A model generated the notes under the pieces. The model saw nothing but the letters and a program-made list of their open reading frames with translations. It was not told the origin of the DNA and did not search any database. Below, piece after piece: positions 1 through 64,000 of a DNA stretch of 64,000 nucleotides. Every line of letters starts with the position of its first letter. Position 1 is the first letter of the stretch. Origin of the DNA: Maribacter algarum (ex Zhang et al. 2020) (GTDB taxonomy: Bacteria; Bacteroidota; Bacteroidia; Flavobacteriales; Flavobacteriaceae); NCBI RefSeq assembly GCF_005885635.1, contig NZ_VATY01000003.1, positions 414,507-478,506 on the forward strand. Reading direction: 5' to 3'. A program made the translations under genes and the position numbers.

Positions 1-685
1 TTCCCGCCGCTGCATTGATCTCATCGATCGCCGCCTGTACATCCGTTGCCGTTAAGCCCGATGTCGTATTGTCATAAGGGTTCGAACTCGCGTTCGTATC
101 GATGGTCTGGGTTGCCCCGCTCTCATCCGTATACGTGTAAACCCCGTTGACCGGAGCAGACATAGTGGACAATGAAGTATCGGTAATAAGTACGGTCCCG
201 CCTGCGGCATCCGTAAAGGTATATGTACCGTCAAGGTTGTCGGTCAAAGCCACGGTTCCCGCTGCTGCATTGATCTCATCGATCGCCGCCTGTACATCCG
301 TTGCCGTTAAGCCGGATGTCGCATTATCATAAGAAACATCCGCTGCAGTTTGGTCAAGAGAAGATAAGTCTACTGTAACGATATTTCCATTTTCTATTTC
401 AAGTGAAAGTAGATTAGTCAAAGAATCAAAAGCAAAGTTTTGAAGTTGTTGATCATCGGAAGAGGTCAGCTCCCAAGAATCACCATCCCAAAAATAGATA
501 GTCCCAGTATTGGTGTTAACGTAGATGTCGCCAGTATCGGCTCCTGCCGGAGTAACCATTCCTGGTGTTGTAACCGCAGTTCCGCTGAGAACCTCGCAAT
601 TACATTGATCTTCTAATGTGACCGTGGTTTGGGCAAATGCCAAACCTGATATTAGAAAAGTTAGTACTACAATTATTTTCTTCAT
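1..685 (-). CDS. Secreted repeat protein, 3' end missing (partial)
   Basis: An open frame of 228 codons starts at ATG 685-683 and runs off the left edge without a stop. The product begins with a clear signal peptide (MKKIIVVLTFLISGLAFAQ). A unique region of about 95 residues follows, with a Cys pair (DQCNCE) and a GDIYVNTNTGTIYFW stretch. Then comes an array of 85-residue units, each starting YDNxTSGLTATDVQAAIDEI; one full unit and the start of a second are visible. The ATDVQAAIDEI motif resembles repeats of bacterial surface and fibre-like proteins. The repeat part is clearly more GC-rich than the N-terminal part and the neighbouring genes, which suggests a separate origin or copying of the array. 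The true length, any sorting domain and the function lie outside the window; an exported adhesin or surface protein is an inference. Confidence 0.75.
   Translation of the reverse strand, partial: MKKIIVVLTFLISGLAFAQTTVTLEDQCNCEVLSGTAVTTPGMVTPAGADTGDIYVNTNTGTIYFWDGDSWELTSSDDQQLQNFAFDSLTNLLSLEIENGNIVTVDLSSLDQTAADVSYDNATSGLTATDVQAAIDEINAAAGTVALTDNLDGTYTFTDAAGGTVLITDTSLSTMSAPVNGVYTYTDESGATQTIDTNASSNPYDNTTSGLTATDVQAAIDEINAAAG
9..337. repeat. Direct repeat, 255-bp period, in the partial secreted gene
   Basis: Bases 9-82 recur at 264-337 with only about three mismatches, giving a period of exactly 255 bp (85 codons). This matches the protein repeat of the partial gene. More copies probably lie to the left of the window. 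Confidence 0.85.
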
Positions 686-1160
686 GACCATTACTTTACT
701 TAGAAATTGTATTGTCTACTTAATTTTTTTCATTGTTATCCTTCAATAAAGACCTGACGGCTTTCTTGAAAATTGTACTAAGCTGAATAGTTAACGGAAA
801 TCACGTTCGCAAAAGAACATGTACCATGGGAAAGAGAATGTAATTGCATTCTAAATGCCATCTTGTTTTCTGGACGAAAACCTTGGTTGAGTTCGGTTAA
901 GTTATTCATACTTTGGGTTGTGATTAAAACCATATTTGGTTGAATGGTTTAATTACACTTTACAAAAATAACCTTAAGACCCCCATTGGAAAATAAATGT
1001 TGTGTAACCGTTAAAATGTAATGTATAGGTCATAAAAGTTGAGGTTTTTGAATGTTTCATTGGTCGATTAAGCATTGTATATCAGTAAGTTCACAACTAT
1101 TATATGTAGGAAAAATCACTTGTAAGAACTGCCAAAAAGAGTGTTCTAAATGATTCGAGA
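686..1160. other. Intergenic region between two large secreted-protein genes
   Basis: This stretch of about 475 bases has no convincing gene. It is the upstream region of the partial minus-strand gene. It holds a minus-strand TATTTTTG (-7-like) at 963-970 without a clear TTG partner, an 18-bp near-palindrome at 835-852 (AGAATG...CATTCT) and an inverted repeat at 928-941 (AACCA-TATT-TGGTT). Any regulatory role is a guess. Confidence 0.5.
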
Positions 1161-4100
1161 CTAGTTCATTTTAACCCTATATGTGATTCTCCGATTCGTA
1201 ATAACCGATGATACATTTACAGTTAAGATTGTTGTATTAGAAATTATGGTAGTACAGATGAAAAGTGAATTAGAGACAAGAACTCGATATTGATTTCCAT
1301 TATCTGATGGAGTGGCATTTGTAATATTTAATGTACTCGTTGTTGTACCAGAATGGATGCCAGAATCGGTCAAATCTACCCAAGATGTTCCATTAAATGT
1401 TTGCCATTGATACCCATCTGAATTACTTGCAGTAACTGAAAAAGTACCGCTGCAACCAGGGCAAATAGTAAGATTTGCAGGTTGAGAACTAATGGAAGGA
1501 GCCGTTCCCGCTTCCTGAAAATCATAAGTTCCGTTGGAATCATTGTCTGCGGGCGTTTGATAACTGGCAGCTACAACAGTTCCATCGGTATTTACAGGCG
1601 GTGGATTTCCAGTACCATAATAATCGTTACTATCGGGATCTGCAGACAAATTTGAATACGCCTCAATAGCGTCATTACAGCCGTCAGCGTCACTATCAGA
1701 ATCTAAATGATCAGCTATTCCGTCCTCATCCGTATCAATATTTCCTGTCCAAATAATGGCATTTACCAAAAGGTCCTCACCATTCGAGTTAAAGCCCCCA
1801 GTACTATTTGTTAATGGCAACACGGTTCTTCTTCCAGGGGCAATTCCAGTATCCATTGCATCTCCTTCTTCCCATACTATCAATACCGCTTGTCCATTTG
1901 GATGATTTCCTAATTTTTGACCAGATACTACATTATTCACATAGAAAGCAGCATCGCCAACATCATAGTTACCCAAAGGTAAATTTGAGGTTATTGGATG
2001 GGTGTTATCGGTAATATTTATGAAATTGGTATTTGTATTTCCAGTGGCACCTGATGTACCTAAAATTTCGTCAAAAAGGGCATTCTCACTGGTAATTACC
2101 CCGTTTGTAGTAGTTGATAGATTGGCTACGTTAGCATAGGCGGTGCCGCTATTAACATCCTCGTACAAAAAGGTGACTGAAAAATCATTTGCATTCCCAC
2201 CTACGTTATCATCTACAACGGTCACAGTATAACCGAGTGCTGTCAGTTTATCAATTGTATTTTGTTCTTCTGTTTCAGGTGTCCCTTGTGTTACCCATAA
2301 TACTGTTTTCGCTCGTTCAACCGTATCTAAAATACCATCGTTATCATCATCTAAATCACATACATCGTTTATTCCATCTCCATCAGTATCTACTCCTGTG
2401 GGGTCGGCGCAGGGCTCATCAATGGTCACTGTGGCACTATCTGATAAGCCTGCACTTGGACATAAAGTGACCTGAGCATCAGAAATTGTATAATCGAAAG
2501 TGGCTCCAGGAAAAGGTATACCTGCGCTGTATGTATAGGTCACTAACCCATTATCCGCATCATCTATTGTTACCGAACCTATTGCTGGTTGAACTATGCT
2601 TTCAATGTAGAAATTTTCTCCATCAGGTTCAGAATCATTGTCAAAAAGATTAATCTGAACCGAAACTGCTGTTCCATAAGATACCGTTTCAAAGTCATCA
2701 TTGGCTACGGGAGCGTTTTCATTTTGCAAAGATTCGGCATCCGTAGTGGTAAGTGTATAATGATTGGTTCCGGCAATTAGACTCGGTTGAGCTATCCCAG
2801 TAGCAATCAGGCGGGTAAAACCATCGATTGGGTCATAAAAATTGGGGTAATGTACTTCAATTAAATAGGTCTGATTTTCACCTAGTGGTAAACCAAAGTG
2901 TACTTCTTCCGGTTGTTGAGTTCCATGTCCGAATACACCATTAACTTGCCGAAGTCCGCTAATAATGTTTCCATCACAATCACGTATCAAAACATTGGTG
3001 CCGATAGCTGTTCTTCCAGCAAAACCACCGGTGGATCCATCGGCATTTCTATCTTCTGAAACATTCACCATCAAGTGGTTATTTCGATTAGCAACAGGTA
3101 GCTGATTTACATATAATCGATTTGTGCCGCTTATGCTCATATAAATATCCAAGTCACCATCATCATCAAAATCGACCATCGTGGTACCCTCACCGTTGCT
3201 GGAATTAAATGTTTGGGGATCCAAACTAAATGTCATTGCAGCTCCACTACCTATCACTCCTGGTGCAGGGGTTGGGCTATTTAATTGATTGATATACAGA
3301 TAACTTCGATTATTTCCTACTAAGATTATATCGATATCCCCATCATTATCAATGTCACCTCCAGCCAAGGCATCTATACTTGCGTTTGAATTACCTTGAT
3401 TCGTGTTAGAAGGTTGGGGTAGGCCAGGGAAAACAGTCGCCCCCAGGGCAGTCCAAACACCCGGGCCGTCATTCCTAAATATTTGGGTAAGATCGTTTTC
3501 TGTCCAAACTGCATCTAAGTCTCCGTCATTATCGAGATCCCATAACCCGTTACCACCTTTGTTATTATTGTGCGCTTGCGCCAAATCAGAACCGTTTGAG
3601 AAAACACCTCCTTGATTAAGAAAAAAATCGTTTTCATTTCTTTTACGCATGAAAATATCTACCCATCCATCATCATCTACATCCGCTGCTGTGCCATAAT
3701 CTCCATCGCTGGCAAATTGATTTAGCCCAAAATTAACGACCCCATTGCCATTACCTGTGGTAATGTGGGTAAACATACTAGTCGCCGGAGGGTTTATTAT
3801 CGTATGTGAAATATGACTGATATAATTGTTCCTTAATAGTTCAATACCATAGTTATGGCTATCAAAAAAGATGTCTAAATCACCATCGCCCTCAAAATCG
3901 AAGAAACCCGCTCCCTCAGCATTAATTGGATTAATATTTATTGTATAACCACTCCGACCTACAGTTATTGGGGTATAACCTCCTTTTCCATCACCAAAGG
4001 AACCATCTTGATTCTGAATGAAAATCTGAAAAGCTGGATTACTGTTTGTATTACCGTGCGATCCTATCATGAAATCTGGGCGCCCGTCATTGTTTAAATC

Positions 4101-4430
4101 TCCCCAGACAGCTTGGCGTTCAGCAGCGGAACTCAACATGCCAGGAGCTAAAGTGGCTTGAACATTCGAATAGGTTCCGGAATTATTACGCATAAGGTAA
4201 CTTTTAGAATTGGTGTTTTCTAATACCAATACATCGAGGTCCCCATCACGATCAAAATCAGACCAAGCATGCCCCCCGTCCTTATTACCTGAAATATTAA
4301 GTCCGTGCGCCGTCGCACTTTCAATAAACGTAGTTTGAGAAGTAGCCATAAAAGAAGCCATCAACATAAAATATAGGAGTATCCTATCCATGTTGTTCTG
4401 AGGAAACTTCGATGGTTGTATAGAATTCAT
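1161..4430 (-). CDS. Large secreted FG-GAP/ASPIC repeat protein with Ig-like domain
   Basis: 1089 residues, predicted exported. The signal peptide core is at about residues 14-32 (MDRILLYFMLMASFMATSQ), so translation may start at Met14 (4391) rather than at 4430. Seven FG-GAP/VCBS-type repeats with DxDxDGDxD calcium-binding loops lie between about 55 and 445. A UnbV/ASPIC-like domain covers about 450-550, and a cadherin-like Big_9 type domain about 573-672. A thrombospondin-3-like block (VDTDGDGINDVCDLDDD) is at about 680-705. Residues 708-895 look like a Rossmann-type ThuA/glutamine-amidotransferase-like domain (KTVLWVTQG). A second acidic block and an Ig-like domain (about 978-1072) follow. 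The last 14 residues (VITNRRITYRVKMN) match the end of the next gene's product. A surface or extracellular binding role is inferred; no enzymatic activity can be assigned. Confidence 0.85.
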   Translation of the reverse strand: MNSIQPSKFPQNNMDRILLYFMLMASFMATSQTTFIESATAHGLNISGNKDGGHAWSDFDRDGDLDVLVLENTNSKSYLMRNNSGTYSNVQATLAPGMLSSAAERQAVWGDLNNDGRPDFMIGSHGNTNSNPAFQIFIQNQDGSFGDGKGGYTPITVGRSGYTININPINAEGAGFFDFEGDGDLDIFFDSHNYGIELLRNNYISHISHTIINPPATSMFTHITTGNGNGVVNFGLNQFASDGDYGTAADVDDDGWVDIFMRKRNENDFFLNQGGVFSNGSDLAQAHNNNKGGNGLWDLDNDGDLDAVWTENDLTQIFRNDGPGVWTALGATVFPGLPQPSNTNQGNSNASIDALAGGDIDNDGDIDIILVGNNRSYLYINQLNSPTPAPGVIGSGAAMTFSLDPQTFNSSNGEGTTMVDFDDDGDLDIYMSISGTNRLYVNQLPVANRNNHLMVNVSEDRNADGSTGGFAGRTAIGTNVLIRDCDGNIISGLRQVNGVFGHGTQQPEEVHFGLPLGENQTYLIEVHYPNFYDPIDGFTRLIATGIAQPSLIAGTNHYTLTTTDAESLQNENAPVANDDFETVSYGTAVSVQINLFDNDSEPDGENFYIESIVQPAIGSVTIDDADNGLVTYTYSAGIPFPGATFDYTISDAQVTLCPSAGLSDSATVTIDEPCADPTGVDTDGDGINDVCDLDDDNDGILDTVERAKTVLWVTQGTPETEEQNTIDKLTALGYTVTVVDDNVGGNANDFSVTFLYEDVNSGTAYANVANLSTTTNGVITSENALFDEILGTSGATGNTNTNFINITDNTHPITSNLPLGNYDVGDAAFYVNNVVSGQKLGNHPNGQAVLIVWEEGDAMDTGIAPGRRTVLPLTNSTGGFNSNGEDLLVNAIIWTGNIDTDEDGIADHLDSDSDADGCNDAIEAYSNLSADPDSNDYYGTGNPPPVNTDGTVVAASYQTPADNDSNGTYDFQEAGTAPSISSQPANLTICPGCSGTFSVTASNSDGYQWQTFNGTSWVDLTDSGIHSGTTTSTLNITNATPSDNGNQYRVLVSNSLFICTTIISNTTILTVNVSSVITNRRITYRVKMN

Positions 4431-4653
4431 TTTTTGGGACTTAGACCAAGGAAAGTCAATAGAACCGCTCCCAGTTTAATTAAGTTCTAAGATATTGGAT
4501 GGCTTAAAAGTGATAAAAAAAATGTTGTGAAGGTCTATTATAACATCATCTAGCAAGAGAAAGTTGAGGTTTTCCGTTATTATAATGGAGGTTTACAACT
4601 ATAACAACACCCTATAAATCAGTGATTTATAGTTATTTTTTGTAAGAAAAGGG

Positions 4654-7600
4654 CTAATCTTTCTTTACGCGATAGGTGATTCTTCTGTTTGTAATAACCG
4701 TAAAGGCCTTCAATTTGCTGAAGGGTGAAAACTCAGAAGTAGAATTTGCTATTGTTGCTGTTGCTGTAAGATCATCTCCTAATAATACGCCAGGAGGTAC
4801 TGCGAAAGTGAAGCTGAATTTATTGGTATTATCTGTATTACTATCATCATCGAAATAGAATGAGGTCCCAGAATCCGTATCAGAACCACTACCCTCAACC
4901 AAGGTAGCTAAAAACACTTGACCTTCTCCATAATCTGCGGAAAGTCCTAATTGATTATCACCCAAGGTAGCTGTGCCTTGATTGACATCAGTCAGAAAAA
5001 ACTCAATCGTAGCACCAGGTCTTGACCAACCAGAGACAACAACGTTCGAACCTGATTTGTAGGCTGTTTGAATTATTGGAAAATTTAGTAAGCCATTTGG
5101 GCCGCTATCTCCATCTCCAGAATCGTTTAATGTGACTCCATCTCCGTTTAGATCAATACCTAGGGCATCACCATTGGTTCCATTATTATAAAAGGAGTTT
5201 CTCGAAATAAGGTTTCCAGAGGTGTTAGAGCCATTTAAAACTAAACCAGCACCACCGTTATCATAGATGACATTATTCACCACTTGATTGTTGCTACCAA
5301 TCATTGAAATACCGAAATCACCGGGGTTACCAACACAAGTACCTGTATTTTGTCCTGAACCCGTAATTGTATTTTCAAGAATATCAACCCCACCGGAGCC
5401 TCCAGTTGATTTCACACCTATTCCTTGCGAATCTTCAATAAGATTATTTTGAATGAGAACACCATTCGAACCATTTCGGATGTCTATACCAAGGTCACAA
5501 GGATTATCACCAATATTGAATATATGATTTCCTTGAATTGTTTTTGTTCCGGTTCCTCCATTTACGAAAACCCCTGCATTCGTAGTCGTTGCAATGTAAT
5601 TCGATTCAACAAAAAGATTGGTAACAGTTGTACCCTCTATTTCAACACCATAGGGGGAGATGCCAGCATTGACCCCTAGCGCATTTACACCAATAAGGGA
5701 GTTGGAAACTGTACTACCGCTGCCATCATCAAATAAAATTGCTGTCCTTTGGTCTGCATAAATCGCAAGATTACGTATTACATCATTGTCACCTTGAATC
5801 TGAAAGACATCACCATTACTTCTATGTACTTGAATTTCAGGTAATTCAAAATTCTGAAGATTAGTACTTGACGTACCAACCGCTGTTCCACCGGCTCCTA
5901 TCGTGCCTGAATTTGTGTCACCCGAATATGCTGTTTGCGTTCTTCCATCTATAACAATATTTGGGCCAGTTATGGCGCTCAAAGGACTTCCATTTGAAAT
6001 ACTAATATCGAAATAACCACTTGCAAAATTGCTATCAGCCGTCCGTCCTAAGGGGTCGGATGTTGGTGGAATCATGAATATCGAGGTATCATCACCAGCT
6101 ACGGGGTCAAAAATACTATTTGTAACAATATCAATTCCTGAGGCATTTAAAGTATTGGCATTAACAATAAATTGTTCAAGTGATCCCTGGCCATCCTCGT
6201 TGGTGTTTACAATGGTATTAAAGTTGAAACCGAAATCCATTCCAATGGCTCCTTCACTGCTTATCGATACGGAAGCGACGGATTGAGCTCCCGTTAAAAC
6301 ACCAACGATCGTGTCAACACCTGCAGGATTTGCACCACCAATTTCGGTGGTGACTCCAGTTAAGGTACTTGACCCGAAATTAGTTCTGAAGGTTTGTACC
6401 GGCACACATGATGTACAAGTGCTACCTCCAGATCTAGTAGATCGAACCGTACTATTTACAGCTCTTAAGCTATAACTTCCATCAGCCATACCTCCAAAGG
6501 CAAATGCACCATTGACATCTGTTGTTTGTGTATCGAAAAGATTTCCTGCATTATCGTAAAGTTCGACGGTAGTACCTGGAATAGGAACTCCGGATGAAGC
6601 TGCTAAATCTCTACCATTGCCTCCACCATAATTGACATCCTCGAAAACGGTACCTGTAATCAAATTCGATGGTACTTTGAGCAAAACGGAGTTCATGATT
6701 ACCAAATCTTGCCCTACCTGAACCCTTGTGGTGGCTGAAGATTCACCTTGTTGCAGAAAAGTAGAAACGTCATAGGTGTCCAAATCAACCCCATATATAT
6801 TTGAATTATTGACAACAGGAGCAGCCGTATTATCATAAATTGTGGAGTTAAATGGATTGGTACCTGTTTGACCACCATCCCCACTTAGCGTGTTTGTTCC
6901 AGCTGAAGTTGTGATAAATTGAAGATTTTCATTGTTGGCCAAGGTATCATCCCCCTCCCAGGATAATACAGAAGTTTTTGATCCCGCTGATCCGATAGCA
7001 TAAAAACCTGAAAGTGTAAACGTAGATACTGCATCAGACCCCCCATCAAAACCATTATAAAAGTTAATGGTTACCGCAGGTAACGATAACTCTTCATAAA
7101 AAACTAATAAGGACCAGCCTCCTAAAACTGTTGCACTATTACAATATGTAGCTGAATTATCAATCGTAAGGTTTGTTACGGTAAAAGTTGTCGTATTCAC
7201 ATTAGGGGTGGCATCTATTATGGTGGTCACATCGGCCACCATACCGTAAAAGTCCCGGTTGCCGGAGTGTAAATACGAATTCACCAATTGCGCTTCTACA
7301 CTCTGCCCTTGGAATGTTACATTAGTGTCGGGAGTGGGGTTTGAATGCGCCCATATTAAGTAGGCCCTTTCAATAGTGCCCGTACCAGGTACTGTTGTTG
7401 TCAATCCTGTCGCAGAAGAGGTATTTGTAATAGTACATGCGTTGACACCATTTGATTGAGTCCTAAAAGTACCACCGGTTACTGCATAATCATAATAGCC
7501 ATTAATTTGTTCAAACAAAGTCAATGGTTGGTCGTTTAAGATAATTTCATCATCGTCAATTGTACCTGTAGCGGTATCTGCAATATTTACGTTGCCATCA

Positions 7601-8643
7601 GTGCTGCTGGTGAAACTAATTGTAAAATTTTCAGATGTTTCAAAAAAGGAATCATCCGTAATCGATATCGTTATTACATCGGTGTCACTTGCTGTACCAT
7701 CAAAACTCAATGTACCAGTATAAAAACCAGATCCTGTAGTATAATCGACCCCCTCACTTGCTGTTCCTGCAGTGATTACATAATCAACGGTAAAAGATGC
7801 TGGCCTATCACCTCCAGTATGAGTGGCTGTAAATATCATTGAACCAGAATCTTCCGTTTCCGTTTCATTATCAATTAGAATTACGGCTTCAACATCATCG
7901 TTATTTATCGTACCGGTAGCAGTATCTGTAATATCTACGGAAACATCGGTTACCGAGGTAAATTGAATTGTATAGGTTTCGTTAGGCTCAAAATCAAAAT
8001 CATTGGTGATCAAAACTGTTATTTGCTCTGTATCACCGACGGTCCCATTAAAATTTAACGTTCCAGTATAGAGTCCAGAACTTGTACTATAGTCAACCCC
8101 CTGGGTAGCTGAACCTGCAGTAATAGAATAATTAGCACTAAAAGAACCCGATGCAGAAGCACCAATATGCTCCACTGTAAATACTGCAGGACCATTATTT
8201 TCGTCAATCGCGACATCTGTTACATCAAGAGTGGGTGTTGGTGCTAAAATATCAAAACTCACATCAAGTAAGGGTACTGTTAGATCTGACGTCAATATTA
8301 TTACACCATCTTGTCTAACAGTGACTGAAGAAGCCCCGTTCCATCCATCTCCCCAACCATCTTCCATTCTAATGTAGTAATTTGTGCCGAATGGGATGCC
8401 CGGAAACGACTGAGAGCCAGTGTACGTGTCGTTCGAAAAGTCAGTTGTGAAACAGTTTGTTGGCATACATACTGTGCCCAAAGTAGTGTTCGAGGAATTT
8501 CTTAGCAATACTCTATTTTCCTCGGCCCAGCTAGGCCAAACAACATCTATTGTAATCGTAGCCTGAGCAAATGATAATGTGCTCACAAATGCAAAAAATG
8601 TAAGCAGCAAAAAAAATTGAAATTTTGGTCTGGTAGGTTTCAT
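4654..8643 (-). CDS. Giant secreted protein: Calx-beta domains, CnaB-like domain, beta-helix
   Basis: 1329 residues with a signal peptide at 1-27 (ending LSFAQ). A Trp/Gly-rich region (DGWGDGWNG near 95-103) comes first. Two Calx-beta domains follow at about 140-250 and 255-366, each ending TATGTI(N/D)(N/D)D, then a DUF3344-like beta-rich region at about 378-660. A prealbumin/CnaB-like domain starts near ITGTVFEDVNYGGGNG. A right-handed beta-helix with repeated NNxIxxN-type turns fills about 800-1200. The end is VITNRRITYRVKKD. There is no recognisable Por_Secre_tail or CHU_C sorting domain, so the basic tail may replace it. The domain mix suggests a cell-surface adhesin or matrix protein. 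A near-perfect 21-base palindrome (4613-4633) lies just downstream and may end transcription, though it lacks a U-run. Confidence 0.85.
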   Translation of the reverse strand: MKPTRPKFQFFLLLTFFAFVSTLSFAQATITIDVVWPSWAEENRVLLRNSSNTTLGTVCMPTNCFTTDFSNDTYTGSQSFPGIPFGTNYYIRMEDGWGDGWNGASSVTVRQDGVIILTSDLTVPLLDVSFDILAPTPTLDVTDVAIDENNGPAVFTVEHIGASASGSFSANYSITAGSATQGVDYSTSSGLYTGTLNFNGTVGDTEQITVLITNDFDFEPNETYTIQFTSVTDVSVDITDTATGTINNDDVEAVILIDNETETEDSGSMIFTATHTGGDRPASFTVDYVITAGTASEGVDYTTGSGFYTGTLSFDGTASDTDVITISITDDSFFETSENFTISFTSSTDGNVNIADTATGTIDDDEIILNDQPLTLFEQINGYYDYAVTGGTFRTQSNGVNACTITNTSSATGLTTTVPGTGTIERAYLIWAHSNPTPDTNVTFQGQSVEAQLVNSYLHSGNRDFYGMVADVTTIIDATPNVNTTTFTVTNLTIDNSATYCNSATVLGGWSLLVFYEELSLPAVTINFYNGFDGGSDAVSTFTLSGFYAIGSAGSKTSVLSWEGDDTLANNENLQFITTSAGTNTLSGDGGQTGTNPFNSTIYDNTAAPVVNNSNIYGVDLDTYDVSTFLQQGESSATTRVQVGQDLVIMNSVLLKVPSNLITGTVFEDVNYGGGNGRDLAASSGVPIPGTTVELYDNAGNLFDTQTTDVNGAFAFGGMADGSYSLRAVNSTVRSTRSGGSTCTSCVPVQTFRTNFGSSTLTGVTTEIGGANPAGVDTIVGVLTGAQSVASVSISSEGAIGMDFGFNFNTIVNTNEDGQGSLEQFIVNANTLNASGIDIVTNSIFDPVAGDDTSIFMIPPTSDPLGRTADSNFASGYFDISISNGSPLSAITGPNIVIDGRTQTAYSGDTNSGTIGAGGTAVGTSSTNLQNFELPEIQVHRSNGDVFQIQGDNDVIRNLAIYADQRTAILFDDGSGSTVSNSLIGVNALGVNAGISPYGVEIEGTTVTNLFVESNYIATTTNAGVFVNGGTGTKTIQGNHIFNIGDNPCDLGIDIRNGSNGVLIQNNLIEDSQGIGVKSTGGSGGVDILENTITGSGQNTGTCVGNPGDFGISMIGSNNQVVNNVIYDNGGAGLVLNGSNTSGNLISRNSFYNNGTNGDALGIDLNGDGVTLNDSGDGDSGPNGLLNFPIIQTAYKSGSNVVVSGWSRPGATIEFFLTDVNQGTATLGDNQLGLSADYGEGQVFLATLVEGSGSDTDSGTSFYFDDDSNTDNTNKFSFTFAVPPGVLLGDDLTATATIANSTSEFSPFSKLKAFTVITNRRITYRVKKD

Positions 8644-8818
8644 TTAGGGTACTTCAATCTTGTACTAACCAAAAATAGACGGAATACACTATTCTACCCA
8701 ACATATGTTGTGTACTATTGGAATATGGCTATGAAAGAATCAAAAAAAGGTGTGAAAGAAAAGTCAAATACATCCGAAACGTACTGAAAAAAGAAAGTCA
8801 CTGATTTTTTGAAATAAG

Positions 8819-8847
8819 AAAAGGAAGCTATAGTTAAGCTTCCTTTT
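8819..8847 (-). terminator. Rho-independent terminator of the porE operon
   Basis: A perfect 11-bp stem (AAAAGGAAGCT / AGCTTCCTTTT) with a 7-base loop lies 31 bases past the porE stop codon. U-rich sequence lies on both sides, so it could work in both directions. Confidence 0.8.
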
Positions 8848-8877
8848 TAATCTTTTTGTAGTACAAAATTGATGAAA

Positions 8878-10842
8878 TTATTCTAAGATAATAAACTCTG
8901 ACCTACGATTCAATTCATGATCCGCGGCGGAACATTTAACACCATTTGAACAGTTGTTCATCAATTTCGTTTCACCAAAACCTTCGCCTTGAAGACGTTC
9001 TTTGGCGATACCTTTTGATATCATATAATTGACAGTCGATTCCGCTCGTTTTTGGGATAACCATAAATTATAAGAATCTCTACCTCTGCTATCCGTATGT
9101 GAGTTTACTTTAACTTTAAGGCTTGGATATTTTTCCATAGCGGCAATGACTTTTTCCACTTCAAGTTCAGAATCCTTACGGATATTATATTTATCAAAAT
9201 CAAAATAAATAGTGCTTAACTGCAGTAGTTTAGCCAAATCATCACCAAAACCTGCGGTAACCTTATCTCTTTCAAGATAGAAATCTATAATCTTTGGTTT
9301 TGAATCTGATTTCTCCAAATATTCTTCAGATGGGACATAACCTTGGGTAAGTGCTCTGACAAAATTACCTTTGTAACAGTCCAAGGTTAAGCTATAATTG
9401 CCCTCGGAATCTGTTATTGTTGATAATATTTCGTCATTATTCTCATCAATAACTTTTACAGTGGCACCCACTAAAACTTCATTCGTTATCCTATCACGAA
9501 CGGTACCTGTAATTTGTTGTTCACATTCAAGTTTTAAAGGAATAGTCTCGACAAGAGCATAAATATCATCCGCTCCCAGACCGCCAGCCCTATTGGAAGC
9601 AAAGAATCCTTTTCTGGATTCTTCGTTGAAAATGAAGGTGAAGTCGTCCATTTTGCTGTTCACAGGCTCTCCAACATTTACTATTGCCCCATCATACTTG
9701 CCGTTCTTGATATTTGTGGCAAATACATCTAAACCACCCAAACCTGGATGACCATCTGAAGACATGTATAAAACATCTTCACTTGTAACGAATGGGAAAG
9801 TTTCTCTAGCCTCAGTGTTTATATTGGTTCCCAAGTTTATGGGGGTTCCAAAAGTGCCATCTTTATTAATAGCAACTTTGAAAATATCTGATTCACCAAA
9901 GGTACCCTTCATATCTGACGCAAAATAAAGTGTTTTCTCATCCTTGCTTAAAGCGGGATGAGCCACAGAATATTTATCACTATTAAATGGCAACTCTTCT
10001 ATATCAGTCCAAATACCATCTTTTAAGGTTGCCTTAAAAATCTTTAATCGAATAACTCCCTCTTCATCCTTTACATACTTACCTTCAACATAATTGTTAC
10101 GTGTGAAATAAAGGGTTTCACCATCCTTGGTAGTAATTGAAGTTGATTCGTGTAATCTCGTATTCAGCTTGTCACCAAACTTCACAACATCATCCATGGA
10201 TACACTATCAACATTGACCTTGTATAAATCCAGAAAGTCTTTTGAATTCCATGTATGGCGATATCTAGCCAGGTTTCCTGTATCTCTGTCCGAAGAAAAT
10301 ATGACACCTTCTTTGTAAAATGATGGGGCGAAATCAGAATAAGGTGAATTATAAGCAAAAGGGGTCAGATTATATCTCCCCGAGTTTTTTTCAATATCCC
10401 CTAAATAGTCCTTTTCCCCTTCAAATGCCTTTGCTCTAGCATCTTCAGAAGTCATTTCAATGAACTTGGACATTGCCAAGTTAGCGTTTTCATAATCTCC
10501 TAGACTCTTTAAAGTTTGAGAATATCTAAAGAAATATTCTGGAGAAACATCAGAAGGAAATTCTAGAACCAGCCTCTTGTATATTTTTGCAGCTTCATTA
10601 TAGTTGGCATTGAAATAATATGAATTACCTAGTTTTTTCAATAAATCGGCTGATGTATAGCCTTTGTCTAAAATTCTCTTATAAATGTCGATTGCCGGAC
10701 TAAAGGAATAATTCTGATATTGCTCATCTGCTTTGGTTACAAGGCGTTCTTGCTTGGAAGCTGACTTATCTACCTGAGCATGACCTATAAATCCAAGGAA
10801 AAAGATAAAAATGCTTAGTGGTAGTAGTGTTCTTTTTGTCAT
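8878..10842 (-). CDS. porE: PorE-like OmpA-family protein of the type IX secretion system
   Basis: 654 residues. The order is: signal peptide (1-22), TPR repeats (about 35-130), a PD40/WD40-like beta-propeller (about 165-430, with repeats such as TLYFASD and LYMSSDG), a carboxypeptidase-D regulatory-like domain (about 440-520), and an OmpA C-terminal peptidoglycan-binding domain (about 543-654). The last holds the TDSRGRDSYNLWLSQKRA motif, whose Asp and Arg bind diaminopimelate. This architecture is that of PorE, a periplasmic T9SS component that links the PorP-containing outer-membrane assembly to peptidoglycan. It lies 12 bases after a PorP/SprF-like gene, itself after a CHU_C cargo gene. 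Many Flavobacteriaceae carry several paralogous units of this kind, so it may serve one cargo rather than the core machine. Confidence 0.85.
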   Translation of the reverse strand: MTKRTLLPLSIFIFFLGFIGHAQVDKSASKQERLVTKADEQYQNYSFSPAIDIYKRILDKGYTSADLLKKLGNSYYFNANYNEAAKIYKRLVLEFPSDVSPEYFFRYSQTLKSLGDYENANLAMSKFIEMTSEDARAKAFEGEKDYLGDIEKNSGRYNLTPFAYNSPYSDFAPSFYKEGVIFSSDRDTGNLARYRHTWNSKDFLDLYKVNVDSVSMDDVVKFGDKLNTRLHESTSITTKDGETLYFTRNNYVEGKYVKDEEGVIRLKIFKATLKDGIWTDIEELPFNSDKYSVAHPALSKDEKTLYFASDMKGTFGESDIFKVAINKDGTFGTPINLGTNINTEARETFPFVTSEDVLYMSSDGHPGLGGLDVFATNIKNGKYDGAIVNVGEPVNSKMDDFTFIFNEESRKGFFASNRAGGLGADDIYALVETIPLKLECEQQITGTVRDRITNEVLVGATVKVIDENNDEILSTITDSEGNYSLTLDCYKGNFVRALTQGYVPSEEYLEKSDSKPKIIDFYLERDKVTAGFGDDLAKLLQLSTIYFDFDKYNIRKDSELEVEKVIAAMEKYPSLKVKVNSHTDSRGRDSYNLWLSQKRAESTVNYMISKGIAKERLQGEGFGETKLMNNCSNGVKCSAADHELNRRSEFIILE

Positions 10843-10854
10843 GGTTAGCGGTTT

Positions 10855-11811
10855 TTAGAAGAAACGAGGTGATACCAACTTTTGGAAAGACTTTACAAGT
10901 TCGAATCGCAAGAATACCTCAAATGATCCATCATTAAATTGTGTACCTCCTAATTCCGTTGTTTCGCGATCGTAGGCCAAACCTAACATCAACTGATCCG
11001 TTATCTGAAATCCAACCAATCCGCTTAAGGCAGCATCCCATCTATACGCAGCTCCAAAGGAAAATCTATCATTAAACAAGAAGCTTGCAGAAGCATCTAT
11101 TTGTAACGGGGCTCCGCCAACTACCTTGGTCAATAGGGCCGGTTTAAATTTTAAATTACCGCTTAAGTCAAACACATACCCTGTGATTAAATAAAAGTTA
11201 ATTCTTTCCTTAGATAGAAATTGAACTGAGTTGGACGCAGTCTGTGAATTGTCAAAATGTTCGGTCTGTAATAAATTTGGGGCTGATAAACCCGCGTAGA
11301 ATTTATTAGTATGGTAATAGATTCCTAAGCCCACATTGGGCGAAAATCGATTCTCTATATTATCAACACTTACGGGTTCGACGTCAAAATTACGAAGCGC
11401 GTTGAAATCTAGGTTTAGTATGTTTCCTCCAGCTTTTAGTCCAAACGATAACTTACCTTCCAATGATACATCTATAGTGTAAGACAACACAGCGTCCAAA
11501 TATGTTTCAGACACCACCCCATCACCTATGTTATCTTGAACAACCGACACACCGTATCCAAGTTTGCTATTTCTAATAGGAGAATGCAAATTCAAAGTAA
11601 AGGTTTCTGGTGCACCAGCTAGACCTACCCACTGCGAGCGATATAATGCAGCTGCACTAAACTGGCCCCTTGAACCGGCATAGGCAGGGTTAACACTCAT
11701 GGTGTTAAACATATACTGGGTATACTGAGCATCTTGTTGGGCAGTTAAATCTCCTACAGTTGAAATAAAAGCTAGAAATGCAACTAGTAGTACGTTCTTT
11801 TTTAGATTCAT
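10855..11811 (-). CDS. PorP/SprF family type IX secretion outer-membrane protein
   Basis: 318 residues with a signal peptide ending near LTAQ (residue 25). The mature start QDAQYTQYMFNTMSVNPAYAGSRG is characteristic of the family. The rest alternates hydrophobic and polar residues as in an outer-membrane beta-barrel, ending in an aromatic residue (PRFF). PorP/SprF proteins act with PorK/N/E in T9SS. SprF in Flavobacterium johnsoniae is needed to export its adjacent CHU_C-type adhesin SprB. Here too the gene directly follows a CHU_C gene (13 bases) and precedes a PorE-like gene (12 bases), so the three probably form one operon and one export unit. The cargo link is inferred from context. Confidence 0.9.
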   Translation of the reverse strand: MNLKKNVLLVAFLAFISTVGDLTAQQDAQYTQYMFNTMSVNPAYAGSRGQFSAAALYRSQWVGLAGAPETFTLNLHSPIRNSKLGYGVSVVQDNIGDGVVSETYLDAVLSYTIDVSLEGKLSFGLKAGGNILNLDFNALRNFDVEPVSVDNIENRFSPNVGLGIYYHTNKFYAGLSAPNLLQTEHFDNSQTASNSVQFLSKERINFYLITGYVFDLSGNLKFKPALLTKVVGGAPLQIDASASFLFNDRFSFGAAYRWDAALSGLVGFQITDQLMLGLAYDRETTELGGTQFNDGSFEVFLRFELVKSFQKLVSPRFF

Positions 11812-11824
11812 GGTAGTGTTTGCG

Positions 11825-14800
11825 TTATTTGCTTATATAAAGGTACTCGCTATCCGTCTTGCTTTCTCCCTCTATAGTAGTATAATCAAAGATATAAAAA
11901 TATATGCCTGCTGGTAAATAGTTATCAACGCTCAGCGTATTCCTTCCCCTTGATCTACCATCAAACACATTATTCTGATTGTTGTAATTTTCGCCTTCAT
12001 AGACCGCAACTCCCCATCTATTAAAAATGCGTAAAGTACTGCTTTGCACTTTATCTAAGCCTCTAATGAACAGAAAGTCATTCTTACCATCTCCATTTGG
12101 TGTTACCATTTGATTAACTTCAATAGGCTCATCTGGACTATCATCAGTAGGATCTAAATAATCTGGGATGCCATCGCCATCTGTATCATCATTGGTCGGG
12201 TCGCCATCGCCGTCAGCATCTTCATCAATGGTATTGATTTCATCACCATCATCATCGATATCTCGATAATTTACATCTTCGGTACCGTCTGTATCAGGCA
12301 AATCATTTGCGGGGTCATCGATTTCATCGTTTACATCAAAACCATCGTTTATATCGCTTCCTTCATAACCATCGTCCAAACCGTCGCCATCTGTATCGGT
12401 GCCCGTAAAATCCTGATCTGGAATACCATCAAAGTTAAAGTCGTTTCCTTCATTATTATCTGGAACCGTATCATTATCGCTGTCCAAATCTATATAATCG
12501 GGAACATCTTCCCCGTCGGTATTTACCGGTTCGAGGCTCTTAATATAGGCTGAATTAACCCCATCATTGGCTGCATACGTAGCCTCATCGTCATCGTTTG
12601 GCGGAATGTAGTCAGCGGTTGTTTGTGCCTCAACATTATCTGGAATGCCATCATTATCGGCATCGATGTCCAGATGATTTGGAAATCCATCGCCATCAGT
12701 GTCCAATGGATTGGTCAACGGGTCATTATCACCATCAAGGTTTGGATCTTCTACTAAATCTCGAATGCCATCATTATCATCATCCAAATCCACTAAATCA
12801 GGAACACCATCGCCATCTGTATCCACATCGGTATCATTATCCAAATAATCAGGGGTGCCGTCGCCATCGGAATCATCATTGGTCGGGTCACCGTCTCCAT
12901 CAACATCTTCGTCCGGTGTGTTTATACCATCACCATCGTCATCAATGTCGCGATAGTTCACATCTTCGGTACCGTCTGTATCTGGCAAATCATTGGCCGG
13001 GTCATCAATCTCATCGTTTACATCAAAACTATCGTTGATGTCGCTTCCTTCGTAACCATCGTCCAAACCATCGCCATCAGTATCAGTACCCGTATAAACT
13101 TGGTCTGGAATACCGTCAAAGTTAAAGTCGTTTCCTTCATTATTATCTGGAACCGTATCATTATCGCTGTCCAAATCTATATAATCGGGAGTATCCTCGC
13201 CATCATGGTTGTTCGGTGTCAAGCCATCAGGGTAAGCTGAATTCAAACCATTATTGGCCTCATAAGTAGCCTCATCATCCTCATTCGGGGCAATATACCC
13301 TTCTGTTGTTTGTGCTTCCACATTATCAGGAATACCATCGTCATCAGAATCGATATCCAAATGGTTGGGTATTCCATCGTCATCAGTGTCCAATGGATTG
13401 GTCAACGGGTCATTATCACCGTCAATATTAGGGTCTTCCACCGAATCCAAAATACCATCGTTGTCGTCATCCAAATCTGCTGTATCGGGAACTCCATCGC
13501 CATCTGTATCCACATCGGTATTATTATCCAAATAATCAGGGGTGCCGTCGCCATCGGAATCATCATTGGTCGGGTCACCGTCTCCATCAACATCTTCGTC
13601 CGGTGTGTTTATACCATCACCATCGTCATCAATGTCGCGATAGTTCACATCTTCGGTACCGTCTGTATCTGGCAAATCATTGGCCGGGTCATCAATCTCA
13701 TCGTTTACATCAAAACTATCGTTGATGTCGCTTCCTTCGTAACCATCGTCCAAACCATCGCCATCAGTATCAGTACCCGTATAAACTTGGTCTGGAATAC
13801 CGTCAAAGTTAAAGTCGTTTCCTTCATTATTATCTGGAACCGTATCATTATCGCTGTCCAAATCTATATAATCGGGAGTATCCTCGCCATCATGGTTGTT
13901 CGGTGTCAAGCCATCAGGGTAAGCTGAATTCAAACCATTATTGGCCTCATAAGTAGCCTCATCATCCTCATTCGGGGCAATATACCCTTCTGTTGTTTGT
14001 GCTTCCACATTATCAGGAATACCATCGTCATCAGAATCGATATCCAAATGGTTGGGTATTCCGTCCTCATCAGTGTCCAATGGATTGGTCAACGGGTCAT
14101 TATCACCATCAATATTAGGGTCTTCCACCGAATCCAAAATACCATCGTTGTCGTCATCCAAATCTGCCGTATCGGGAACTCCATCGCCATCTGTATCTGT
14201 ACAATCCAAGGGTTGTAATCTCAAACGAATTCCGTTTATGAGTCTATCTGAAGTTGTATAAAATTGTATTTGGGTAACAGCTTCTTGTGATTCCCATACA
14301 TATCGGTTAGAACCATTTATCGCTTTGTCAGTGGTATTCTCTACAAAATAGTTGTTGCCAACATTGTCAGAGACTACCCCTACTGGAAGCGATGTATTAG
14401 TCAAAACATATTCAACATTGTCCAGAGCAATAATACCATCTTTGTGTAAGGCATCAACCAATGGTGAATGTTCCACAACTGACATTACAGGAACAGTTCC
14501 TGAAAAAGAAAAGGTTACCGGAACCCCGTTGTTAACCTCAAAAAGACCTCCAAAACTTTTGGTGCTAGCACCACTAACGCTTACTAGAACACTACCTGCA
14601 GGTAGGCCCCATTTGGCACTTAAATCTACATCGGTGGCAGACAGGCTACCATCCAACACGTTATTTGGGAAACCGAAATCAGATGCTAGTATTTCTACTA
14701 CTTCTAATGGTTCGCAATCATCATTGAAGTAAACAGGTTTTACATCCTCGATAGATATATCTAAGGGGTTACTCGCCTTTAAGACAGAGATTGATAATAA

Positions 14801-14878
14801 AAGTGCAAGAACTATTGCAAATGTTTGGGACTGTTTTGCTACTAAATTTCGCAAAACTTTGGTCGTAATAGGTTCCAT
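11825..14878 (-). CDS. T9SS type B (CHU_C) cargo protein with acidic calcium-binding repeats
   Basis: 1017 residues. A long signal peptide (about 1-36, [10 protein letters not shown]) precedes a unique beta-rich domain (about 37-225). Three 229-residue repeats follow (228-456, 457-685, 686-about 914), made of thrombospondin-3-like loops such as [19 protein letters not shown] that should bind Ca2+. The last 95 or so residues are a gliding-motility-associated C-terminal domain ([40 protein letters not shown]), the type B sorting signal that sends the protein through T9SS to the cell surface. Repeats 1 and 2 are almost identical in DNA; repeat 3 has diverged. It heads the operon with the PorP/SprF-like and PorE-like genes. 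A surface adhesin or gliding-related role is inferred. Confidence 0.9.
12137..14197. repeat. Three tandem 687-bp repeats inside the CHU_C gene
   Basis: Units at 13511-14197, 12824-13510 and 12137-12823. Bases after 12824 recur after 13511 with about five mismatches that I could find over 687 bases. The third unit keeps the same period (for example ATCATCATTGGTCGGG at 12185 and 12872) but has diverged. The period is 229 codons, so copy-number changes keep the frame. Confidence 0.9.
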
Positions 14879-15285
14879 AAGTGTCAGTAATTAAGGTTTA
14901 CTAATCACCATGGCAATCAAGGTTTTACAGGTAAGAATTGATGGGACAAATTCGTACTAGTTGTGCAAGTTATACCTAATATTTCAATCTTCAAATTCTT
15001 TTGAAAGCATATATTATCAAATGTCTTTCAAACACAGAATAATTCGTCAAAACGCTCGATACACCTTTTTTAAACGCTTATTTAGATACGAAAGTATTCC
15101 ATAAAAAGACTATTTATTTTTTTATATATCGACAACGGCCCGATATTATCGACCTAAGGTATAAGCAGTTTTTCATGGAAAATTAGCATTCTTCGATCTA
15201 CCAATTTCATTTTCAACATAATAAACAACTGGTAAATGAATAATTCGAACTAATTATTTAGTGTATTTTTGCACAAATTTTTTGG
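14879..15285. other. Divergent intergenic region between the CHU_C operon and prfC
   Basis: About 400 AT-rich bases with no gene. It must hold the promoters of the minus-strand T9SS operon and of prfC. Only the prfC-side -7 box (15264-15271) is recognisable; I found no clean TAnnTTTG on the minus strand. Confidence 0.6.
15244..15271 (+). promoter_or_regulatory. Candidate prfC promoter
   Basis: TATTTTTG at 15264-15271 fits the Bacteroidota -7 consensus TAnnTTTG. A TTC (near TTG) at 15244-15246 is 17 bases upstream. The start codon at 15286 would leave a leader of roughly ten bases. Confidence 0.45.
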
Positions 15286-16875
15286 ATGGATTTTCAAACA
15301 GAAATAGCAAAAAGAAGAACTTTCGGCATCATATCTCACCCAGATGCAGGTAAAACTACTCTAACGGAAAAATTACTTTTATTTGGGGGAGCCATACAGG
15401 AAGCAGGGGCGGTCAAAAACAATAAAATCAAGAAAACGGCAACTAGCGATTTTATGGAAATTGAACGGCAACGTGGTATTTCTGTAGCAACTTCTGTTTT
15501 AGCCTTTATTTATAAAGAGAAGAAAATCAACATCTTAGATACACCTGGTCACAAAGATTTTGCTGAAGACACTTTTCGAACCTTAACTGCCGTAGATAGT
15601 GTAATAGTAGTTATTGATGTTGCAAAAGGTGTTGAAACGCAAACGGAAAAATTAGTTGAAGTTTGTCGCATGAGGAATATTCCTATAATTGTCTTCATCA
15701 ATAAATTAGATAGGGAAGGGAAAGATGCTTTCGACCTGCTAGATGATCTAGAGCAGAAATTAGGCCTTTCAGTAACACCTTTAAGTTTTCCTATCGGGAT
15801 GGGATATGATTTCAAGGGAATCTATAATATCTATGAGAAGAACATCAATCTTTTTAGTGGTGATAGTAAAAAGAATATTGAAGAAACTATAGCCTTTGAC
15901 AATATTGAAAATTCTGATTTAGAGGATATTATAGGGAGTTCCGCTGCAGAAACACTTAGAGATGATTTGGAACTGGTAAATGGTGTATACCCACAGTTTG
16001 ACAAAAACGCCTACCTCGAAGGCGAACAACATCCTGTTTTTTTTGGATCAGCTTTGAACAATTTTGGCGTACGTGAATTGTTAGATTGCTTCGTTGAAAT
16101 TGCTCCAGCTCCCCGGCCCAAAATGGCCGAAGAACGTTTGGTAGAGGCCAATGAAAAAGAACTTACTGGATTCGTCTTTAAAATCCATGCCAATATGGAT
16201 CCGAAGCACCGAGATAGATTGGCCTTTGTTAAAATCGTTTCAGGAACTTTTGAACGAAACAAACCCTACCTTCATGTTCGTCAGGCTAAGAAATTAAAAT
16301 TTTCTAGTCCGAATGCCTTTTTTGCTGAGAAAAAAGAAATTGTTGATATCTCATACCCCGGTGATATCGTAGGCCTTCATGACACGGGCAATTTCAAAAT
16401 TGGAGATACCTTAACGGAAGGCGAACAATTGCATTATAAAGGAATACCGAGTTTCTCACCTGAACACTTTAGATATATTAACAACGCGGACCCTATGAAG
16501 TCTAAGCAACTTTACAAAGGGATAGACCAGTTAATGGATGAAGGCGTGGCTCAGCTCTTCACATTAGAGCTAAATGGAAGGAAAGTAGTTGGTACTGTTG
16601 GTGCACTCCAATTTGAAGTCATACAGTATCGTTTAGAGCATGAATATGGTGCAAAGTGCTCATATGAGAATTTTCCAGTATATAAGGCCTGTTGGGTGGA
16701 TCCTGATGACCCTAAAAATGATGAATTCAAGGAATTTCAAAGAGTAAAGTCAAAATTCTTAGCAAAAGATAAAAGAGGGCAATTGGTGTTTTTAGCAGAT
16801 TCTCAATTTTCATTACAGATGACACAGTCGAAATACCCATCTGTGAAATTGCATTTTGTATCGGAGTTTGAATGA
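15286..16875 (+). CDS. prfC: Peptide chain release factor 3 (RF3)
   Basis: 529 residues, the usual RF3 length. RF3 is a translational GTPase that removes RF1/RF2 from the ribosome after peptide release. The G domain shows the P-loop (HPDAGKT, 18-24), the switch I region (RGISVATS), DTPGH (85-89) and NKLD (139-142). Domains II and III follow, with the RF3-specific C-terminal part (HEYGAKCSYENFPVYKACW). It is a lone plus-strand gene, with its own candidate promoter and a strong terminator 20 bases after its stop. RF3 is separated from EF-G and LepA by its short length and by SHPDAGKTT. Confidence 0.97.
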   Translation: MDFQTEIAKRRTFGIISHPDAGKTTLTEKLLLFGGAIQEAGAVKNNKIKKTATSDFMEIERQRGISVATSVLAFIYKEKKINILDTPGHKDFAEDTFRTLTAVDSVIVVIDVAKGVETQTEKLVEVCRMRNIPIIVFINKLDREGKDAFDLLDDLEQKLGLSVTPLSFPIGMGYDFKGIYNIYEKNINLFSGDSKKNIEETIAFDNIENSDLEDIIGSSAAETLRDDLELVNGVYPQFDKNAYLEGEQHPVFFGSALNNFGVRELLDCFVEIAPAPRPKMAEERLVEANEKELTGFVFKIHANMDPKHRDRLAFVKIVSGTFERNKPYLHVRQAKKLKFSSPNAFFAEKKEIVDISYPGDIVGLHDTGNFKIGDTLTEGEQLHYKGIPSFSPEHFRYINNADPMKSKQLYKGIDQLMDEGVAQLFTLELNGRKVVGTVGALQFEVIQYRLEHEYGAKCSYENFPVYKACWVDPDDPKNDEFKEFQRVKSKFLAKDKRGQLVFLADSQFSLQMTQSKYPSVKLHFVSEFE

Positions 16876-16894
16876 TTACTGATTGCTAAAAATT

Positions 16895-16935
16895 AAAAAG
16901 CCGTTTGTTAAAACAAACGGCTTTTTAATTTTTAA
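16895..16935. terminator. Bidirectional terminator between prfC and the DUF3467 gene
   Basis: A perfect 13-bp stem (AAAAAGCCGTTTG / CAAACGGCTTTTT, 16895-16907 and 16914-16926) with a 6-base loop. T-runs on both strands let it serve the two convergent genes. Confidence 0.92.
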
Positions 16936-17243
16936 GCTTCCCCTGTTGGGCCAAAATTCATTGGAATTGGAGGTTGCTCATAATCTTTAATAGTGCCATG
17001 AGCTTTCTCAAATCTATTTACGTTATCGCTAAGGGCTTTTAAAAACTTCTTTGCGTGCTGGGGCGTCAAAACGATTCTACTCTTCACCTTTGCCTTCGGT
17101 GCTCCGGGCATCATGCTAATGAAATCGACCACGAATTCAGAAACGGAGTGATTTATAATGGCAAGATTAGAATAAATTCCTTCTGCCATTTTTTCATCCA
17201 ATTCAATATTGATTTGCTTTTGTTTTTGGTCTTTGTCCGCCAT
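16932..17243 (-). CDS. DUF3467 family protein
   Basis: 103 residues, no signal peptide. The sequence (QINIELDEKMAEGIYSNL, VVDFISMMPGAPKAKVKSRI, TPQHAKKFLKAL) matches the DUF3467 family, small cytoplasmic proteins of unknown function often found beside rpoC in Bacteroidota. It is the last gene after rpoBC but is separated from rpoC by a strong terminator (17251-17286), so it is expressed by read-through or from a promoter I could not identify. Its stop codon touches the shared terminator with prfC. Confidence 0.85.
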   Translation of the reverse strand: MADKDQKQKQINIELDEKMAEGIYSNLAIINHSVSEFVVDFISMMPGAPKAKVKSRIVLTPQHAKKFLKALSDNVNRFEKAHGTIKDYEQPPIPMNFGPTGEA

Positions 17244-17250
17244 ATGATTT

Positions 17251-17286
17251 AAAAAAATAAACCCTGATAATCACTTATCAGGGTTT
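17251..17286 (-). terminator. Rho-independent terminator after rpoC
   Basis: A perfect 12-bp stem (AAACCCTGATAA / TTATCAGGGTTT, 17259-17270 and 17275-17286) with a 4-base loop. On the minus strand it is followed by a T-rich run (17251-17258). It lies just past the rpoC stop and before the DUF3467 start. Confidence 0.9.
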
Positions 17287-17294
17287 GTTACAAT

Positions 17295-20200
17295 TTAGAA
17301 TTTTAAAGCTTCTTTACGCGCCATGATTTCGTCGTATTCCTCTTTCGAGCCAACGATTATAGAATCATAATCTCGCATTCCTGTACCCGCTGGTATTTTG
17401 TGCCCAACAATTACATTCTCTTTCAGGCCTTCTAATGTATCTACCTTACCGCTAACCGCAGCTTCGTTTAATACCTTAGTAGTTTCCTGGAAGGACGCTG
17501 CAGAGATAAATGATTTGGTCTGTAATGACGCTCTTGTAATACCTTGAAGTATTGGAGTTGCTGTTGCAGCAACTGCATCCTTAGCGGTAACCAAGTTTTT
17601 ATCAGAACGCTTCAAAATAGAATTTTCATCTCTTAATTCACGAGCTGTAATAATTTGCCCAGCTTTAAGGTTTTCCGATTCTCCGGCGTCTTCAACTACT
17701 TTCTTTCCGTAGATTTCATCATTTTCTCTAATGAAATCATCCTTATGAATCAATTGATTCTCTAAGAAGATAGTATCGCCTGGATCTTGAACACGTACTT
17801 TACGCATCATCTGTCTTACCACTACTTCAAAGTGCTTGTCATTAATTTTAACACCTTGTAGACGATATACTTCCTGTACCTCGTTCACCAAATACTGTTG
17901 AACAGCAGATGGGCCTTTAATAGAAAGAATATCTTCAGGAGTAATTGAGCCATCAGAAAGTGGCATACCGGCACGAACGTAATCATTCTCTTGAACTAAG
18001 ATTTGATTCGAAAGTTTCACCAAGTATTTCTTGATTTCACCAAGTTTTGATTCAATGATAATCTCACGGTTACCTCTCTTGATTTTTCCGAAAGAAACAA
18101 CACCATCGATCTCAGATACCACTGCTGGATTAGATGGGTTACGAGCTTCAAACAATTCAGTAACTCTTGGAAGACCACCTGTAATATCACCTGCTTTAGC
18201 CGATTTACGTGGAATCTTAACCAAAATTTTACCTTCTTTGATTTTATCACCGTCGTCTACCATGATGTGCGAACCAACTGGTAAATTATATGAACGTAAG
18301 GTTTCTCCTTTACTATCCTGAATTAATAGTGTTGGAATTAACTTCTTGTTTCTAGATTCAGAAATTACTTTCTCTTGGAAACCGGTTTGCTCATCAATCT
18401 CAACTTGATAGGTTACCCCTTGATCAATGTTTTCATAAGCAATCTTTCCAGGGAATTCTGAAACAATAACACCGTTGTACGGATCCCAAGAACAAATTAC
18501 ATCACCTTTCTTCACTTTGGCTCCATTCTTAATAGAGATTTGAGAACCGTAAGGAATGTTATTTGTACTTAAAGTAATACCTGTTTTAGGATCTACTACT
18601 TTTAATTCGGAAGTTCTAGAAATAACGATTACCGCTTTATTGCCATCACTATCTTCGCCATTAACAGTTCTAAGATCTTCTATCTCAGCAACACCGTCAA
18701 ACTTGGCTTCAAGTTTATTCTCTTCAGAAATGTTACCAGCAATACCACCTACGTGGAAGGTACGTAAGGTAAGCTGTGTACCTGGTTCTCCAATCGACTG
18801 TGCAGCAACAACACCTACAGCTTCACCTCTTTGAACCATTTTGTTAGTAGAAAGGTTTCTACCATAACATTGTGCACAAATTCCTTTGGGAGCTTCACAT
18901 GTCAATGCCGAACGCACTTCAACCTTCTCAACAGGGGATTCTTCTATACGCTTGGCATCAGCTTCCATTATTTCTTGACCAGCAGAAAGTAATTGTTCTT
19001 CTGTCAATGGATTGTATACATCATGTAAAGAAACTCTACCTAAAATACGAGCTCCTAGAGATTCAACAACCTCTTCGTTCTTTTTCAAAGCAGAAACTTC
19101 AACACCCCTTAGTGTCTCGCAATCCGTGATATTTACAATGACATCTTGAGAAACATCAACCAAACGACGTGTTAAATACCCTGCATCTGCCGTTTTTAAT
19201 GCGGTATCTGCCAAACCTTTACGAGCACCGTGTGTTGATATAAAGTATTCCAAAATCGAAAGACCCTCTTTAAAGTTTGAAAGAATCGGGTTTTCGATAA
19301 TTTCACCACCTCCCGCAGTCGATTTTTTAGGCTTAGCCATCAATCCACGCATACCTGTCAACTGACGAATCTGCTCTTTCGAACCCCTTGCACCAGAATC
19401 AAGCATCATATATACCGAGTTGAATCCCTGTTGGTCTTCGCGTATACGCTTCATCGCTAATTCAGTAAGCTGGGCATTCGTTGATGTCCAAACATCAATT
19501 ACCTGATTGTAGCGCTCGTTGTTGGTAATAAGACCCATATTGTAGTTGGCCATAATTCCATCAACTTGTCCGTTTGCATCGGCAATCATCTCATGCTTCT
19601 CCTGTGGAATAATAATATCTCCTAAACTAAAGGACAATCCACCTTTGAATGCGAATTCGTATCCCATAGTCTTAATCTTGTCCAAGAATGCGGCGGTAGT
19701 TGGTACATCAGTAACAGCTAGTATTCCACCTATAATATCTCTCAAAGACTTCTTATTCAATACATCATTGATATATCCAGCAGCTTCTGGCACTTCGGTA
19801 TTGAATAAAACTCTACCTACCGTAGTTGGTATCACTTTATACACCAATTCACCTTCTTCGTTAAAGTCTTTCGCCCTAACTTTAATACCTGCATTAAGAC
19901 TTACCATTCCTTCATTAAGCGCAATGATAACTTCTTCAGCGGAATAGAACGTCAATCCTTCACCTAAAATAGGTACTTCAGTAGTTGATTTTCTTTCTTT
20001 AGTCATATAATATAGACCCAAGACCATATCCTGAGAAGGAACAGTGATAGGTGAACCATTTGCAGGGTTCAAAATATTATGTGATGCCAACATTAAAAGT
20101 TGTGCCTCTAAAATAGCCTCTGGTCCTAACGGAAGGTGTACAGCCATCTGGTCACCATCAAAATCCGCATTAAATGCAGTACAAACCAATGGGTGTAAAC

Positions 20201-21593
20201 GAATCGCCTTACCTTCAATAAGTTTTGGCTGGAACGCTTGAATACCCAAACGGTGTAATGTAGGAGCACGGTTTAGTAACACAGGGTGTCCTTTCAATAC
20301 ATTTTCAAGGATATCCCATACTACAGGCTCTTTCTTATCAATAATTTTCTTGGCAGATTTAACAGTCTTGACAATACCCCTTTCAATCAGCTTACGGATA
20401 ACAAAAGGCTTATAAAGTTCAGCAGCCATATCTTTAGGAAGTCCACATTCGAATAATTTCAATTCAGGACCAACAACAATTACCGAACGAGCAGAATAAT
20501 CCACACGCTTACCTAATAAGTTCTGACGGAAACGACCTTGCTTACCTTTCAATGAATCTGAAAGTGATTTCAATGGACGGTTTGATTCCGTTTTAACTGC
20601 AGATGCTTTACGGGTATTATCGAAAAGTGAATCAACAGCTTCCTGTAGCATACGCTTCTCATTTCTAAGAATAACTTCTGGTGCCTTGATTTCAACCAAT
20701 CTTTTCAAACGATTATTACGAATAATAACTCTTCTATAAAGGTCATTTAAATCTGAAGTAGCGAAACGACCACCATCTAGTGGTACTAAAGGACGTAATT
20801 CAGGTGGAATAACGGGAATTACTTTCATAATCATCCACTCTGGATTATTTTCACGATTCTCCTGAGATTCGCGCAATGCCTCAACAACTTGAAGACGTTT
20901 TAAAGCCTCAGTTTTACGTTGCTTTGAAGTTTCAGTATTCGCTTTATGACGTAAGCTAAATGATAAATCTTTAAGGTCTATTCTAGCTAAAAGATCAATT
21001 AAACACTCCGCACCCATTTTAGCGATAAACTTATTTGGGTCGGTGTCATCTAAATATTGATTTTCCTGCGGAATTTCCTCGATGATATTCAAGTACTCTT
21101 CTTCCGTTAGGAAATCCATCTTATTGATTTCTTCCCCTTCAGGACCTTTTGCAATACCTGGCTGAATTACTACGTATCTTTCGTAGTAAATAATCATGTC
21201 TAACTTCTTAGATGGAAGACCTAACAAGTACCCTATTTTATTTGGTAATGAACGGAAGTACCAGATATGAGCAACAGGAACAACCAAATTGATATGCCCC
21301 ACTCTATCGCGACGTACTTTCTTTTCGGTAACCTCCACACCACAACGGTCACAAACAATACCGCGGTAACGGATTCGCTTATACTTTCCACAAGCACACT
21401 CGTAATCCTTTACAGGACCAAAAATACGCTCACAGAATAGTCCGTCACGTTCGGGCTTGTGAGTTCTGTAGTTAATAGTTTCAGGTTTCAAAACCTCACC
21501 TCTTGACTCAGCCAAAATTGCTTCTGGAGATGCCAAACCGATTGAAATCTTATCAAACCTTTTTTGCGGTGTATTATCGTTTATTCTTGCCAT
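17295..21593 (-). CDS. rpoC: DNA-directed RNA polymerase subunit beta'
   Basis: 1432 residues, full length for the Bacteroidota form. The N-terminal zinc-binding cysteines are at 66, 68, 81 and 84 (CACGK...CDRCG). The catalytic Mg2+ motif NADFDGDQM is at 475-483 with Asp477, 479 and 481. The bridge-helix and trigger-loop region ([20 protein letters not shown]) is intact. It follows rpoB by 58 bases and forms with it the catalytic core of RNA polymerase. The operon ends at the terminator just downstream. Confidence 0.99.
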
Positions 21594-21651
21594 AATTCTA
21601 TGGTGATAATTTTAATGTGTTATTCTAAATAGTGTTCAAAACCGGTATTAC

Positions 21652-24600
21652 CTACTCTTCAAGTCTAATATCCAAACCTAAACCTTTAAGTTCGTGCATC
21701 AATACATTGAAAGATTCTGGTAAACCAGGCTCTGGCATGGTCTCTCCTTTGACAATTGATTCGTAGGTCTTAGCTCTACCAATTACGTCATCAGATTTTA
21801 CCGTCAATATTTCTCTTAGGGTAGCAGAAGCACCATATGCTTCTAATGCCCAAACTTCCATTTCTCCAAAACGCTGACCACCAAATTGTGCTTTACCACC
21901 TAATGGTTGTTGTGTAATTAAAGAGTAAGGACCTATTGAACGTGCGTGCATCTTATCGTCTACCATGTGACCTAGCTTCAACATATAAATCACACCCACG
22001 GTTGCAGGTTGATCAAAACGTTGACCTGTTCCACCATCATAAAGATAGGTATGTCCAAATCTCGGAATACCTGCTTCATCAGTATAGGCATTGATTTCAT
22101 CTAGGGTTGCACCATCGAAAATTGGCGTTCCGAACTTCTTACCTAATTTCAAACCTGCCCAACCAAGAACGGTTTCATAAATTTGACCGATGTTCATACG
22201 AGATGGTACACCTAAAGGATTCAATACGATATCAACTGGAGTTCCATCTTCTAAGAAAGGCATATCCTCTTGACGTACAATTCTAGAAACAATACCCTTG
22301 TTTCCGTGACGACCTGCCATCTTATCACCAACTTTCAGTTTACGTTTTTTAGCAACGTATACTTTAGCCAGCTTTATAATTCCTGCTGGTAATTCATCAC
22401 CTACAGAGATGGTAAACTTATCTCTCCTCAAGTTTCCTTGAAGATCGTTCAATTTAATCTTGTAGTTATGAAGTAAATCAGCAACAGAAGCATTTGTAGC
22501 TTTATCAGTTGTCCAGCTTCCACCTACTAAATGAGCGAAATCATCAACAGCGTTTAACATTTTCATCGTGTACTTCTTACCTTTAGGAAGTACTTCCTCT
22601 CCCAAATCATTTAAGACACCTTGTGATGTTTTTCCGTTAATAATAGAGAATAGCTTCTCAACCAAAATATCTTTCAGTTGCTCAAACTTCACTTCATATT
22701 CCAACTCAAGTGTTGTAATTGCCTCCTTATCTTCAGAACGCTTGCGCTTATCTTTAATAGAACGAGAGAACAATTTCTTTTCGATAACAACACCTCTTAA
22801 AGAAGGAGAAGCTTTTAACGATGCATCTTTTACATCACCCGCCTTATCACCGAAAATAGCCCGAAGTAGTTTTTCTTCCGGAGTTGGATCCGACTCTCCT
22901 TTCGGAGTAATCTTACCTATTAATATGTCTCCAGGTTTCACTTCTGCACCGATACGAATCATTCCATTTTCGTCAAGGTCTTTGGTTGCCTCCTCAGAAA
23001 CATTAGGAATGTCATGCGTCAATTCTTCAGCTCCTAATTTTGTATCACGAACATCCAAAGAATATTCATCAACATGAATCGAAGTAAAGATATCCTCACG
23101 AACTACTTTTTCAGAAATTACAATCGCATCTTCAAAGTTATATCCTTTCCAAGGCATGAAGGCAACAGTAAGGTTTCTACCTAATGCTAATTCACCTTTT
23201 TCAGTTGCATATCCTTCACAAAGGACTTGACCTTTCTTAACCTTATCGCCTTTTTGAACGATTGGTTTCAAGTTGATGCTTGTACCTTGGTTTGTTTTTC
23301 TAAACTTCACCAATTTATAAGATTTTGAATCTTCTTCAAAACTTACTAATCTCTCAGCATCCGTTCTCTTATACTTTACCGTTATTTTCTGAGCATCAAC
23401 ATATTCAATAACCCCATCACCCTCTGCATTAATCAATACACGAGAATCAGATGCAACTTGACGCTCCAAACCTGTACCAACAATCGGAGACTGTGGTTTT
23501 AATAATGGAACCGCCTGACGCATCATGTTTGACCCCATCAAAGCACGATTCGCATCATCATGTTCCAAGAAAGGAATCAATGAGGCTGAAATCGATGCAA
23601 TTTGATTTGGAGCAACATCAGTATAGTTAATTTCTGATGGGTCAACTACTGGAAAATCTCCTTCTTCGCGAGCAATCACCTTCTCGCTATCAATTTGCCC
23701 ATTATCTTTCATAGGGATGTTTGCTTGCGCAATTTTCATTCCCTCTTCCTCCTCAGCACTTAAGTAAACATACTCCTTTGTGTTTACCTTGGTTTTATCA
23801 ACCTTACGATACGGAGTTTCTAGAAAACCCATTGGGTTCACCTTAGCAAAAACAGCCAAAGAAGAAATTAAACCAATATTCGGACCCTCCGGTGTTTCAA
23901 TCGGACAAAGTCTTCCATAGTGTGTATAGTGAACATCACGAACTTCAAAACCTGCTCTTTCTCTTGAAAGTCCGCCTGGTCCCAATGCTGATAATCTTCT
24001 CTTGTGCGTAATCTCCGCTAATGGATTTGTTTGATCCATAAACTGAGATAACTGGTTTGTTCCGAAGAAAGAATTAATAACGGAAGACAAAGTCTTTGCA
24101 TTAATTAAATCAATCGGTGTAAACACTTCATTATCTCGAACGTTCATACGTTCACGAATAGTTCTTGCCATTCGCGCTAGACCAACTCCGAACTGAGAAG
24201 ACAACTGCTCACCTACAGTACGTACTCGACGGTTTGAAAGGTGATCAATATCATCAATCTCTGCCTTGGAGTTAATCAGCTCAATCAAATACTTGATAAT
24301 AGTAATGATATCTTCTTTGGTCAAGACCTGCTTGTCCATTCCGATATCTAACTGTAATTTCTTATTCATTCTATAACGTCCGACTTCACCTAAGTTGTAA
24401 CGTTGATCTGAGAAGAACAATTTGTCAATTATACCACGAGCAGTCTCCTCATCAGGCGGTTCTGCATTACGTAATTGACGGTATATATGTTCCACGGCCT
24501 CCTTCTCAGAGTTCGTAGGGTCTTTTTGTAATGTATTATGAATAATTGCGTAGTCAGACTGCGCATTATTTTCTTTATGAAGAAGGACAGTTTTCACATC

Positions 24601-25461
24601 GGCCTCCATAATCTCTGCAATGTGCTCTTTCTCTAAAATTGTATCGCGATCTAATACGATTTCATTTCTTTCGATAGATACAACTTCACCTGTATCTTCA
24701 TCAACAAAATCTTCATGCCAAGTGTTCAAGACTCTAGCCGCCAATTTTCGACCTAAAACTTTTTTCAAACCTGCATTAGAAACTTTTACCTCTTCGGAGA
24801 GGTCAAAGATTTCCAAGATATCCTTATCACGCTCAAAGCCAATAGCCCTGAACAAGGTTGTAACAGGTAATTTTTTCTTTCTATCAATGTAAGCATACAT
24901 AACGCCATTGATATCAGTAGCAAATTCAATCCAAGAACCTTTAAAAGGAATTACCCTTGCCGAATATAACTTAGTTCCATTTGCATGGAAAGATTGTCCA
25001 AAGAAAACCCCTGGTGAACGGTGTAATTGAGAAACCACTACACGCTCAGCGCCATTTATTACGAATGTACCAGATGGGGTCATATAAGGAATTGTTCCTA
25101 AATACACATCTTGAACAATAGTTTCAAAATCTTCGTGCTCAGGATCGGTACAGTAAAGCTTCAGCCTAGCCTTTAGTGGTACGCTATAAGTCAAACCACG
25201 CTCGATACATTCTTGGATAGAATATCTAGGCGGGTCAATGAAGTAATCCAAAAACTCCAATACAAACTGGTTTCTGGTATCAGTAATTGGGAAATTCTCT
25301 TGGAAGGTATTGTACAAACCTTCATCTCCTCTTTCGTCAGATTTCGTCTCAAGTTGAAAAAAGTCTTGAAATGATTTAATCTGGATGTCCAAGAAATCCG
25401 GATATTCCGGTGTGTTCTTAGCGGATGCAAAATTTATTCTTTCAGTAGTGTTTGTGAACAT
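21652..25461 (-). CDS. rpoB: DNA-directed RNA polymerase subunit beta
   Basis: 1269 residues. Conserved landmarks are the rifampicin-region sequence ([32 protein letters not shown] in segments), the [11 protein letters not shown] block, and the C-terminal [15 protein letters not shown] and [24 protein letters not shown] motifs that contact beta' and the active site. It lies downstream of rplL with a 144-base gap that contains a long hairpin (25541-25582), where ribosomal and polymerase expression may be uncoupled. Inspection of the rifampicin region shows the usual sensitive-type residues; no resistance change stands out. Confidence 0.99.
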
Positions 25462-25540
25462 CTATGGACAGTATTTGATAGTGAATACTAAACTTTTGGG
25501 TTGTATATGACTTTATATACTTCGCTAAGTGTATAAAATA

Positions 25541-25582
25541 GGTTTAGGTCTGACCTCGCTGAAGCGTGGAAAGACCTAAACC
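25541..25582 (-). promoter_or_regulatory. Long hairpin in the rplL-rpoB gap (attenuator or processing site)
   Basis: A perfect 11-bp stem (GGTTTAGGTCT / AGACCTAAACC) encloses a 20-base loop with an inner CGCT-GAA-GCG mini-hairpin. One side also holds a self-complementary AGGTC-T-GACCT, so two folds compete. No strong U-run follows on the minus strand, so partial termination or RNase processing is more likely than full termination. Confidence 0.6.
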
Positions 25583-25605
25583 AAAAGTGCTATATGTTGT
25601 CGCTA

Positions 25606-25986
25606 TTATTTAAGCTCAACTTCCGCTCCTGCTTCTTCTAAAGATTTTTTGATTCCTTCAGCTTCGTCTTTAGCAACACCTTCCTTAACGGCTTTTGGTG
25701 CGCTATCAACGATGTCTTTAGCATCTTTCAATCCTAAACCAGTCAATTCCTTAACCAATTTAACAACTGCTAATTTTGAACCACCAGCAGCAGTTAAAAT
25801 TACGTCAAATTCTGACTTTTCCTCTGCGGCTTCTCCACCACCAGCGGCACCGCCACCAGCAGCAACAGCAACAGCAGCAGCTGCAGGCTCTATACCATAC
25901 TCATCTTTTAATATATCAGCTAATTCATTAACCTCTTTTACGGTTAAGTTAACCAACTGTTCTGCGAAATCTTTTAAATCTGCCAT
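25606..25986 (-). CDS. rplL: 50S ribosomal protein L7/L12
   Basis: 126 residues. An N-terminal dimerisation segment ([27 protein letters not shown]) is joined by an Ala/Gly-rich hinge ([17 protein letters not shown]) to the C-terminal factor-binding domain ([37 protein letters not shown] in segments), which recruits translational GTPases. It follows rplJ by 50 bases, the standard rplJL pair; several L7/L12 copies bind one L10 in the stalk. Confidence 0.98.
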
Positions 25987-26036
25987 TTTTACTATCGTTT
26001 AATAAATTTTTAAAATATAATTGTTTTTAGTGCGTA

Positions 26037-26555
26037 CTATTCTTTTTCTGATAATGTTTTCAAAATTCCTGAAAGTTTACTACCACCAGATTTTAATCCG
26101 GAAATAACATTCTTAGCAGGAGATTGAAGTAATCCTATGATTTCTCCAATCATTTCTTCTTTAGACTTGATACTAACTAGTGTATCTAAGTTTTCATCAC
26201 CAATATAAATTGCTTCCTCAACAAAGGCTCCTTTTAAAAGAGGCTTATCCGCTTTCTTTCTAAAGTTCTTTATTAATTTTGCAGGAGCATTTCCTACCTC
26301 AGCGAACATTAAAGAAGTATTTCCTTTCAACACTTCAGGAAGTTCACCAAATTCTTTATCAGAAGCTTCCATTGCTTTCGCAAGCAAGGTATTTTTAACT
26401 ACCGCAAGCTTAACGTTTGCTTTGAAGCAAGCTCTTCTTAAATCAGAAGTGTTAAGAGCATCTAGGCCAGAAATATCCGCCAAGTAAATCGTAGAATTCT
26501 CCGCCAACTGCGTAGTTAAATCTTCTATAACCGTTGCTTTTTCTTCTCTTGTCAT
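26037..26555 (-). CDS. rplJ: 50S ribosomal protein L10
   Basis: 172 residues. L10 anchors L7/L12 dimers to the 23S stalk base. The N-terminal rRNA-binding part (MTREEKATVIEDLTTQLAENSTIYLADISGL) and the C-terminal L12-binding helix are present. It lies 25 bases after rplA, so no room exists for the long L10 autoregulatory leader known from other phyla; control could act through the rplK-rplA transcript instead. Confidence 0.97.
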   Translation of the reverse strand: MTREEKATVIEDLTTQLAENSTIYLADISGLDALNTSDLRRACFKANVKLAVVKNTLLAKAMEASDKEFGELPEVLKGNTSLMFAEVGNAPAKLIKNFRKKADKPLLKGAFVEEAIYIGDENLDTLVSIKSKEEMIGEIIGLLQSPAKNVISGLKSGGSKLSGILKTLSEKE

Positions 26556-26580
26556 ACTTATAACTTTTAACTACCGGTTA

Positions 26581-27270
26581 TTAAATTGTCTTTGGATCTA
26601 ACTGAACACTTGGACTCATGGTACTTGACATGAAAACGCTCTTCATGTAAACACCTTTAGATGATGTAGGCTTCAATTTGTTCAAAGTCTCTAATAACTC
26701 GCGTGCATTTCCAGCAATTTTGTCTGCCGAAAAAGATGCCTTACCAATTGCGGTATGAACTATACCTGTTTTATCTACTTTGAAATCAATCTTACCAGAT
26801 TTGACATCAGATACTGCCTTCGCAACATCCATTGTAACCGTTCCTGTTTTTGGATTAGGCATCAATCCTCTTGGTCCTAAAACACGTCCTAAAGGTCCTA
26901 ATTTACCCATTACACTTGGCATGGTGATGATAACATCAACATCTGTCCAACCGGCTTTAATTTTATCCAAATATTCTTGTAATCCAACAAAATCAGCACC
27001 AGCCTCTTTAGCCTCTGCTTCTTTATCTGGTGTTACCAAAGCCAAAACTTTTACATCTTTACCTGTTCCATGTGGAAGGGTAACAACCCCACGAACCATT
27101 TGATTAGCTTTTCTTGGATCTACACCCAAACGAACCGCTAAATCAACAGATGCGTCAAATTTTGTATTGGTTATCTCTTTTATCAAAGCGGAAGCTTCGT
27201 CCACAGAGTAAAGTTTATCTTTCTCTATTTTTGAATGAGCTTCTTTTTGCTTCTTCGTTAACTTTGCCAT
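26581..27270 (-). CDS. rplA: 50S ribosomal protein L1
   Basis: 229 residues, standard length. L1 forms the mobile stalk that moves deacylated tRNA from the E site. The sequence shows the typical blocks [35 protein letters not shown] and [21 protein letters not shown]. It is 20 bases downstream of rplK, and the pair is usually translated together and repressed by L1 in bacteria. Confidence 0.98.
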
Positions 27271-27290
27271 TTAAATTGCTTTATAAGATT

Positions 27291-27728
27291 TTAAAAAGGT
27301 CGTTTTCCGGCTACCTTCATACCCATTGAACGTGCAGTACCTGCAACCATACTCATAGCAGATTCAACAGTAAACGCATTAAGGTCTACCATTTTATCTT
27401 CAGCTATAGTCTTGATTTGATCCCAAGATACACTACCTAGTTTCACTCGGTTAGGTTCGCCAGATCCTTTTTTAATCTTAGCTGCTTCCATCAATTGAAC
27501 TGCCGCTGGCGGTGTTTTTACAACGAAGTCAAACGACTTGTCTTTATAGACGGTGATAACAACTGGTAAAACCTTACCTGGTTTATCCTGCGTACGAGCA
27601 TTAAACTGCTTACAGAACTCCATGATGTTAACGCCGGCAGCACCTAAGGCGGGTCCAACCGGTGGCGATGGATTCGCTGCACCTCCCCTAACTTGTAGTT
27701 TAACTACTTTACCTACTTCTTTTGCCAT
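27291..27728 (-). CDS. rplK: 50S ribosomal protein L11
   Basis: 145 residues. L11 binds the GTPase-associated region of 23S rRNA. The N-terminal domain ([35 protein letters not shown] in segments) carries the proline-rich helix targeted by thiopeptide antibiotics. The C-terminal RNA-binding domain ([10 protein letters not shown]) is complete. It begins 67 bases after nusG. Confidence 0.98.
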
Positions 27729-27795
27729 TGTTTAAAATTAAATTGAAAGTGTGTCAATTGGAAGCAACACAACTTTTAAATATGTAACAATTTCT

Positions 27796-28347
27796 TTAAA
27801 TCTTTTCTACCTGCATATAGCTCAATTCCAATGGCGTTTTTCTTCCGAAAATCTTAACCATTACCTCAAGCTTACGCTTTTCTTCGTTGATCTTTTCAAC
27901 AGTTCCGTTAAAACCATTGAAAGGTCCATCAATTACCTTAACTGTCTCGCCAAAGACAAATGGAATAGCAACACTATCCGTGTTCACTGCCAATTCATCT
28001 ACTTTACCAAGCATTCTATTCACTTCAGACTTACGCAATGGAACAGGGTCACCTCCTTTGGTTTCACCTAAAAATCCAATTACGTTTGTAATGGAACGAA
28101 TAATGTGAATCATTTCACCGCCCAAGTTTGCCTTTATCATTATATAACCAGGAAAATAAACTCTTTCCTTGTTAATCTTCTTTCCATTTCTAATCTGCAC
28201 TACTTTTTCAGTAGGCACCAAAACATCCTCTAAATAGTCAGAAAAACCAAGACGGGATACCTCGCTTTCGATATATCCTTTGATTTTATTTTCTTGGCCG
28301 CTTACTGCTCTTACCACGTACCATTTTTTCTCCAATACTTCTGACAT
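27796..28347 (-). CDS. nusG: Transcription termination/antitermination protein NusG
   Basis: 183 residues: an N-terminal NGN domain (KKWYVVRAVSGQENKIKGYIE) and a C-terminal KOW domain (GETVKVIDGPFNGFNGTVEKI). NusG binds RNA polymerase and links it to Rho or the ribosome. It lies between secE (11 bases) and rplK in the conserved secE-nusG-rplK order. Confidence 0.98.
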   Translation of the reverse strand: MSEVLEKKWYVVRAVSGQENKIKGYIESEVSRLGFSDYLEDVLVPTEKVVQIRNGKKINKERVYFPGYIMIKANLGGEMIHIIRSITNVIGFLGETKGGDPVPLRKSEVNRMLGKVDELAVNTDSVAIPFVFGETVKVIDGPFNGFNGTVEKINEEKRKLEVMVKIFGRKTPLELSYMQVEKI

Positions 28348-28358
28348 AGGACTTTGGC

Positions 28359-28547
28359 TTAGTTTAATACGTTATCGAAATATAGTTTGATCAATTCACT
28401 AAAAACGGTATCTACACCCCAGGTTGCAAGAGCAAAAAGGATAGAGAAAACAGCCACAACAACCATCAAGTTAGAAGATTCTGCTCTTGACGGCAACGTA
28501 ACATTATTTCTCAGTTCCTCAACTGATTCTCTTATATATGTCAACAT
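28359..28547 (-). CDS. secE: Preprotein translocase subunit SecE
   Basis: 62 residues with a single C-terminal membrane segment (LMVVVAVFSILFALATWGVDTVF), the short form found in most bacteria outside the Enterobacteria. The amphipathic N-terminal part (YIRESVEELRNNVTLPSRAE) is typical. SecE clamps SecY in the Sec translocon. The gene follows tRNA-Trp and precedes nusG. Confidence 0.95.
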   Translation of the reverse strand: MLTYIRESVEELRNNVTLPSRAESSNLMVVVAVFSILFALATWGVDTVFSELIKLYFDNVLN

Positions 28548-28561
28548 ACTAATCTATTTTT

Positions 28562-28637
28562 TGGCACGGGAGGAGAGACTCGAACTCCCGACACCTGGTT
28601 TTGGAGACCAGTGCTCTACCAACTGAGCTACACCCGT
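28562..28637 (-). tRNA. tRNA-Trp (CCA anticodon)
   Basis: A 76-base cloverleaf with an encoded 3' CCA. The anticodon loop is CTCCAAA, giving anticodon CCA. The T-arm (GGGAG-TTCGAGT-CTCTC) and D-arm are clear; the acceptor stem has one T-T mismatch at 6:67. It sits between tuf and secE. Confidence 0.95.
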
Positions 28638-28654
28638 TTATATTTACATTGAAA

Positions 28655-28678
28655 GGTATCCGCCTGTTGGCGGACACC
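28655..28678. repeat. Small palindrome between tuf and tRNA-Trp
   Basis: TCCGCC-TGTT-GGCGGA (28659-28674) is a perfect 6-bp stem, extended to ten pairs by GGT/ACC around one mismatch. It lacks a U-run, so it is probably a processing hairpin or an interspersed palindrome rather than a terminator. Confidence 0.55.
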
Positions 28679-28705
28679 CTTAATGTATATTACTTTAAAA
28701 AGATC

Positions 28706-29893
28706 TTAATCTAAAATCTTAGTAACCTGACCAGCACCTACTGTTCTACCACCTTCACGGATTGCAAAACGAAGTCCTTCGCTCAACGCAATTGGAGACA
28801 ATAAATCAACAGTAATAGTAAGATTATCTCCAGGCATAACCATTTCAACTCCAGAAGGCAGATTGATAGTACCTGTAACATCCGTAGTTCTAACATAGAA
28901 CTGTGGACGATAGTTATTATGGAATGGTGTATGACGACCACCTTCTTCTTTTTTCAAAATATAAACCTCAGCTTCAAATTTAGCATGTGGCTTAACAGAA
29001 CCTGGCTTACAGATTACCATCCCTCTTTTGATATCAGACTTTTCAATACCTCTCAATAAGATACCTACGTTATCTCCAGCCTCACCTCTATCCAAAATCT
29101 TTCGGAACATCTCAACACCAGTTACAGTAGAAGCTAATTTCTCAGCACCCATCCCAATGATATCAACAGCATCACCTGTGTTGGCAACACCTGTTTCTAT
29201 ACGACCAGTTGCAACAGTACCACGACCAGTAATGGTAAATACATCTTCAACAGGCATTAAGAAATCTTTTTCAACATCTCTTTTTGGAAGTTCAATCCAA
29301 GCATCAACTTCTTCCATCAACTTCATTACTGTATCAACCCACTTTTGCTCACCGTTAAGTGCACCTAAAGCAGAACCAGCAACAACAGGTCCGTTGTCAC
29401 CATCATACTCATAAAAAGAAAGTAATTCTCTGATTTCCATTTCAACAAGCTCTAAAAGCTCTTCATCATCAACCATGTCAACTTTGTTCATGAAAACAAC
29501 AATTCTAGGAATACCAACCTGGCGACCTAAAAGGATGTGCTCACGAGTTTGTGGCATAGGACCATCGGTAGCAGCAACAACAAGAATAGCACCGTCCATT
29601 TGAGCAGCACCAGTAACCATGTTCTTAACGTAATCCGCGTGACCAGGACAATCAACGTGTGCATAGTGACGATTAGCAGTAGAGTACTCTACATGTGAAG
29701 TATTAATTGTAATACCTCTTTCTTTCTCCTCAGGAGCATTGTCAATAGATTCAAAACTTCTAAGTTCTGATAACCCTGCGTTTGCCAATACCGTAGTAAT
29801 AGCTGCAGTCAATGTAGTTTTTCCGTGATCGACGTGTCCAATTGTACCAATATTTAAGTGCGGTTTGGAACGATCAAAAGTTTCCTTTGCCAT
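28706..29893 (-). CDS. tuf: Elongation factor Tu
   Basis: 395 residues. The GTPase that delivers aminoacyl-tRNA to the ribosome. It has the P-loop GHVDHGKT (19-26), the switch sequence [25 protein letters not shown] and NKVD, followed by the two beta-barrel domains ([13 protein letters not shown]; the C-terminal [21 protein letters not shown] in segments). It is encoded between tRNA-Thr(GGT) and tRNA-Trp, so it is co-transcribed with tRNAs. Confidence 0.99.
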
Positions 29894-29953
29894 TTTTAAT
29901 GAATTTTAATCTTATGTTTATATTAGTGTGTGTACAAATTTGTCAACTAATAG

Positions 29954-30025
29954 AGCCAACGACGGGAATTGAACCCGTGACCTCTTCCTTACCAAGGAAA
30001 CGCTCTACCCCTGAGCTACGTCGGC
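29954..30025 (-). tRNA. tRNA-Thr (GGT anticodon)
   Basis: The acceptor stem GCCGACG pairs with CGTTGGC (one G-U). The anticodon loop is TTGGTAA, giving anticodon GGT. CCA is not encoded. It is the last of four tRNAs before tuf. Confidence 0.95.
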
Positions 30026-30085
30026 TTTTTGAGTTCGAGGTCAAAAAATATCAAACCTCTAGACCACAAACGCAAACTCATTTAG

Positions 30086-30158
30086 AGCGAGAGACCGGGT
30101 TCGAACCGGCGACATTCAGCTTGGAAGGCTGACGCTCTACCAACTGAGCTACTCTCGC
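30086..30158 (-). tRNA. tRNA-Gly (TCC anticodon)
   Basis: The acceptor stem GCGAGAG/CTCTCGC is perfect. The anticodon loop CTTCCAA gives anticodon TCC. The T-loop TTCGAAC is standard and CCA is not encoded. Confidence 0.95.
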
Positions 30159-30211
30159 ATTTTTTTGAATCTCAAAAAATATTCTGAAATTCTTGGTTTA
30201 TATTAAAGATG

Positions 30212-30293
<82 letters not shown>

Positions 30294-30338
30294 CTCTTTA
30301 AAATATATCAATATTGTTATGAACTTTCTCTCTAAAAG

Positions 30339-30412
30339 AGCCGATAGAGGGACTCGAACCCACGACCTGCTGATTACAAATCAGCTGCTCTAGCCAGCTG
30401 AGCTACATCGGC
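30339..30412 (-). tRNA. tRNA-Thr (TGT anticodon)
   Basis: The acceptor stem GCCGATG pairs with TATCGGC with a wobble position. The anticodon loop TTTGTAA gives anticodon TGT. It is the first gene of the tRNA-tuf transcript. Confidence 0.95.
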
Positions 30413-30431
30413 TTTTTAACTTTTTTACGCA

Positions 30432-30459
30432 TAAAAAAGTCCGCTATTTCTAACGGACT
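30432..30459 (-). terminator. Terminator after hpf, overlapping the tRNA-tuf start region
   Basis: On the minus strand AGTCCGTTA-GAAA-TAGCGGACT forms a 9-bp stem with one G-U pair and a GAAA loop, followed by TTTTTTA. It ends hpf transcripts. The predicted tRNA-tuf start point falls at the top of this hairpin. Confidence 0.8.
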
Positions 30460-30460
30460 G

Positions 30461-30489
30461 CAAATGTATATATTTATTTGTTTAAACAA
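30461..30489 (-). promoter_or_regulatory. Promoter of the tRNA-Thr...tuf operon
   Basis: On the minus strand TTG (30487-30489), an 18-base spacer and TACATTTG (30461-30468) give a full match to the Bacteroidota promoter consensus. The predicted start is about 40 bases before tRNA-Thr(TGT). Confidence 0.7.
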
Positions 30490-30511
30490 AACAAAATATT
30501 GAAAATTTTAA

Positions 30512-30814
30512 TCAACTATTTACTCGTAATTTTTCCTTTCTTTTTTTTAGTTTTCTTTCCAAAGAATTACAGGCCGAATCCACAGCTTCTTCAAAGGATT
30601 TACATTGTTTTTTAATTACAAATTTATCTCTAGGAATATTCAATTTTATTTCTGCAATTTTATTTTCTTTCGAACTCGTATTTTCAACTTTAAGATACAC
30701 GTCTGAACTAATGACTTTATCATAAAATGTTTCCAACTTATCTAAACGATTTTGAACAAATTGGATAAGCTTAGTGTCGGCATTAAAATTTACTGATTGA
30801 GCGTTTACCTTCAT
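30512..30814 (-). CDS. hpf: Ribosome hibernation-promoting factor, short form
   Basis: 100 residues, HPF/RaiA/YfiA family (MKVNAQSVNFNADTKLIQFV, then ENTSSKENKIAEIKL, and a basic C-terminus KRKEKLRVNS). It binds the 30S decoding region in stationary phase and blocks translation. The long C-terminal dimerisation domain of many Gram-positive HPFs is absent. It follows xerC by 45 bases on the same strand and is ended by the terminator at 30432-30459. Confidence 0.92.
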   Translation of the reverse strand: MKVNAQSVNFNADTKLIQFVQNRLDKLETFYDKVISSDVYLKVENTSSKENKIAEIKLNIPRDKFVIKKQCKSFEEAVDSACNSLERKLKKRKEKLRVNS

Positions 30815-30859
30815 ACTTTGGGTTTTAAAAGTTAAACAATTAGAATAAAAGAAGAAAAC

Positions 30860-31753
30860 CTATTTTTTACTCCTTGGATGCGAGGCCAGATGCACTTTTT
30901 TGAGTTCAGCAATACTATTATGAGTATAAACCTGAGTTGATGCTAAACTAGAATGTCCTAGCAATTCCTTAACTGAATTCAAGTCTGCTCCTTTATTGAG
31001 CAGATGTGTCGCAAAGGTGTGCCTCAAGATATGAGGACTCTTTTTTACTTTCGATGACACTTCACTAAGGTACTTATTTATTACTCTGTAGACAAGTGTT
31101 TCATAGATTTTAACCCCAGCTTTTGACAAGAAAACAAACCTTTCATCGAATAAGCCTTCTAAGTCTTTCCGTTTGTCGAAATAGGCTAGAAATAACTTTT
31201 TCGTAGAGACCAGCAGTGGTACAATTCGCTCTTTGTTTCTTTTGCCTAAAACTATAATTGTATTTCTGTCCAAATCTAAATCTGTTAGTTTCAGATTAAT
31301 CAACTCTGCTCTACGGATTCCTGTTGTATAAAGAAGCTCAATAATCAACTTGTCGCGCCGTCCTTCAAAGTCATCTTCGAATGTAATCTGCTTTAAAACA
31401 TTGTCCATTTCCATTTCAGAAAAAGGAACCTCAATCTTCTTAGATGTTTTTAAAGCTTTGTGCTTTGACAACGGATTCGAAGTAATCTTTTCTATTCTTT
31501 GTAAAAAACGATAGAAGGCTTTTAAAGAAGCAACCTTGCGATTTATGGTTCGATTTGAAATAGATGTATTCACTAAAGTAACTATCCAACTGCGAATTAT
31601 AGAGTAATCAACAGTATCAATTTGGTCTAAATCATACTCCATCTCACAAAAAGAAGTAAACTCCTCAATATCCTTTTGATATGCCCTCACGGTATGAGCG
31701 GAGTAATTCTTTTCTAAGGACAAATAGGAAATGAAAGATTCAAGTGAAGACAT
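30860..31753 (-). CDS. xerC: Tyrosine recombinase XerC
   Basis: 297 residues. An N-terminal SAM-like core-binding domain (SFISYLSLEKNYSAHTVRAYQKDIEEF in segments) and a C-terminal catalytic domain. Catalytic residues are visible: Arg in TTGIRRAEL, the HILRHTFATHLL box (His and Arg), the His in LLGHSS, and the nucleophile Tyr in STQVYTH. XerC resolves chromosome dimers at dif. Length and a chromosomal core-gene setting (before hpf) favour XerC over a mobile-element integrase. A TAACTTTG -7-like box lies only 4 bases before its ATG. Confidence 0.93.
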   Translation of the reverse strand: MSSLESFISYLSLEKNYSAHTVRAYQKDIEEFTSFCEMEYDLDQIDTVDYSIIRSWIVTLVNTSISNRTINRKVASLKAFYRFLQRIEKITSNPLSKHKALKTSKKIEVPFSEMEMDNVLKQITFEDDFEGRRDKLIIELLYTTGIRRAELINLKLTDLDLDRNTIIVLGKRNKERIVPLLVSTKKLFLAYFDKRKDLEGLFDERFVFLSKAGVKIYETLVYRVINKYLSEVSSKVKKSPHILRHTFATHLLNKGADLNSVKELLGHSSLASTQVYTHNSIAELKKVHLASHPRSKK

Positions 31754-31847
31754 ATATCAAAGTTAGGAAAGTTTTGAGGGAAATAAACTCTTAAGGCAAC
31801 ATAAACAGATTCACAACTTCGTAGGAAGGATACCGAAAAATGATATA

Positions 31848-31877
31848 ACAAAAAAAATCCCGCTATTAGCGGGATTT
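31848..31877 (-). terminator. Rho-independent terminator of rpsU
   Basis: AAATCCCGCT-ATT-AGCGGGATTT, a perfect 10-bp stem (31855-31864 and 31868-31877). On the minus strand it is followed by a run of seven T. It lies 31 bases past the rpsU stop. Confidence 0.92.
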
Positions 31878-31907
31878 AAAATATCTAAAAATAAGAATAT
31901 CAGAAAA

Positions 31908-32102
31908 CTATATTTCTTCTTGATCTCTTAAACCTTGAATATATTGTGCTTTTTGAATTTGAGCTCTGCGAGCTACTGAAGGTTTTGTGAATGCTTGTCG
32001 CTTACGCAATTGACGCATTGTACCTGTTTTATCGAACTTTCGCTTGAAGCGCTTTAAAGCTCTATCGATGTTTTCTCCTTCTTTAATTGGTATTATTAAC
32101 AT
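31908..32102 (-). CDS. rpsU: 30S ribosomal protein bS21
   Basis: 64 residues (MLIIPIKEGENIDRALKRF, then FDKTGTMRQLRKRQAF), full length. bS21 sits at the 3' end of 16S rRNA near the anti-Shine-Dalgarno sequence. In Flavobacteriia bS21, with bS6 and bS18, is known to hide that sequence, which explains the general lack of Shine-Dalgarno motifs. This gene is the exception in the window: it has a perfect AAAGGAGGT 8 bases before its ATG, which fits autoregulation by ribosomes lacking bS21. It has its own promoter and terminator, so it is monocistronic. Confidence 0.97.
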   Translation of the reverse strand: MLIIPIKEGENIDRALKRFKRKFDKTGTMRQLRKRQAFTKPSVARRAQIQKAQYIQGLRDQEEI

Positions 32103-32110
32103 GGGCTACA

Positions 32111-32119
32111 ACCTCCTTT
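32111..32119 (-). promoter_or_regulatory. Strong Shine-Dalgarno sequence of rpsU
   Basis: Minus-strand AAAGGAGGT with 8-base spacing to the ATG. It is complementary to the 16S rRNA tail and is the only such motif I noticed in front of a gene here. It supports translational autoregulation of bS21. Confidence 0.85.
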
Positions 32120-32137
32120 CTTTAGTGATTAGGGGTG

Positions 32138-32167
32138 CAAAGATAGAAACTAATTTACAACTGGCAA
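32138..32167 (-). promoter_or_regulatory. rpsU promoter
   Basis: On the minus strand TTG (32165-32167), a 19-base spacer and TATCTTTG (32138-32145) match the Bacteroidota consensus. The predicted leader of about 30 bases contains the Shine-Dalgarno sequence. Confidence 0.65.
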
Positions 32168-32213
32168 CCAAATATGAATAAATATATTTAAAACTATTTT
32201 ATAAAAAATGTGA

Positions 32214-33383
32214 TTAGCTTTTAGGAGCCTTATATTCTTTTTTGTCTATGACAATTTTAGCTATGATCTCGCGAAGTATCTCTGAAGTCCCGCCCCCGAT
32301 TGGTCCAAGACGACTATCACGAAGCAATCTAGCCATAGGATAATCTTCAATATAACCATAACCCCCTAAAAATTGTAAGCATTCATAGGCGACCTCATCT
32401 GCCATTTTAGTAGATCGCAGCTTTGATATCGTAGCTTCTTTCACAACATATTCACCCCGTTCCATTTTGTAGGCAACTGAATAGTTATACTCACGACAAA
32501 TATCCATATCCGCATATAAATCAGCAATACGATGTCTTAAGGCCTGATATTGATTGATTTTTTTTCCAAAGGTTTCGCGTTCAGACATATATTGAAGTGC
32601 ATATTCCAAAGCATAATCGGCTCTAGCATGCGCATTAATTCCCATTACCAAACGCTCAAGAGCAAAGGCTTCCATTATATAAGTAAAGCCTTTTCCTTCT
32701 TCGCCAAGAATATTGGCGGCAGGTACTGTAACATTATCAAAAGCTAATTCCGCAGTATCCGAAGCTCTCCAACCTAACTTATTAAGCTTGTTGGCTGAAA
32801 CTCCTTCACTGTTTCTATCTACAACAAAAATTGTAATTCCCTTATTACCAGCAGAAGCATCTGTTTTCGCAGCAACAATCATATAGTCGCAATAAACCCC
32901 ATTGGTAATAAAAGTTTTCGATCCATTTAAAAGATAGGCATGACCTTCTTTAATTGCCGTAGTACGCATACCTGCTACATCACTACCTCCGAATGGTTCA
33001 CTCACACCCAAACAGCCTATTTTCTCACCTAAAACACTAGGCTCCAAATATTCTTTTCGTAAATGTTCCCCTGCATTTTTATTCAAGTGAGTCATCGCCA
33101 AATAAGCGTGGGCCCATATAGCAGCAGCGAAACCGCCTGAGTTTATCTTTTGCAATTCTTCTAGAAAAATAACGGTATAAAATAAATCTAAGCCCAAGCC
33201 TCCATCAGATTCCGGTGTAGCCAAACCAAAATACCCCATCTCTCCAAACTTCTTCCAGATAAAGGAATCGATAGTTCCTGTCTCCTCCCATTTTTCAATA
33301 TGTGGGGAAACTTCTTTTTTTAAAAATTCTTTAAGGCTTTCTCTAAATAATTGATGTTCTTCAGTGAAGTACATGCTTTGCAT
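32214..33383 (-). CDS. Acyl-CoA dehydrogenase, IVD/LCAD type
   Basis: 389 residues. It shows the family signatures CLGVSEPFGGSDVAGMRTTA (FAD binding) and QFLGGYGYIEDYPMARLLRDSR near the end. The likely catalytic base is Glu243 in ALERLVMG. This matches the helix-G glutamate of isovaleryl- and long-chain enzymes; the C-terminal position used by medium-chain enzymes reads GGGTSEI with Gly instead. It oxidises an acyl-CoA to the enoyl-CoA and passes electrons to ETF. The substrate cannot be read from the sequence. It follows the helix-hairpin-helix gene by 10 bases. Confidence 0.92.
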   Translation of the reverse strand: MQSMYFTEEHQLFRESLKEFLKKEVSPHIEKWEETGTIDSFIWKKFGEMGYFGLATPESDGGLGLDLFYTVIFLEELQKINSGGFAAAIWAHAYLAMTHLNKNAGEHLRKEYLEPSVLGEKIGCLGVSEPFGGSDVAGMRTTAIKEGHAYLLNGSKTFITNGVYCDYMIVAAKTDASAGNKGITIFVVDRNSEGVSANKLNKLGWRASDTAELAFDNVTVPAANILGEEGKGFTYIMEAFALERLVMGINAHARADYALEYALQYMSERETFGKKINQYQALRHRIADLYADMDICREYNYSVAYKMERGEYVVKEATISKLRSTKMADEVAYECLQFLGGYGYIEDYPMARLLRDSRLGPIGGGTSEILREIIAKIVIDKKEYKAPKS

Positions 33384-33393
33384 AGCATTCTTT

Positions 33394-34269
33394 TTATAGG
33401 GACAAATATAATGCTATTCTATCAATCTTTTCCGAGGGTAAATCGAGAATATTTTCCAATTCGTTTAAGTTTGAAAAATTGCCATTAGCTTCCCGAAAAG
33501 ACACAATTTCTAGCGCAATGGCATACTTTATATATACTAACGAGCTGATTTCATGTGCGGACGAAGTGTTGATATTGATTTTTTGAATCACTGGTTTGTT
33601 AAACACTTTAAATCTGGTCAAAGCCTGCTTTGCAATATTTGGTTCTAATCCGTAAACATCATACAATTGTTCGTCTACTAAAAACCCACCCAATCTATCT
33701 CGAAATTTTACGATTCTCGCAGATAACTTTTCGCCAATACCGTTTATTGCTTTTAAGTCTTCGGCAGTTGCGACATTTAGGTCCTTAATTTCAAAAGCCT
33801 TATCGTTAGATTTTGGTTTCCGTTCACTTCTTACTGAGTACTGCTCACTCTTTTTTGTCCATTCAGGAAACTTGAAGAAAGGAGCGAATGTCATTAACAA
33901 AGAATCTGAAACTTGAGTTACTTTCTGAAAGTCTTCAGGCGTGTTAATATACTTAGCTGTTGCACGAAAAGCATGTAGTCTATCGATTTCCTCAACGGAC
34001 ATTCCTAAAGTGTAACCTTTATAATCTGTGATGAAGTTAGGGTTGAATGGAAATACCTTAACCGTATCCTTCCGAAGTGAATTCTCCTTTAAAACATTAA
34101 TCATCGCCTGCATTTTCATATCAGCGGTAAAAGAATTCGTTGATTTCTCTATAGGAAGAAATCGAAAAACAAAATACCCAACTTGGAGCAGAAGAATAAT
34201 CAGGAGTAAATAGAAAATCCCACTTCGCTCCTGTTTGTTGAACCTGAAGTGGGATTTGAAGTTTTTCAA
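33394..34269 (-). CDS. Helix-hairpin-helix (ComEA-like) membrane protein
   Basis: 291 residues. A basic N-terminus (MKNFKSHFRFNKQERSG) precedes one membrane segment (IFYLLLIILLLQVGYFVFRFLP). The C-terminal half has HhH motifs (DLNVATAEDLKAINGIGEKLSARIV and ININTSSAHEISSL...IALEIVSFRE), which bind DNA without sequence specificity in ComEA-type proteins. It is probably anchored in the inner membrane facing the periplasm. A role in DNA uptake is possible but not shown; no other competence gene is adjacent. Spacing of 10 bases on each side suggests co-transcription with the symporter and the acyl-CoA dehydrogenase. Confidence 0.75.
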   Translation of the reverse strand: MKNFKSHFRFNKQERSGIFYLLLIILLLQVGYFVFRFLPIEKSTNSFTADMKMQAMINVLKENSLRKDTVKVFPFNPNFITDYKGYTLGMSVEEIDRLHAFRATAKYINTPEDFQKVTQVSDSLLMTFAPFFKFPEWTKKSEQYSVRSERKPKSNDKAFEIKDLNVATAEDLKAINGIGEKLSARIVKFRDRLGGFLVDEQLYDVYGLEPNIAKQALTRFKVFNKPVIQKININTSSAHEISSLVYIKYAIALEIVSFREANGNFSNLNELENILDLPSEKIDRIALYLSL

Positions 34270-34279
34270 AAGGTTCTAT

Positions 34280-35890
34280 TTATGATTTTTTAATCGCATC
34301 TAAATAACGATTAAGTTCCTTTTTAACTACAGGGAACAATATCATCAAACCAATCATATTTGGAAAGACCAATGCAAGTATCATAGCATCCGAAAAGGCA
34401 AATACAGCTCCCATCGAAGCGGAGGCACCAATTATAATAAATGCTATGAATAATACTTTGTAGCAGAGATCTGCTACTTTACTTCGACCGAATAAATATT
34501 TCCAAGATTGAAGTCCGTAATAAGACCAAGAAATCATAGTTGAAATCGCAAAAAGTAATACCGCAAGTGTCAAGACATAAGGAAACCAAGGAATAACCGA
34601 TTGGAAAGCCATAGATGTCAAGGTAACACCGCCAACGTTAGCGCCATCAATCAATACTTGACCTGCGCCATCACCACCATATTCAAAAGCCCCACCACTG
34701 TTAAAGAAAATTATTACTAGCGCCGTCATTGTACAGATGACCACTGTATCGATAAAAGGCTCTAACAAAGCAACTATACCTTCACTAGCCGAGTATTTCG
34801 TTTTCACCGCTGAATGGGCAATTGCGGCTGAACCGGCACCAGCTTCATTAGAGAAAACTGCTCTTCTGAAACCTACTATTAGAACTCCGAATAAACCACC
34901 TAAGCCAGCTTCAGGTGTAAAAGCACCTTTAAATATAAGCCCGAAAGCATCATCGATATAAGAGAAGTTTGCGAAAATTACAATCAAGCAAGCTATTGCA
35001 TAAATAGCTGCCATAAAAGGAACAATTTTCTCTGTTACCTGGGCAATTCTTTTAATACCACCAATAATAACTATTCCGACAACGATTGCGAGTACTATAC
35101 CTATAATGAAACCTGAAGAACCACCTTCTAGACCCATCATACCTATTAATTGTTCTGCGGCTTGGTTGGATTGCACAGCATTACCTCCTCCAAAAGAAGC
35201 ACCAACACAAAGCACTGCAAAAACTATAGCAAGAACCTTACCTAAACCGGTGAAACCTCTTTCCTTTAAACCTCGTGACAGATAGTACATAGGACCGCCG
35301 TAAACGGTACCATCATCACCTACATCTCTATATTGAACACCCAAAGTACATTCTACAAATTTTGTAGACATACTTAGCAATCCACAAAGAATCATCCAAA
35401 ACGTAGCACCAGGTCCTCCAATTGCAATCGCTAATGCCACACCTGCAATGTTTCCTAAACCTACAGTACCAGAAACTGCGGTTGCCAAGGCCTGAAAATG
35501 ACTTACTTCGCCTTCTTCACTTTCATCACGTATGGTATCGGGCAAATCGCCATCTACAATGTTGACTTCAGCTTTTTCGACTCCATGACCCTCTGGAGAT
35601 TCAACATCATCATACTTTCCGCGAACGACATTAATTGCCAACGGAAATTTTCGAATATTTATAAATCCAAAATAGATGGTGAAAAAAGTAGCCCCTAATA
35701 CAAGAATAATAACTACAAGAGGAATGCCAGTGCCCGGCACTTGCCAAAAAACAATACCTTCCCAAACTGCAGTAATGGGCTCGAACCAAGCATTAATTCT
35801 TTCATCGAGTCCCATTTCTGAGGTCTCTTGAGCAATACTAATAAAAGGGGTAAACAACAATGTAAAAAGGGTAAGAAGTTTATACTTCAT
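34280..35890 (-). CDS. Alanine/glycine:cation symporter (AGCS family)
   Basis: 536 residues. After a signal-like N-terminus (LFTPFISIAQ) come about ten hydrophobic membrane segments. The AGCS signature lies in FQALATAVSGTVGLGNIAGVALAI (segments), and GGPGATFWMILCGLL, GGPMYYLSRGL and FSNEAGAGSAAIAHSAVKT are typical. It imports alanine or glycine with Na+ (or H+). An insert of about 45 acidic residues near 90-135 lies between membrane segments. It stands first before the helix-hairpin-helix and acyl-CoA dehydrogenase genes. Confidence 0.93.
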   Translation of the reverse strand: MKYKLLTLFTLLFTPFISIAQETSEMGLDERINAWFEPITAVWEGIVFWQVPGTGIPLVVIILVLGATFFTIYFGFINIRKFPLAINVVRGKYDDVESPEGHGVEKAEVNIVDGDLPDTIRDESEEGEVSHFQALATAVSGTVGLGNIAGVALAIAIGGPGATFWMILCGLLSMSTKFVECTLGVQYRDVGDDGTVYGGPMYYLSRGLKERGFTGLGKVLAIVFAVLCVGASFGGGNAVQSNQAAEQLIGMMGLEGGSSGFIIGIVLAIVVGIVIIGGIKRIAQVTEKIVPFMAAIYAIACLIVIFANFSYIDDAFGLIFKGAFTPEAGLGGLFGVLIVGFRRAVFSNEAGAGSAAIAHSAVKTKYSASEGIVALLEPFIDTVVICTMTALVIIFFNSGGAFEYGGDGAGQVLIDGANVGGVTLTSMAFQSVIPWFPYVLTLAVLLFAISTMISWSYYGLQSWKYLFGRSKVADLCYKVLFIAFIIIGASASMGAVFAFSDAMILALVFPNMIGLMILFPVVKKELNRYLDAIKKS

Positions 35891-35999
35891 AATTTGAAAG
35901 TTTGGTTTAGTTTACAGCCTGTTTGATTCTTAGGCAATTTTGAAAGGCAACAATATCATAAAAATAAGCAACACAATCAAACAATAGTGTTAAATTAAC

Positions 36000-37007
36000 T
36001 TAGTCGATATGAAACATCTCGTTCAGTTTCTTAATCTGCTCGGGTCTTCCGAGAACAATTACTTTACTCTTTGGCTGAAGCTCTAAATCAGCTTCGGGAT
36101 TAATGATGTAATCACCGTCGGGAGCGATATAGCCAATGATTGTACATCCGGTTTTTTGTCTCAGGTCTAAATCTCTGATTGAACTGCAATCTATCTGATC
36201 TGCAAAATCTTCTATAGCCACTTCCTCTAGATTTGTAGTATGCTCTCCTTCCATCGAAAGTTTGTCCATAAAAGTAATTAAATCAGGCATTACCACTAAA
36301 GAAGCCATATGGTCTCCTCCTATTTTATCAGGCATAATGACTTTGTTGGCGCCCGCCAAAAATAGTTTTTTCTGTGATGTCGCAAGGGAAGCCCTGCTAA
36401 TTATAAATAGCTTTTGATTCAATTGCCGTGCAGAAAGCACCACAAACAAATTCGCCGCATCATCGGGCATTGCAGCAATTAGATATTGTGCTTTATCAAT
36501 ACCTGCTTCCTTCAATACTTCGTCATCGCTCGCATCTCCTTCTATAAACCAAGTATCATTTTCATATTTTTCAACAACATCTCTATTCTTTTCAATTACC
36601 ACAAAAGGTCTATTATAAGCATTTAAGCGCTCTGCAGCTTGCATTCCATTACGACCGTAACCGCAAACTACAACATGATTCGATAAGCTTTTGATTTTAT
36701 TTTTCACTCTTTTCTTTTTTAAAAGTTGAAGGGAATTTCTTCCTAAAAGATATTCGGTTAGTACAGCGATTGCAAAACCAAGTATGAAAACACTGGCTAA
36801 AATTAAAAATACTGTAAAAATTTTAGCTGTATCGTCTAATGGCTGGACTTCCTTGAAGCCAACGGTAGCCATAGTGATTACCGTCATATAAAGCGCATCG
36901 GTCCATGTATAATCTGCCAAAAATCGATACCCTAAAACACCAATAAGCACAACTGCATGTAGCAGAATTATGGCAAGGTATATTTTAGACCGGGAAAGTT
37001 TAATCAT
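36000..37007 (-). CDS. Potassium-channel-like protein with RCK (TrkA) domains
   Basis: 335 residues. Two membrane helices (about 8-28 and 62-86) flank a pore loop reading TMATVGFKEVQPL. An RCK/TrkA-N Rossmann domain follows (HVVVCGYGRNGMQAAERL, GxGxxG), then a TrkA-C domain (about 255-335). The plan is that of MthK/Kch-type ligand-gated K+ channels. The filter is unusual: TVGF-KE replaces the canonical TVGYGD, so K+ selectivity is uncertain. The gene starts 2 bases after the PspC gene and probably shares its transcript. Confidence 0.85.
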   Translation of the reverse strand: MIKLSRSKIYLAIILLHAVVLIGVLGYRFLADYTWTDALYMTVITMATVGFKEVQPLDDTAKIFTVFLILASVFILGFAIAVLTEYLLGRNSLQLLKKKRVKNKIKSLSNHVVVCGYGRNGMQAAERLNAYNRPFVVIEKNRDVVEKYENDTWFIEGDASDDEVLKEAGIDKAQYLIAAMPDDAANLFVVLSARQLNQKLFIISRASLATSQKKLFLAGANKVIMPDKIGGDHMASLVVMPDLITFMDKLSMEGEHTTNLEEVAIEDFADQIDCSSIRDLDLRQKTGCTIIGYIAPDGDYIINPEADLELQPKSKVIVLGRPEQIKKLNEMFHID

Positions 37008-37009
37008 TT

Positions 37010-37237
37010 TTATAGGTCAAAAACAGAAGTTCTTTTGGTGTAAATAAGGTCTTTGATTTTCAACCAAAATGCTAGAAACAAATAAAGCGCGAAACCAAAA
37101 CCAATGGTTACAAACGTAAGATAAATAAATGATGTTCTGACAACGCGAGCCCGAATACCCAAACGTTCGGCAATTCGCCGACATACTTCGAAACCGCGCT
37201 TTTGAAAGTAATAAAGTAGAGTGTAGAACAAGTTCAC
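37010..37237 (-). CDS. PspC-domain membrane protein, short
   Basis: 75 residues. It has the PspC fold features: a basic N-terminal part (GFEVCRRIAERLGIRARVVRTSFI) and a hydrophobic stretch (YLTFVTIGFGFALYLFLAFWL). Larger PspC proteins act in envelope stress; small stand-alone forms like this are common in Flavobacteriaceae and their role is unknown. It lies between the DUF2851 gene (9 bases) and the channel gene (2 bases), so it is likely part of one operon. Confidence 0.85.
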   Translation of the reverse strand: MNLFYTLLYYFQKRGFEVCRRIAERLGIRARVVRTSFIYLTFVTIGFGFALYLFLAFWLKIKDLIYTKRTSVFDL

Positions 37238-37246
37238 AGGCTAAAA

Positions 37247-38530
37247 TTAAACATTTCCCTGTAATAACGTATTACCTACCGCACATTCCAAGCATTTATT
37301 CTTGGTACAGTATTCCGTGTATAGTTGAAGTATGGCCTGAGTATCTCTTGCATTTTTAACTGTAACCCCATGATTTTTGAAGTTGGAAATGATGGAATTA
37401 TCTTCCCTTTTAATATTAGAAATAATGCTGATAATAGATTCGTTAGGATCCTTCCCTAGGTGCCTTGCATAGCAAAATTTTAGAGGTAGAACGGAGTTAA
37501 TTATCAATAAATCAATGAACTTCTTTGTTAGTCTTTTGGGACTTTTTTTGGAGGACTTTCCAAAAGTAAAATGATTATCCCAGTAGATATTTGCAGAAAT
37601 ATCAAAAAGTGAATACAACTCATCAATGGAATGGGCATGGATTACTTTATTAAATACGTTTTGATGTACCGCATATAACTTCGCCAATTGAGAAAGCCGA
37701 ATAGTGGGAAAATTAGGCGGTCGCAGCTTAAAGAACTCGGGTTTTATGACCCCCTCATTCTTTAAATCAAATTTATGCTGTGCATATTGGTATTCTTTTT
37801 TTAATTGAATGTAGTAGGTATCTAAAATAGTTTCATCATTCAGTAAATGTGCCATTCCGAAGAAAACACTTTCCAATTGGAGCACGTCGGATTGTAATTT
37901 TCGAACCACTGAAAAATCCAAAGCATATGATAGACTTAAAAAAGCTTCTCCGTTGGTTTTAAGCCCAAAGTTCTTTAAAAGTAGTGAAAACAAAACCTGC
38001 TCCCAGTTATTTTTTGAATTCTTTAAGAGCGAAAGAACGAATTCTGATTTTCGTTCTAGCCTTTCAAAGAATAGTCGTTCGATCCAATTTTGAAATACAA
38101 AGGAATCGACTTGAGCGATATCCTTTTCACAATTGACAAAGGTTTTTTGCCTTTTATCAAATAGGTTTTTATAAGCCATTAGTAATTCCCTAGAAATGTA
38201 ATTTTTCAATTCCAAGGTGGGGATTTCAGAATTATCCTTTCTGAAAACGGTAGCATCATCCTCCCAAACCACATGTAAAATGACATTGTCGTAATTAGAA
38301 TCTTCTTCGTGTTTATGTAAATACCAATCAGATGCTTTGATATGTATTTCAACGTTTCCGGCCCATAGCTGGTTTGCGATATTAGCTTTTGCGTTAAAAA
38401 AATCAGGACCTGCCAAGTGGTTGTGTAAACCCACATCAATTAAAACAATAGATTGGCCACTTGTAGTTAGCAAATCTGTAAGTTGCAGTTTTTTGTATTT
38501 CCAAATGAAATGAAGAAGGTCTTCGCGCAC
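37247..38530 (-). CDS. DUF2851 family protein
   Basis: 427 residues, no signal peptide or membrane segment. The N-terminus has DUF2851 hallmarks (FIWKYKKL, DVGLHNHLAGPDFFNAKA, LWAGNVEIHIKASDW, LHVVWEDD). The C-terminus has a CxxC pair region (YCTKNKCLECAVG). The function of the family is not established; the His/Asp/Glu pattern of the N-terminal part resembles a nuclease-like fold, which is only a suggestion. It heads the small operon with the PspC and channel genes. Confidence 0.85.
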   Translation of the reverse strand: MREDLLHFIWKYKKLQLTDLLTTSGQSIVLIDVGLHNHLAGPDFFNAKANIANQLWAGNVEIHIKASDWYLHKHEEDSNYDNVILHVVWEDDATVFRKDNSEIPTLELKNYISRELLMAYKNLFDKRQKTFVNCEKDIAQVDSFVFQNWIERLFFERLERKSEFVLSLLKNSKNNWEQVLFSLLLKNFGLKTNGEAFLSLSYALDFSVVRKLQSDVLQLESVFFGMAHLLNDETILDTYYIQLKKEYQYAQHKFDLKNEGVIKPEFFKLRPPNFPTIRLSQLAKLYAVHQNVFNKVIHAHSIDELYSLFDISANIYWDNHFTFGKSSKKSPKRLTKKFIDLLIINSVLPLKFCYARHLGKDPNESIISIISNIKREDNSIISNFKNHGVTVKNARDTQAILQLYTEYCTKNKCLECAVGNTLLQGNV

Positions 38531-38605
38531 GAAAATTAAGGTTATTGTTTCGCACTAAAGTAAAAGAAAAAATAAATGTAGGAAAAAACTGTATTTTAAA
38601 TATTG

Positions 38606-38917
38606 TTATTCAGCTACTTCACCTTCCCAATTCATAAAACCCCCTTCAAGGTTATAGGCATTTTCAAAGCCAACGCTGTTCATGATTGCACAAGCCTGAC
38701 CACTTCTACCGCCTGAACGACAATAAACATAGTAGTTTTTCGACTTGTCCAATTTTTCAAGTTCGTCTAAAAAACCCTGACCTAGATGTATATCTATATT
38801 GTTCATATTAGGTATATGACCTTCTGCCACCTCATCTTCAGTGCGAACGTCTAGTATAAATGAATTCTCATCTTTTGCCAATTGAGCTACCCATTCTTCT
38901 TGCGATAAATCTGCCAT
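38606..38917 (-). CDS. Single-domain rhodanese-like protein
   Basis: 103 residues. The active-site loop CRSGGRS carries the catalytic Cys66, after ILDVRTEDEVAEGHIPNMNNI (the CH2A motif). It is a sulfur-transfer protein or sulfide carrier, cytoplasmic because there is no signal peptide. It is transcribed divergently from the MarR gene, from a shared intergenic region of about 140 bases, so a link with that regulator is possible. Confidence 0.9.
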   Translation of the reverse strand: MADLSQEEWVAQLAKDENSFILDVRTEDEVAEGHIPNMNNIDIHLGQGFLDELEKLDKSKNYYVYCRSGGRSGQACAIMNSVGFENAYNLEGGFMNWEGEVAE

Positions 38918-39007
38918 AAAATATTATTTTATTATCTCTTTCAAAATTACAATTTCCGTACCAAATTCATCCTATCTTTTTTAACAAAACTTTATTCAAT
39001 TATTATT

Positions 39008-39049
39008 TTGAGGAGTGAAAATTACTTATACATTTGTATATACAATTGT
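39008..39049 (+). promoter_or_regulatory. marR promoter with overlapping palindromic operator
   Basis: TTG (39008-39010), an 18-base spacer and TACATTTG (39029-39036) form a full consensus promoter. A perfect 12-bp palindrome TTGTATATACAA (39034-39045) overlaps the -7 box, with a second palindrome ACAATTGT at 39042-39049. Binding of the MarR product here would give autorepression. Confidence 0.7.
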
Positions 39050-39058
39050 TGTAATAAC

Positions 39059-39505
39059 ATGAATGTTGAGCAAATCATAAAAACGGAAAAGAAAATCCCA
39101 CTAGAAAGACGAACGATTATTCATTTTATGTTGGTCAACAATAAAATCAATGAGTCTATTTCAAAAGCTTTAAAACCTTTTGATGTTTCACTGCAACAAT
39201 TCAATGTATTGCGAATTCTAAGGGGACAAAACGAAAAACCAGCCAATCTTTCTACTTTAAATGAAAGAATGGTCACTAAAATGAGTAATACAACACGTCT
39301 TGTAGATAAGCTGATTCTAAAGGGCTTCGTAGATAGAATTATTTGTCCTTCAAACAGAAGAAAAGTAGAAATCAGTATTACCACAGAAGGGAGAAATATT
39401 CTAAAAAAGATAGACTCTGCTATGATCAAAGCCGAAAAGTCAATTTTAGAAAACATATCTAAGAAAGAATTGGAACAACTAAACACATTGTTAAATAAAT
39501 TTTAA
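39059..39505 (+). CDS. MarR family transcriptional regulator
   Basis: 148 residues from ATG 39059. An upstream TTG start at 39008 is ruled out because the promoter and operator lie in that stretch. The winged-helix MarR domain is complete: the recognition region LSTLNERMVTKMSNTTRLVDKLILKGFVDRI, then the wing with CPSNRRKVEISITTEG. MarR proteins bind palindromic operators as dimers and are released by small ligands or oxidation. The gene is followed 40 bases later by a YceI gene, a common flavobacterial pairing, which makes the YceI gene the probable target. Confidence 0.92.
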   Translation: MNVEQIIKTEKKIPLERRTIIHFMLVNNKINESISKALKPFDVSLQQFNVLRILRGQNEKPANLSTLNERMVTKMSNTTRLVDKLILKGFVDRIICPSNRRKVEISITTEGRNILKKIDSAMIKAEKSILENISKKELEQLNTLLNKF

Positions 39506-39545
39506 AATAGAAACACTAATTATTCATTACATTTAAATTAAAATC

Positions 39546-40121
39546 ATGAAAAAAGGAGTATTAAGTTTAGCATTCGCATTGGTATTTGGATTTACTGCAA
39601 CCGCTACAGGGCCTATAGTAGAGGAAAAGAAAGAAGTGAACACTGAAACCAGTAAAGTAACCTGGAAAGCCTATAAAGTAACAGGTTCTCATTACGGAAG
39701 TATCGCATTGAAATCCGGTGCACTTATGTTTGATGAAGGTAAATTAACAGGTGGAGAATTCACCGTTGATATGGCAACCATCAATACCGAAGATTTGGAA
39801 GGTGAGTCCAAAGGAAAATTAGATGGTCATCTAAATTCAGCCGATTTCTTTGACACAGCTAATCATTCAACCTCTTCGCTGAAGTTTACAGGGGTAGAAG
39901 CTTCTGGAAAGAACTCATATAAAGTTACAGGCGACTTGACCATTAAAGGTATCACCAAAGCGGTCACCTTCGACGTATCGGTTTATGGAAGCAAGGCGAC
40001 GGCAACTTTAAAAGTAGACAGAACAAATTACGACGTAAAATACGGTTCAACTCTTTTTGGTGCGGCCGCAGACAAAGCTATCTATGACGAGTTTGACCTT
40101 GTTGTAGATTTAGAATTTTAA
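39546..40121 (+). CDS. YceI family periplasmic lipid-binding protein
   Basis: 191 residues with a signal peptide (1-21, ending TATATG). The YceI lipocalin-like beta-barrel is clear: SKVTWKAYKVTGSHYGSIAL, FTVDMATINTEDLEG, LNSADFFDT, and the C-terminal VDRTNYDVKYGS. The family binds isoprenoid chains such as polyprenyl compounds in the periplasm. It lies downstream of the MarR gene and ends at a strong terminator (40146-40178). Confidence 0.93.
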   Translation: MKKGVLSLAFALVFGFTATATGPIVEEKKEVNTETSKVTWKAYKVTGSHYGSIALKSGALMFDEGKLTGGEFTVDMATINTEDLEGESKGKLDGHLNSADFFDTANHSTSSLKFTGVEASGKNSYKVTGDLTIKGITKAVTFDVSVYGSKATATLKVDRTNYDVKYGSTLFGAAADKAIYDEFDLVVDLEF

Positions 40122-40145
40122 CTAGACTTAACCTCACAGTTAAGC

Positions 40146-40178
40146 AGCCTGCATTTGTAACGAGTGCAGGCTTTTTTG
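40146..40178 (+). terminator. Rho-independent terminator after the YceI gene
   Basis: AGCCTGCA / TGCAGGCT (40146-40153 and 40165-40172), an 8-bp stem with an 11-base loop followed by TTTTTGTTTTT. It separates the marR-yceI unit from the trp operon. Confidence 0.9.
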
Positions 40179-40196
40179 TTTTTATTCCAAACCATA

Positions 40197-40227
40197 TTGG
40201 TGATTATAAAAATGATTTCTATATTTG
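40197..40227 (+). promoter_or_regulatory. trp operon promoter
   Basis: TTG (40197-40199), a 20-base spacer and TATATTTG (40220-40227) match the Bacteroidota consensus. The leader-peptide ATG lies only 5 bases after the -7 box, so its mRNA would be leaderless or nearly so. Confidence 0.65.
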
Positions 40228-40232
40228 GACCA

Positions 40233-40289
40233 ATGAAAAAAAGAAACAGAAATACTTGGTGGTGGAACAACTCTCGACAGATATCGTGA
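40233..40289 (+). CDS. trp operon leader peptide (WWW)
   Basis: An 18-codon frame, MKKRNRNTWWWNNSRQIS, with three adjacent Trp codons at 40257-40265. The stop codon TGA (40287-40289) lies inside strand 2 of the attenuator. Three Trp in 18 codons directly before trpE, plus the alternative hairpins downstream, is the classical design of a ribosome-sensing trp attenuator. I see no Shine-Dalgarno motif, as expected for this phylum. Translation has not been shown. Confidence 0.8.
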   Translation: MKKRNRNTWWWNNSRQIS

Positions 40290-40342
40290 GCTAAGCATCA
40301 TTGTAGTAAAACTATATAAGGCTTGTCATCACGACAAGCCTT
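40271..40342 (+). promoter_or_regulatory. trp attenuator: pause, antiterminator and terminator hairpins
   Basis: Strands 1 and 2 (CTCTCGA 40271-40277 with TCGTGAG 40284-40290) form a 1:2 hairpin with one mismatch. Strand 2 (TCGTGA 40284-40289) can instead pair with TCACGA at 40329-40334, inside the terminator. The terminator is a perfect 10-bp stem AAGGCTTGTC / GACAAGCCTT (40318-40327 and 40333-40342), 20 bases before trpE. A ribosome stalled at the Trp codons would cover strand 1 and free strand 2 to block the terminator. The U-run after the stem is weak (ACTCATTTT), so termination may be partial. Confidence 0.7.
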
Positions 40343-40361
40343 ACTCATTTTATAGAATCAC

Positions 40362-41759
40362 ATGAAATTTAATTTAACATCACACCACAAGAAAATTCTA
40401 GCGGATACTATCACGCCCGTCAGTGTATACTTGAAAATCAGAGACCGTTTTCCAAATAGTATTCTTCTTGAAAGTAGCGACTATCATGCGAACGACAATA
40501 GTTTTTCCTATATCTGCTGCAATCCAATTGCTTCAATAAAAGTAGAGAATGAAATGGTTACTCAGCAATTTCCTGATGGTTCTTCGGATGAAATTCAAAT
40601 TGAAGATCAAACCAATGTGGTAGATATTATTCACAATTTTAGTCAACGATTTGATAGTGGAAAAGGTGATTTTAAATTCATTGATAACGGACTTTTCGGT
40701 TATATGTCCTATGACGCCGTCCGATATTATGAAGATGTGAAGCTTTCAAAGAAAGAGAATTCGGTTAAGATTCCGGATATTTATTATGCCGTTTATCAAA
40801 ACATAATCGCGATTAATCATTTTAAAAATGAGGCGTATATTTTTGCGCATTGTTTTGAATCTGAAAATAACATTTCGGATATCGAGCAGATTCTAAATGT
40901 CAAGAATTTTGCATCTTATAATTTTTCTTTGGATGGAAATAAAACTTCCAATCTGAAGGATGAAGAATACAAAGAACATGTAGAACTGGCCAAGAAGCAT
41001 TGTCAACGCGGAGATGTATTTCAATTGGTGCTCTCCCGCAGGTTTTCCCAAGGGTTTAAGGGCGATGAGTTCAATGTATATCGGGCATTGCGTTCTATAA
41101 ATCCATCACCATACTTGTTTTACTTTGATTACGGGGATTTTAAAATCTTCGGAAGTTCTCCCGAGGCACAACTTATTGTCAAAGAGGGAATCGCTGAAAT
41201 CCATCCTATCGCCGGGACTTTCAAGCGTACCGGAAACGATGAACAAGATGCCATCCTCGCCAAACAATTGACTGAAGATGACAAAGAAAACAGTGAGCAT
41301 GTAATGTTAGTGGATTTGGCACGTAACGATTTAAGTCGCAACGGAAGCATGGTCGAAGTAACGAACTATAGAGAAGTGCAGTTCTTCTCCCATGTCATAC
41401 ATCTAGTTTCGAAAGTTACCGGAAAAAAGAAGAAGGCCATTCCCACAATGAAAGTTGTGGCCGATACTTTCCCTGCCGGAACATTAAGCGGTGCACCAAA
41501 ACATATGGCAATGCAGCTCATTGAAAAATACGAAAAAACAAGTCGAGGTTATTATGGCGGCGCCATCGGGTTCATGGATTTCAAAGGAAATTTCAATCAT
41601 GCGATTATGATTCGAACCTTTCTCAGTAAAAATCATGAATTACACTATCAGGCTGGTGCAGGTTTAGTGGCTGCTTCCGATGCTGATGACGAATTGCAAG
41701 AAACCTATAACAAACTAGGTGCTTTGACAAAAGCCCTTGAAATTGCTGAAACGATTTAA
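40362..41759 (+). CDS. trpE: Anthranilate synthase component I
   Basis: 465 residues. TrpE makes anthranilate from chorismate with ammonia supplied by TrpG. The N-terminal LLES motif (ILLESSDYHAND), which binds feedback-inhibiting Trp, is present. The catalytic part shows HPIAGTFKRTG, ENSEHVMLVDLARNDL and FPAGTLSGAPK. It is the first structural gene after the attenuator, and the next gene starts 1 base after its stop. The LLES motif and operon setting separate it from PabB and isochorismate synthases. Confidence 0.98.
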   Translation: MKFNLTSHHKKILADTITPVSVYLKIRDRFPNSILLESSDYHANDNSFSYICCNPIASIKVENEMVTQQFPDGSSDEIQIEDQTNVVDIIHNFSQRFDSGKGDFKFIDNGLFGYMSYDAVRYYEDVKLSKKENSVKIPDIYYAVYQNIIAINHFKNEAYIFAHCFESENNISDIEQILNVKNFASYNFSLDGNKTSNLKDEEYKEHVELAKKHCQRGDVFQLVLSRRFSQGFKGDEFNVYRALRSINPSPYLFYFDYGDFKIFGSSPEAQLIVKEGIAEIHPIAGTFKRTGNDEQDAILAKQLTEDDKENSEHVMLVDLARNDLSRNGSMVEVTNYREVQFFSHVIHLVSKVTGKKKKAIPTMKVVADTFPAGTLSGAPKHMAMQLIEKYEKTSRGYYGGAIGFMDFKGNFNHAIMIRTFLSKNHELHYQAGAGLVAASDADDELQETYNKLGALTKALEIAETI

Positions 41760-41760
41760 G

Positions 41761-42324
41761 ATGAAGAAGATATTAGTTATAGACAACTACGATAGTTTCA
41801 CGTATAATCTAGTCCATTATTTAGAGGATTTAGATTGTGAAGTAATCGTGAAACGAAACGACCAATTGACTTTAGATGAAGTCGATGCCTTCGATAAAAT
41901 CGTACTCTCCCCCGGACCCGGAATTCCCGATGAGGCCGGACTTCTGAAGGAAATCATTGCAAGATATGCACCAACTAAAAGTATTTTTGGCGTCTGTTTA
42001 GGACAACAAGCGATTGGAGAAGTTTTTGGTGGTTCATTGATAAATTTAGATGAAGTTTATCATGGTATCGCAACGAAAATAAACATCGTAAATGATGACA
42101 TTTTGTTTGAAGGAATGCCCAAGGAAATCGAAGTAGGCAGATACCATTCATGGGTCGTAAATCCAGAGCTTCCTGAAGTTTTGGAAGCCACATCTTTCGA
42201 CGAAAACGGACAAGTAATGTCTCTTCGCCATAAAGAATACGATGTCTGCGCGGTACAATTTCATCCCGAGTCTGTTTTGACTCCTGAAGGAAAAAAGATT
42301 CTTGAAAACTGGTTAAAAAAATGA
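41761..42324 (+). CDS. trpG: Anthranilate synthase component II (glutamine amidotransferase)
   Basis: 187 residues from ATG 41761; an earlier in-frame start would lie inside trpE. The class I amidotransferase triad is visible: Cys in FGVCLGQQAIGEVFGG, and His and Glu in VQFHPESVLTPEG. DNYDSFTYNLVHYL opens the domain. It hydrolyses glutamine to feed TrpE with ammonia. The last bases overlap trpD (ATGA), giving translational coupling. Confidence 0.97.
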   Translation: MKKILVIDNYDSFTYNLVHYLEDLDCEVIVKRNDQLTLDEVDAFDKIVLSPGPGIPDEAGLLKEIIARYAPTKSIFGVCLGQQAIGEVFGGSLINLDEVYHGIATKINIVNDDILFEGMPKEIEVGRYHSWVVNPELPEVLEATSFDENGQVMSLRHKEYDVCAVQFHPESVLTPEGKKILENWLKK

Positions 42325-43313
42325 AACAGACTTTAAACAAACTAATCAATCATGACATCCTCTCAAAAGAAGATGCTAAACAGATTTTGGTCAATATAGC
42401 CAAAGGTGATTACAACACAAGTCAAATTGCGGCCTTTCTTACTGTTTATATGATGCGAAGCATCACCATTGAAGAATTGGAAGGCTTTCGTGATGCTCTC
42501 TTGGAATTGTGCCTAGCTGTCGATTTATCAGCCTATAACCCTATAGATTTATGTGGTACGGGTGGTGATGGAAAAGACACTTTTAATATTTCAACTTTAG
42601 CTTCCTTTGTAACAGCTGGCGCAGGTGTGAAAGTAACCAAACATGGTAATTACGGAGTTTCCTCAAAATGTGGAAGCAGTAATGTAATGGAATTCCTGGG
42701 AATCAAATTCAGTAATGAAGCGGATTTTTTAGAGAAGTCCATTGATGAGGCGGGAATTTGCGTTTTGCACGCTCCCCTATTCCATCCAGCAATGAAAAAT
42801 GTGGCACCAATTCGTAGAGAATTAGGCGTAAAGACTTTTTTCAATATGTTGGGTCCGATGGTAAATCCTGCCTTTCCTAAGAATCAGATGGTGGGCGTTT
42901 TTAACTTAGAGTTGGCCCGTATGTATGGTTATCTCTATCAAAACACCAATAAAAATTTTACAGTGCTGCATGCATTAGACGGTTATGATGAAATATCCTT
43001 GACAGGAAATACAAAAACGATTTCCAACAATTCTGAAGGAATGATTAGCCCTTCCGATTTCGGAGTTCCATCCATCGAACAATCGGAAATTGTTGGCGGA
43101 GATAGCATTGAAGAATCCGCCCAAATTTTCATGAATGTTTTGCAGGGTAAAGGCACTGAAGCGCAAAATAATGTGGTTTGTGCTAACGCGGGAGTTGCAA
43201 TCTCAACGGTCGAGAACAATAGTTTGAAAAATGGCTTTGAAAAAGCTAAGGAGTCTCTTTTAAATGGCAATGGACTGAAAGCTCTTCGGAAACTCCAAGA
43301 ATTAAGCAAATGA
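42321..43313 (+). CDS. trpD: Anthranilate phosphoribosyltransferase
   Basis: 330 residues. The PRPP-binding glycine loop CGTGGDGKDTFNIST is intact, and KHGNYGVSSKCGSSNVMEFLG binds anthranilate. It transfers the phosphoribosyl group of PRPP to anthranilate. It overlaps both trpG (ATGA at 42321) and trpC (ATGA at 43310), so it is tightly coupled on both sides. It is not fused to trpG, unlike in enteric bacteria. Confidence 0.97.
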   Translation: MKQTLNKLINHDILSKEDAKQILVNIAKGDYNTSQIAAFLTVYMMRSITIEELEGFRDALLELCLAVDLSAYNPIDLCGTGGDGKDTFNISTLASFVTAGAGVKVTKHGNYGVSSKCGSSNVMEFLGIKFSNEADFLEKSIDEAGICVLHAPLFHPAMKNVAPIRRELGVKTFFNMLGPMVNPAFPKNQMVGVFNLELARMYGYLYQNTNKNFTVLHALDGYDEISLTGNTKTISNNSEGMISPSDFGVPSIEQSEIVGGDSIEESAQIFMNVLQGKGTEAQNNVVCANAGVAISTVENNSLKNGFEKAKESLLNGNGLKALRKLQELSK

Positions 43314-44092
43314 ACATTCTAGACAAAATAGTAGCGGACAAATACAAAGAAGTTGATTTGAAAAAATCACTAATCCCTATACAACAATTGGAGTCTTCTG
43401 TCTTGTTCGGTAGAGAAACTTTCTCTTTGGCCAATTCTTTACGCAATAGCCAAACAGGAATTATCGCTGAACATAAAAGACGCTCTCCATCTAAAGGGAC
43501 GATCAACCAAAATACCAATGTAGGACAAGTAGCTAAAGGCTATCAAAAAGCGGGAGTATGCGGTATGAGCGTTTTAACCGACATCAAGTATTTTGGGGGC
43601 TCATTGGAAGATTTACAGCTGGCCAGAGCTTCCGTTGATATGCCTTTACTGCGTAAAGAATTTATCATTGATGAATATCAAATTTTAGAAGCGAAAGCCC
43701 ATGGGGCGGATGTAATTTTACTAATAGCTGCGGTTTTATCCAAAGAAGAAATCAAGACCTTCTCTGAACTCGCGAAAAGCCTGAATCTAAACGTATTACT
43801 GGAAGTTCATAATAAAGAGGAGTTACATAAATCTATTATGCCAAGTTTAGACTTGTTGGGTGTGAATAATCGAAACCTAAAGACTTTCGAAGTGAGTTTG
43901 GAAACAAGCAAAACACTTTCGAAATTGATTCCTGATGATTTTGTAAAGGTTTCTGAAAGCGGCATCAGCTCTATCGAAGCAATTAAAGATTTGAAACCAT
44001 ATGGTTATCAAGGGTTTTTGATTGGAGAAAACTTTATGAAGACAGATAATCCAGGAAAAAGTGCCCTAGAATTCATTCAAAAATTAAAGTGA
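43310..44092 (+). CDS. trpC: Indole-3-glycerol phosphate synthase
   Basis: 260 residues, a TIM barrel. EHKRRSPSKGTI carries the catalytic lysine region and phosphate loop. PLLRKEFIIDEYQI, LLGVNNRNLKTFEV and VSESGISS are further family blocks. It closes the ring of the carboxyphenylamino-deoxyribulose phosphate intermediate. It is not fused to trpF, unlike in Escherichia coli. Confidence 0.97.
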   Translation: MNILDKIVADKYKEVDLKKSLIPIQQLESSVLFGRETFSLANSLRNSQTGIIAEHKRRSPSKGTINQNTNVGQVAKGYQKAGVCGMSVLTDIKYFGGSLEDLQLARASVDMPLLRKEFIIDEYQILEAKAHGADVILLIAAVLSKEEIKTFSELAKSLNLNVLLEVHNKEELHKSIMPSLDLLGVNNRNLKTFEVSLETSKTLSKLIPDDFVKVSESGISSIEAIKDLKPYGYQGFLIGENFMKTDNPGKSALEFIQKLK

Positions 44093-44095
44093 CGA

Positions 44096-44776
44096 ATGGA
44101 CTATTATTATACCAACAAGGACGAAATGCCGATCACCAAAAATTTGGCAGAGCTAAAGCTCAAAGTCTGCGGTATGAATAAAAATACCTCCGACGTTGCT
44201 GCCTTGCGACCCGATTATTTAGGATTTATTTTTTGGGAACCTTCCAAACGCTTTTTTCAAGGAGATTTACCCTCGATACCGCATGGCGTAAAGAAGGTTG
44301 GTGTTTTTGTAGACGAAAGAATAGTGGTGATTGCAGAAAAAGTAAAGAAGTATGGTTTGTTGTTAGTACAACTTCATGGAAATGAAAGTCCTGCTTTTTG
44401 CGACCAACTAAAGAAGCAAATTCCACAAATTAAAATCATCAAAGTATTTTCAATCAAAGATGATTTCGACTTTGGTCAGTTGAAGCATTTCGAAGATGTT
44501 TGTGATTTCTATTTGTTTGATACCAAAGGAAAGCTTCCGGGAGGAAATGGCTATGTCTTTAATTGGGAAGTATTGAAAGATTATCCCTCTACAAAACCTT
44601 ATTTCTTAAGCGGAGGTATAGGATTAGAAGAAACAGATTCCATCAAAGAATTTATGAAACGACCTGAAGCCCAGTATTGTCATGTTATCGACGTGAACAG
44701 CAAATTTGAAGATGAACCAGGGTTGAAGAATATTGAAAAATTGAAAGAATTTAAAAAGACCTTAGGTCAGAGTTGA
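44096..44776 (+). CDS. trpF: Phosphoribosylanthranilate isomerase
   Basis: 226 residues if ATG 44096 is used; the conserved core starts at LKVCGMNKNTSD, so ATG 44126 (Met11) is also possible. The catalytic Cys is in KVCGM and the catalytic Asp in LFDTKGKLPGGNGYVFNW. LSGGIGLEETDSI is the phosphate site and YCHVIDVNSKFED the C-terminal part. It performs the Amadori rearrangement before TrpC. A palindromic repeat follows the stop by 4 bases. Confidence 0.95.
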   Translation: MDYYYTNKDEMPITKNLAELKLKVCGMNKNTSDVAALRPDYLGFIFWEPSKRFFQGDLPSIPHGVKKVGVFVDERIVVIAEKVKKYGLLLVQLHGNESPAFCDQLKKQIPQIKIIKVFSIKDDFDFGQLKHFEDVCDFYLFDTKGKLPGGNGYVFNWEVLKDYPSTKPYFLSGGIGLEETDSIKEFMKRPEAQYCHVIDVNSKFEDEPGLKNIEKLKEFKKTLGQS

Positions 44777-44780
44777 ACAG

Positions 44781-44800
44781 ATTCCTGCCTTCGCAGGAAT
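44781..44800 (+). repeat. 20-bp palindrome, variant copy, between trpF and trpB
   Basis: ATTCCTGC-CTTC-GCAGGAAT, a perfect 8-bp stem. Against the other copies (ATTCCCGC/GCGGGAAT) it has a C-to-T change in one arm and the matching G-to-A in the other. This paired change keeps the stem and suggests that the hairpin matters. Confidence 0.85.
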
Positions 44801-44814
44801 GAAAATAAATTGTT

Positions 44815-45996
44815 ATGTACCACGCAGACGAAAAAGGATATTACGGAGAATTTGGTGGCGCTTTTATTCCAGAAATGCTCTATCCAAATGTAGAAGAGTT
44901 ACGGCAAAAATATTTGGATGTCATGTACGAAGAATCCTTTAAAAAGGAATTCAATCAACTACTCAAAGATTATGTAGGACGACCTTCTCCACTCTATTTT
45001 GCAAAAAGACTATCTGAAAAGCATGGATGCAAAATCTATTTAAAACGAGAAGATTTAAATCATACCGGAGCGCATAAAGTGAACAATACCATTGGTCAGA
45101 TTCTAATGGCTCAAAAATTGGGAAAAACAAGAATTATTGCTGAAACTGGTGCTGGTCAACATGGTGTCGCCACGGCAACAGTTTGTGCCCTCATGGGTAT
45201 GGAATGTATTGTCTACATGGGGGAAATCGATATTGCTCGTCAAGCACCCAATGTAGCGCGAATGAAGATGCTAGGAGCCAAGGTACGACCAGCATTTTCA
45301 GGGAGTCGTACCCTCAAAGACGCTACTAATGAAGCCATTCGCGACTGGATAAATAATCCCGTGGATACACATTATATCATTGGTTCAGCCATTGGCCCAC
45401 ACCCCTACCCTGATATGGTGACGCGTTTTCAGTCTGTTATCTCTGAAGAAATAAAATGGCAATTGAAAGAAAAAGAAGGACGTGAAAATCCAGATTATGT
45501 GGTTGCTTGTATTGGCGGAGGAAGTAATGCCGCAGGGACCTATTATCATTTTTTAGACGAACCCGAAGTTGGTATTATTGCAGTTGAAGCTGCTGGTAAA
45601 GGAGTTGAAACAGGCGAAAGTGCAGCTACTTCCGCTTTAGGAAAAGTCGGTATTATACATGGCTGTAAAACCATGTTGATGCAAACTGCTGATGGGCAGA
45701 TTACAGAACCGTATTCCATCTCTGCAGGATTGGATTACCCAGGCGTCGGACCCATGCACTCGCATTTGCATAAGTCTGGCAGAGCGGAATTCTATTCTGC
45801 GACAGATGATGAAGCCATGACTGCAGGACTAGAACTTTCACAATTAGAAGGAATTATTCCGGCGATTGAAACCGGACATGCATTTGCCATTTTTGACCAC
45901 AAGAAATTCAAACCGGATGACGTAGTGGTTATTAGTCTTTCAGGGCGTGGGGATAAGGACCTCAACACCTACATTGACTATTTCGGGTTAAAATAA
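44815..45996 (+). CDS. trpB: Tryptophan synthase beta chain
   Basis: 393 residues. The PLP lysine lies in [13 protein letters not shown]; the phosphate-binding glycine loop is [30 protein letters not shown] and the C-terminal LSGRGDKD are typical of the TrpB1 form that pairs with TrpA. It joins indole and serine. In this operon it is separated from trpA by about 430 bases that hold a GIY-YIG gene and palindromes, while the earlier genes are packed tightly. Confidence 0.98.
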
Positions 45997-46002
45997 TTTT
46001 TC

Positions 46003-46022
46003 ATTCCCGCGAAGGCGGGAAT
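46003..46022 (-). repeat. 20-bp palindrome, left end of the GIY-YIG unit
   Basis: ATTCCCGC-GAAG-GCGGGAAT, a perfect 8-bp stem, 6 bases after the trpB stop. On the minus strand it reads GATTCCCGC...GGGAATGAAAA, the same orientation rule as the other copies. Confidence 0.9.
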
Positions 46023-46050
46023 CCCTCGAAGCAAGCAGAATGCTTATGAA

Positions 46051-46326
46051 ATGAAACGGTATTATATCTGCATATTAACCAACAAAAATCATACGGTATT
46101 GTATGTAGGAATGACAAATAATCTGAAATTGAGACTAGAACAACATCAATCAAAAGATAATAAAGGGTTCACAAAAAAATATAGCGCACACAAACTAGTC
46201 TATTTTGAAAAAACGCAATATGTGAATAACGCTAACAAAAGAGAGAAACTAATAAAAGGCTGGAGACGGCAATGGAAAGAGAATCTCATAAATGATATGA
46301 ATCCAGACTGGGAAGACCTTTCTTGA
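46051..46326 (+). CDS. Small GIY-YIG endonuclease-like protein
   Basis: 91 residues, a stand-alone GIY-YIG domain of the UPF0213/YhbQ type. The GIY and YIG motifs appear as YYI (4-6) and YVG (18-20). The likely catalytic Arg28 is in NLKLRLEQH, and the metal-binding Glu65 is in NKREKLIKGWRRQWKE, so an active nuclease is plausible. It starts at ATG 46051, 29 bases after one palindrome, and ends before the degenerate and intact palindromes at 46349-46407. It has no role in tryptophan synthesis and interrupts the trpB-trpA junction in phase with the operon's transcription. Housekeeping repair functions have been proposed for some family members, so a selfish role is only one option. Confidence 0.85.
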   Translation: MKRYYICILTNKNHTVLYVGMTNNLKLRLEQHQSKDNKGFTKKYSAHKLVYFEKTQYVNNANKREKLIKGWRRQWKENLINDMNPDWEDLS

Positions 46327-46346
46327 ATGTTAGGAGATTAAGAAAC

Positions 46347-46372
46347 AGATTCCCGCATTAAAGTAGGAAATC
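46347..46372 (+). repeat. Degenerate copy of the 20-bp palindrome
   Basis: It begins with the typical AGATTCCCGC and ends with GGAAATC, but the second arm and loop have decayed. It lies 20 bases after the GIY-YIG stop and 15 bases before the intact right-hand copy. Confidence 0.5.
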
Positions 46373-46387
46373 AGGCAACTAGGACAG

Positions 46388-46407
46388 ATTCCCGCCTTCG
46401 CGGGAAT
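46388..46407 (+). repeat. 20-bp palindrome, right end of the GIY-YIG unit
   Basis: ATTCCCGC-CTTC-GCGGGAAT, a perfect 8-bp stem preceded by ACAG and followed by GACAAAAAA. It is the inverted partner of the copy at 46003-46022 and lies 17 bases before the trpA start. Confidence 0.9.
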
Positions 46408-46424
46408 GACAAAAAACAGTGTTA

Positions 46425-47189
46425 ATGAACAGAATAAACGAAAAACTAAACTCACAAGGAAAACTCCTCTCCATATATTTCACAGCGGGATATCCAGCGC
46501 TTAACGATACCGTTAAAATCATTCAAGATTTAGAAAAAAACGGTGTAGATATGATTGAAATTGGTTTGCCCTTTAGCGACCCTTTAGCTGACGGCCCAAC
46601 CATTCAAGATAGCTCTACTGCCGCATTGAAAAATGGAATGACCACCGAAAAACTCTTTGAACAATTAAAAGACATTCGAAAATCGGTTTCAATTCCATTG
46701 ATTGTTATGGGCTATTTCAACCCCATGTTACAATATGGAGTTGAGGCTTTCTGCAAAAAATGCCATGAAATTGGTATCGACGGAATTATCATGCCAGATT
46801 TACCCTTAGATGTTTATGAGGACAACTACAAAGCCACTATTGAAAAATATGGACTCGTGAATGTTTTCCTAATTACACCTCAAACAAGTGATGAGAGAAT
46901 CCGTCAAATCGATACCGCTTCCAATGGATTCATCTACATGGTAAGCTCAGCAAGCGTGACAGGTTCCAAGTCAGGTTTTGGAAATGTACAAACCAAATAC
47001 TTTGAACGTATTGCACATATGAATCTTAAAAATCCGCAAATCGTGGGTTTTGGAATTAAAGATTCTGAGACTTTTCAACAAGCTACAAAAAATGCAAAAG
47101 GAGCAATTATAGGCTCTGCTTTTATTAAGCATTTGACTACTAATGGAGTAGCAGGAATTGGCAGTTTTGCAAAAAGTATCAAAAGTTAA
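46425..47189 (+). CDS. trpA: Tryptophan synthase alpha chain
   Basis: 254 residues from ATG 46425; a GTG two codons earlier is also in frame but less likely. The catalytic Glu and Asp lie in DMIEIGLPFSDPLADGPTIQ. IYFTAGYPALNDT opens the barrel, and VSSASVTGSKSGF and GFGIKDSETF are the phosphate-binding blocks. It cleaves indole-glycerol phosphate and channels indole to TrpB. It is the last gene of the operon; no strong terminator follows. Confidence 0.98.
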   Translation: MNRINEKLNSQGKLLSIYFTAGYPALNDTVKIIQDLEKNGVDMIEIGLPFSDPLADGPTIQDSSTAALKNGMTTEKLFEQLKDIRKSVSIPLIVMGYFNPMLQYGVEAFCKKCHEIGIDGIIMPDLPLDVYEDNYKATIEKYGLVNVFLITPQTSDERIRQIDTASNGFIYMVSSASVTGSKSGFGNVQTKYFERIAHMNLKNPQIVGFGIKDSETFQQATKNAKGAIIGSAFIKHLTTNGVAGIGSFAKSIKS

Positions 47190-47267
47190 TACTACTTTAA
47201 TTTTATTACTAAAAAGAAGGGATTTATAGGTTTGAGCTGTTCTATCTTTAATTCTTAAAAATTGACA

Positions 47268-47780
47268 ATGAAAAAATTTTCTCTGTTTATTTTGCTCACC
47301 CTTTTATCAGTAAACACGTTCTCTCAAAATAATTCGGTTTTTGAAGCTCCAAAAAATGTAATTCATGGCTCCCTGGGAACTGCAATTGCGCTTAATTCGG
47401 GTCATATTTCCTATGATCGACTTTTAAAACAGTCGGATAATGGATTCTTCAAATCGTATTATTTGACTGCCAAGGCAGGAGGGAATTTTGGAATCGATTT
47501 TAGTGGTAGTAATGGTGGTACCGGTAACCTGTTTGGTTTAGGGGTCACAGCACTGACGGGACAAGGTAAAAATCACTTTGAACTTGCTCTTGGTTTAGGT
47601 TATTTTATGGATACCAAGAATATAATTAGCGCTTCTAACCCATTTGGTGCTTCCGACGAAAGTACTTTCTACCCTTCAATAACAATTGGATATCGCAAGC
47701 AAATAACAAAAGGGTTTGTGTTTAGAACTGGTGTTGGTTTAGCAGAATGGGCTTACTTTGGTTTCGGGTATAGCTTTTAA
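47268..47780 (+). CDS. Secreted small outer-membrane beta-barrel-like protein
   Basis: 170 residues from ATG 47268; the TTG two codons upstream is not needed. A signal peptide (1-19, ending NTFSQ) is followed by alternating Gly/aromatic strands (IALNSGHISYDRLL, YYLTAKAGGNFGIDF, NHFELALGLGYFMDT, SITIGYRKQITKGFVFRTGVGL) and a terminal Phe. This suggests an 8-strand-like outer-membrane barrel of unknown function. A TAGGTTTG box at 47227-47234 with TTA 18 bases before it may be its promoter. It is probably not part of the trp operon. Confidence 0.75.
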   Translation: MKKFSLFILLTLLSVNTFSQNNSVFEAPKNVIHGSLGTAIALNSGHISYDRLLKQSDNGFFKSYYLTAKAGGNFGIDFSGSNGGTGNLFGLGVTALTGQGKNHFELALGLGYFMDTKNIISASNPFGASDESTFYPSITIGYRKQITKGFVFRTGVGLAEWAYFGFGYSF

Positions 47781-47861
47781 TTCGATTTTACTGAGTTAAA
47801 GCAAATCGTAATCTACCAATTATCCTTACTTTTAAAGTTCGTAATTCAATCTAAAATTCGA

Positions 47862-49355
47862 ATGAAAAAAGTACTTTTTATATTTTCCTTTTTTATCCTA
47901 TTTAGCGCGACAGCACAAGAGGAAGCACAGTTAAAAAGACAAGTGCGTCAGGCTATCAACGAAATTCGCAGCTTTGTAAAAATTCCAAACGATGCATTAG
48001 AACACGCCGATATCAATCGAAATTTGACGTGGCTCGAGAAGAATTTCAATGCTAGAGGATTTAACTCTTCTCAACTTCCTACGGCGGGCGAATCACTATT
48101 TTTCGCTTCCCTTCCAATGGAAGACAACAAGCCCACTATCTTGTTCTACATGCACTTGGATGGACAATCAGTTGATCCTGCAAAATGGAATCAACCGAAT
48201 CCATATGAAGTAGTGTTAAAATCTCCTGATGGCGATGGTTGGAAAAGCCAAGTATTCGAAGATTTGAATGAAGACATCAATTACGATTGGCGACTGTTCG
48301 GTCGTTCAACTTCCGATGATAAAGGCCCCATTGTAATGTTCTTAAGCGCAATTGATTTATTGCAAGAGAACGGACAGGAAATTCCGTTTAACGTAAAAGT
48401 AATTTTAGATAGTGAAGAGGAAAAAGGAAGTAAACCGCTACCTAAAGCAGTAAAAGAGTATCGTGAATTATTAGAAGCAGATTTTCTGGTCATCAACGAT
48501 GGTCCAGTTCATGTTTCTGGAAAACCTACAGTGGTATACGGTTGTAGGGGAATTACAACGCTTTCTTTAACCACACATGGTCCAATCAAGCCACAGCATA
48601 GTGGTCACTATGGCAATTACGCTCCGAATCCCGGGTTTCAGCTTGCACAAGTTTTGGCTGGTATGAAAGATATCGACGGTAGAGTGACTATTGATGGATA
48701 CTACGACGGAATTACAATTGACGAAACTGCCATGAGCGTGCTAAAAAGTGTACCGGACAATGCAACAATCATTAATTCCAATTTAGCAATTAAGACCCCT
48801 GAAAAAGTAGGTGGATTTTATCAAGAATCTTTACAATACCCTTCGTTGAATATTAGAGGTTTAGGTTCAGGTTGGGTTGGAGACAAAGCACGAACGATAA
48901 TTCCTGAAAGTGCTACAGCTGAATTAGATTTAAGATTGGTACCAGAAAGTGATGGTTCACGATTGAAAGAGTTGGTAAAGAAGCACATTGAAAAACAAGG
49001 TTTTTATCTTATGGATACCATTCCCACTAGAGAACAACGAATGGCTCACGACAAAATAATGACCATTACCGAACGTGGTGTTACCGATGCTTTCCGAACG
49101 GATTTGAGCAATCCTTATGGTGAATTTTTGCTAAATGTTATAAAGAATAGTTTTGAAGAAGATGTGGTCCAAATCCGAATTATGGGAGGTACCGTGCCTA
49201 TCTCACCTTTTATCAATGAATTGAAAATACCAGCTTTTATTGTTCCCATGGTTAATCCCGATAACAATCAACACAGCCCCGATGAGAATTTAAAAATTGG
49301 GCAGATTGCTTACGGGATTAAAGTTTTCTACGGATTACTGAGTACAAAAATGTAG
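47862..49355 (+). CDS. Secreted M20 family peptidase
   Basis: 497 residues with a signal peptide (1-18, ending SATAQ). Metal-site motifs of M20 enzymes are visible: LFYMHLDGQSVDP, GRSTSDDKGPIV (bridging Asp), ILDSEEEKGSKPL (catalytic Glu), and HSPDENLKIG near the end with the last His. A lid/dimerisation domain lies between about 210 and 390. It should be a periplasmic dipeptidase or carboxypeptidase with two metal ions. The exact substrate is unknown. It is flanked by unrelated secreted-protein genes on the same strand. Confidence 0.9.
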   Translation: MKKVLFIFSFFILFSATAQEEAQLKRQVRQAINEIRSFVKIPNDALEHADINRNLTWLEKNFNARGFNSSQLPTAGESLFFASLPMEDNKPTILFYMHLDGQSVDPAKWNQPNPYEVVLKSPDGDGWKSQVFEDLNEDINYDWRLFGRSTSDDKGPIVMFLSAIDLLQENGQEIPFNVKVILDSEEEKGSKPLPKAVKEYRELLEADFLVINDGPVHVSGKPTVVYGCRGITTLSLTTHGPIKPQHSGHYGNYAPNPGFQLAQVLAGMKDIDGRVTIDGYYDGITIDETAMSVLKSVPDNATIINSNLAIKTPEKVGGFYQESLQYPSLNIRGLGSGWVGDKARTIIPESATAELDLRLVPESDGSRLKELVKKHIEKQGFYLMDTIPTREQRMAHDKIMTITERGVTDAFRTDLSNPYGEFLLNVIKNSFEEDVVQIRIMGGTVPISPFINELKIPAFIVPMVNPDNNQHSPDENLKIGQIAYGIKVFYGLLSTKM

Positions 49356-49446
49356 GTTTTTGTCACATTGTTGTTTTTATGAAGTCTTTTGTATTGGAGA
49401 GGCATCAAAAAAAAAACGGCATAATTATTGATTTTTCATTGAACAT

Positions 49447-49872
49447 ATGAAAGCAAAAAATTACTTTATCATACTTCTTCTTTCAATTTTTACAATAAAT
49501 TCGGCCTCGGCATTTATTCAATTGGATTCAGAACAAGAACCCACGACAACAATAATAGAATCACTTCAAAATGGTGAGAGTTACTCCATTGAAATTACCT
49601 CTGTTGGCTGCTTTGGTGGAACACGACAAACCATAATAATTAAGAATGAAGAAGGTGTATTGACAGTTAGTTATCCGGACTTTTCGAAAACCCTTACGGA
49701 GGAAGACATCGAAGCATTTAGAACCTTCGAACTTCAACTTCAAGCATTACACACAGGAGGATGTTCAACGGTTGATACTTATGTACTGCGTTATGGAGGC
49801 CAAACTTTTCAAACTAGCGACGGTACTTGCAGCTGGAATGGCGGAAAAAAATTGCTTAAAGCAATTAGCTAA
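49447..49872 (+). CDS. Secreted protein of unknown function with cysteine motifs
   Basis: 141 residues. A signal peptide (MKAKNYFIILLLSIFTINSASA) leads to a small domain with Cys in SVGCFGGTRQTI, LHTGGCSTVD and TSDGTCSWNG, which could form disulfides in the periplasm. I do not recognise a family. It ends before a good terminator (49895-49925) and seems to be a single-gene transcript. Confidence 0.7.
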   Translation: MKAKNYFIILLLSIFTINSASAFIQLDSEQEPTTTIIESLQNGESYSIEITSVGCFGGTRQTIIIKNEEGVLTVSYPDFSKTLTEEDIEAFRTFELQLQALHTGGCSTVDTYVLRYGGQTFQTSDGTCSWNGGKKLLKAIS

Positions 49873-49894
49873 AAATTGCACACACAAAATATAG

Positions 49895-49925
49895 AGCGGG
49901 TACTTTACCCGCTTTCTTTTCGTTT
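49895..49925 (+). terminator. Terminator after the 141-residue secreted protein gene
   Basis: AGCGGGTA-CTT-TACCCGCT, a perfect 8-bp stem (49895-49902 and 49906-49913) followed by TTCTTTTCGTTT. Its position shows that the next gene cannot start at the TTG at 49876. Confidence 0.8.
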
Positions 49926-49932
49926 CATAAGT

Positions 49933-50907
49933 ATGAAGCCGATTTCTATGAAATTTTCGTTCCTGACTCTTTTTATACTTTTTGTCAATTTTACAATTGC
50001 ACAAACCGTCACCATTGCCGACTCCTTGAATCAAGAACCAATTCCTTTTGCAACGATTTCATTTGGTAATGGCTTGGGGAATTTTGCAGACGAAGATGGG
50101 CGCTTCTCCTTTTCTAGGGAAAAATATAGTGATGTAGACACACTTTTCATCTCGGCAATGGGATACGCTGAAAAAGCAATTTTAACTATCAATTTACCGG
50201 AAATCATTTCACTGAAGCCAGAAGTTTCCCAATTAAATGAAGTAATTGTTTCGGCCCCAAAAAATGGAAAATTCAAATTACGAAAACGTAAACCTGTTTC
50301 ACATTCTGATATATTCGCGTCCTGGCTTCCTACTGTAGAAAGTGAGGTTGCTGTTTTGTTTAAACGCTATGAGGGTGAACCAACTCAAATTTCAAAACTG
50401 TTGCTTCCCATTAATGCGGAATCTAAATATAAGTCTAAAGGAAAAGGAAAGTTTGCCACCATATTCAGAGTGAACTTCTATGAAAACAATAATTCTTTTC
50501 CAGGAGAACCAATTGGATATGAAAATGTAGTTTTTTCCGTAAATGAAAAGGAAGACAAGGTTTTTGAATTGAATCTTTCTTCAAAATCAATTTACATTCC
50601 TGAGGATGGAATCTTTGTATCACTACAAGTATTGGGCTATGCGAACGCAAAAGGGCGCTTGGCACAAACCAAACAATACCGGGAAATCAAAACCGCCAGA
50701 GGGGTTCAGAAAATATCTACTTCTTTTCGCCCCCTACTCCCTTTTTCAGATAAATTGGCTGGTCAGCATACGTACGTAAGGCGCATTTTTTTGAACAATA
50801 AAAAATGGCAGATTTTTGATGAATCGTATAATGCTAAGTCAAAGTTGATTCAAACAGGTCATAGAAACTACGGAATGGGTGCCGAGCTAAAAGTTTTTGC
50901 GAAGTAA
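49933..50907 (+). CDS. Secreted protein with carboxypeptidase-regulatory-like domain
   Basis: 324 residues from ATG 49933 (ATG 49948 is an alternative). A signal peptide (FLTLFILFVNFTIAQ) precedes a CarboxypepD_reg-like domain (IADSLNQEPIPFATISFGNGLGNFADEDGRFSF in segments, then ISAMGYAEKAILT). This is the domain that often precedes TonB-dependent receptors, but here no barrel follows. The C-terminal 200 residues (VEVAVLFKRYEGEPTQISKL-like region, FATIFRVNFYENNNSFPGEP) are beta-rich and unassigned. It is probably periplasmic or attached to the outer membrane; the role is unknown. Confidence 0.75.
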   Translation: MKPISMKFSFLTLFILFVNFTIAQTVTIADSLNQEPIPFATISFGNGLGNFADEDGRFSFSREKYSDVDTLFISAMGYAEKAILTINLPEIISLKPEVSQLNEVIVSAPKNGKFKLRKRKPVSHSDIFASWLPTVESEVAVLFKRYEGEPTQISKLLLPINAESKYKSKGKGKFATIFRVNFYENNNSFPGEPIGYENVVFSVNEKEDKVFELNLSSKSIYIPEDGIFVSLQVLGYANAKGRLAQTKQYREIKTARGVQKISTSFRPLLPFSDKLAGQHTYVRRIFLNNKKWQIFDESYNAKSKLIQTGHRNYGMGAELKVFAK

Positions 50908-50985
50908 ATAACCTAAGGGCAATCTCGCGAGGCATTGAATGGAAAATTAACATTGATTTCGACGCAAGGTTCGGAACATTTTAAA

Positions 50986-51006
50986 CCTGCCCGATCGGCA
51001 GGCGGG
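50986..51006. repeat. Palindrome of a different type between convergent genes
   Basis: CCTGCC-CGATC-GGCAGG at 50986-51002 plus a following CGGG gives a GC-rich hairpin in AT-rich DNA between two convergent genes. It could help end transcription on either strand, but it has no U-run. It differs in sequence from the ATTCCCGC family. Confidence 0.6.
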
Positions 51007-51027
51007 TCTTGATTATCGAGTATAACC

Positions 51028-51684
51028 TTATTTCAAGCTAATAACGAAAACACCCGCAGCGCCTCTGGCTCCGTAAATAGAGGCTTCTTCACCTTTTAAA
51101 AGATCTATGGATTTCAACTCATCAGGGTTTATATTTGCAATACTATTAACATAATTACCGTCAACAACAAACAATGGAGTTTGATTGCCATCTAAACTAA
51201 TAATACCTCTTACATATATTGTATTCCCCTCAATTCTAACACCAGAAAACTTTTCCCTAATTATTTGAAAAATATCGGTATACTCAGAAAAGCTCTTTTT
51301 ACCCATATTTCTGAATGCTTCTACATCGAAAATATAGCCCAACTTAGAAAGTTCATTTTTTGTTTTTACTTCACCTTTTTCAGGAAAGGCAAAATTGACT
51401 ATTCCTTCACCATTGTAAACCATGGTTTGTATTCCATATTCTTCGGAATAAATACTAATGAAATTGGATTTAACGGGAACACGCAATTTATACTCTCCTC
51501 TTTTATTTGTGCGTACCCCTGTTTTTAAAGAATCAACAAATACATCACCCTTTTTGATTGGGACGCCCTGAGCATTTGTAACAAGGCCTTTGACCTTGAC
51601 CGTTTTGAGGTTATCGTTTTGAGCGATTGCAACTGAATTAGACAAAAAAGTAAATAAAATAAAAATCAGAATTTTACCTTTCAT
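51028..51684 (-). CDS. TonB-receptor plug-like protein without a beta-barrel
   Basis: 218 residues with a signal peptide (1-21, ending SVAIAQ). A regulatory-like beta domain (VKGLVTNAQGVPIKKGDVFV) is followed by a SusC-type plug domain (FQIIREKFSGVRI, IYVRGIISLDGNQTPLFVVDG, INPDELKSIDLLKGEEASIYG, ARGAAGVFVISLK). Full receptors continue with about 600 barrel residues, but here the protein stops right after the plug, with a normal stop codon and no barrel remnant before the next gene. It may be a real stand-alone plug protein, as seen elsewhere in Bacteroidota, or a truncated receptor. Confidence 0.85.
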   Translation of the reverse strand: MKGKILIFILFTFLSNSVAIAQNDNLKTVKVKGLVTNAQGVPIKKGDVFVDSLKTGVRTNKRGEYKLRVPVKSNFISIYSEEYGIQTMVYNGEGIVNFAFPEKGEVKTKNELSKLGYIFDVEAFRNMGKKSFSEYTDIFQIIREKFSGVRIEGNTIYVRGIISLDGNQTPLFVVDGNYVNSIANINPDELKSIDLLKGEEASIYGARGAAGVFVISLK

Positions 51685-51793
51685 AGCCCCTTGGATTAGC
51701 TTTTATTGATAGAGAGAATTTCAAATTTAAAGCATCAAAAACAGTACCAAAACTTAGCAAGCAGAAAAAGCAAATACTACAAAAATTAACTTT

Positions 51794-54340
51794 TTAGGCG
51801 GAATTACGACTCGCATTAATATTTCCATATAGCGAGCGTGTTACAATCTTTTCGTAAAGTTCTTTATGTTTGGAACTACTCCCAATTTTTTGCAATGCGT
51901 ACTGTTGAATAACTAATAAGGGTAGTACGATATTCTCACGAATTTTGATTGATTCTCTAGAGACGGCTTCACGCTCCATTAGAATATCCATATCAGAAAT
52001 CTCCAATAGCATTTCTTTAGACAAAAGATATTCAGCATGAAGAATCATCCAAAATTCTCCATACTCCGCATCCTCTTTCATGTAGCTTGTCAATTCAAAA
52101 TAGCATTTTGATAACGACATCATACTATTTAACATCAATGCTTTAAAGAAAGGTACTTCTTTGAAAAGCGTTTTGACTTCCTCTAACCTACCTTGATTCT
52201 TCATCGTTTCTAAAGCAGAACCGATACCAAAATAACCAGGCACATTCTGTTTCAATTGACTCCAAGAGCCTACAAACGATATGGCACGAAGGTCGCTTAA
52301 TTCCAGTTTGGCTTTGTTACCTCGTTTTCCTGGGCGACTACCAATATTTGCTTTCGTATAGTACTTGAGTGTACTACGATTTTCCAAGTAGGGCATAAAA
52401 TTCTTATGATGCTTTAAGGCATCATACTTCTCAAAACTTAACTCGGAAAGTTCTTCAATCAATTTTCTTTGTTCAGAAGAAATTACATTTTCCTTTCCAA
52501 AAATATTATTTGACAAACCAGCCGTCAATAATTGCTCGCAATTGTATTTGAATTGTTCTTTGGTTCCGTAAGTACTCGTAATTGTTTGCCCTTGAATGGT
52601 TAATTGAATTTCATTGTTCGCAACATCCTTTGTTTGGGCTGCATAAAAACGATGTGTTTTACCACCGCCTCTTGCTGGCGGACCTCCACGACCATCAAAG
52701 AAAATAGCCTTAATGTCATTCTTTCCACAGACCGAAGACAAGGTTTCCTTAGTTTTTAAGATTGACCAATTTGCTTTTAAATACCCCCCATCTTTTGTTC
52801 CGTCAGAGAAACCAAGCATAATGGTTTGGGTATCATTTCTTCTTTTTAAATGACTTCTATATTCTGGTAAATCAAACATATGCTGCATGGTGGCCTCAGC
52901 ACCATCCATACCTATCATAGTTTCAAAAAGTGGAACAATATCAAAGGTGATTTCCTCTGATTTCCATCCGCACCATCGAAAAAGTCCGTAAACAAAAAGT
53001 ATTGAAAAGATATCTTCCGAATTGCTTATAATATAGCGGTTACAACCTTCCTCACCATTCTTTTGTTGAATGCTTTTTAATTGGGAAATATTGTTCAAAG
53101 TATCTTTTACAATACCTTCATCGAAGTCATCAGCTGAAACTTTGAAATTCTTCTGTAATAACAACTCTTGTAATTCTTCTTGTGAAAGCTCATCTAAACT
53201 TTCTGTAATCACTTTATGTTTCTTTAAAATCGTTTCAACCGTCAAATAATGCTGACTATGGTCTTGCCGAATGTCTAAAGTCGCGAAATGTGTTTTGAAT
53301 ATTTTGACTTTATCAATGAGCTGATCCAAGTCTTTCAGATACAATCCGTGGTATTTTGATATTAATCCTTCATGGATATCCAATAAAGGGCCAATTATAT
53401 CTTCATATCCAACCGTCTTTTTAGGATTGAACATGGCAGTATATAGATTATTCCTCAATTGGGTTATTGAACCTTGTAATTCCTTGAAAGTCAATTTCTT
53501 TTGCAATACTTTCAAATCATTATAATAGCACTTCATCAGGTTCACACGAAGCTCATCGGCAACATCATTTGTAATGTCTGCCGTAACAAATGGATTTCCA
53601 TCTCGGTCTCCACCGGGCCAAAAGCCCAGCTTCATAATATTATGATTTTCGAAATTATGCTCCCCTACATTGTTTTTGATATACGAATACAAATCACCAA
53701 CAGCCTCGTAATACACGTTTCTAAGAATGTAAATAATATTCTTTGCCTCATCTAAAGGTGTCGGCTTCTTAGCGTTGATTAAAGAGGTTAAACCCAACTG
53801 CTGGAGAGCGACATCAATTTCATCAATCTTATCTTCTAATATCAAAGACCTCAGATTCGCTATAATATCTAAAATGGCGGGTGTATAAAACTGAGTCGGA
53901 TGAGCCGTTAGAACAATTCGCGCGCTAAAATTTGAGAGTTGGTCTGTAATTTTATCCCAGCTTTTATTCTTGTCTACCAGTTGAAAATAGTCTTTAATAG
54001 ATAAAGAACTTGAATGCTCATGCAATTTCGGAAAGGCAGCGTCCTCAACACTATCATAAAGAACCACTTGGCGTTCAACATACTGAATGATGCGAAACAT
54101 AAAATCAATGCGTTCTTCCTCAGATTCAATATTGACGAAGTTTTGAAAAAAGGCCTCCAGTATTTCCTTCGGATTTTTTCCTGACTGTAATCCTTTTTGA
54201 CATTGGTCTAACATCAAAGGAATTAGCATACCTACATTTTCGATATTTCGATATGGTAAATTCAAAAACAAGCTATTATATACATTGAACTTGTTATTAA
54301 CCGATTTTTTAAATTCTACTAAACGCTCTGACTGCTGCAT
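51794..54340 (-). CDS. ppc: Phosphoenolpyruvate carboxylase, Bacteroidota type
   Basis: 848 residues. PEPC makes oxaloacetate from PEP and bicarbonate. The catalytic His147 lies in VLTAHPTQ, where most enzymes read TAHPTE. WPGGDRDGNPFVT, MLGFSDGTKDGGY and GRGGPPARGGG correspond to the other active-site blocks, each slightly different from the enterobacterial consensus. The C-terminus ends NASRNSA instead of the usual RNTG. The substitutions are probably lineage-specific. It is a single gene with no close neighbour on its strand. Confidence 0.92.
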   Translation of the reverse strand: MQQSERLVEFKKSVNNKFNVYNSLFLNLPYRNIENVGMLIPLMLDQCQKGLQSGKNPKEILEAFFQNFVNIESEEERIDFMFRIIQYVERQVVLYDSVEDAAFPKLHEHSSSLSIKDYFQLVDKNKSWDKITDQLSNFSARIVLTAHPTQFYTPAILDIIANLRSLILEDKIDEIDVALQQLGLTSLINAKKPTPLDEAKNIIYILRNVYYEAVGDLYSYIKNNVGEHNFENHNIMKLGFWPGGDRDGNPFVTADITNDVADELRVNLMKCYYNDLKVLQKKLTFKELQGSITQLRNNLYTAMFNPKKTVGYEDIIGPLLDIHEGLISKYHGLYLKDLDQLIDKVKIFKTHFATLDIRQDHSQHYLTVETILKKHKVITESLDELSQEELQELLLQKNFKVSADDFDEGIVKDTLNNISQLKSIQQKNGEEGCNRYIISNSEDIFSILFVYGLFRWCGWKSEEITFDIVPLFETMIGMDGAEATMQHMFDLPEYRSHLKRRNDTQTIMLGFSDGTKDGGYLKANWSILKTKETLSSVCGKNDIKAIFFDGRGGPPARGGGKTHRFYAAQTKDVANNEIQLTIQGQTITSTYGTKEQFKYNCEQLLTAGLSNNIFGKENVISSEQRKLIEELSELSFEKYDALKHHKNFMPYLENRSTLKYYTKANIGSRPGKRGNKAKLELSDLRAISFVGSWSQLKQNVPGYFGIGSALETMKNQGRLEEVKTLFKEVPFFKALMLNSMMSLSKCYFELTSYMKEDAEYGEFWMILHAEYLLSKEMLLEISDMDILMEREAVSRESIKIRENIVLPLLVIQQYALQKIGSSSKHKELYEKIVTRSLYGNINASRNSA

Positions 54341-54576
54341 AATTCTATTTGAAATTGGGAAAATCCGAGTAAAAAAGATTCATAAAGTGAACCTCAAATA
54401 TCGCTATTATTAGGGAATTGCTAGTCTGAAAACATTTGAAATCACAAAAAAAACAAGCTACACCACAAAACAAACACAGTTCACAACAATAATTATGTAA
54501 AGGTATAAGATGAAGGTACTTTTACTATGTAATAAAAACGAATTAAAATTTTTTCATTTTCATATAGTGTTCTCGT

Positions 54577-54610
54577 AAAAGAGCTTGGTCTTAATTGACT
54601 GAGCTCTTTT
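54577..54610 (-). terminator. Probable terminator after the UDG-like gene
   Basis: AAAAGAGCT / AGCTCTTTT (54577-54585 and 54602-54610), a perfect 9-bp stem with a 16-base loop. It is T-rich on both sides, so it may act in both directions. Confidence 0.65.
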
Positions 54611-54634
54611 TAGTTGAATAGGTTTTTCTTTTTC

Positions 54635-54654
54635 ATTCCCGCGAAGGCGGGAAT
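54635..54654 (-). repeat. 20-bp palindrome, intact copy
   Basis: ATTCCCGC-GAAG-GCGGGAAT, identical to the copy at 46003-46022, 15 bases past the stop of the UDG-like gene. On the minus strand it follows the same flank rule (AGGA-GATTCCC ... GAATGAAAAA). Confidence 0.9.
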
Positions 54655-54669
54655 CTCCTTCTGATATGA

Positions 54670-55335
54670 TTAACTCTTAAAAAAAGGTCTATACTGCATC
54701 ACCCTAAAATCTAAAGTATTAAAATCAGGGTTTTCATTCTTTAGTTTCTTATAAAGATCCATGCTTCCAACGGCTCTGTTAGCAGCTCCGGAAGGTGCAG
54801 TTAGAGAGACTGTTCTAATGAGTCTGTTTGAAATAGGTAGTTCAAATTCATGAATTCTTGGTACTATGTCGGAGACCACTTTTAGTTGAATTTCATGTTC
54901 TTTTAAATGCTTCCTAAAAAAATACTCTGGACCGTTTTTACTATTTCCTCCTGTAAACAAAAGTGTGTCTACCTTATTATATGCGTGTAAATAGTCAACT
55001 AGGTTCCTTAGTTTAATATTCCGCATTCCCAAATCAGAAGCATCTATCTTATCACGTTCTGCGCTTGCTACAATATCACAAACCCCGATTTTATATTTCA
55101 AAAGAAAATCCTTTCGTTGCTTCGCTGCAAATTCTGTGGTCTCATATTTCAAATTCAGATTGAAAATTCTATCTAGAATTGGCCATAATTGTCCGTTTCT
55201 ACTTCCGTAACAAAAGTCTACATCATCGTCTTTGAGCTCTCTTTTGGTAAACCTAGGTGGCGGCAAGGTACCAACAATAAGCTTTGTTGCTTCCTGAAAC
55301 AAAAAAGGTTCATATGGGTGTGTATGGAGAAACAT
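54670..55335 (-). CDS. Uracil-DNA glycosylase superfamily protein
   Basis: 221 residues. An N-terminal motif LIVGTLPPPRF and a later SLTAPSGAANRAVG fit the two active-site motifs of the UDG superfamily (compare GTLP/GSFP and the C-terminal SPAN-like loop). CYGSRNGQLWPIL provides the conserved aromatic and Asn region. A base-excision repair glycosylase acting on uracil or hypoxanthine is likely, but the subfamily is uncertain. Its start codon overlaps the stop of the TPR gene (TAATG at 55333-55337), so translation of the two is coupled. Confidence 0.75.
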   Translation of the reverse strand: MFLHTHPYEPFLFQEATKLIVGTLPPPRFTKRELKDDDVDFCYGSRNGQLWPILDRIFNLNLKYETTEFAAKQRKDFLLKYKIGVCDIVASAERDKIDASDLGMRNIKLRNLVDYLHAYNKVDTLLFTGGNSKNGPEYFFRKHLKEHEIQLKVVSDIVPRIHEFELPISNRLIRTVSLTAPSGAANRAVGSMDLYKKLKNENPDFNTLDFRVMQYRPFFKS

Positions 55336-56060
55336 TAAAAACCAGATGCCAATAGGTCTTTGGCTTTTTTAATTAAAACCCGATTTTGACGATGGCTTGT
55401 TTTTGACATACCCTCCGATTCGGTCACAATTTCATAAAGAAGGTCTCTTGCCTCGGTTGTTTTGGTATTACGAATAAAAAATTTGGCTAATTCAAGTCTT
55501 TCTTGATATCTAGCGTAAGGGGCATCAAAAGTTTTCAGACGTGTTTCTGCTGCCTCGACGCTACCTTCCTTTTCTAATGTTAAGGCATATAAAAAAGAAG
55601 CTCTTGATTTTTCAAACTTCTGATGGTCTTTAATTCGTTCAGCATATTCCTTTGCCTTATCAAATTCCGAAGAGAAATAGTGTGCTTCCTGTAATCTTGA
55701 AATGACATAAAAATCCTCCTTAAAAACATCCTTCAAAGATGCTTCATAGTTTTCAATTGCTTTTTCAAAGTGCTCCGCTTCTAGGTATGCATCTGCCAAA
55801 GCGACCTGATTTTCAAAAGTCGCGGCAAACCTAAAACTTTTTTCCAGGTCAATAATCTTTTTACTTGGATTAATGACAGCTGTCAATCCTTGTTGCACTT
55901 TATCAATATCTTGTTTTTGAATAACGTTCATGAATAAATAAATGAGCGATCCAATTACTGGCAGGAATATTATGGCAAGAATCCAATAGTATTGATTTCG
56001 ATTTGTATAGCAATGGTAAACGCAATAACCCTGTAAGGCTAGGATAAGGTAAAAATACAT
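55335..56060 (-). CDS. TPR protein with N-terminal membrane anchor
   Basis: 241 residues. The first 45 residues carry two hydrophobic segments (MYFYLILALQGYCVYHCY and YYWILAIIFLPVIGSLIYLFM), like the PLD-nuclease N-terminal domain of small membrane proteins. The rest is TPR-like (FENQVALADAYLEAEHFEKAIENYEASL; SRASFLYALTLEKEGSVEAAETRL). It is probably an inner-membrane scaffold with a cytoplasmic TPR part. The stop overlaps the start of the UDG-like gene, an odd coupling of a membrane TPR protein with a repair enzyme. Confidence 0.75.
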   Translation of the reverse strand: MYFYLILALQGYCVYHCYTNRNQYYWILAIIFLPVIGSLIYLFMNVIQKQDIDKVQQGLTAVINPSKKIIDLEKSFRFAATFENQVALADAYLEAEHFEKAIENYEASLKDVFKEDFYVISRLQEAHYFSSEFDKAKEYAERIKDHQKFEKSRASFLYALTLEKEGSVEAAETRLKTFDAPYARYQERLELAKFFIRNTKTTEARDLLYEIVTESEGMSKTSHRQNRVLIKKAKDLLASGF

Positions 56061-56194
56061 GTTTCTAAAATAGCAACTTCTTGCTGTTCTGAAGCCATAT
56101 TTCCTTTTAATTCGGCAAAAGCTCTAAGAAAGACGTGCATTGGCTTTCTAGCTTCTATTTAGTAACTTACAGAAAGTCAAATATTTAATTAACA

Positions 56195-56236
56195 GATTCC
56201 CGTCTTAACAGAAAAAATTTCGGCACAGGAATGGGA
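56195..56236 (+). repeat. Possible decayed copy of the 20-bp palindrome
   Basis: AACAGATTCCCG resembles the left half of the repeat, and AGGAATGGGA the right half, with about 20 unrelated bases between them. It could be a decayed or interrupted copy upstream of the bTHX gene. Confidence 0.3.
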
Positions 56237-56258
56237 AGGAAAATAAATAACATTTATT

Positions 56259-56387
56259 ATGGGTAGAGGTGATAAAAAGTCAAGAAGAGGAAAAATCGCA
56301 AATAAATCTTATGGGGTAAGAAGACCTCGAAAAGCAAAGCCGGTTGCTATTGCAGCTAAAAGGAAAACTTTTAAAAAGAAGAAATGA
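56259..56387 (+). CDS. Small ribosomal protein bTHX
   Basis: A 42-codon gene, easily missed because of its size. The product (MGRGDKKSRRGKIANKSYGV, then RRPRKAKPVAIAAKRKTFKK) is very basic and matches the bTHX family, whose signature is GxGDKKxxRGKI...SYGxRRP. bTHX fills a cavity at the top of the 30S head in Thermus, and homologues occur in Bacteroidota. It stands alone between the TPR gene and a convergent lipoprotein gene, 1 base from the latter's stop. No Shine-Dalgarno motif is visible. Confidence 0.88.
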   Translation: MGRGDKKSRRGKIANKSYGVRRPRKAKPVAIAAKRKTFKKKK

Positions 56388-56388
56388 T

Positions 56389-56751
56389 TTAATCCTTTAA
56401 AATCTCAATAGTTGCATTTTCACCTTCAGACATACTTTTGATTTTATATGTAAAAAGGTTTAAAATAGTAGAATCGATTTCGAAGGTGTTATCTACGGCG
56501 ACAGTTGTGGATAATGAATCTGTAGTCAGAATTACATTACTTGGAAGAACGTCTCCATTATATTGTTGGTAAAACACTGTGCGACCAGATTGAATATCTG
56601 AAAAAACCAAAGAATCAATACCAATCTCTGTAAATGAAGTACTTGTCGTATTTTGAACTCGTATTTGTACGCCTTCAAGTTTGTCGTCGCGGTCAGTACA
56701 TGAAAACAAGACAACAGAAAAACAAATTAGAATAGAAACCAAAAACTTCAT
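56389..56751 (-). CDS. Putative lipoprotein of unknown function
   Basis: 120 residues from ATG 56751; a TTG at 56769 would add an unlikely N-terminus. The signal peptide MKFLVSILICFSVVLFSC ends in a lipobox-like LFSC, so it is probably a lipoprotein attached to the inner or outer membrane. The mature part (VQIRVQNTTSTSFTEIGIDSLVF) is beta-rich with no recognised domain. It ends 1 base from the bTHX stop on the other strand, so the two transcripts overlap at their ends. Confidence 0.7.
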   Translation of the reverse strand: MKFLVSILICFSVVLFSCTDRDDKLEGVQIRVQNTTSTSFTEIGIDSLVFSDIQSGRTVFYQQYNGDVLPSNVILTTDSLSTTVAVDNTFEIDSTILNLFTYKIKSMSEGENATIEILKD

Positions 56752-56807
56752 AAGTACACCTTTAGACAAGTTCGATACTTATAAAACGAGTACTTTCTAA
56801 AATTATT

Positions 56808-57569
56808 CTATCTAATAAATACAGGTTGATTCTCTTTAAGCGTATGCTCTTTACTAAACATGTAATCGTCCAAATTAAAACCTTTGATATCCTCTAAAGT
56901 TTTGGCATTGGTATCAATAATATAACGTACCATAGAACCCCTAGCTTTTTTTGCAAAGAAACTTATGATTTTCAGCTTATCGTTCTTCCAGTCTTTGAAA
57001 ATAGGAGTTATCACTGGTACTTTCAATGCCTTTTCATCAACAGCCCCAAAATATTCGTTACTAGCAAGATTTACAAAAAGTTCTCCGTCTTCCAATTCAT
57101 CATTCAAATGAGCGGTAAGGTCTTTTTTCCAGAATTCATATAAATTCTTTTTACGGCCTACTTTTAACTTGGTTCCCATCTCTAACCGATAGGGTTGAAT
57201 TAAATCGAGGGGCTTCAATATGCCATATAGTCCAGATAAAATTCGTAAGGTATCTTGAAGATTATCTAGTTTATCTTCCGAAATCGTGGCAGCATCTAAA
57301 CCCTGATATACATCTCCATTGAAGGCATAAACTGCAGGGCGGGCATTTGCAGTGGTAAACGGAATAGAAAACTGCTGATTTCTTTCCCAATTCAGCTGGG
57401 CTAAATTATCTGAAATAGACATTAATTTAGATAAGGTCTTGGGTTTTTTCTTTGCTAAAACCTTATTTAGCTTTTCAGATTGCTCAAGAAATTGGGGCTG
57501 AGTATATTTTTTGGTTGGAAGCTTACTTTCATAGTCCAACGATTTTGCAGGAGAGATAACGATTTTCAT
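56808..57569 (-). CDS. yaaA: Peroxide stress protein YaaA
   Basis: 253 residues, full-length YaaA/DUF328: [18 protein letters not shown] at the start, [53 protein letters not shown] (segments) and the C-terminal [16 protein letters not shown]. In E. coli YaaA limits free iron and oxidative damage under peroxide stress and binds DNA in vitro. It is a single minus-strand gene with no OxyR-like site that I can recognise. Confidence 0.95.
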
Positions 57570-57665
57570 CTGTAACTATTTGATAGGATAAAAATAATGC
57601 CAATTTTCGGGATTGCCTATTTCTATAAAAAGGACTTTTCAATACCCTCATTACGAAAATCGATA

Positions 57666-58343
57666 TTACTGATTTTTGGTCGAAACATCGTCTATTTCAT
57701 TACTGATTTGACGGTTTGCTGTTATAAATGCCGTAGGATTGACATATCCTGTGGTATCAGTTGAATAGCCATTGCCAATGGGAAGACCAACTTCTTCTCG
57801 GATTTCTAAATGTAAATGTGCTAAATATTGCCCATGTGCAGTGCCAATGGTTCCGATGTGATCTCCCTTGATAACCCAAGCATTTGCAATTGTCAAAATA
57901 GTATCGCAGTGAGCATAAACCGATTCGTACTTACTTCCATTTGGTAATTCATGTACAATGCGCACGGTATTCCCCCAACCACCACCGAAGTCCTCCGCGT
58001 AGGTTACTTGTCCATTTCCGATAGCATAAATGGTATCTCCTAAATCGGTATTGCTGCCACCTACTCCATTCCAATCTTCACCCAAATGATTGTTTTTGGT
58101 AAAACCTTGGTAATCGTAATATCCTTTAGCATCTGGTTTCCCTACGGGAAAATCAAAACCAAATGCGATTTTGGAAGAATCAATTTCAATCCTCTTATTA
58201 GGAATACTATCTAAGAAAATGGTATCCGTGATCGTTTCTCCAGAATTAGAAAGGGCCTTTTGGTCATTTGCCGACATACCGCAACTACTCAAAGCCATGA
58301 AACCTGCAAAAACAAAAGCAACAAAGATGATTTTAGGGAACAT
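57666..58343 (-). CDS. M23 (LytM) family peptidase lipoprotein
   Basis: 225 residues from ATG 58343; the longer frame would overlap the preceding pseudouridine synthase gene by 20 bases. A lipoprotein signal peptide (FPKIIFVAFVFAGFMALSSC) precedes an M23 domain (LGEDWNG, GQVTYAEDFGGGWGNTVRIVHELPNG, YAHCDTI, HLHLEIREEVG). The HxH motif (HLHLE) and the Tyr-Ala-His motif are kept, but the first metal ligand motif reads HLGEDW, so the zinc site looks complete. It probably cuts peptidoglycan cross-links or serves in cell division. It lies 16 bases after rluD on the same strand. Confidence 0.85.
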   Translation of the reverse strand: MFPKIIFVAFVFAGFMALSSCGMSANDQKALSNSGETITDTIFLDSIPNKRIEIDSSKIAFGFDFPVGKPDAKGYYDYQGFTKNNHLGEDWNGVGGSNTDLGDTIYAIGNGQVTYAEDFGGGWGNTVRIVHELPNGSKYESVYAHCDTILTIANAWVIKGDHIGTIGTAHGQYLAHLHLEIREEVGLPIGNGYSTDTTGYVNPTAFITANRQISNEIDDVSTKNQ

Positions 58344-58359
58344 ACTCAAACTTAAATCT

Positions 58360-59385
58360 TTAAGTGCTATTTTGGGCATATTGCCGCCACTTTTCGATAC
58401 AATGCATCATATCTTCGGGTAATTCTGAATCAAAACGCATCATCTTTTTTGTAACAGGATGCACAAAGCCTAAGGTCTTTGCATGAAGTGCTTGGCGTGG
58501 AAGAATCTTAAACGCATTTTCAACAAACTGTCTGTACTTGGTAAACGTAGTGCCCTTTAATATTTTTTCACCTCCATAGCGTTCATCATTGAAAAGCGTA
58601 TGTCCAATATATTTCATGTGAACTCTTATTTGGTGAGTTCTTCCGGTTTCCAGTTTACAGGAAACAAGAGTTACATAGCCCAATCGTTCTAGCACTTTAA
58701 AATAGGTGACCGCTTCTTTTCCCTCATCTCCTTCAGGAAAAACATGCATTTGCAATCTGTTTTTTGGGTGTCTTGCAATATTACCTTCAATTCTGCCTTC
58801 ATCGTCTTCAATATTCCCCCAAACTAAGGCCACATATTCACGCTCTGAGGTCTTATCAAAAAACTGCTTGGAGAGGTGTGTCATAGCCGCTTCGGTCTTT
58901 GCAACGACCAACAAGCCCGATGTATCTTTGTCAATCCGATGTACCAAACCGGGTCTTTCATTACTATTTAAAGCAAGGTTTTCCGTGTGGTGTAATAAGG
59001 CATTAATTAGTGTTCCTGAGTAATTACCGTGCCCCGGATGCACGACCATTCCTGCTGGTTTGTTTACGACCAATAAGGCGTCATCTTCATAAATAATGTC
59101 CAATGGAATATCTTCAGGTACCAATAAAAATTCATGAGGCGGATGTTCAAACATCACTTTCACCTCGTCGCCAGCCTTTACCTTATAATTCTGCTTAACA
59201 GCAGCGCCATTAACCCAAACATTGCCATCTCTTGCTGCTTGTTGTATTTTGTTTCTAGTTGCATTCTCAATAAAATTCATCAAAAACTTATCAACGCGAA
59301 GGGGTTTCTGGCCGTTTGGGGCTAAAATTCTATGATGTTCATAAAGTTCGTCCTCTTGAAGCCCAGGACTATTGTCTGGTCCCAT
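58360..59385 (-). CDS. RluA-family 23S rRNA pseudouridine synthase
   Basis: 341 residues. An N-terminal S4 RNA-binding domain (RVDKFLMNFIENATRNKIQQAARDGNVWVNG in segments) is followed by the catalytic domain with the conserved Asp in HRIDKDTSGLLVVAKT, GRTHQIRVHMKYIGHTLFND and a C-terminal RQALHAKTLGFVHP. The S4 plus catalytic arrangement resembles RluD, which modifies helix 69 of 23S rRNA, but the target is inferred. It starts 2 bases after the PASTA gene, so the two are co-transcribed. Confidence 0.93.
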   Translation of the reverse strand: MGPDNSPGLQEDELYEHHRILAPNGQKPLRVDKFLMNFIENATRNKIQQAARDGNVWVNGAAVKQNYKVKAGDEVKVMFEHPPHEFLLVPEDIPLDIIYEDDALLVVNKPAGMVVHPGHGNYSGTLINALLHHTENLALNSNERPGLVHRIDKDTSGLLVVAKTEAAMTHLSKQFFDKTSEREYVALVWGNIEDDEGRIEGNIARHPKNRLQMHVFPEGDEGKEAVTYFKVLERLGYVTLVSCKLETGRTHQIRVHMKYIGHTLFNDERYGGEKILKGTTFTKYRQFVENAFKILPRQALHAKTLGFVHPVTKKMMRFDSELPEDMMHCIEKWRQYAQNST

Positions 59386-59387
59386 TG

Positions 59388-59975
59388 CTATTCAGAATCA
59401 GCATTATCCTCTGCGCGTTTTTCAACACGACCATTGCCACAAACTAGCTCTACCTTTGAAGTTTTGGGTAGTTTATCCCCGGGTTTCACTTGTTTTCCTT
59501 TGTGCTTTATATAGTACACCATATTCTTACCAATTTGGTCAATGTACGTAACCCGTTGAACATCTAAACCGACAGCACGTAACATTGAAGCAGCATTGCG
59601 CTGAGTCACTTGAATGACATTAGGTATGGTTACTTTTTTGTATCCTGATGGATTTACCGTGAAATAAATTTTACGGTTTTCTTTCACCTTATTACCAGCT
59701 GGGGGATTCTGTTCAATGATTGAAAAACGTGGATAATCAGGATTAAAATTTGCAGAATCTAAGACCTCATATCTCAAATCAGCTTCTTCAACGGCTTCTC
59801 GCATCTCCATCACCGACATCTTCGAAAAATCGGGAACTTCAACAAATTCACCGTGATTTGTGGTACTATTTAACCAGCTCAAAAGAATAAATACTAAAAC
59901 AACGACTGCCAAAACAGCTAAGCCTAGTTGAATAAAAAAACTTTTACTTTTTAAAAAGCTAAAAAAATTTCTCAT
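59388..59975 (-). CDS. PASTA-domain membrane protein
   Basis: 195 residues. One membrane helix (FIQLGLAVLAVVVLVFILL) anchors two PASTA domains (VEVPDFSKMSVMEMREAVEEADLRY and KKVTIPNVIQVTQRNAASMLRAVGLDV). PASTA domains bind cell-wall fragments in Firmicutes kinases and penicillin-binding proteins, but here they stand alone. Co-transcription with the pseudouridine synthase gene and the divergent D-Ala-D-Ala ligase gene suggest a link with cell-wall control. This gene order is common in Bacteroidota. Confidence 0.88.
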   Translation of the reverse strand: MRNFFSFLKSKSFFIQLGLAVLAVVVLVFILLSWLNSTTNHGEFVEVPDFSKMSVMEMREAVEEADLRYEVLDSANFNPDYPRFSIIEQNPPAGNKVKENRKIYFTVNPSGYKKVTIPNVIQVTQRNAASMLRAVGLDVQRVTYIDQIGKNMVYYIKHKGKQVKPGDKLPKTSKVELVCGNGRVEKRAEDNADSE

Positions 59976-60105
59976 CGGTCAAATTTATCTGAACAAAGAT
60001 AGGAAATGAGATGATAATTAAAGTTGTCAACAATAGCATTAAAAAATGAGCAGTTCAAAGAAAGCTTTTTAACTAAGGCCTAAAGCAATTATTAATTATT
60101 AATTA

Positions 60106-60113
60106 TACTTTTG
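60106..60113 (+). promoter_or_regulatory. Candidate ddl -7 box
   Basis: TACTTTTG matches TAnnTTTG, 38 bases before the ddl ATG. No clear TTG lies at the right distance; the upstream part is AT-rich direct repeats (ATTATTA). Support is modest. Confidence 0.35.
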
Positions 60114-60151
60114 AAACAAAGCTTTTCGAACAAACAATTTATCTTCAGTAA

Positions 60152-61135
60152 ATGAAAAAAAGAATTGCCATTATTATGGGCGGTTATTCTAGCGAGTTTG
60201 ACATTTCTATAAAAAGTGGAAATGTGGTGTTCAAATATTTAGATCCCGATAAATTCGAAGCTTTTCGAGTACTTATATCTAAAGATAAATGGGTTTATGT
60301 GGATAGCGAAGAAAATGAACATCCCATAAATCGTGATGACTTTTCAGTGTATATCAACAGTGAAGTTCTTAAATTCGATTGTGTCTTTAATGCGATACAT
60401 GGCACTCCTGGTGAAGATGGTTTGATGCAAGCCTATTTTAAACTATTAGGTATTCCACAGACTTCATGCGACTATTATCAATCGGCCCTAACGTTCAATA
60501 AGCGAGATTTATTAAGTGTTTTAAAACCTTATGGAATTCCGAGCGCTGAATCCTTTTACTTAAACTTGGGTGATGAAATTAATGAAGATGCCATTGTTGC
60601 AAAAGTAGGATTGCCATGTTTTGTGAAAGCCAATAAAGCAGGAAGCAGTTTTGGAATTTCAAAAGTTTACGACAGAAAAGATTTGAAAACTGCTATCGAA
60701 AATGCATATAAAGAAGATGATGAAATCATTATAGAAGCATTCTTAGATGGAACCGAAGTATCTGTTGGAGTCATCAAATATGAAGGAAAAACAAAAGTGC
60801 TTCCTATTACAGAAATAGTTACATATAATGACTTCTTCGATTATGAAGCTAAATATGAGGGTAAGTCTACCGAAATTACTCCGGCTAGAATATCCAAAGT
60901 ACAAGAAAAAAAGGTAGTGGCCATGGCGCAAAAAGCCTATGATATTTTAAAGATGACCGGGTATTCTCGCAGTGAATTCATATTCATTGGTGACGAACCC
61001 TATATGCTGGAGATGAATACAACGCCAGGGCTTACCGAACAGAGTCTTCTTCCACAACAAGCGGAGGAAGCAGGCATATCCCTTTCACAACTATTTGAGA
61101 GCGCTATCATCGAAGCGTTTGCCAAAAAAGGGTAA
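60152..61135 (+). CDS. ddl: D-alanine-D-alanine ligase
   Basis: 327 residues, an ATP-grasp enzyme that makes the D-Ala-D-Ala of the peptidoglycan stem. IMGGYSSEFDISIKSG opens the N-terminal lobe. NAIHGTPGEDGLMQAYFKLL and GLPCFVKANKAGSSFGISKV hold ATP-binding residues, and MLEMNTTPGLTEQSLLPQQAEEAGIS carries the metal-binding Glu/Asn and the substrate loop. It is divergent from the PASTA gene and 66 bases before coaD. Confidence 0.97.
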   Translation: MKKRIAIIMGGYSSEFDISIKSGNVVFKYLDPDKFEAFRVLISKDKWVYVDSEENEHPINRDDFSVYINSEVLKFDCVFNAIHGTPGEDGLMQAYFKLLGIPQTSCDYYQSALTFNKRDLLSVLKPYGIPSAESFYLNLGDEINEDAIVAKVGLPCFVKANKAGSSFGISKVYDRKDLKTAIENAYKEDDEIIIEAFLDGTEVSVGVIKYEGKTKVLPITEIVTYNDFFDYEAKYEGKSTEITPARISKVQEKKVVAMAQKAYDILKMTGYSRSEFIFIGDEPYMLEMNTTPGLTEQSLLPQQAEEAGISLSQLFESAIIEAFAKKG

Positions 61136-61201
61136 CTTTATATGCTAGTGTCGCAATCCGTTTTATGTCAAAGCGATAAGCGATTAGCAAAAAATTAAAC
61201 A

Positions 61202-61657
61202 ATGAGACGCGCAATTTTTCCAGGTTCCTTTGACCCCTTAACCTTAGGTCATCATGATATTATACAAAGAGGTATCACTCTTTTCGATGAGTTGGTTATC
61301 GCGATAGGTGTTAATGCAGATAAAAAGTATATGTTTTCTTTAGAAGAGCGTATGCGATTTATAACCGAGGCTTTTAAAGATGAACCTAAAATTAAAGTAC
61401 AAACCTATCGGGGACTCACTGTCGATTTTTGCAAAAAAGTAGATGCCAACTTTATTCTTAGAGGTTTAAGAAATCCTGCTGATTTTGAGTTCGAAAAAGC
61501 CATTGCCCATACAAATCGCTCACTAACCGAAATTGAGACCGTATTTCTGCTAACATCATCTGGCAAATCATTCATAAGTTCATCAATAGTTCGTGATGTT
61601 ATTCGCAACGGTGGCGATTATACCGGTCTGGTTCCTTCAACAGTAATTGTAAAATAG
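61202..61657 (+). CDS. coaD: Pantetheine-phosphate adenylyltransferase
   Basis: 151 residues. CoaD transfers AMP to 4'-phosphopantetheine in coenzyme A synthesis. The nucleotidyltransferase signature is complete: FPGSFDPLTLGHHDII, with the HxGH-type motif TLGHH, and LTSSGKSFISSSIVRDVIRNGGD near the end with the ISSS(T) segment. It follows ddl and lies in the usual Bacteroidota ddl-coaD order. Confidence 0.97.
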   Translation: MRRAIFPGSFDPLTLGHHDIIQRGITLFDELVIAIGVNADKKYMFSLEERMRFITEAFKDEPKIKVQTYRGLTVDFCKKVDANFILRGLRNPADFEFEKAIAHTNRSLTEIETVFLLTSSGKSFISSSIVRDVIRNGGDYTGLVPSTVIVK

Positions 61658-61827
61658 AGTTTCCTCGATATATCAACTTTTTTCGTAGGAAATTACATAA
61701 TGAAAACCTTAACATCTGATAAGTTTTCCATATAAAAAATGAAGAATACCACTACATTCGCGTAATTCACAACATAAATTAAGATTCATTCAAAATTCAA
61801 CTTATTATTGTAGGAAAATACAACAAT

Positions 61828-63678
61828 ATGTTGAAAGGAAGTCAAAAATCCACCAACAATTATCTAATCAAACAACTGCCTAAGGCAACGGTTTTCGTTG
61901 ACAAACGAAAGGCAATCGTGTATATGTCCGATAAATGGTTAAATGACTTCGAATTGTACAATTCTGTAGCTATTGGCAAGAACATTATTTCACTTTTTAA
62001 GAATTCTAACCCCGAATGGCAAAAGAGCATTTCGCAATGCTTAAAAGGGCTACCAAATTTAACTTTAACAGAGAGTCACCAGAATAAAAATGGAAACAAA
62101 AAATGGTTTGAGTTGCACAGCACGCCATGGTATGACGAAAACGAAAACATAATTGGTACCATCTTACAAGCGGAAGATATCACACTTCGTGTTTCCACTG
62201 AAACCAAACTAGAAAAACTAGAAATCATATCAGAAGATATTTCGGATATGGCTGAAATAGGTTTCTGGGATTACAATCTTGCCGAGGATAAAATGTTCTG
62301 GGATAGTCGTACCAAGGGAATTCATGAAGTAGCAGATGACTACATTCCAAACTTTATAGAAACCTCGAATTTCTATAAGCTAGGTCATAGCAGAAATACC
62401 ATTTCAATGACTGTCAACAGAGCAATTACCAAAGAAGTCCCATTCAGCGAAAAACTGCAACTGATTACGGCAAAAGGGAATGAGATATGGGTAATTGTAT
62501 CTGGAAAACCTCTTTATAAAAAAGGGAAATTTTCTGGTATGGTAGGCACCATACAGAACATTAACGAGCGTCATTTGAATGAGGTAAGAACTAAAGAAAA
62601 TCAACGCCTTTTACGCACCCTTATTGATAACTTGCCTTTAAGTGTTAGTATCAAGGACCTTGAATCACGCAGAATTTTGGTCAACAAATCTGAAATGGAT
62701 TTCTGCAATGTTCAGACGGAGAAAGAAATCATAGGAAAAGATGATTTCAGTTTCTTCGATAAAGCCAGAGCAGAAATTACCAGAAAAGATGATTTATCTG
62801 TAATGCGAGACCGCAAACCGATTCTTCGAAAAGAGGTCAACCACAAAGAGGAAAATGGTGACTTAAGTACCTATTTGATTTCTAAAATTCCACTAATTGA
62901 CACCGATGAACATGCGTATGGCCTTGTCAGTATCAGAATGAACATTTCGGACATCAAACAGAAAGAAATCGAACTTCGGAAGTTGATTGATGTTACTTCA
63001 TCTCAAAACGAAAAACTTATCAATTTCGCTCATATCGTTTCTCATAATCTAAGATCTCATAGTGCAAATTTTTCAATGCTTTTGGACTTCCTAGCATCTG
63101 AAAAATCAGAACCTGAAAAGGAAAAAATCATGCAAATGCTCCTTGACGCTTCTGATAACTTATTAGAGACGCTCGACAATTTAAATGAGGTAGTTCACAT
63201 CACTACTAACACGAGTTTACAAAAAAAATATATTCAAATCAGTAAGAAAATAGAGGCTGTCCAACAAAACTTAGGTGCTGAGCTAGAAAAACATAAAATC
63301 AAAGTTATCAATACAATTAAAGACCATATTAAGGTAAGAGTAGTTCCTGCTTATATCGATAGTATTCTGACGAATTTTATGACCAATGGCATTAAATATC
63401 GTTCACCAGAACGAGATTCATTTATCAAATTGAGTGCAACGGTTGAAGGAAATTATACAGTGCTTCATATCGAAGACAATGGTCTAGGTATTGATTTAGA
63501 CAAGTATGGCGAAAAACTCTTTGGAATGTACAAAACGTTCCACAACAACAAAGACGCAAAGGGCATTGGTCTCTATATAACAAAAAATCAAATAGAGGCT
63601 ATGCGAGGAAAAGTGACAGTTGACAGCAAGGTCGGCCAGGGCACTACATTTAAAATATACTTCAATGACAAAGATTAA
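61828..63678 (+). CDS. PAS-domain sensor histidine kinase
   Basis: 616 residues with no membrane segment, so cytoplasmic. Two or three PAS/PAC modules are visible (about 18-130 with NKNGNKKWFELHSTPWYDENENIIGTILQAEDIT; about 135-255; and about 265-385 with LESRRILVNKSEMDF). The dimerisation domain has the phosphoacceptor His406 in VSHNLRSH, and the ATPase part carries the N box (NFMTNGIKY), the D-type box (IEDNGLGID) and the G2 box (GIGLYITKNQIEAMRG). The next gene, a response regulator, overlaps its end by 14 bases, so the two form a two-component pair. The input signal is unknown. Confidence 0.92.
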   Translation: MLKGSQKSTNNYLIKQLPKATVFVDKRKAIVYMSDKWLNDFELYNSVAIGKNIISLFKNSNPEWQKSISQCLKGLPNLTLTESHQNKNGNKKWFELHSTPWYDENENIIGTILQAEDITLRVSTETKLEKLEIISEDISDMAEIGFWDYNLAEDKMFWDSRTKGIHEVADDYIPNFIETSNFYKLGHSRNTISMTVNRAITKEVPFSEKLQLITAKGNEIWVIVSGKPLYKKGKFSGMVGTIQNINERHLNEVRTKENQRLLRTLIDNLPLSVSIKDLESRRILVNKSEMDFCNVQTEKEIIGKDDFSFFDKARAEITRKDDLSVMRDRKPILRKEVNHKEENGDLSTYLISKIPLIDTDEHAYGLVSIRMNISDIKQKEIELRKLIDVTSSQNEKLINFAHIVSHNLRSHSANFSMLLDFLASEKSEPEKEKIMQMLLDASDNLLETLDNLNEVVHITTNTSLQKKYIQISKKIEAVQQNLGAELEKHKIKVINTIKDHIKVRVVPAYIDSILTNFMTNGIKYRSPERDSFIKLSATVEGNYTVLHIEDNGLGIDLDKYGEKLFGMYKTFHNNKDAKGIGLYITKNQIEAMRGKVTVDSKVGQGTTFKIYFNDKD

Positions 63679-64000
63679 CTCCATCTGTATAATAGATGAT
63701 GACCCGATAACTGTATTTGGAATGCGGAAAATGCTCGATTCATTGGTTTCTTACAGCACCATAAATACTTTCGAAAATGGAAAAATTGCCATTGATGGTA
63801 TTAAGGACATGATATTTGATGGTCAACAAGTTCCAGAAGTGATTTTCTTGGATATCAATATGCCTATCATGGATGGATGGCAATTTCTAGAGGAATTTAT
63901 TGCCCTTCCTATTACAAACAAAGTACGCATCAATATTATAACATCATCAATTGATAGCACAGACGAACAAAACTGGAATCTATATAAAGGTCAAACACAT
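63665..64000 (+). CDS. Response regulator receiver protein, 3' end missing (partial)
   Basis: 112 codons from ATG 63665 to the right edge, no stop reached. It starts inside the end of the histidine kinase gene in another frame. The receiver domain is clear: the acidic pocket IIDDDP (Asp11-13) and the phosphoacceptor Asp63 in VIFLDINMPIMDGWQFLEEF; the ITSSIDS stretch holds the conserved Ser/Thr. No output domain is visible in this part. In this family it is often a stand-alone receiver, but the cut prevents a decision. Confidence 0.9.
   Translation, partial: MTKINSICIIDDDPITVFGMRKMLDSLVSYSTINTFENGKIAIDGIKDMIFDGQQVPEVIFLDINMPIMDGWQFLEEFIALPITNKVRINIITSSIDSTDEQNWNLYKGQTH

Follow-up and report, generated by a model that had tools for sequence, protein, structure and literature searches.

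The GTAG REP/RAYT and REPIN systems are organized around small palindromes and one enzyme, with pairs of palindromes that lack the enzyme found elsewhere. GIY-YIG nucleases, for their part, are known in free-standing form as homing endonucleases of the I-TevI and T4 Seg types. CGTC REPs were described by Di Nocera in 2013 and reported in five phyla (PMC3733652). According to the accessible parts of that paper, a CGTC REP has an unpaired CGTC/TGTC-type tag at one end and a tail that is mostly CCA, with an 8- or 9-bp stem whose first pairs are A-T and a 4- or 5-nt loop; the repeats occur mostly as one-orientation pairs and include Neisseria dRS3 and Rickettsia RPE-4 and RPE-6. The same parts state that these REPs "apparently lack a dedicated transposase", report no tyrosine transposase gene flanked by CGTC REPs and, for other transposases, no more than a few associations, described as fortuitous, and do not contain the term GIY-YIG. 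YhbQ and YazA have been placed with Slx1, which acts with Slx4, in the accessible text of another paper (PMC7017083); from similarly partial texts, GIY-YIG nucleases of unknown function are mentioned in one (PMC10928387) and a GIY-YIG gene and a RAYT are listed apart in a single gene table in another (PMC9465073). GIY-YIG is absent from the accessible parts of a REP survey of 2025 (PMC12306157) and of PMC6006769, and no paper among the matches listed from the open-access literature, preprints excluded, ties GIY-YIG to REPs.

We analyzed a 64,000-nucleotide stretch of the Maribacter algarum genome (the window) in which trpE to trpF are close-packed, whereas trpB (44815–45996, + strand) and trpA (46425–47189, + strand) are split by an insert between the stop codon ending at 45996 and the trpA ATG at 46425, as the first-pass annotation had described. 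The left REP (46000–46022, + strand; hairpin 46003–46022) begins a few bases past the trpB stop codon and consists of the tag TTC followed by ATTCCCGC-GAAG-GCGGGAAT; the tag is GTC in the orthologues of three congeners (G004, G005 and G006). The nuclease ORF of 91 amino acids comes next (46051–46326, + strand). The right REP (46388–46410, − strand; hairpin 46388–46407) reads ATTCCCGC-CTTC-GCGGGAAT and then GAC, which is GTC on the − strand, with TGTC/GTC at its 5′ side. Both tags face outward. A decayed copy, already noticed beside the right repeat, lies inside the right end at 46349–46371 (− strand). The two ends had been called perfect 20-bp palindromes in opposite orientation; their positions and orientation stand, and each is a hairpin, with arms of 8 bp and a loop of 4 nt, rather than a full palindrome. 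The direction of each hairpin in the window is set by its loop and its outer GTC or TTC tag.

The repeat also occurs in the window without a nuclease, again in agreement with the first-pass annotation. One solo REP (44781–44803, − strand; hairpin 44781–44800) lies within the 38 bases between trpF and trpB and has the form ATTCCTGC-CTTC-GCAGGAAT with the tag TTC, with two differences; the other (54632–54654, + strand; hairpin 54635–54654) has the tag TTC followed by ATTCCCGC-GAAG-GCGGGAAT. Genome-wide, ATTCCYGCNNNNGCRGGAAT is found at 15 sites in 5.1 Mb, compared with 0 for a reversed-pattern control, and a looser TTCCYGC form at 18, compared with 1. As these counts lie far above the control, the repeat is not a product of chance. 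The 15 copies are mostly solo. Both REPs of the insert have the shape of family 1 CGTC REPs, an 8-bp stem starting A-T, T-A and a 4-nt loop, together with a CGTC-type tag (unpaired GTC/TGTC on the right, TTC on the left). Their unpaired tails are CCC and CTG, CCA being common in the broad locus set described below. The GTAG tag is absent from the REPs of the window, in which the tag is GTC or TTC.

The ORF matches the Pfam GIY-YIG family with 53.9 bits (cut-off 22.6). Its predicted structure (pLDDT 94.5) has the GIY-YIG fold, with UPF0213 (1zg2, E 1.1e-4) as the best match and Slx1 and UvrC as weaker ones at E 0.02 and weaker, and sequence profiles agree with these structural matches (UPF0213, then Slx1 and UvrC). 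PDB titles present Slx1 as a handler of branched DNA, an activity with which recognition of hairpins or cruciforms by the modeled nuclease would fit. The gene is under purifying selection (dN/dS 0.02–0.06 in eight pairs, dS being near saturation in some). A role in a defense system was considered and dropped, the PADLOC matches being weak only.

The catalytic residue set of GIY-YIG enzymes comprises two tyrosines, an arginine, a glutamate and an asparagine. Among 43 aligned proteins including that of the window, Tyr18, Gly20, Arg28, His32, Glu53, Glu65, Asn84 and Trp87 are invariant; of the catalytic set, Tyr18, Arg28, Glu65 and Asn84 are thus present in 43/43, and the first tyrosine, residue 7, in 42/43, the window copy alone having cysteine there and being without one member of the set. 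A looser alignment of 206 proteins has tyrosine in 196, a gap in 9 and cysteine in 1, which is taken to be the window's own locus. The earlier description of the nuclease as apparently intact holds for Arg28 and Glu65 and fails at the GIY tyrosine; because Cys7 replaces that residue, the window's enzyme may be impaired.

An initial look at the surroundings of the gene took in 29 own-family loci and 7 genus loci with 400-bp flanks, the family being Flavobacteriaceae, as gene content also suggests. The own-family test set then consisted of 60 further loci, hand-picked from the homologue matches, and 271 control ORFs from the same loci. The best inverted match between the 250-bp flanks had a median score of 31 at the test loci and 19 at the control ORFs, and a score of at least 28 was reached at 38/60 test loci versus 15/271 controls (p = 2e-20). 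Outward GTC-tagged hairpins stood on both sides of 21/60 test loci versus 0/271 controls and on any side of 29/60 versus 15/271; inward hairpins stood on both sides of 6/60 versus 0/271. Of the 60 loci, 26 had an outward hairpin on the left and 24 on the right, compared with 10 and 10 for inward ones. GTC tags were present at 50 of the 120 flanks, whereas seven other tags gave 0 to 10 of 120. In this strict scan, 31/60 test loci had no outward GTC hairpin, many of them having other or eroded repeats.

A broad set came from a contig scan with five proteobacterial proteins, from which the best 80 of at least 590 matches were taken; 74 of these 80 had at least 120 bp on each side and were kept (L197, L202, L211, L231, L244 and L247 were dropped). 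Going by their record titles, they come from Proteobacteria, Planctomycetes, Anaerolineae, Nitrospira, Bacteroidetes, Patescibacteria and other groups. At the 74 loci kept from the best 80, compared with 425 control ORFs, outward GTC-tagged hairpins occurred on both flanks of 47 (controls, 2) and on any flank of 70 (controls, 47), inward hairpins on both sides of 15 (controls, 4), and the median inverted-repeat score was 47 (controls, 18). Restricting the controls to isolated ORFs left the result in place: both-sided outward hairpins were found at 1/44 isolated controls versus 47/74 broad-set loci from the best 80, and at 0/29 versus 21/59 own-family loci, one locus having been dropped for a short flank. 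The first-pass annotation had suggested asking whether homologues are palindrome-flanked more often than random genes, and in both sets the answer is yes. We regard the association between nuclease and hairpins as established at the level of sequence.

The same arrangement was seen on plasmids. A plasmid collection held 34 records with a homologue, 12 of which were examined: within 400 bp, tagged hairpins point outward from both flanks in seven (L159, L160, L161, L165, L166, L168 and L169) and from one flank in one (L164), and in four the scan of these flanks gave no outward tagged hairpin (L158, L162, L163 and L167). Around L158, L162 and L163 lie S. meliloti two-hairpin elements and GTCAT-type repeats in Planktothrix and Spirosoma. 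The A. lipoferum unit sits between sufB and sufC. As separate observations on these loci, two-hairpin elements stand upstream of the nuclease gene in S. meliloti Ak57 (L158; three) and Sinorhizobium sp. K101 (L170; one); the gene of the Planktothrix agardhii plasmid (L162) lies between an MmeI-type restriction gene and DISARM drmA; that of Neisseria gonorrhoeae (L161 and L239) is surrounded by clustered ATTCCC...GGGAAT repeats that match the known dRS3 type; and CP090106.1, NZ_CP119140.1 and NZ_AP026896.1, although filed as plasmids, are chromosome-like records of 2–5 Mb.

We sorted the flanking repeats into three classes, with a 4-nt loop, with a 5–6-nt loop, and of an imperfect GAAGCAATC-like type. 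The loop classes of the left and right repeats agree in 79 of the 89 loci having both (shuffled mean 44, maximum 62). On a tree of 99 own-family proteins (67 labeled, 30 unlabeled and 2 mixed; few alignment columns and many open forks), class changes number 7, compared with a shuffled mean of 27.4 and minimum of 22; for all 141 labeled proteins, 16 changes compare with a shuffled mean of 43.2 and minimum of 37. Paralogues of one genome can have different classes: 4-loop (L076 and L100) and 5-loop (L132) in G073, 4-loop (L089 and L101) and 5-loop (L126) in G057, and all three classes (L082, L099 and L117) in G242. L027 and the other members of the GAAGCAATC type form a second clade, framed by an imperfect GCGAGCGCAGCGAAGCAATC repeat family; the GCGAGCGCAGCGAAGCAATC family is very widespread.

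Copy number was compared over 249 family genomes, using nuclease matches at E 1e-8 and the 4-loop repeat. The nuclease is patchy, occurring in 130/249. At least one repeat is found in 85/130 genomes with the nuclease versus 35/119 without, and at least 10 repeats in 30/130 versus 2/119 (Spearman 0.48), all these figures being uncorrected for shared descent; among the 119 genomes in which no nuclease matched at E 1e-8, 7 have at least five repeats.

More distant GIY-YIG genes were also surveyed. None of the 14 such genes of the genus with less than 43% identity was labeled with one of the three repeat classes, and 8/14 had inverted repeats of other kinds (score at least 28), so the repeat partner need not always be the CGTC hairpin of these classes. 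Their use as a repeat-free control was rejected on the same count. The inverted-repeat framing may therefore reach beyond the clade studied; the framing of distant genes makes the linkage broader and less specific to one clade. The second gene of the same genome (L035, G000:C1:1154776-1155021) is framed by CTGTCATGTCGAGCGGAGTCGAGAC, with the GTCA side facing the gene; inverted repeats of other kinds, CTGTCATGTCGAGCGGAGTCGAGAC among them, also frame four further genes (L034, L040, L046 and L048), and the hairpin ACCTGCCTGCCGGCAGGCAGGT lies near two (L036 and L050). E. coli yhbQ, a chromosomal GIY-YIG gene so remote that neither of two queries matched it by tblastn, has no repeat flanks (inverted-repeat score 16).

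We then compared the trpB–trpA junction across a genus set of 14 genomes, 9 with some nuclease homologue and 13 with trpA. Junctions without the unit, for which the first-pass annotation had suggested comparing strains, exist: 9 of the 13 genomes with trpA are without it and 4 carry it (G000, G004, G005 and G006; the nucleases of the three others are 87–92% identical, and the G005 junction is split over two contigs). Among the unit-less junctions, the trpB stop overlaps the trpA start in G003, G007, G009, G010, G011, G013 and on contig C2 of G008; G002 has a short gap and G012 a spacer of ~75 bp. A fixed trpB–GIY–trpA order is rejected for the genus by these 9/13 genomes. On contig C57 of G008 (L067), another repeat pair, GTCATTCCGAATG...GAAGGAATC and ...CTCGCAATGACA, stands at trpB–trpA with no nuclease, and since this pair is different, independent repeats reach the site. 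In G013, inverted hairpins also flank another homologue (51%) immediately upstream of trpE, and a tagged hairpin lies just upstream of trpB (L054:279), though the trpB–trpA junction of this genome is without the unit.

The order trpB–GIY–trpA recurs in 14 of 89 other own-family loci (L069–L157), namely L069–L080, L084 and L094, from 14 different genera; the unit at this place is therefore either old or repeatedly acquired. On a trpB+trpA tree with many unresolved forks, the filled or empty state needs 4 changes, and occupancy of the trp locus may reflect either descent with loss or repeated gain. We compared the hairpins of the four genus copies and of the 14 trp-resident loci minus L094. Their stems vary by compensated changes: of the 10 distinct right-hand sequences, 4 have G-C and 6 have T-A at pair 7, and 7 have C-G and 3 have T-A at pair 4. 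Pairing is neither standard nor wobble in 3 of the 64 left-hand cells, from 8 distinct sequences, and in 0 of the 80 right-hand cells. The trp-resident clade has the look of a conserved lineage and not of a jumping one. The nuclease copy at L080 has one internal stop, and a 4-loop nuclease unit at L104 (G044:C1) lies ~2 kb upstream of trpF and trpB.

Signs of movement came from other loci. One gene junction was compared across 12 genomes of the genus to which G032 belongs, and the unit was present in 3: G032, G269, where it is inverted relative to its flanks, and G262, where copies are repeated. The 9/9 unit-less sites had no GTC-tagged hairpin within the stretch read. At the G032 site, three outward REP pairs follow one another: the first two belong to truncated units of ~245 bp, which carry part of the nuclease region, and the third to the full unit. 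In G267, three consecutive matches occur elsewhere, and G279 carries two adjacent complete units at a place with a single nuclease match in its relatives G057 and G277. Among 150 repeat rows listed for five genomes (for G073, 4 of 28 rows), 13 pairs lay within 200 bp, one self-overlapping pair being excluded; 12 of these were outward, 0 inward and 1 in the same direction, and all 13 are too short for a nuclease gene. Such close outward pairs are probably the HH dimers of the 2013 survey, as far as its accessible parts describe them (PMC3733652). In the trpB–trpA and G032-genus comparisons, neither a target duplication nor exact unit ends could be resolved, because the flanks of the unit-less sites are too diverged. 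The S. meliloti plasmids were also considered as a source of empty sites and set aside, with 4 records covering most of the query.

The first-pass annotation had suggested that palindromes bound a minimal element and that its partner enzyme is a nuclease with a fold other than that of RAYTs. The strong linkage of the homologues to such palindromes supports this proposal, neither of the two outcomes named there as refuting was observed, and the nuclease is likely to be the enzyme partner of CGTC REPs. We put at about three in four the probability that the insert is a REP–nuclease–REP mobile unit, copied by cleavage and host repair, from which solo and paired REPs derive. Two CGTC-type REP hairpins with outward tags would be the ends of the unit, and a stand-alone GIY-YIG nuclease with a UPF0213/Slx1-like fold its only gene. 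The nuclease would recognize its own REP class as an extruded hairpin, a cruciform or branched DNA and would nick or cut near the tag; host repair or recombination would then copy the unit, or its ends alone, to new intergenic places. Since GIY-YIG enzymes hydrolyze DNA and give no strand transfer, the copying step would have to come from the host. Outward REP pairs without a nuclease would be the miniature form and solo REPs remnants, and the trpB–trpA copy would be a member of a long-resident clade that is under purifying selection and has possibly been co-opted. The sequence comparisons show that the linkage is specific, directional and cross-phylum, that repeat class matches nuclease clade, and that copies differ by presence or absence, inversion, tandem growth and internal deletion. 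Against the mobile unit speak the 7/119 genomes that have at least five REPs and no nuclease match, the 31/60 test loci with no outward GTC hairpin in the strict scan and the other repeat kinds of 8/14 distant genes; the recurrence of the trp order in 14 other genera and the tyrosine lost from the window copy tell against a simple mobile picture.

Copying of the unit through hairpin cutting and host repair is our first choice of mechanism, and homing into REP pairs the second. In the latter case, the REPs would spread by other means, and a free-standing homing endonuclease would cut REP pairs and be copied between them by break repair; the REPs would be the target of the nuclease and not the ends of a unit. 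The profiles do resemble those of homing endonucleases (grpIintron_endo in 28/43 members, a GIY-YIG homing PHROG in 15/43), and the nuclease-less outward pairs found among the rows listed are possible targets. However, the 9/9 nuclease-less sites in the G032 genus have no REP pair, and the nine unit-less congeners have overlapping or short trpB–trpA junctions, except for the extra G008 contig with its other pair. The truncated nuclease fragments within the G032 REP pairs also suggest that miniature pairs are derivable from nuclease units. We consider homing unlikely.

It is considerably less probable that the nuclease is a resolvase kept by the host to cut REP hairpins or cruciforms, with local cutting and repair enriching REPs nearby. 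The patchy occurrence in the family, the single genomes whose paralogues have different REP classes (G073, G057 and G242) and the lack of such flanks at E. coli yhbQ speak against such maintenance, whereas the Slx1-like fold, the strong purifying selection, trp-operon residence across 15 genera and the larger number of REPs in nuclease-bearing genomes would be in keeping with it. That a RAYT or some other transposase mobilizes the unit in trans, the GIY-YIG gene being its cargo, is suggested by the resemblance of the arrangement to REP/RAYT units; we think it highly improbable, given 0 matches to Y1_Tnp, the RAYT-type transposase family, in the whole genome, when the positive control matched in 5/14 known genomes, and given the transposase associations of CGTC REPs cited above from the accessible parts of the 2013 survey. 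Mobilization by a RAYT within the same genome was rejected on the lack of a Y1 match. Least probable of all is that REPs collect in the intergenic space around small isolated genes in general or serve as terminators, the nuclease being incidental, for although any outward hairpin occurs at 47/425 control ORFs, the control ORFs, the isolated control ORFs, the inward direction and the seven other tags reject chance linkage, loop class tracks the protein tree, and left and right ends match.

Returning to the mobile unit, we lean slightly toward a broader proposition, that such units form a separate class of mobile elements over many phyla, whose sole enzyme would be a hydrolytic GIY-YIG nuclease of one domain that acts on tagged hairpins of its own class, and that this class would be the origin of the CGTC-REP superfamily. 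If so, breaks at hairpins would be filled with copies by host repair without strand-transfer chemistry, perhaps giving rise to further palindromic repeat families as well, and the trp-resident lineage would be such a nuclease co-opted by the host. With the association at hand, a protein of 90 residues and a hairpin of 30 nt are enough to put the question of the missing enzyme of CGTC REPs to the test. The proposition would add a REP system with an enzyme chemistry other than that of RAYTs, would point to a function for the many genes whose only name is "GIY-YIG nuclease family protein", and would be relevant to how known repeats such as dRS3 arose.

Compared with known systems, the nuclease shares with free-standing homing endonucleases a stand-alone GIY-YIG domain, a patchy distribution and weak profile matches, but it is a single domain of ~90 amino acids, usually framed by hairpins, and the unit-less sites at two loci are mostly without a visible target repeat. 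UPF0213/YhbQ/YazA and Slx1 are the closest folds, with solved structures, but E. coli yhbQ differs in being without repeat flanks. The S. meliloti two-hairpin elements are, we presume, comparable to rhizobial RIME elements, among which the nuclease gene would then lie (three upstream, and one in the relative); to our knowledge, no enzyme partner of RIME has been described. GTAG REP/RAYT (TnpA-REP) units and REPINs are alike in that palindromes bound a single enzyme gene, enzyme-less pairs occur elsewhere and repeat class matches enzyme clade, but their enzyme is an HUH tyrosine transposase and their tag GTAG, in contrast to the hydrolytic GIY-YIG nuclease, the GTC/TTC tag and the lack of a Y1 match here. 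CGTC REPs, as portrayed in the accessible parts of the 2013 survey, resemble the repeats described here in tag, stem and loop and probably in their paired copies, and S. meliloti, A. lipoferum, N. aromaticivorans, Neisseria and Micavibrio are common to that survey and to our nuclease loci; whereas those parts report no dedicated enzyme (PMC3733652), here a GIY-YIG nuclease lies between two outward copies.
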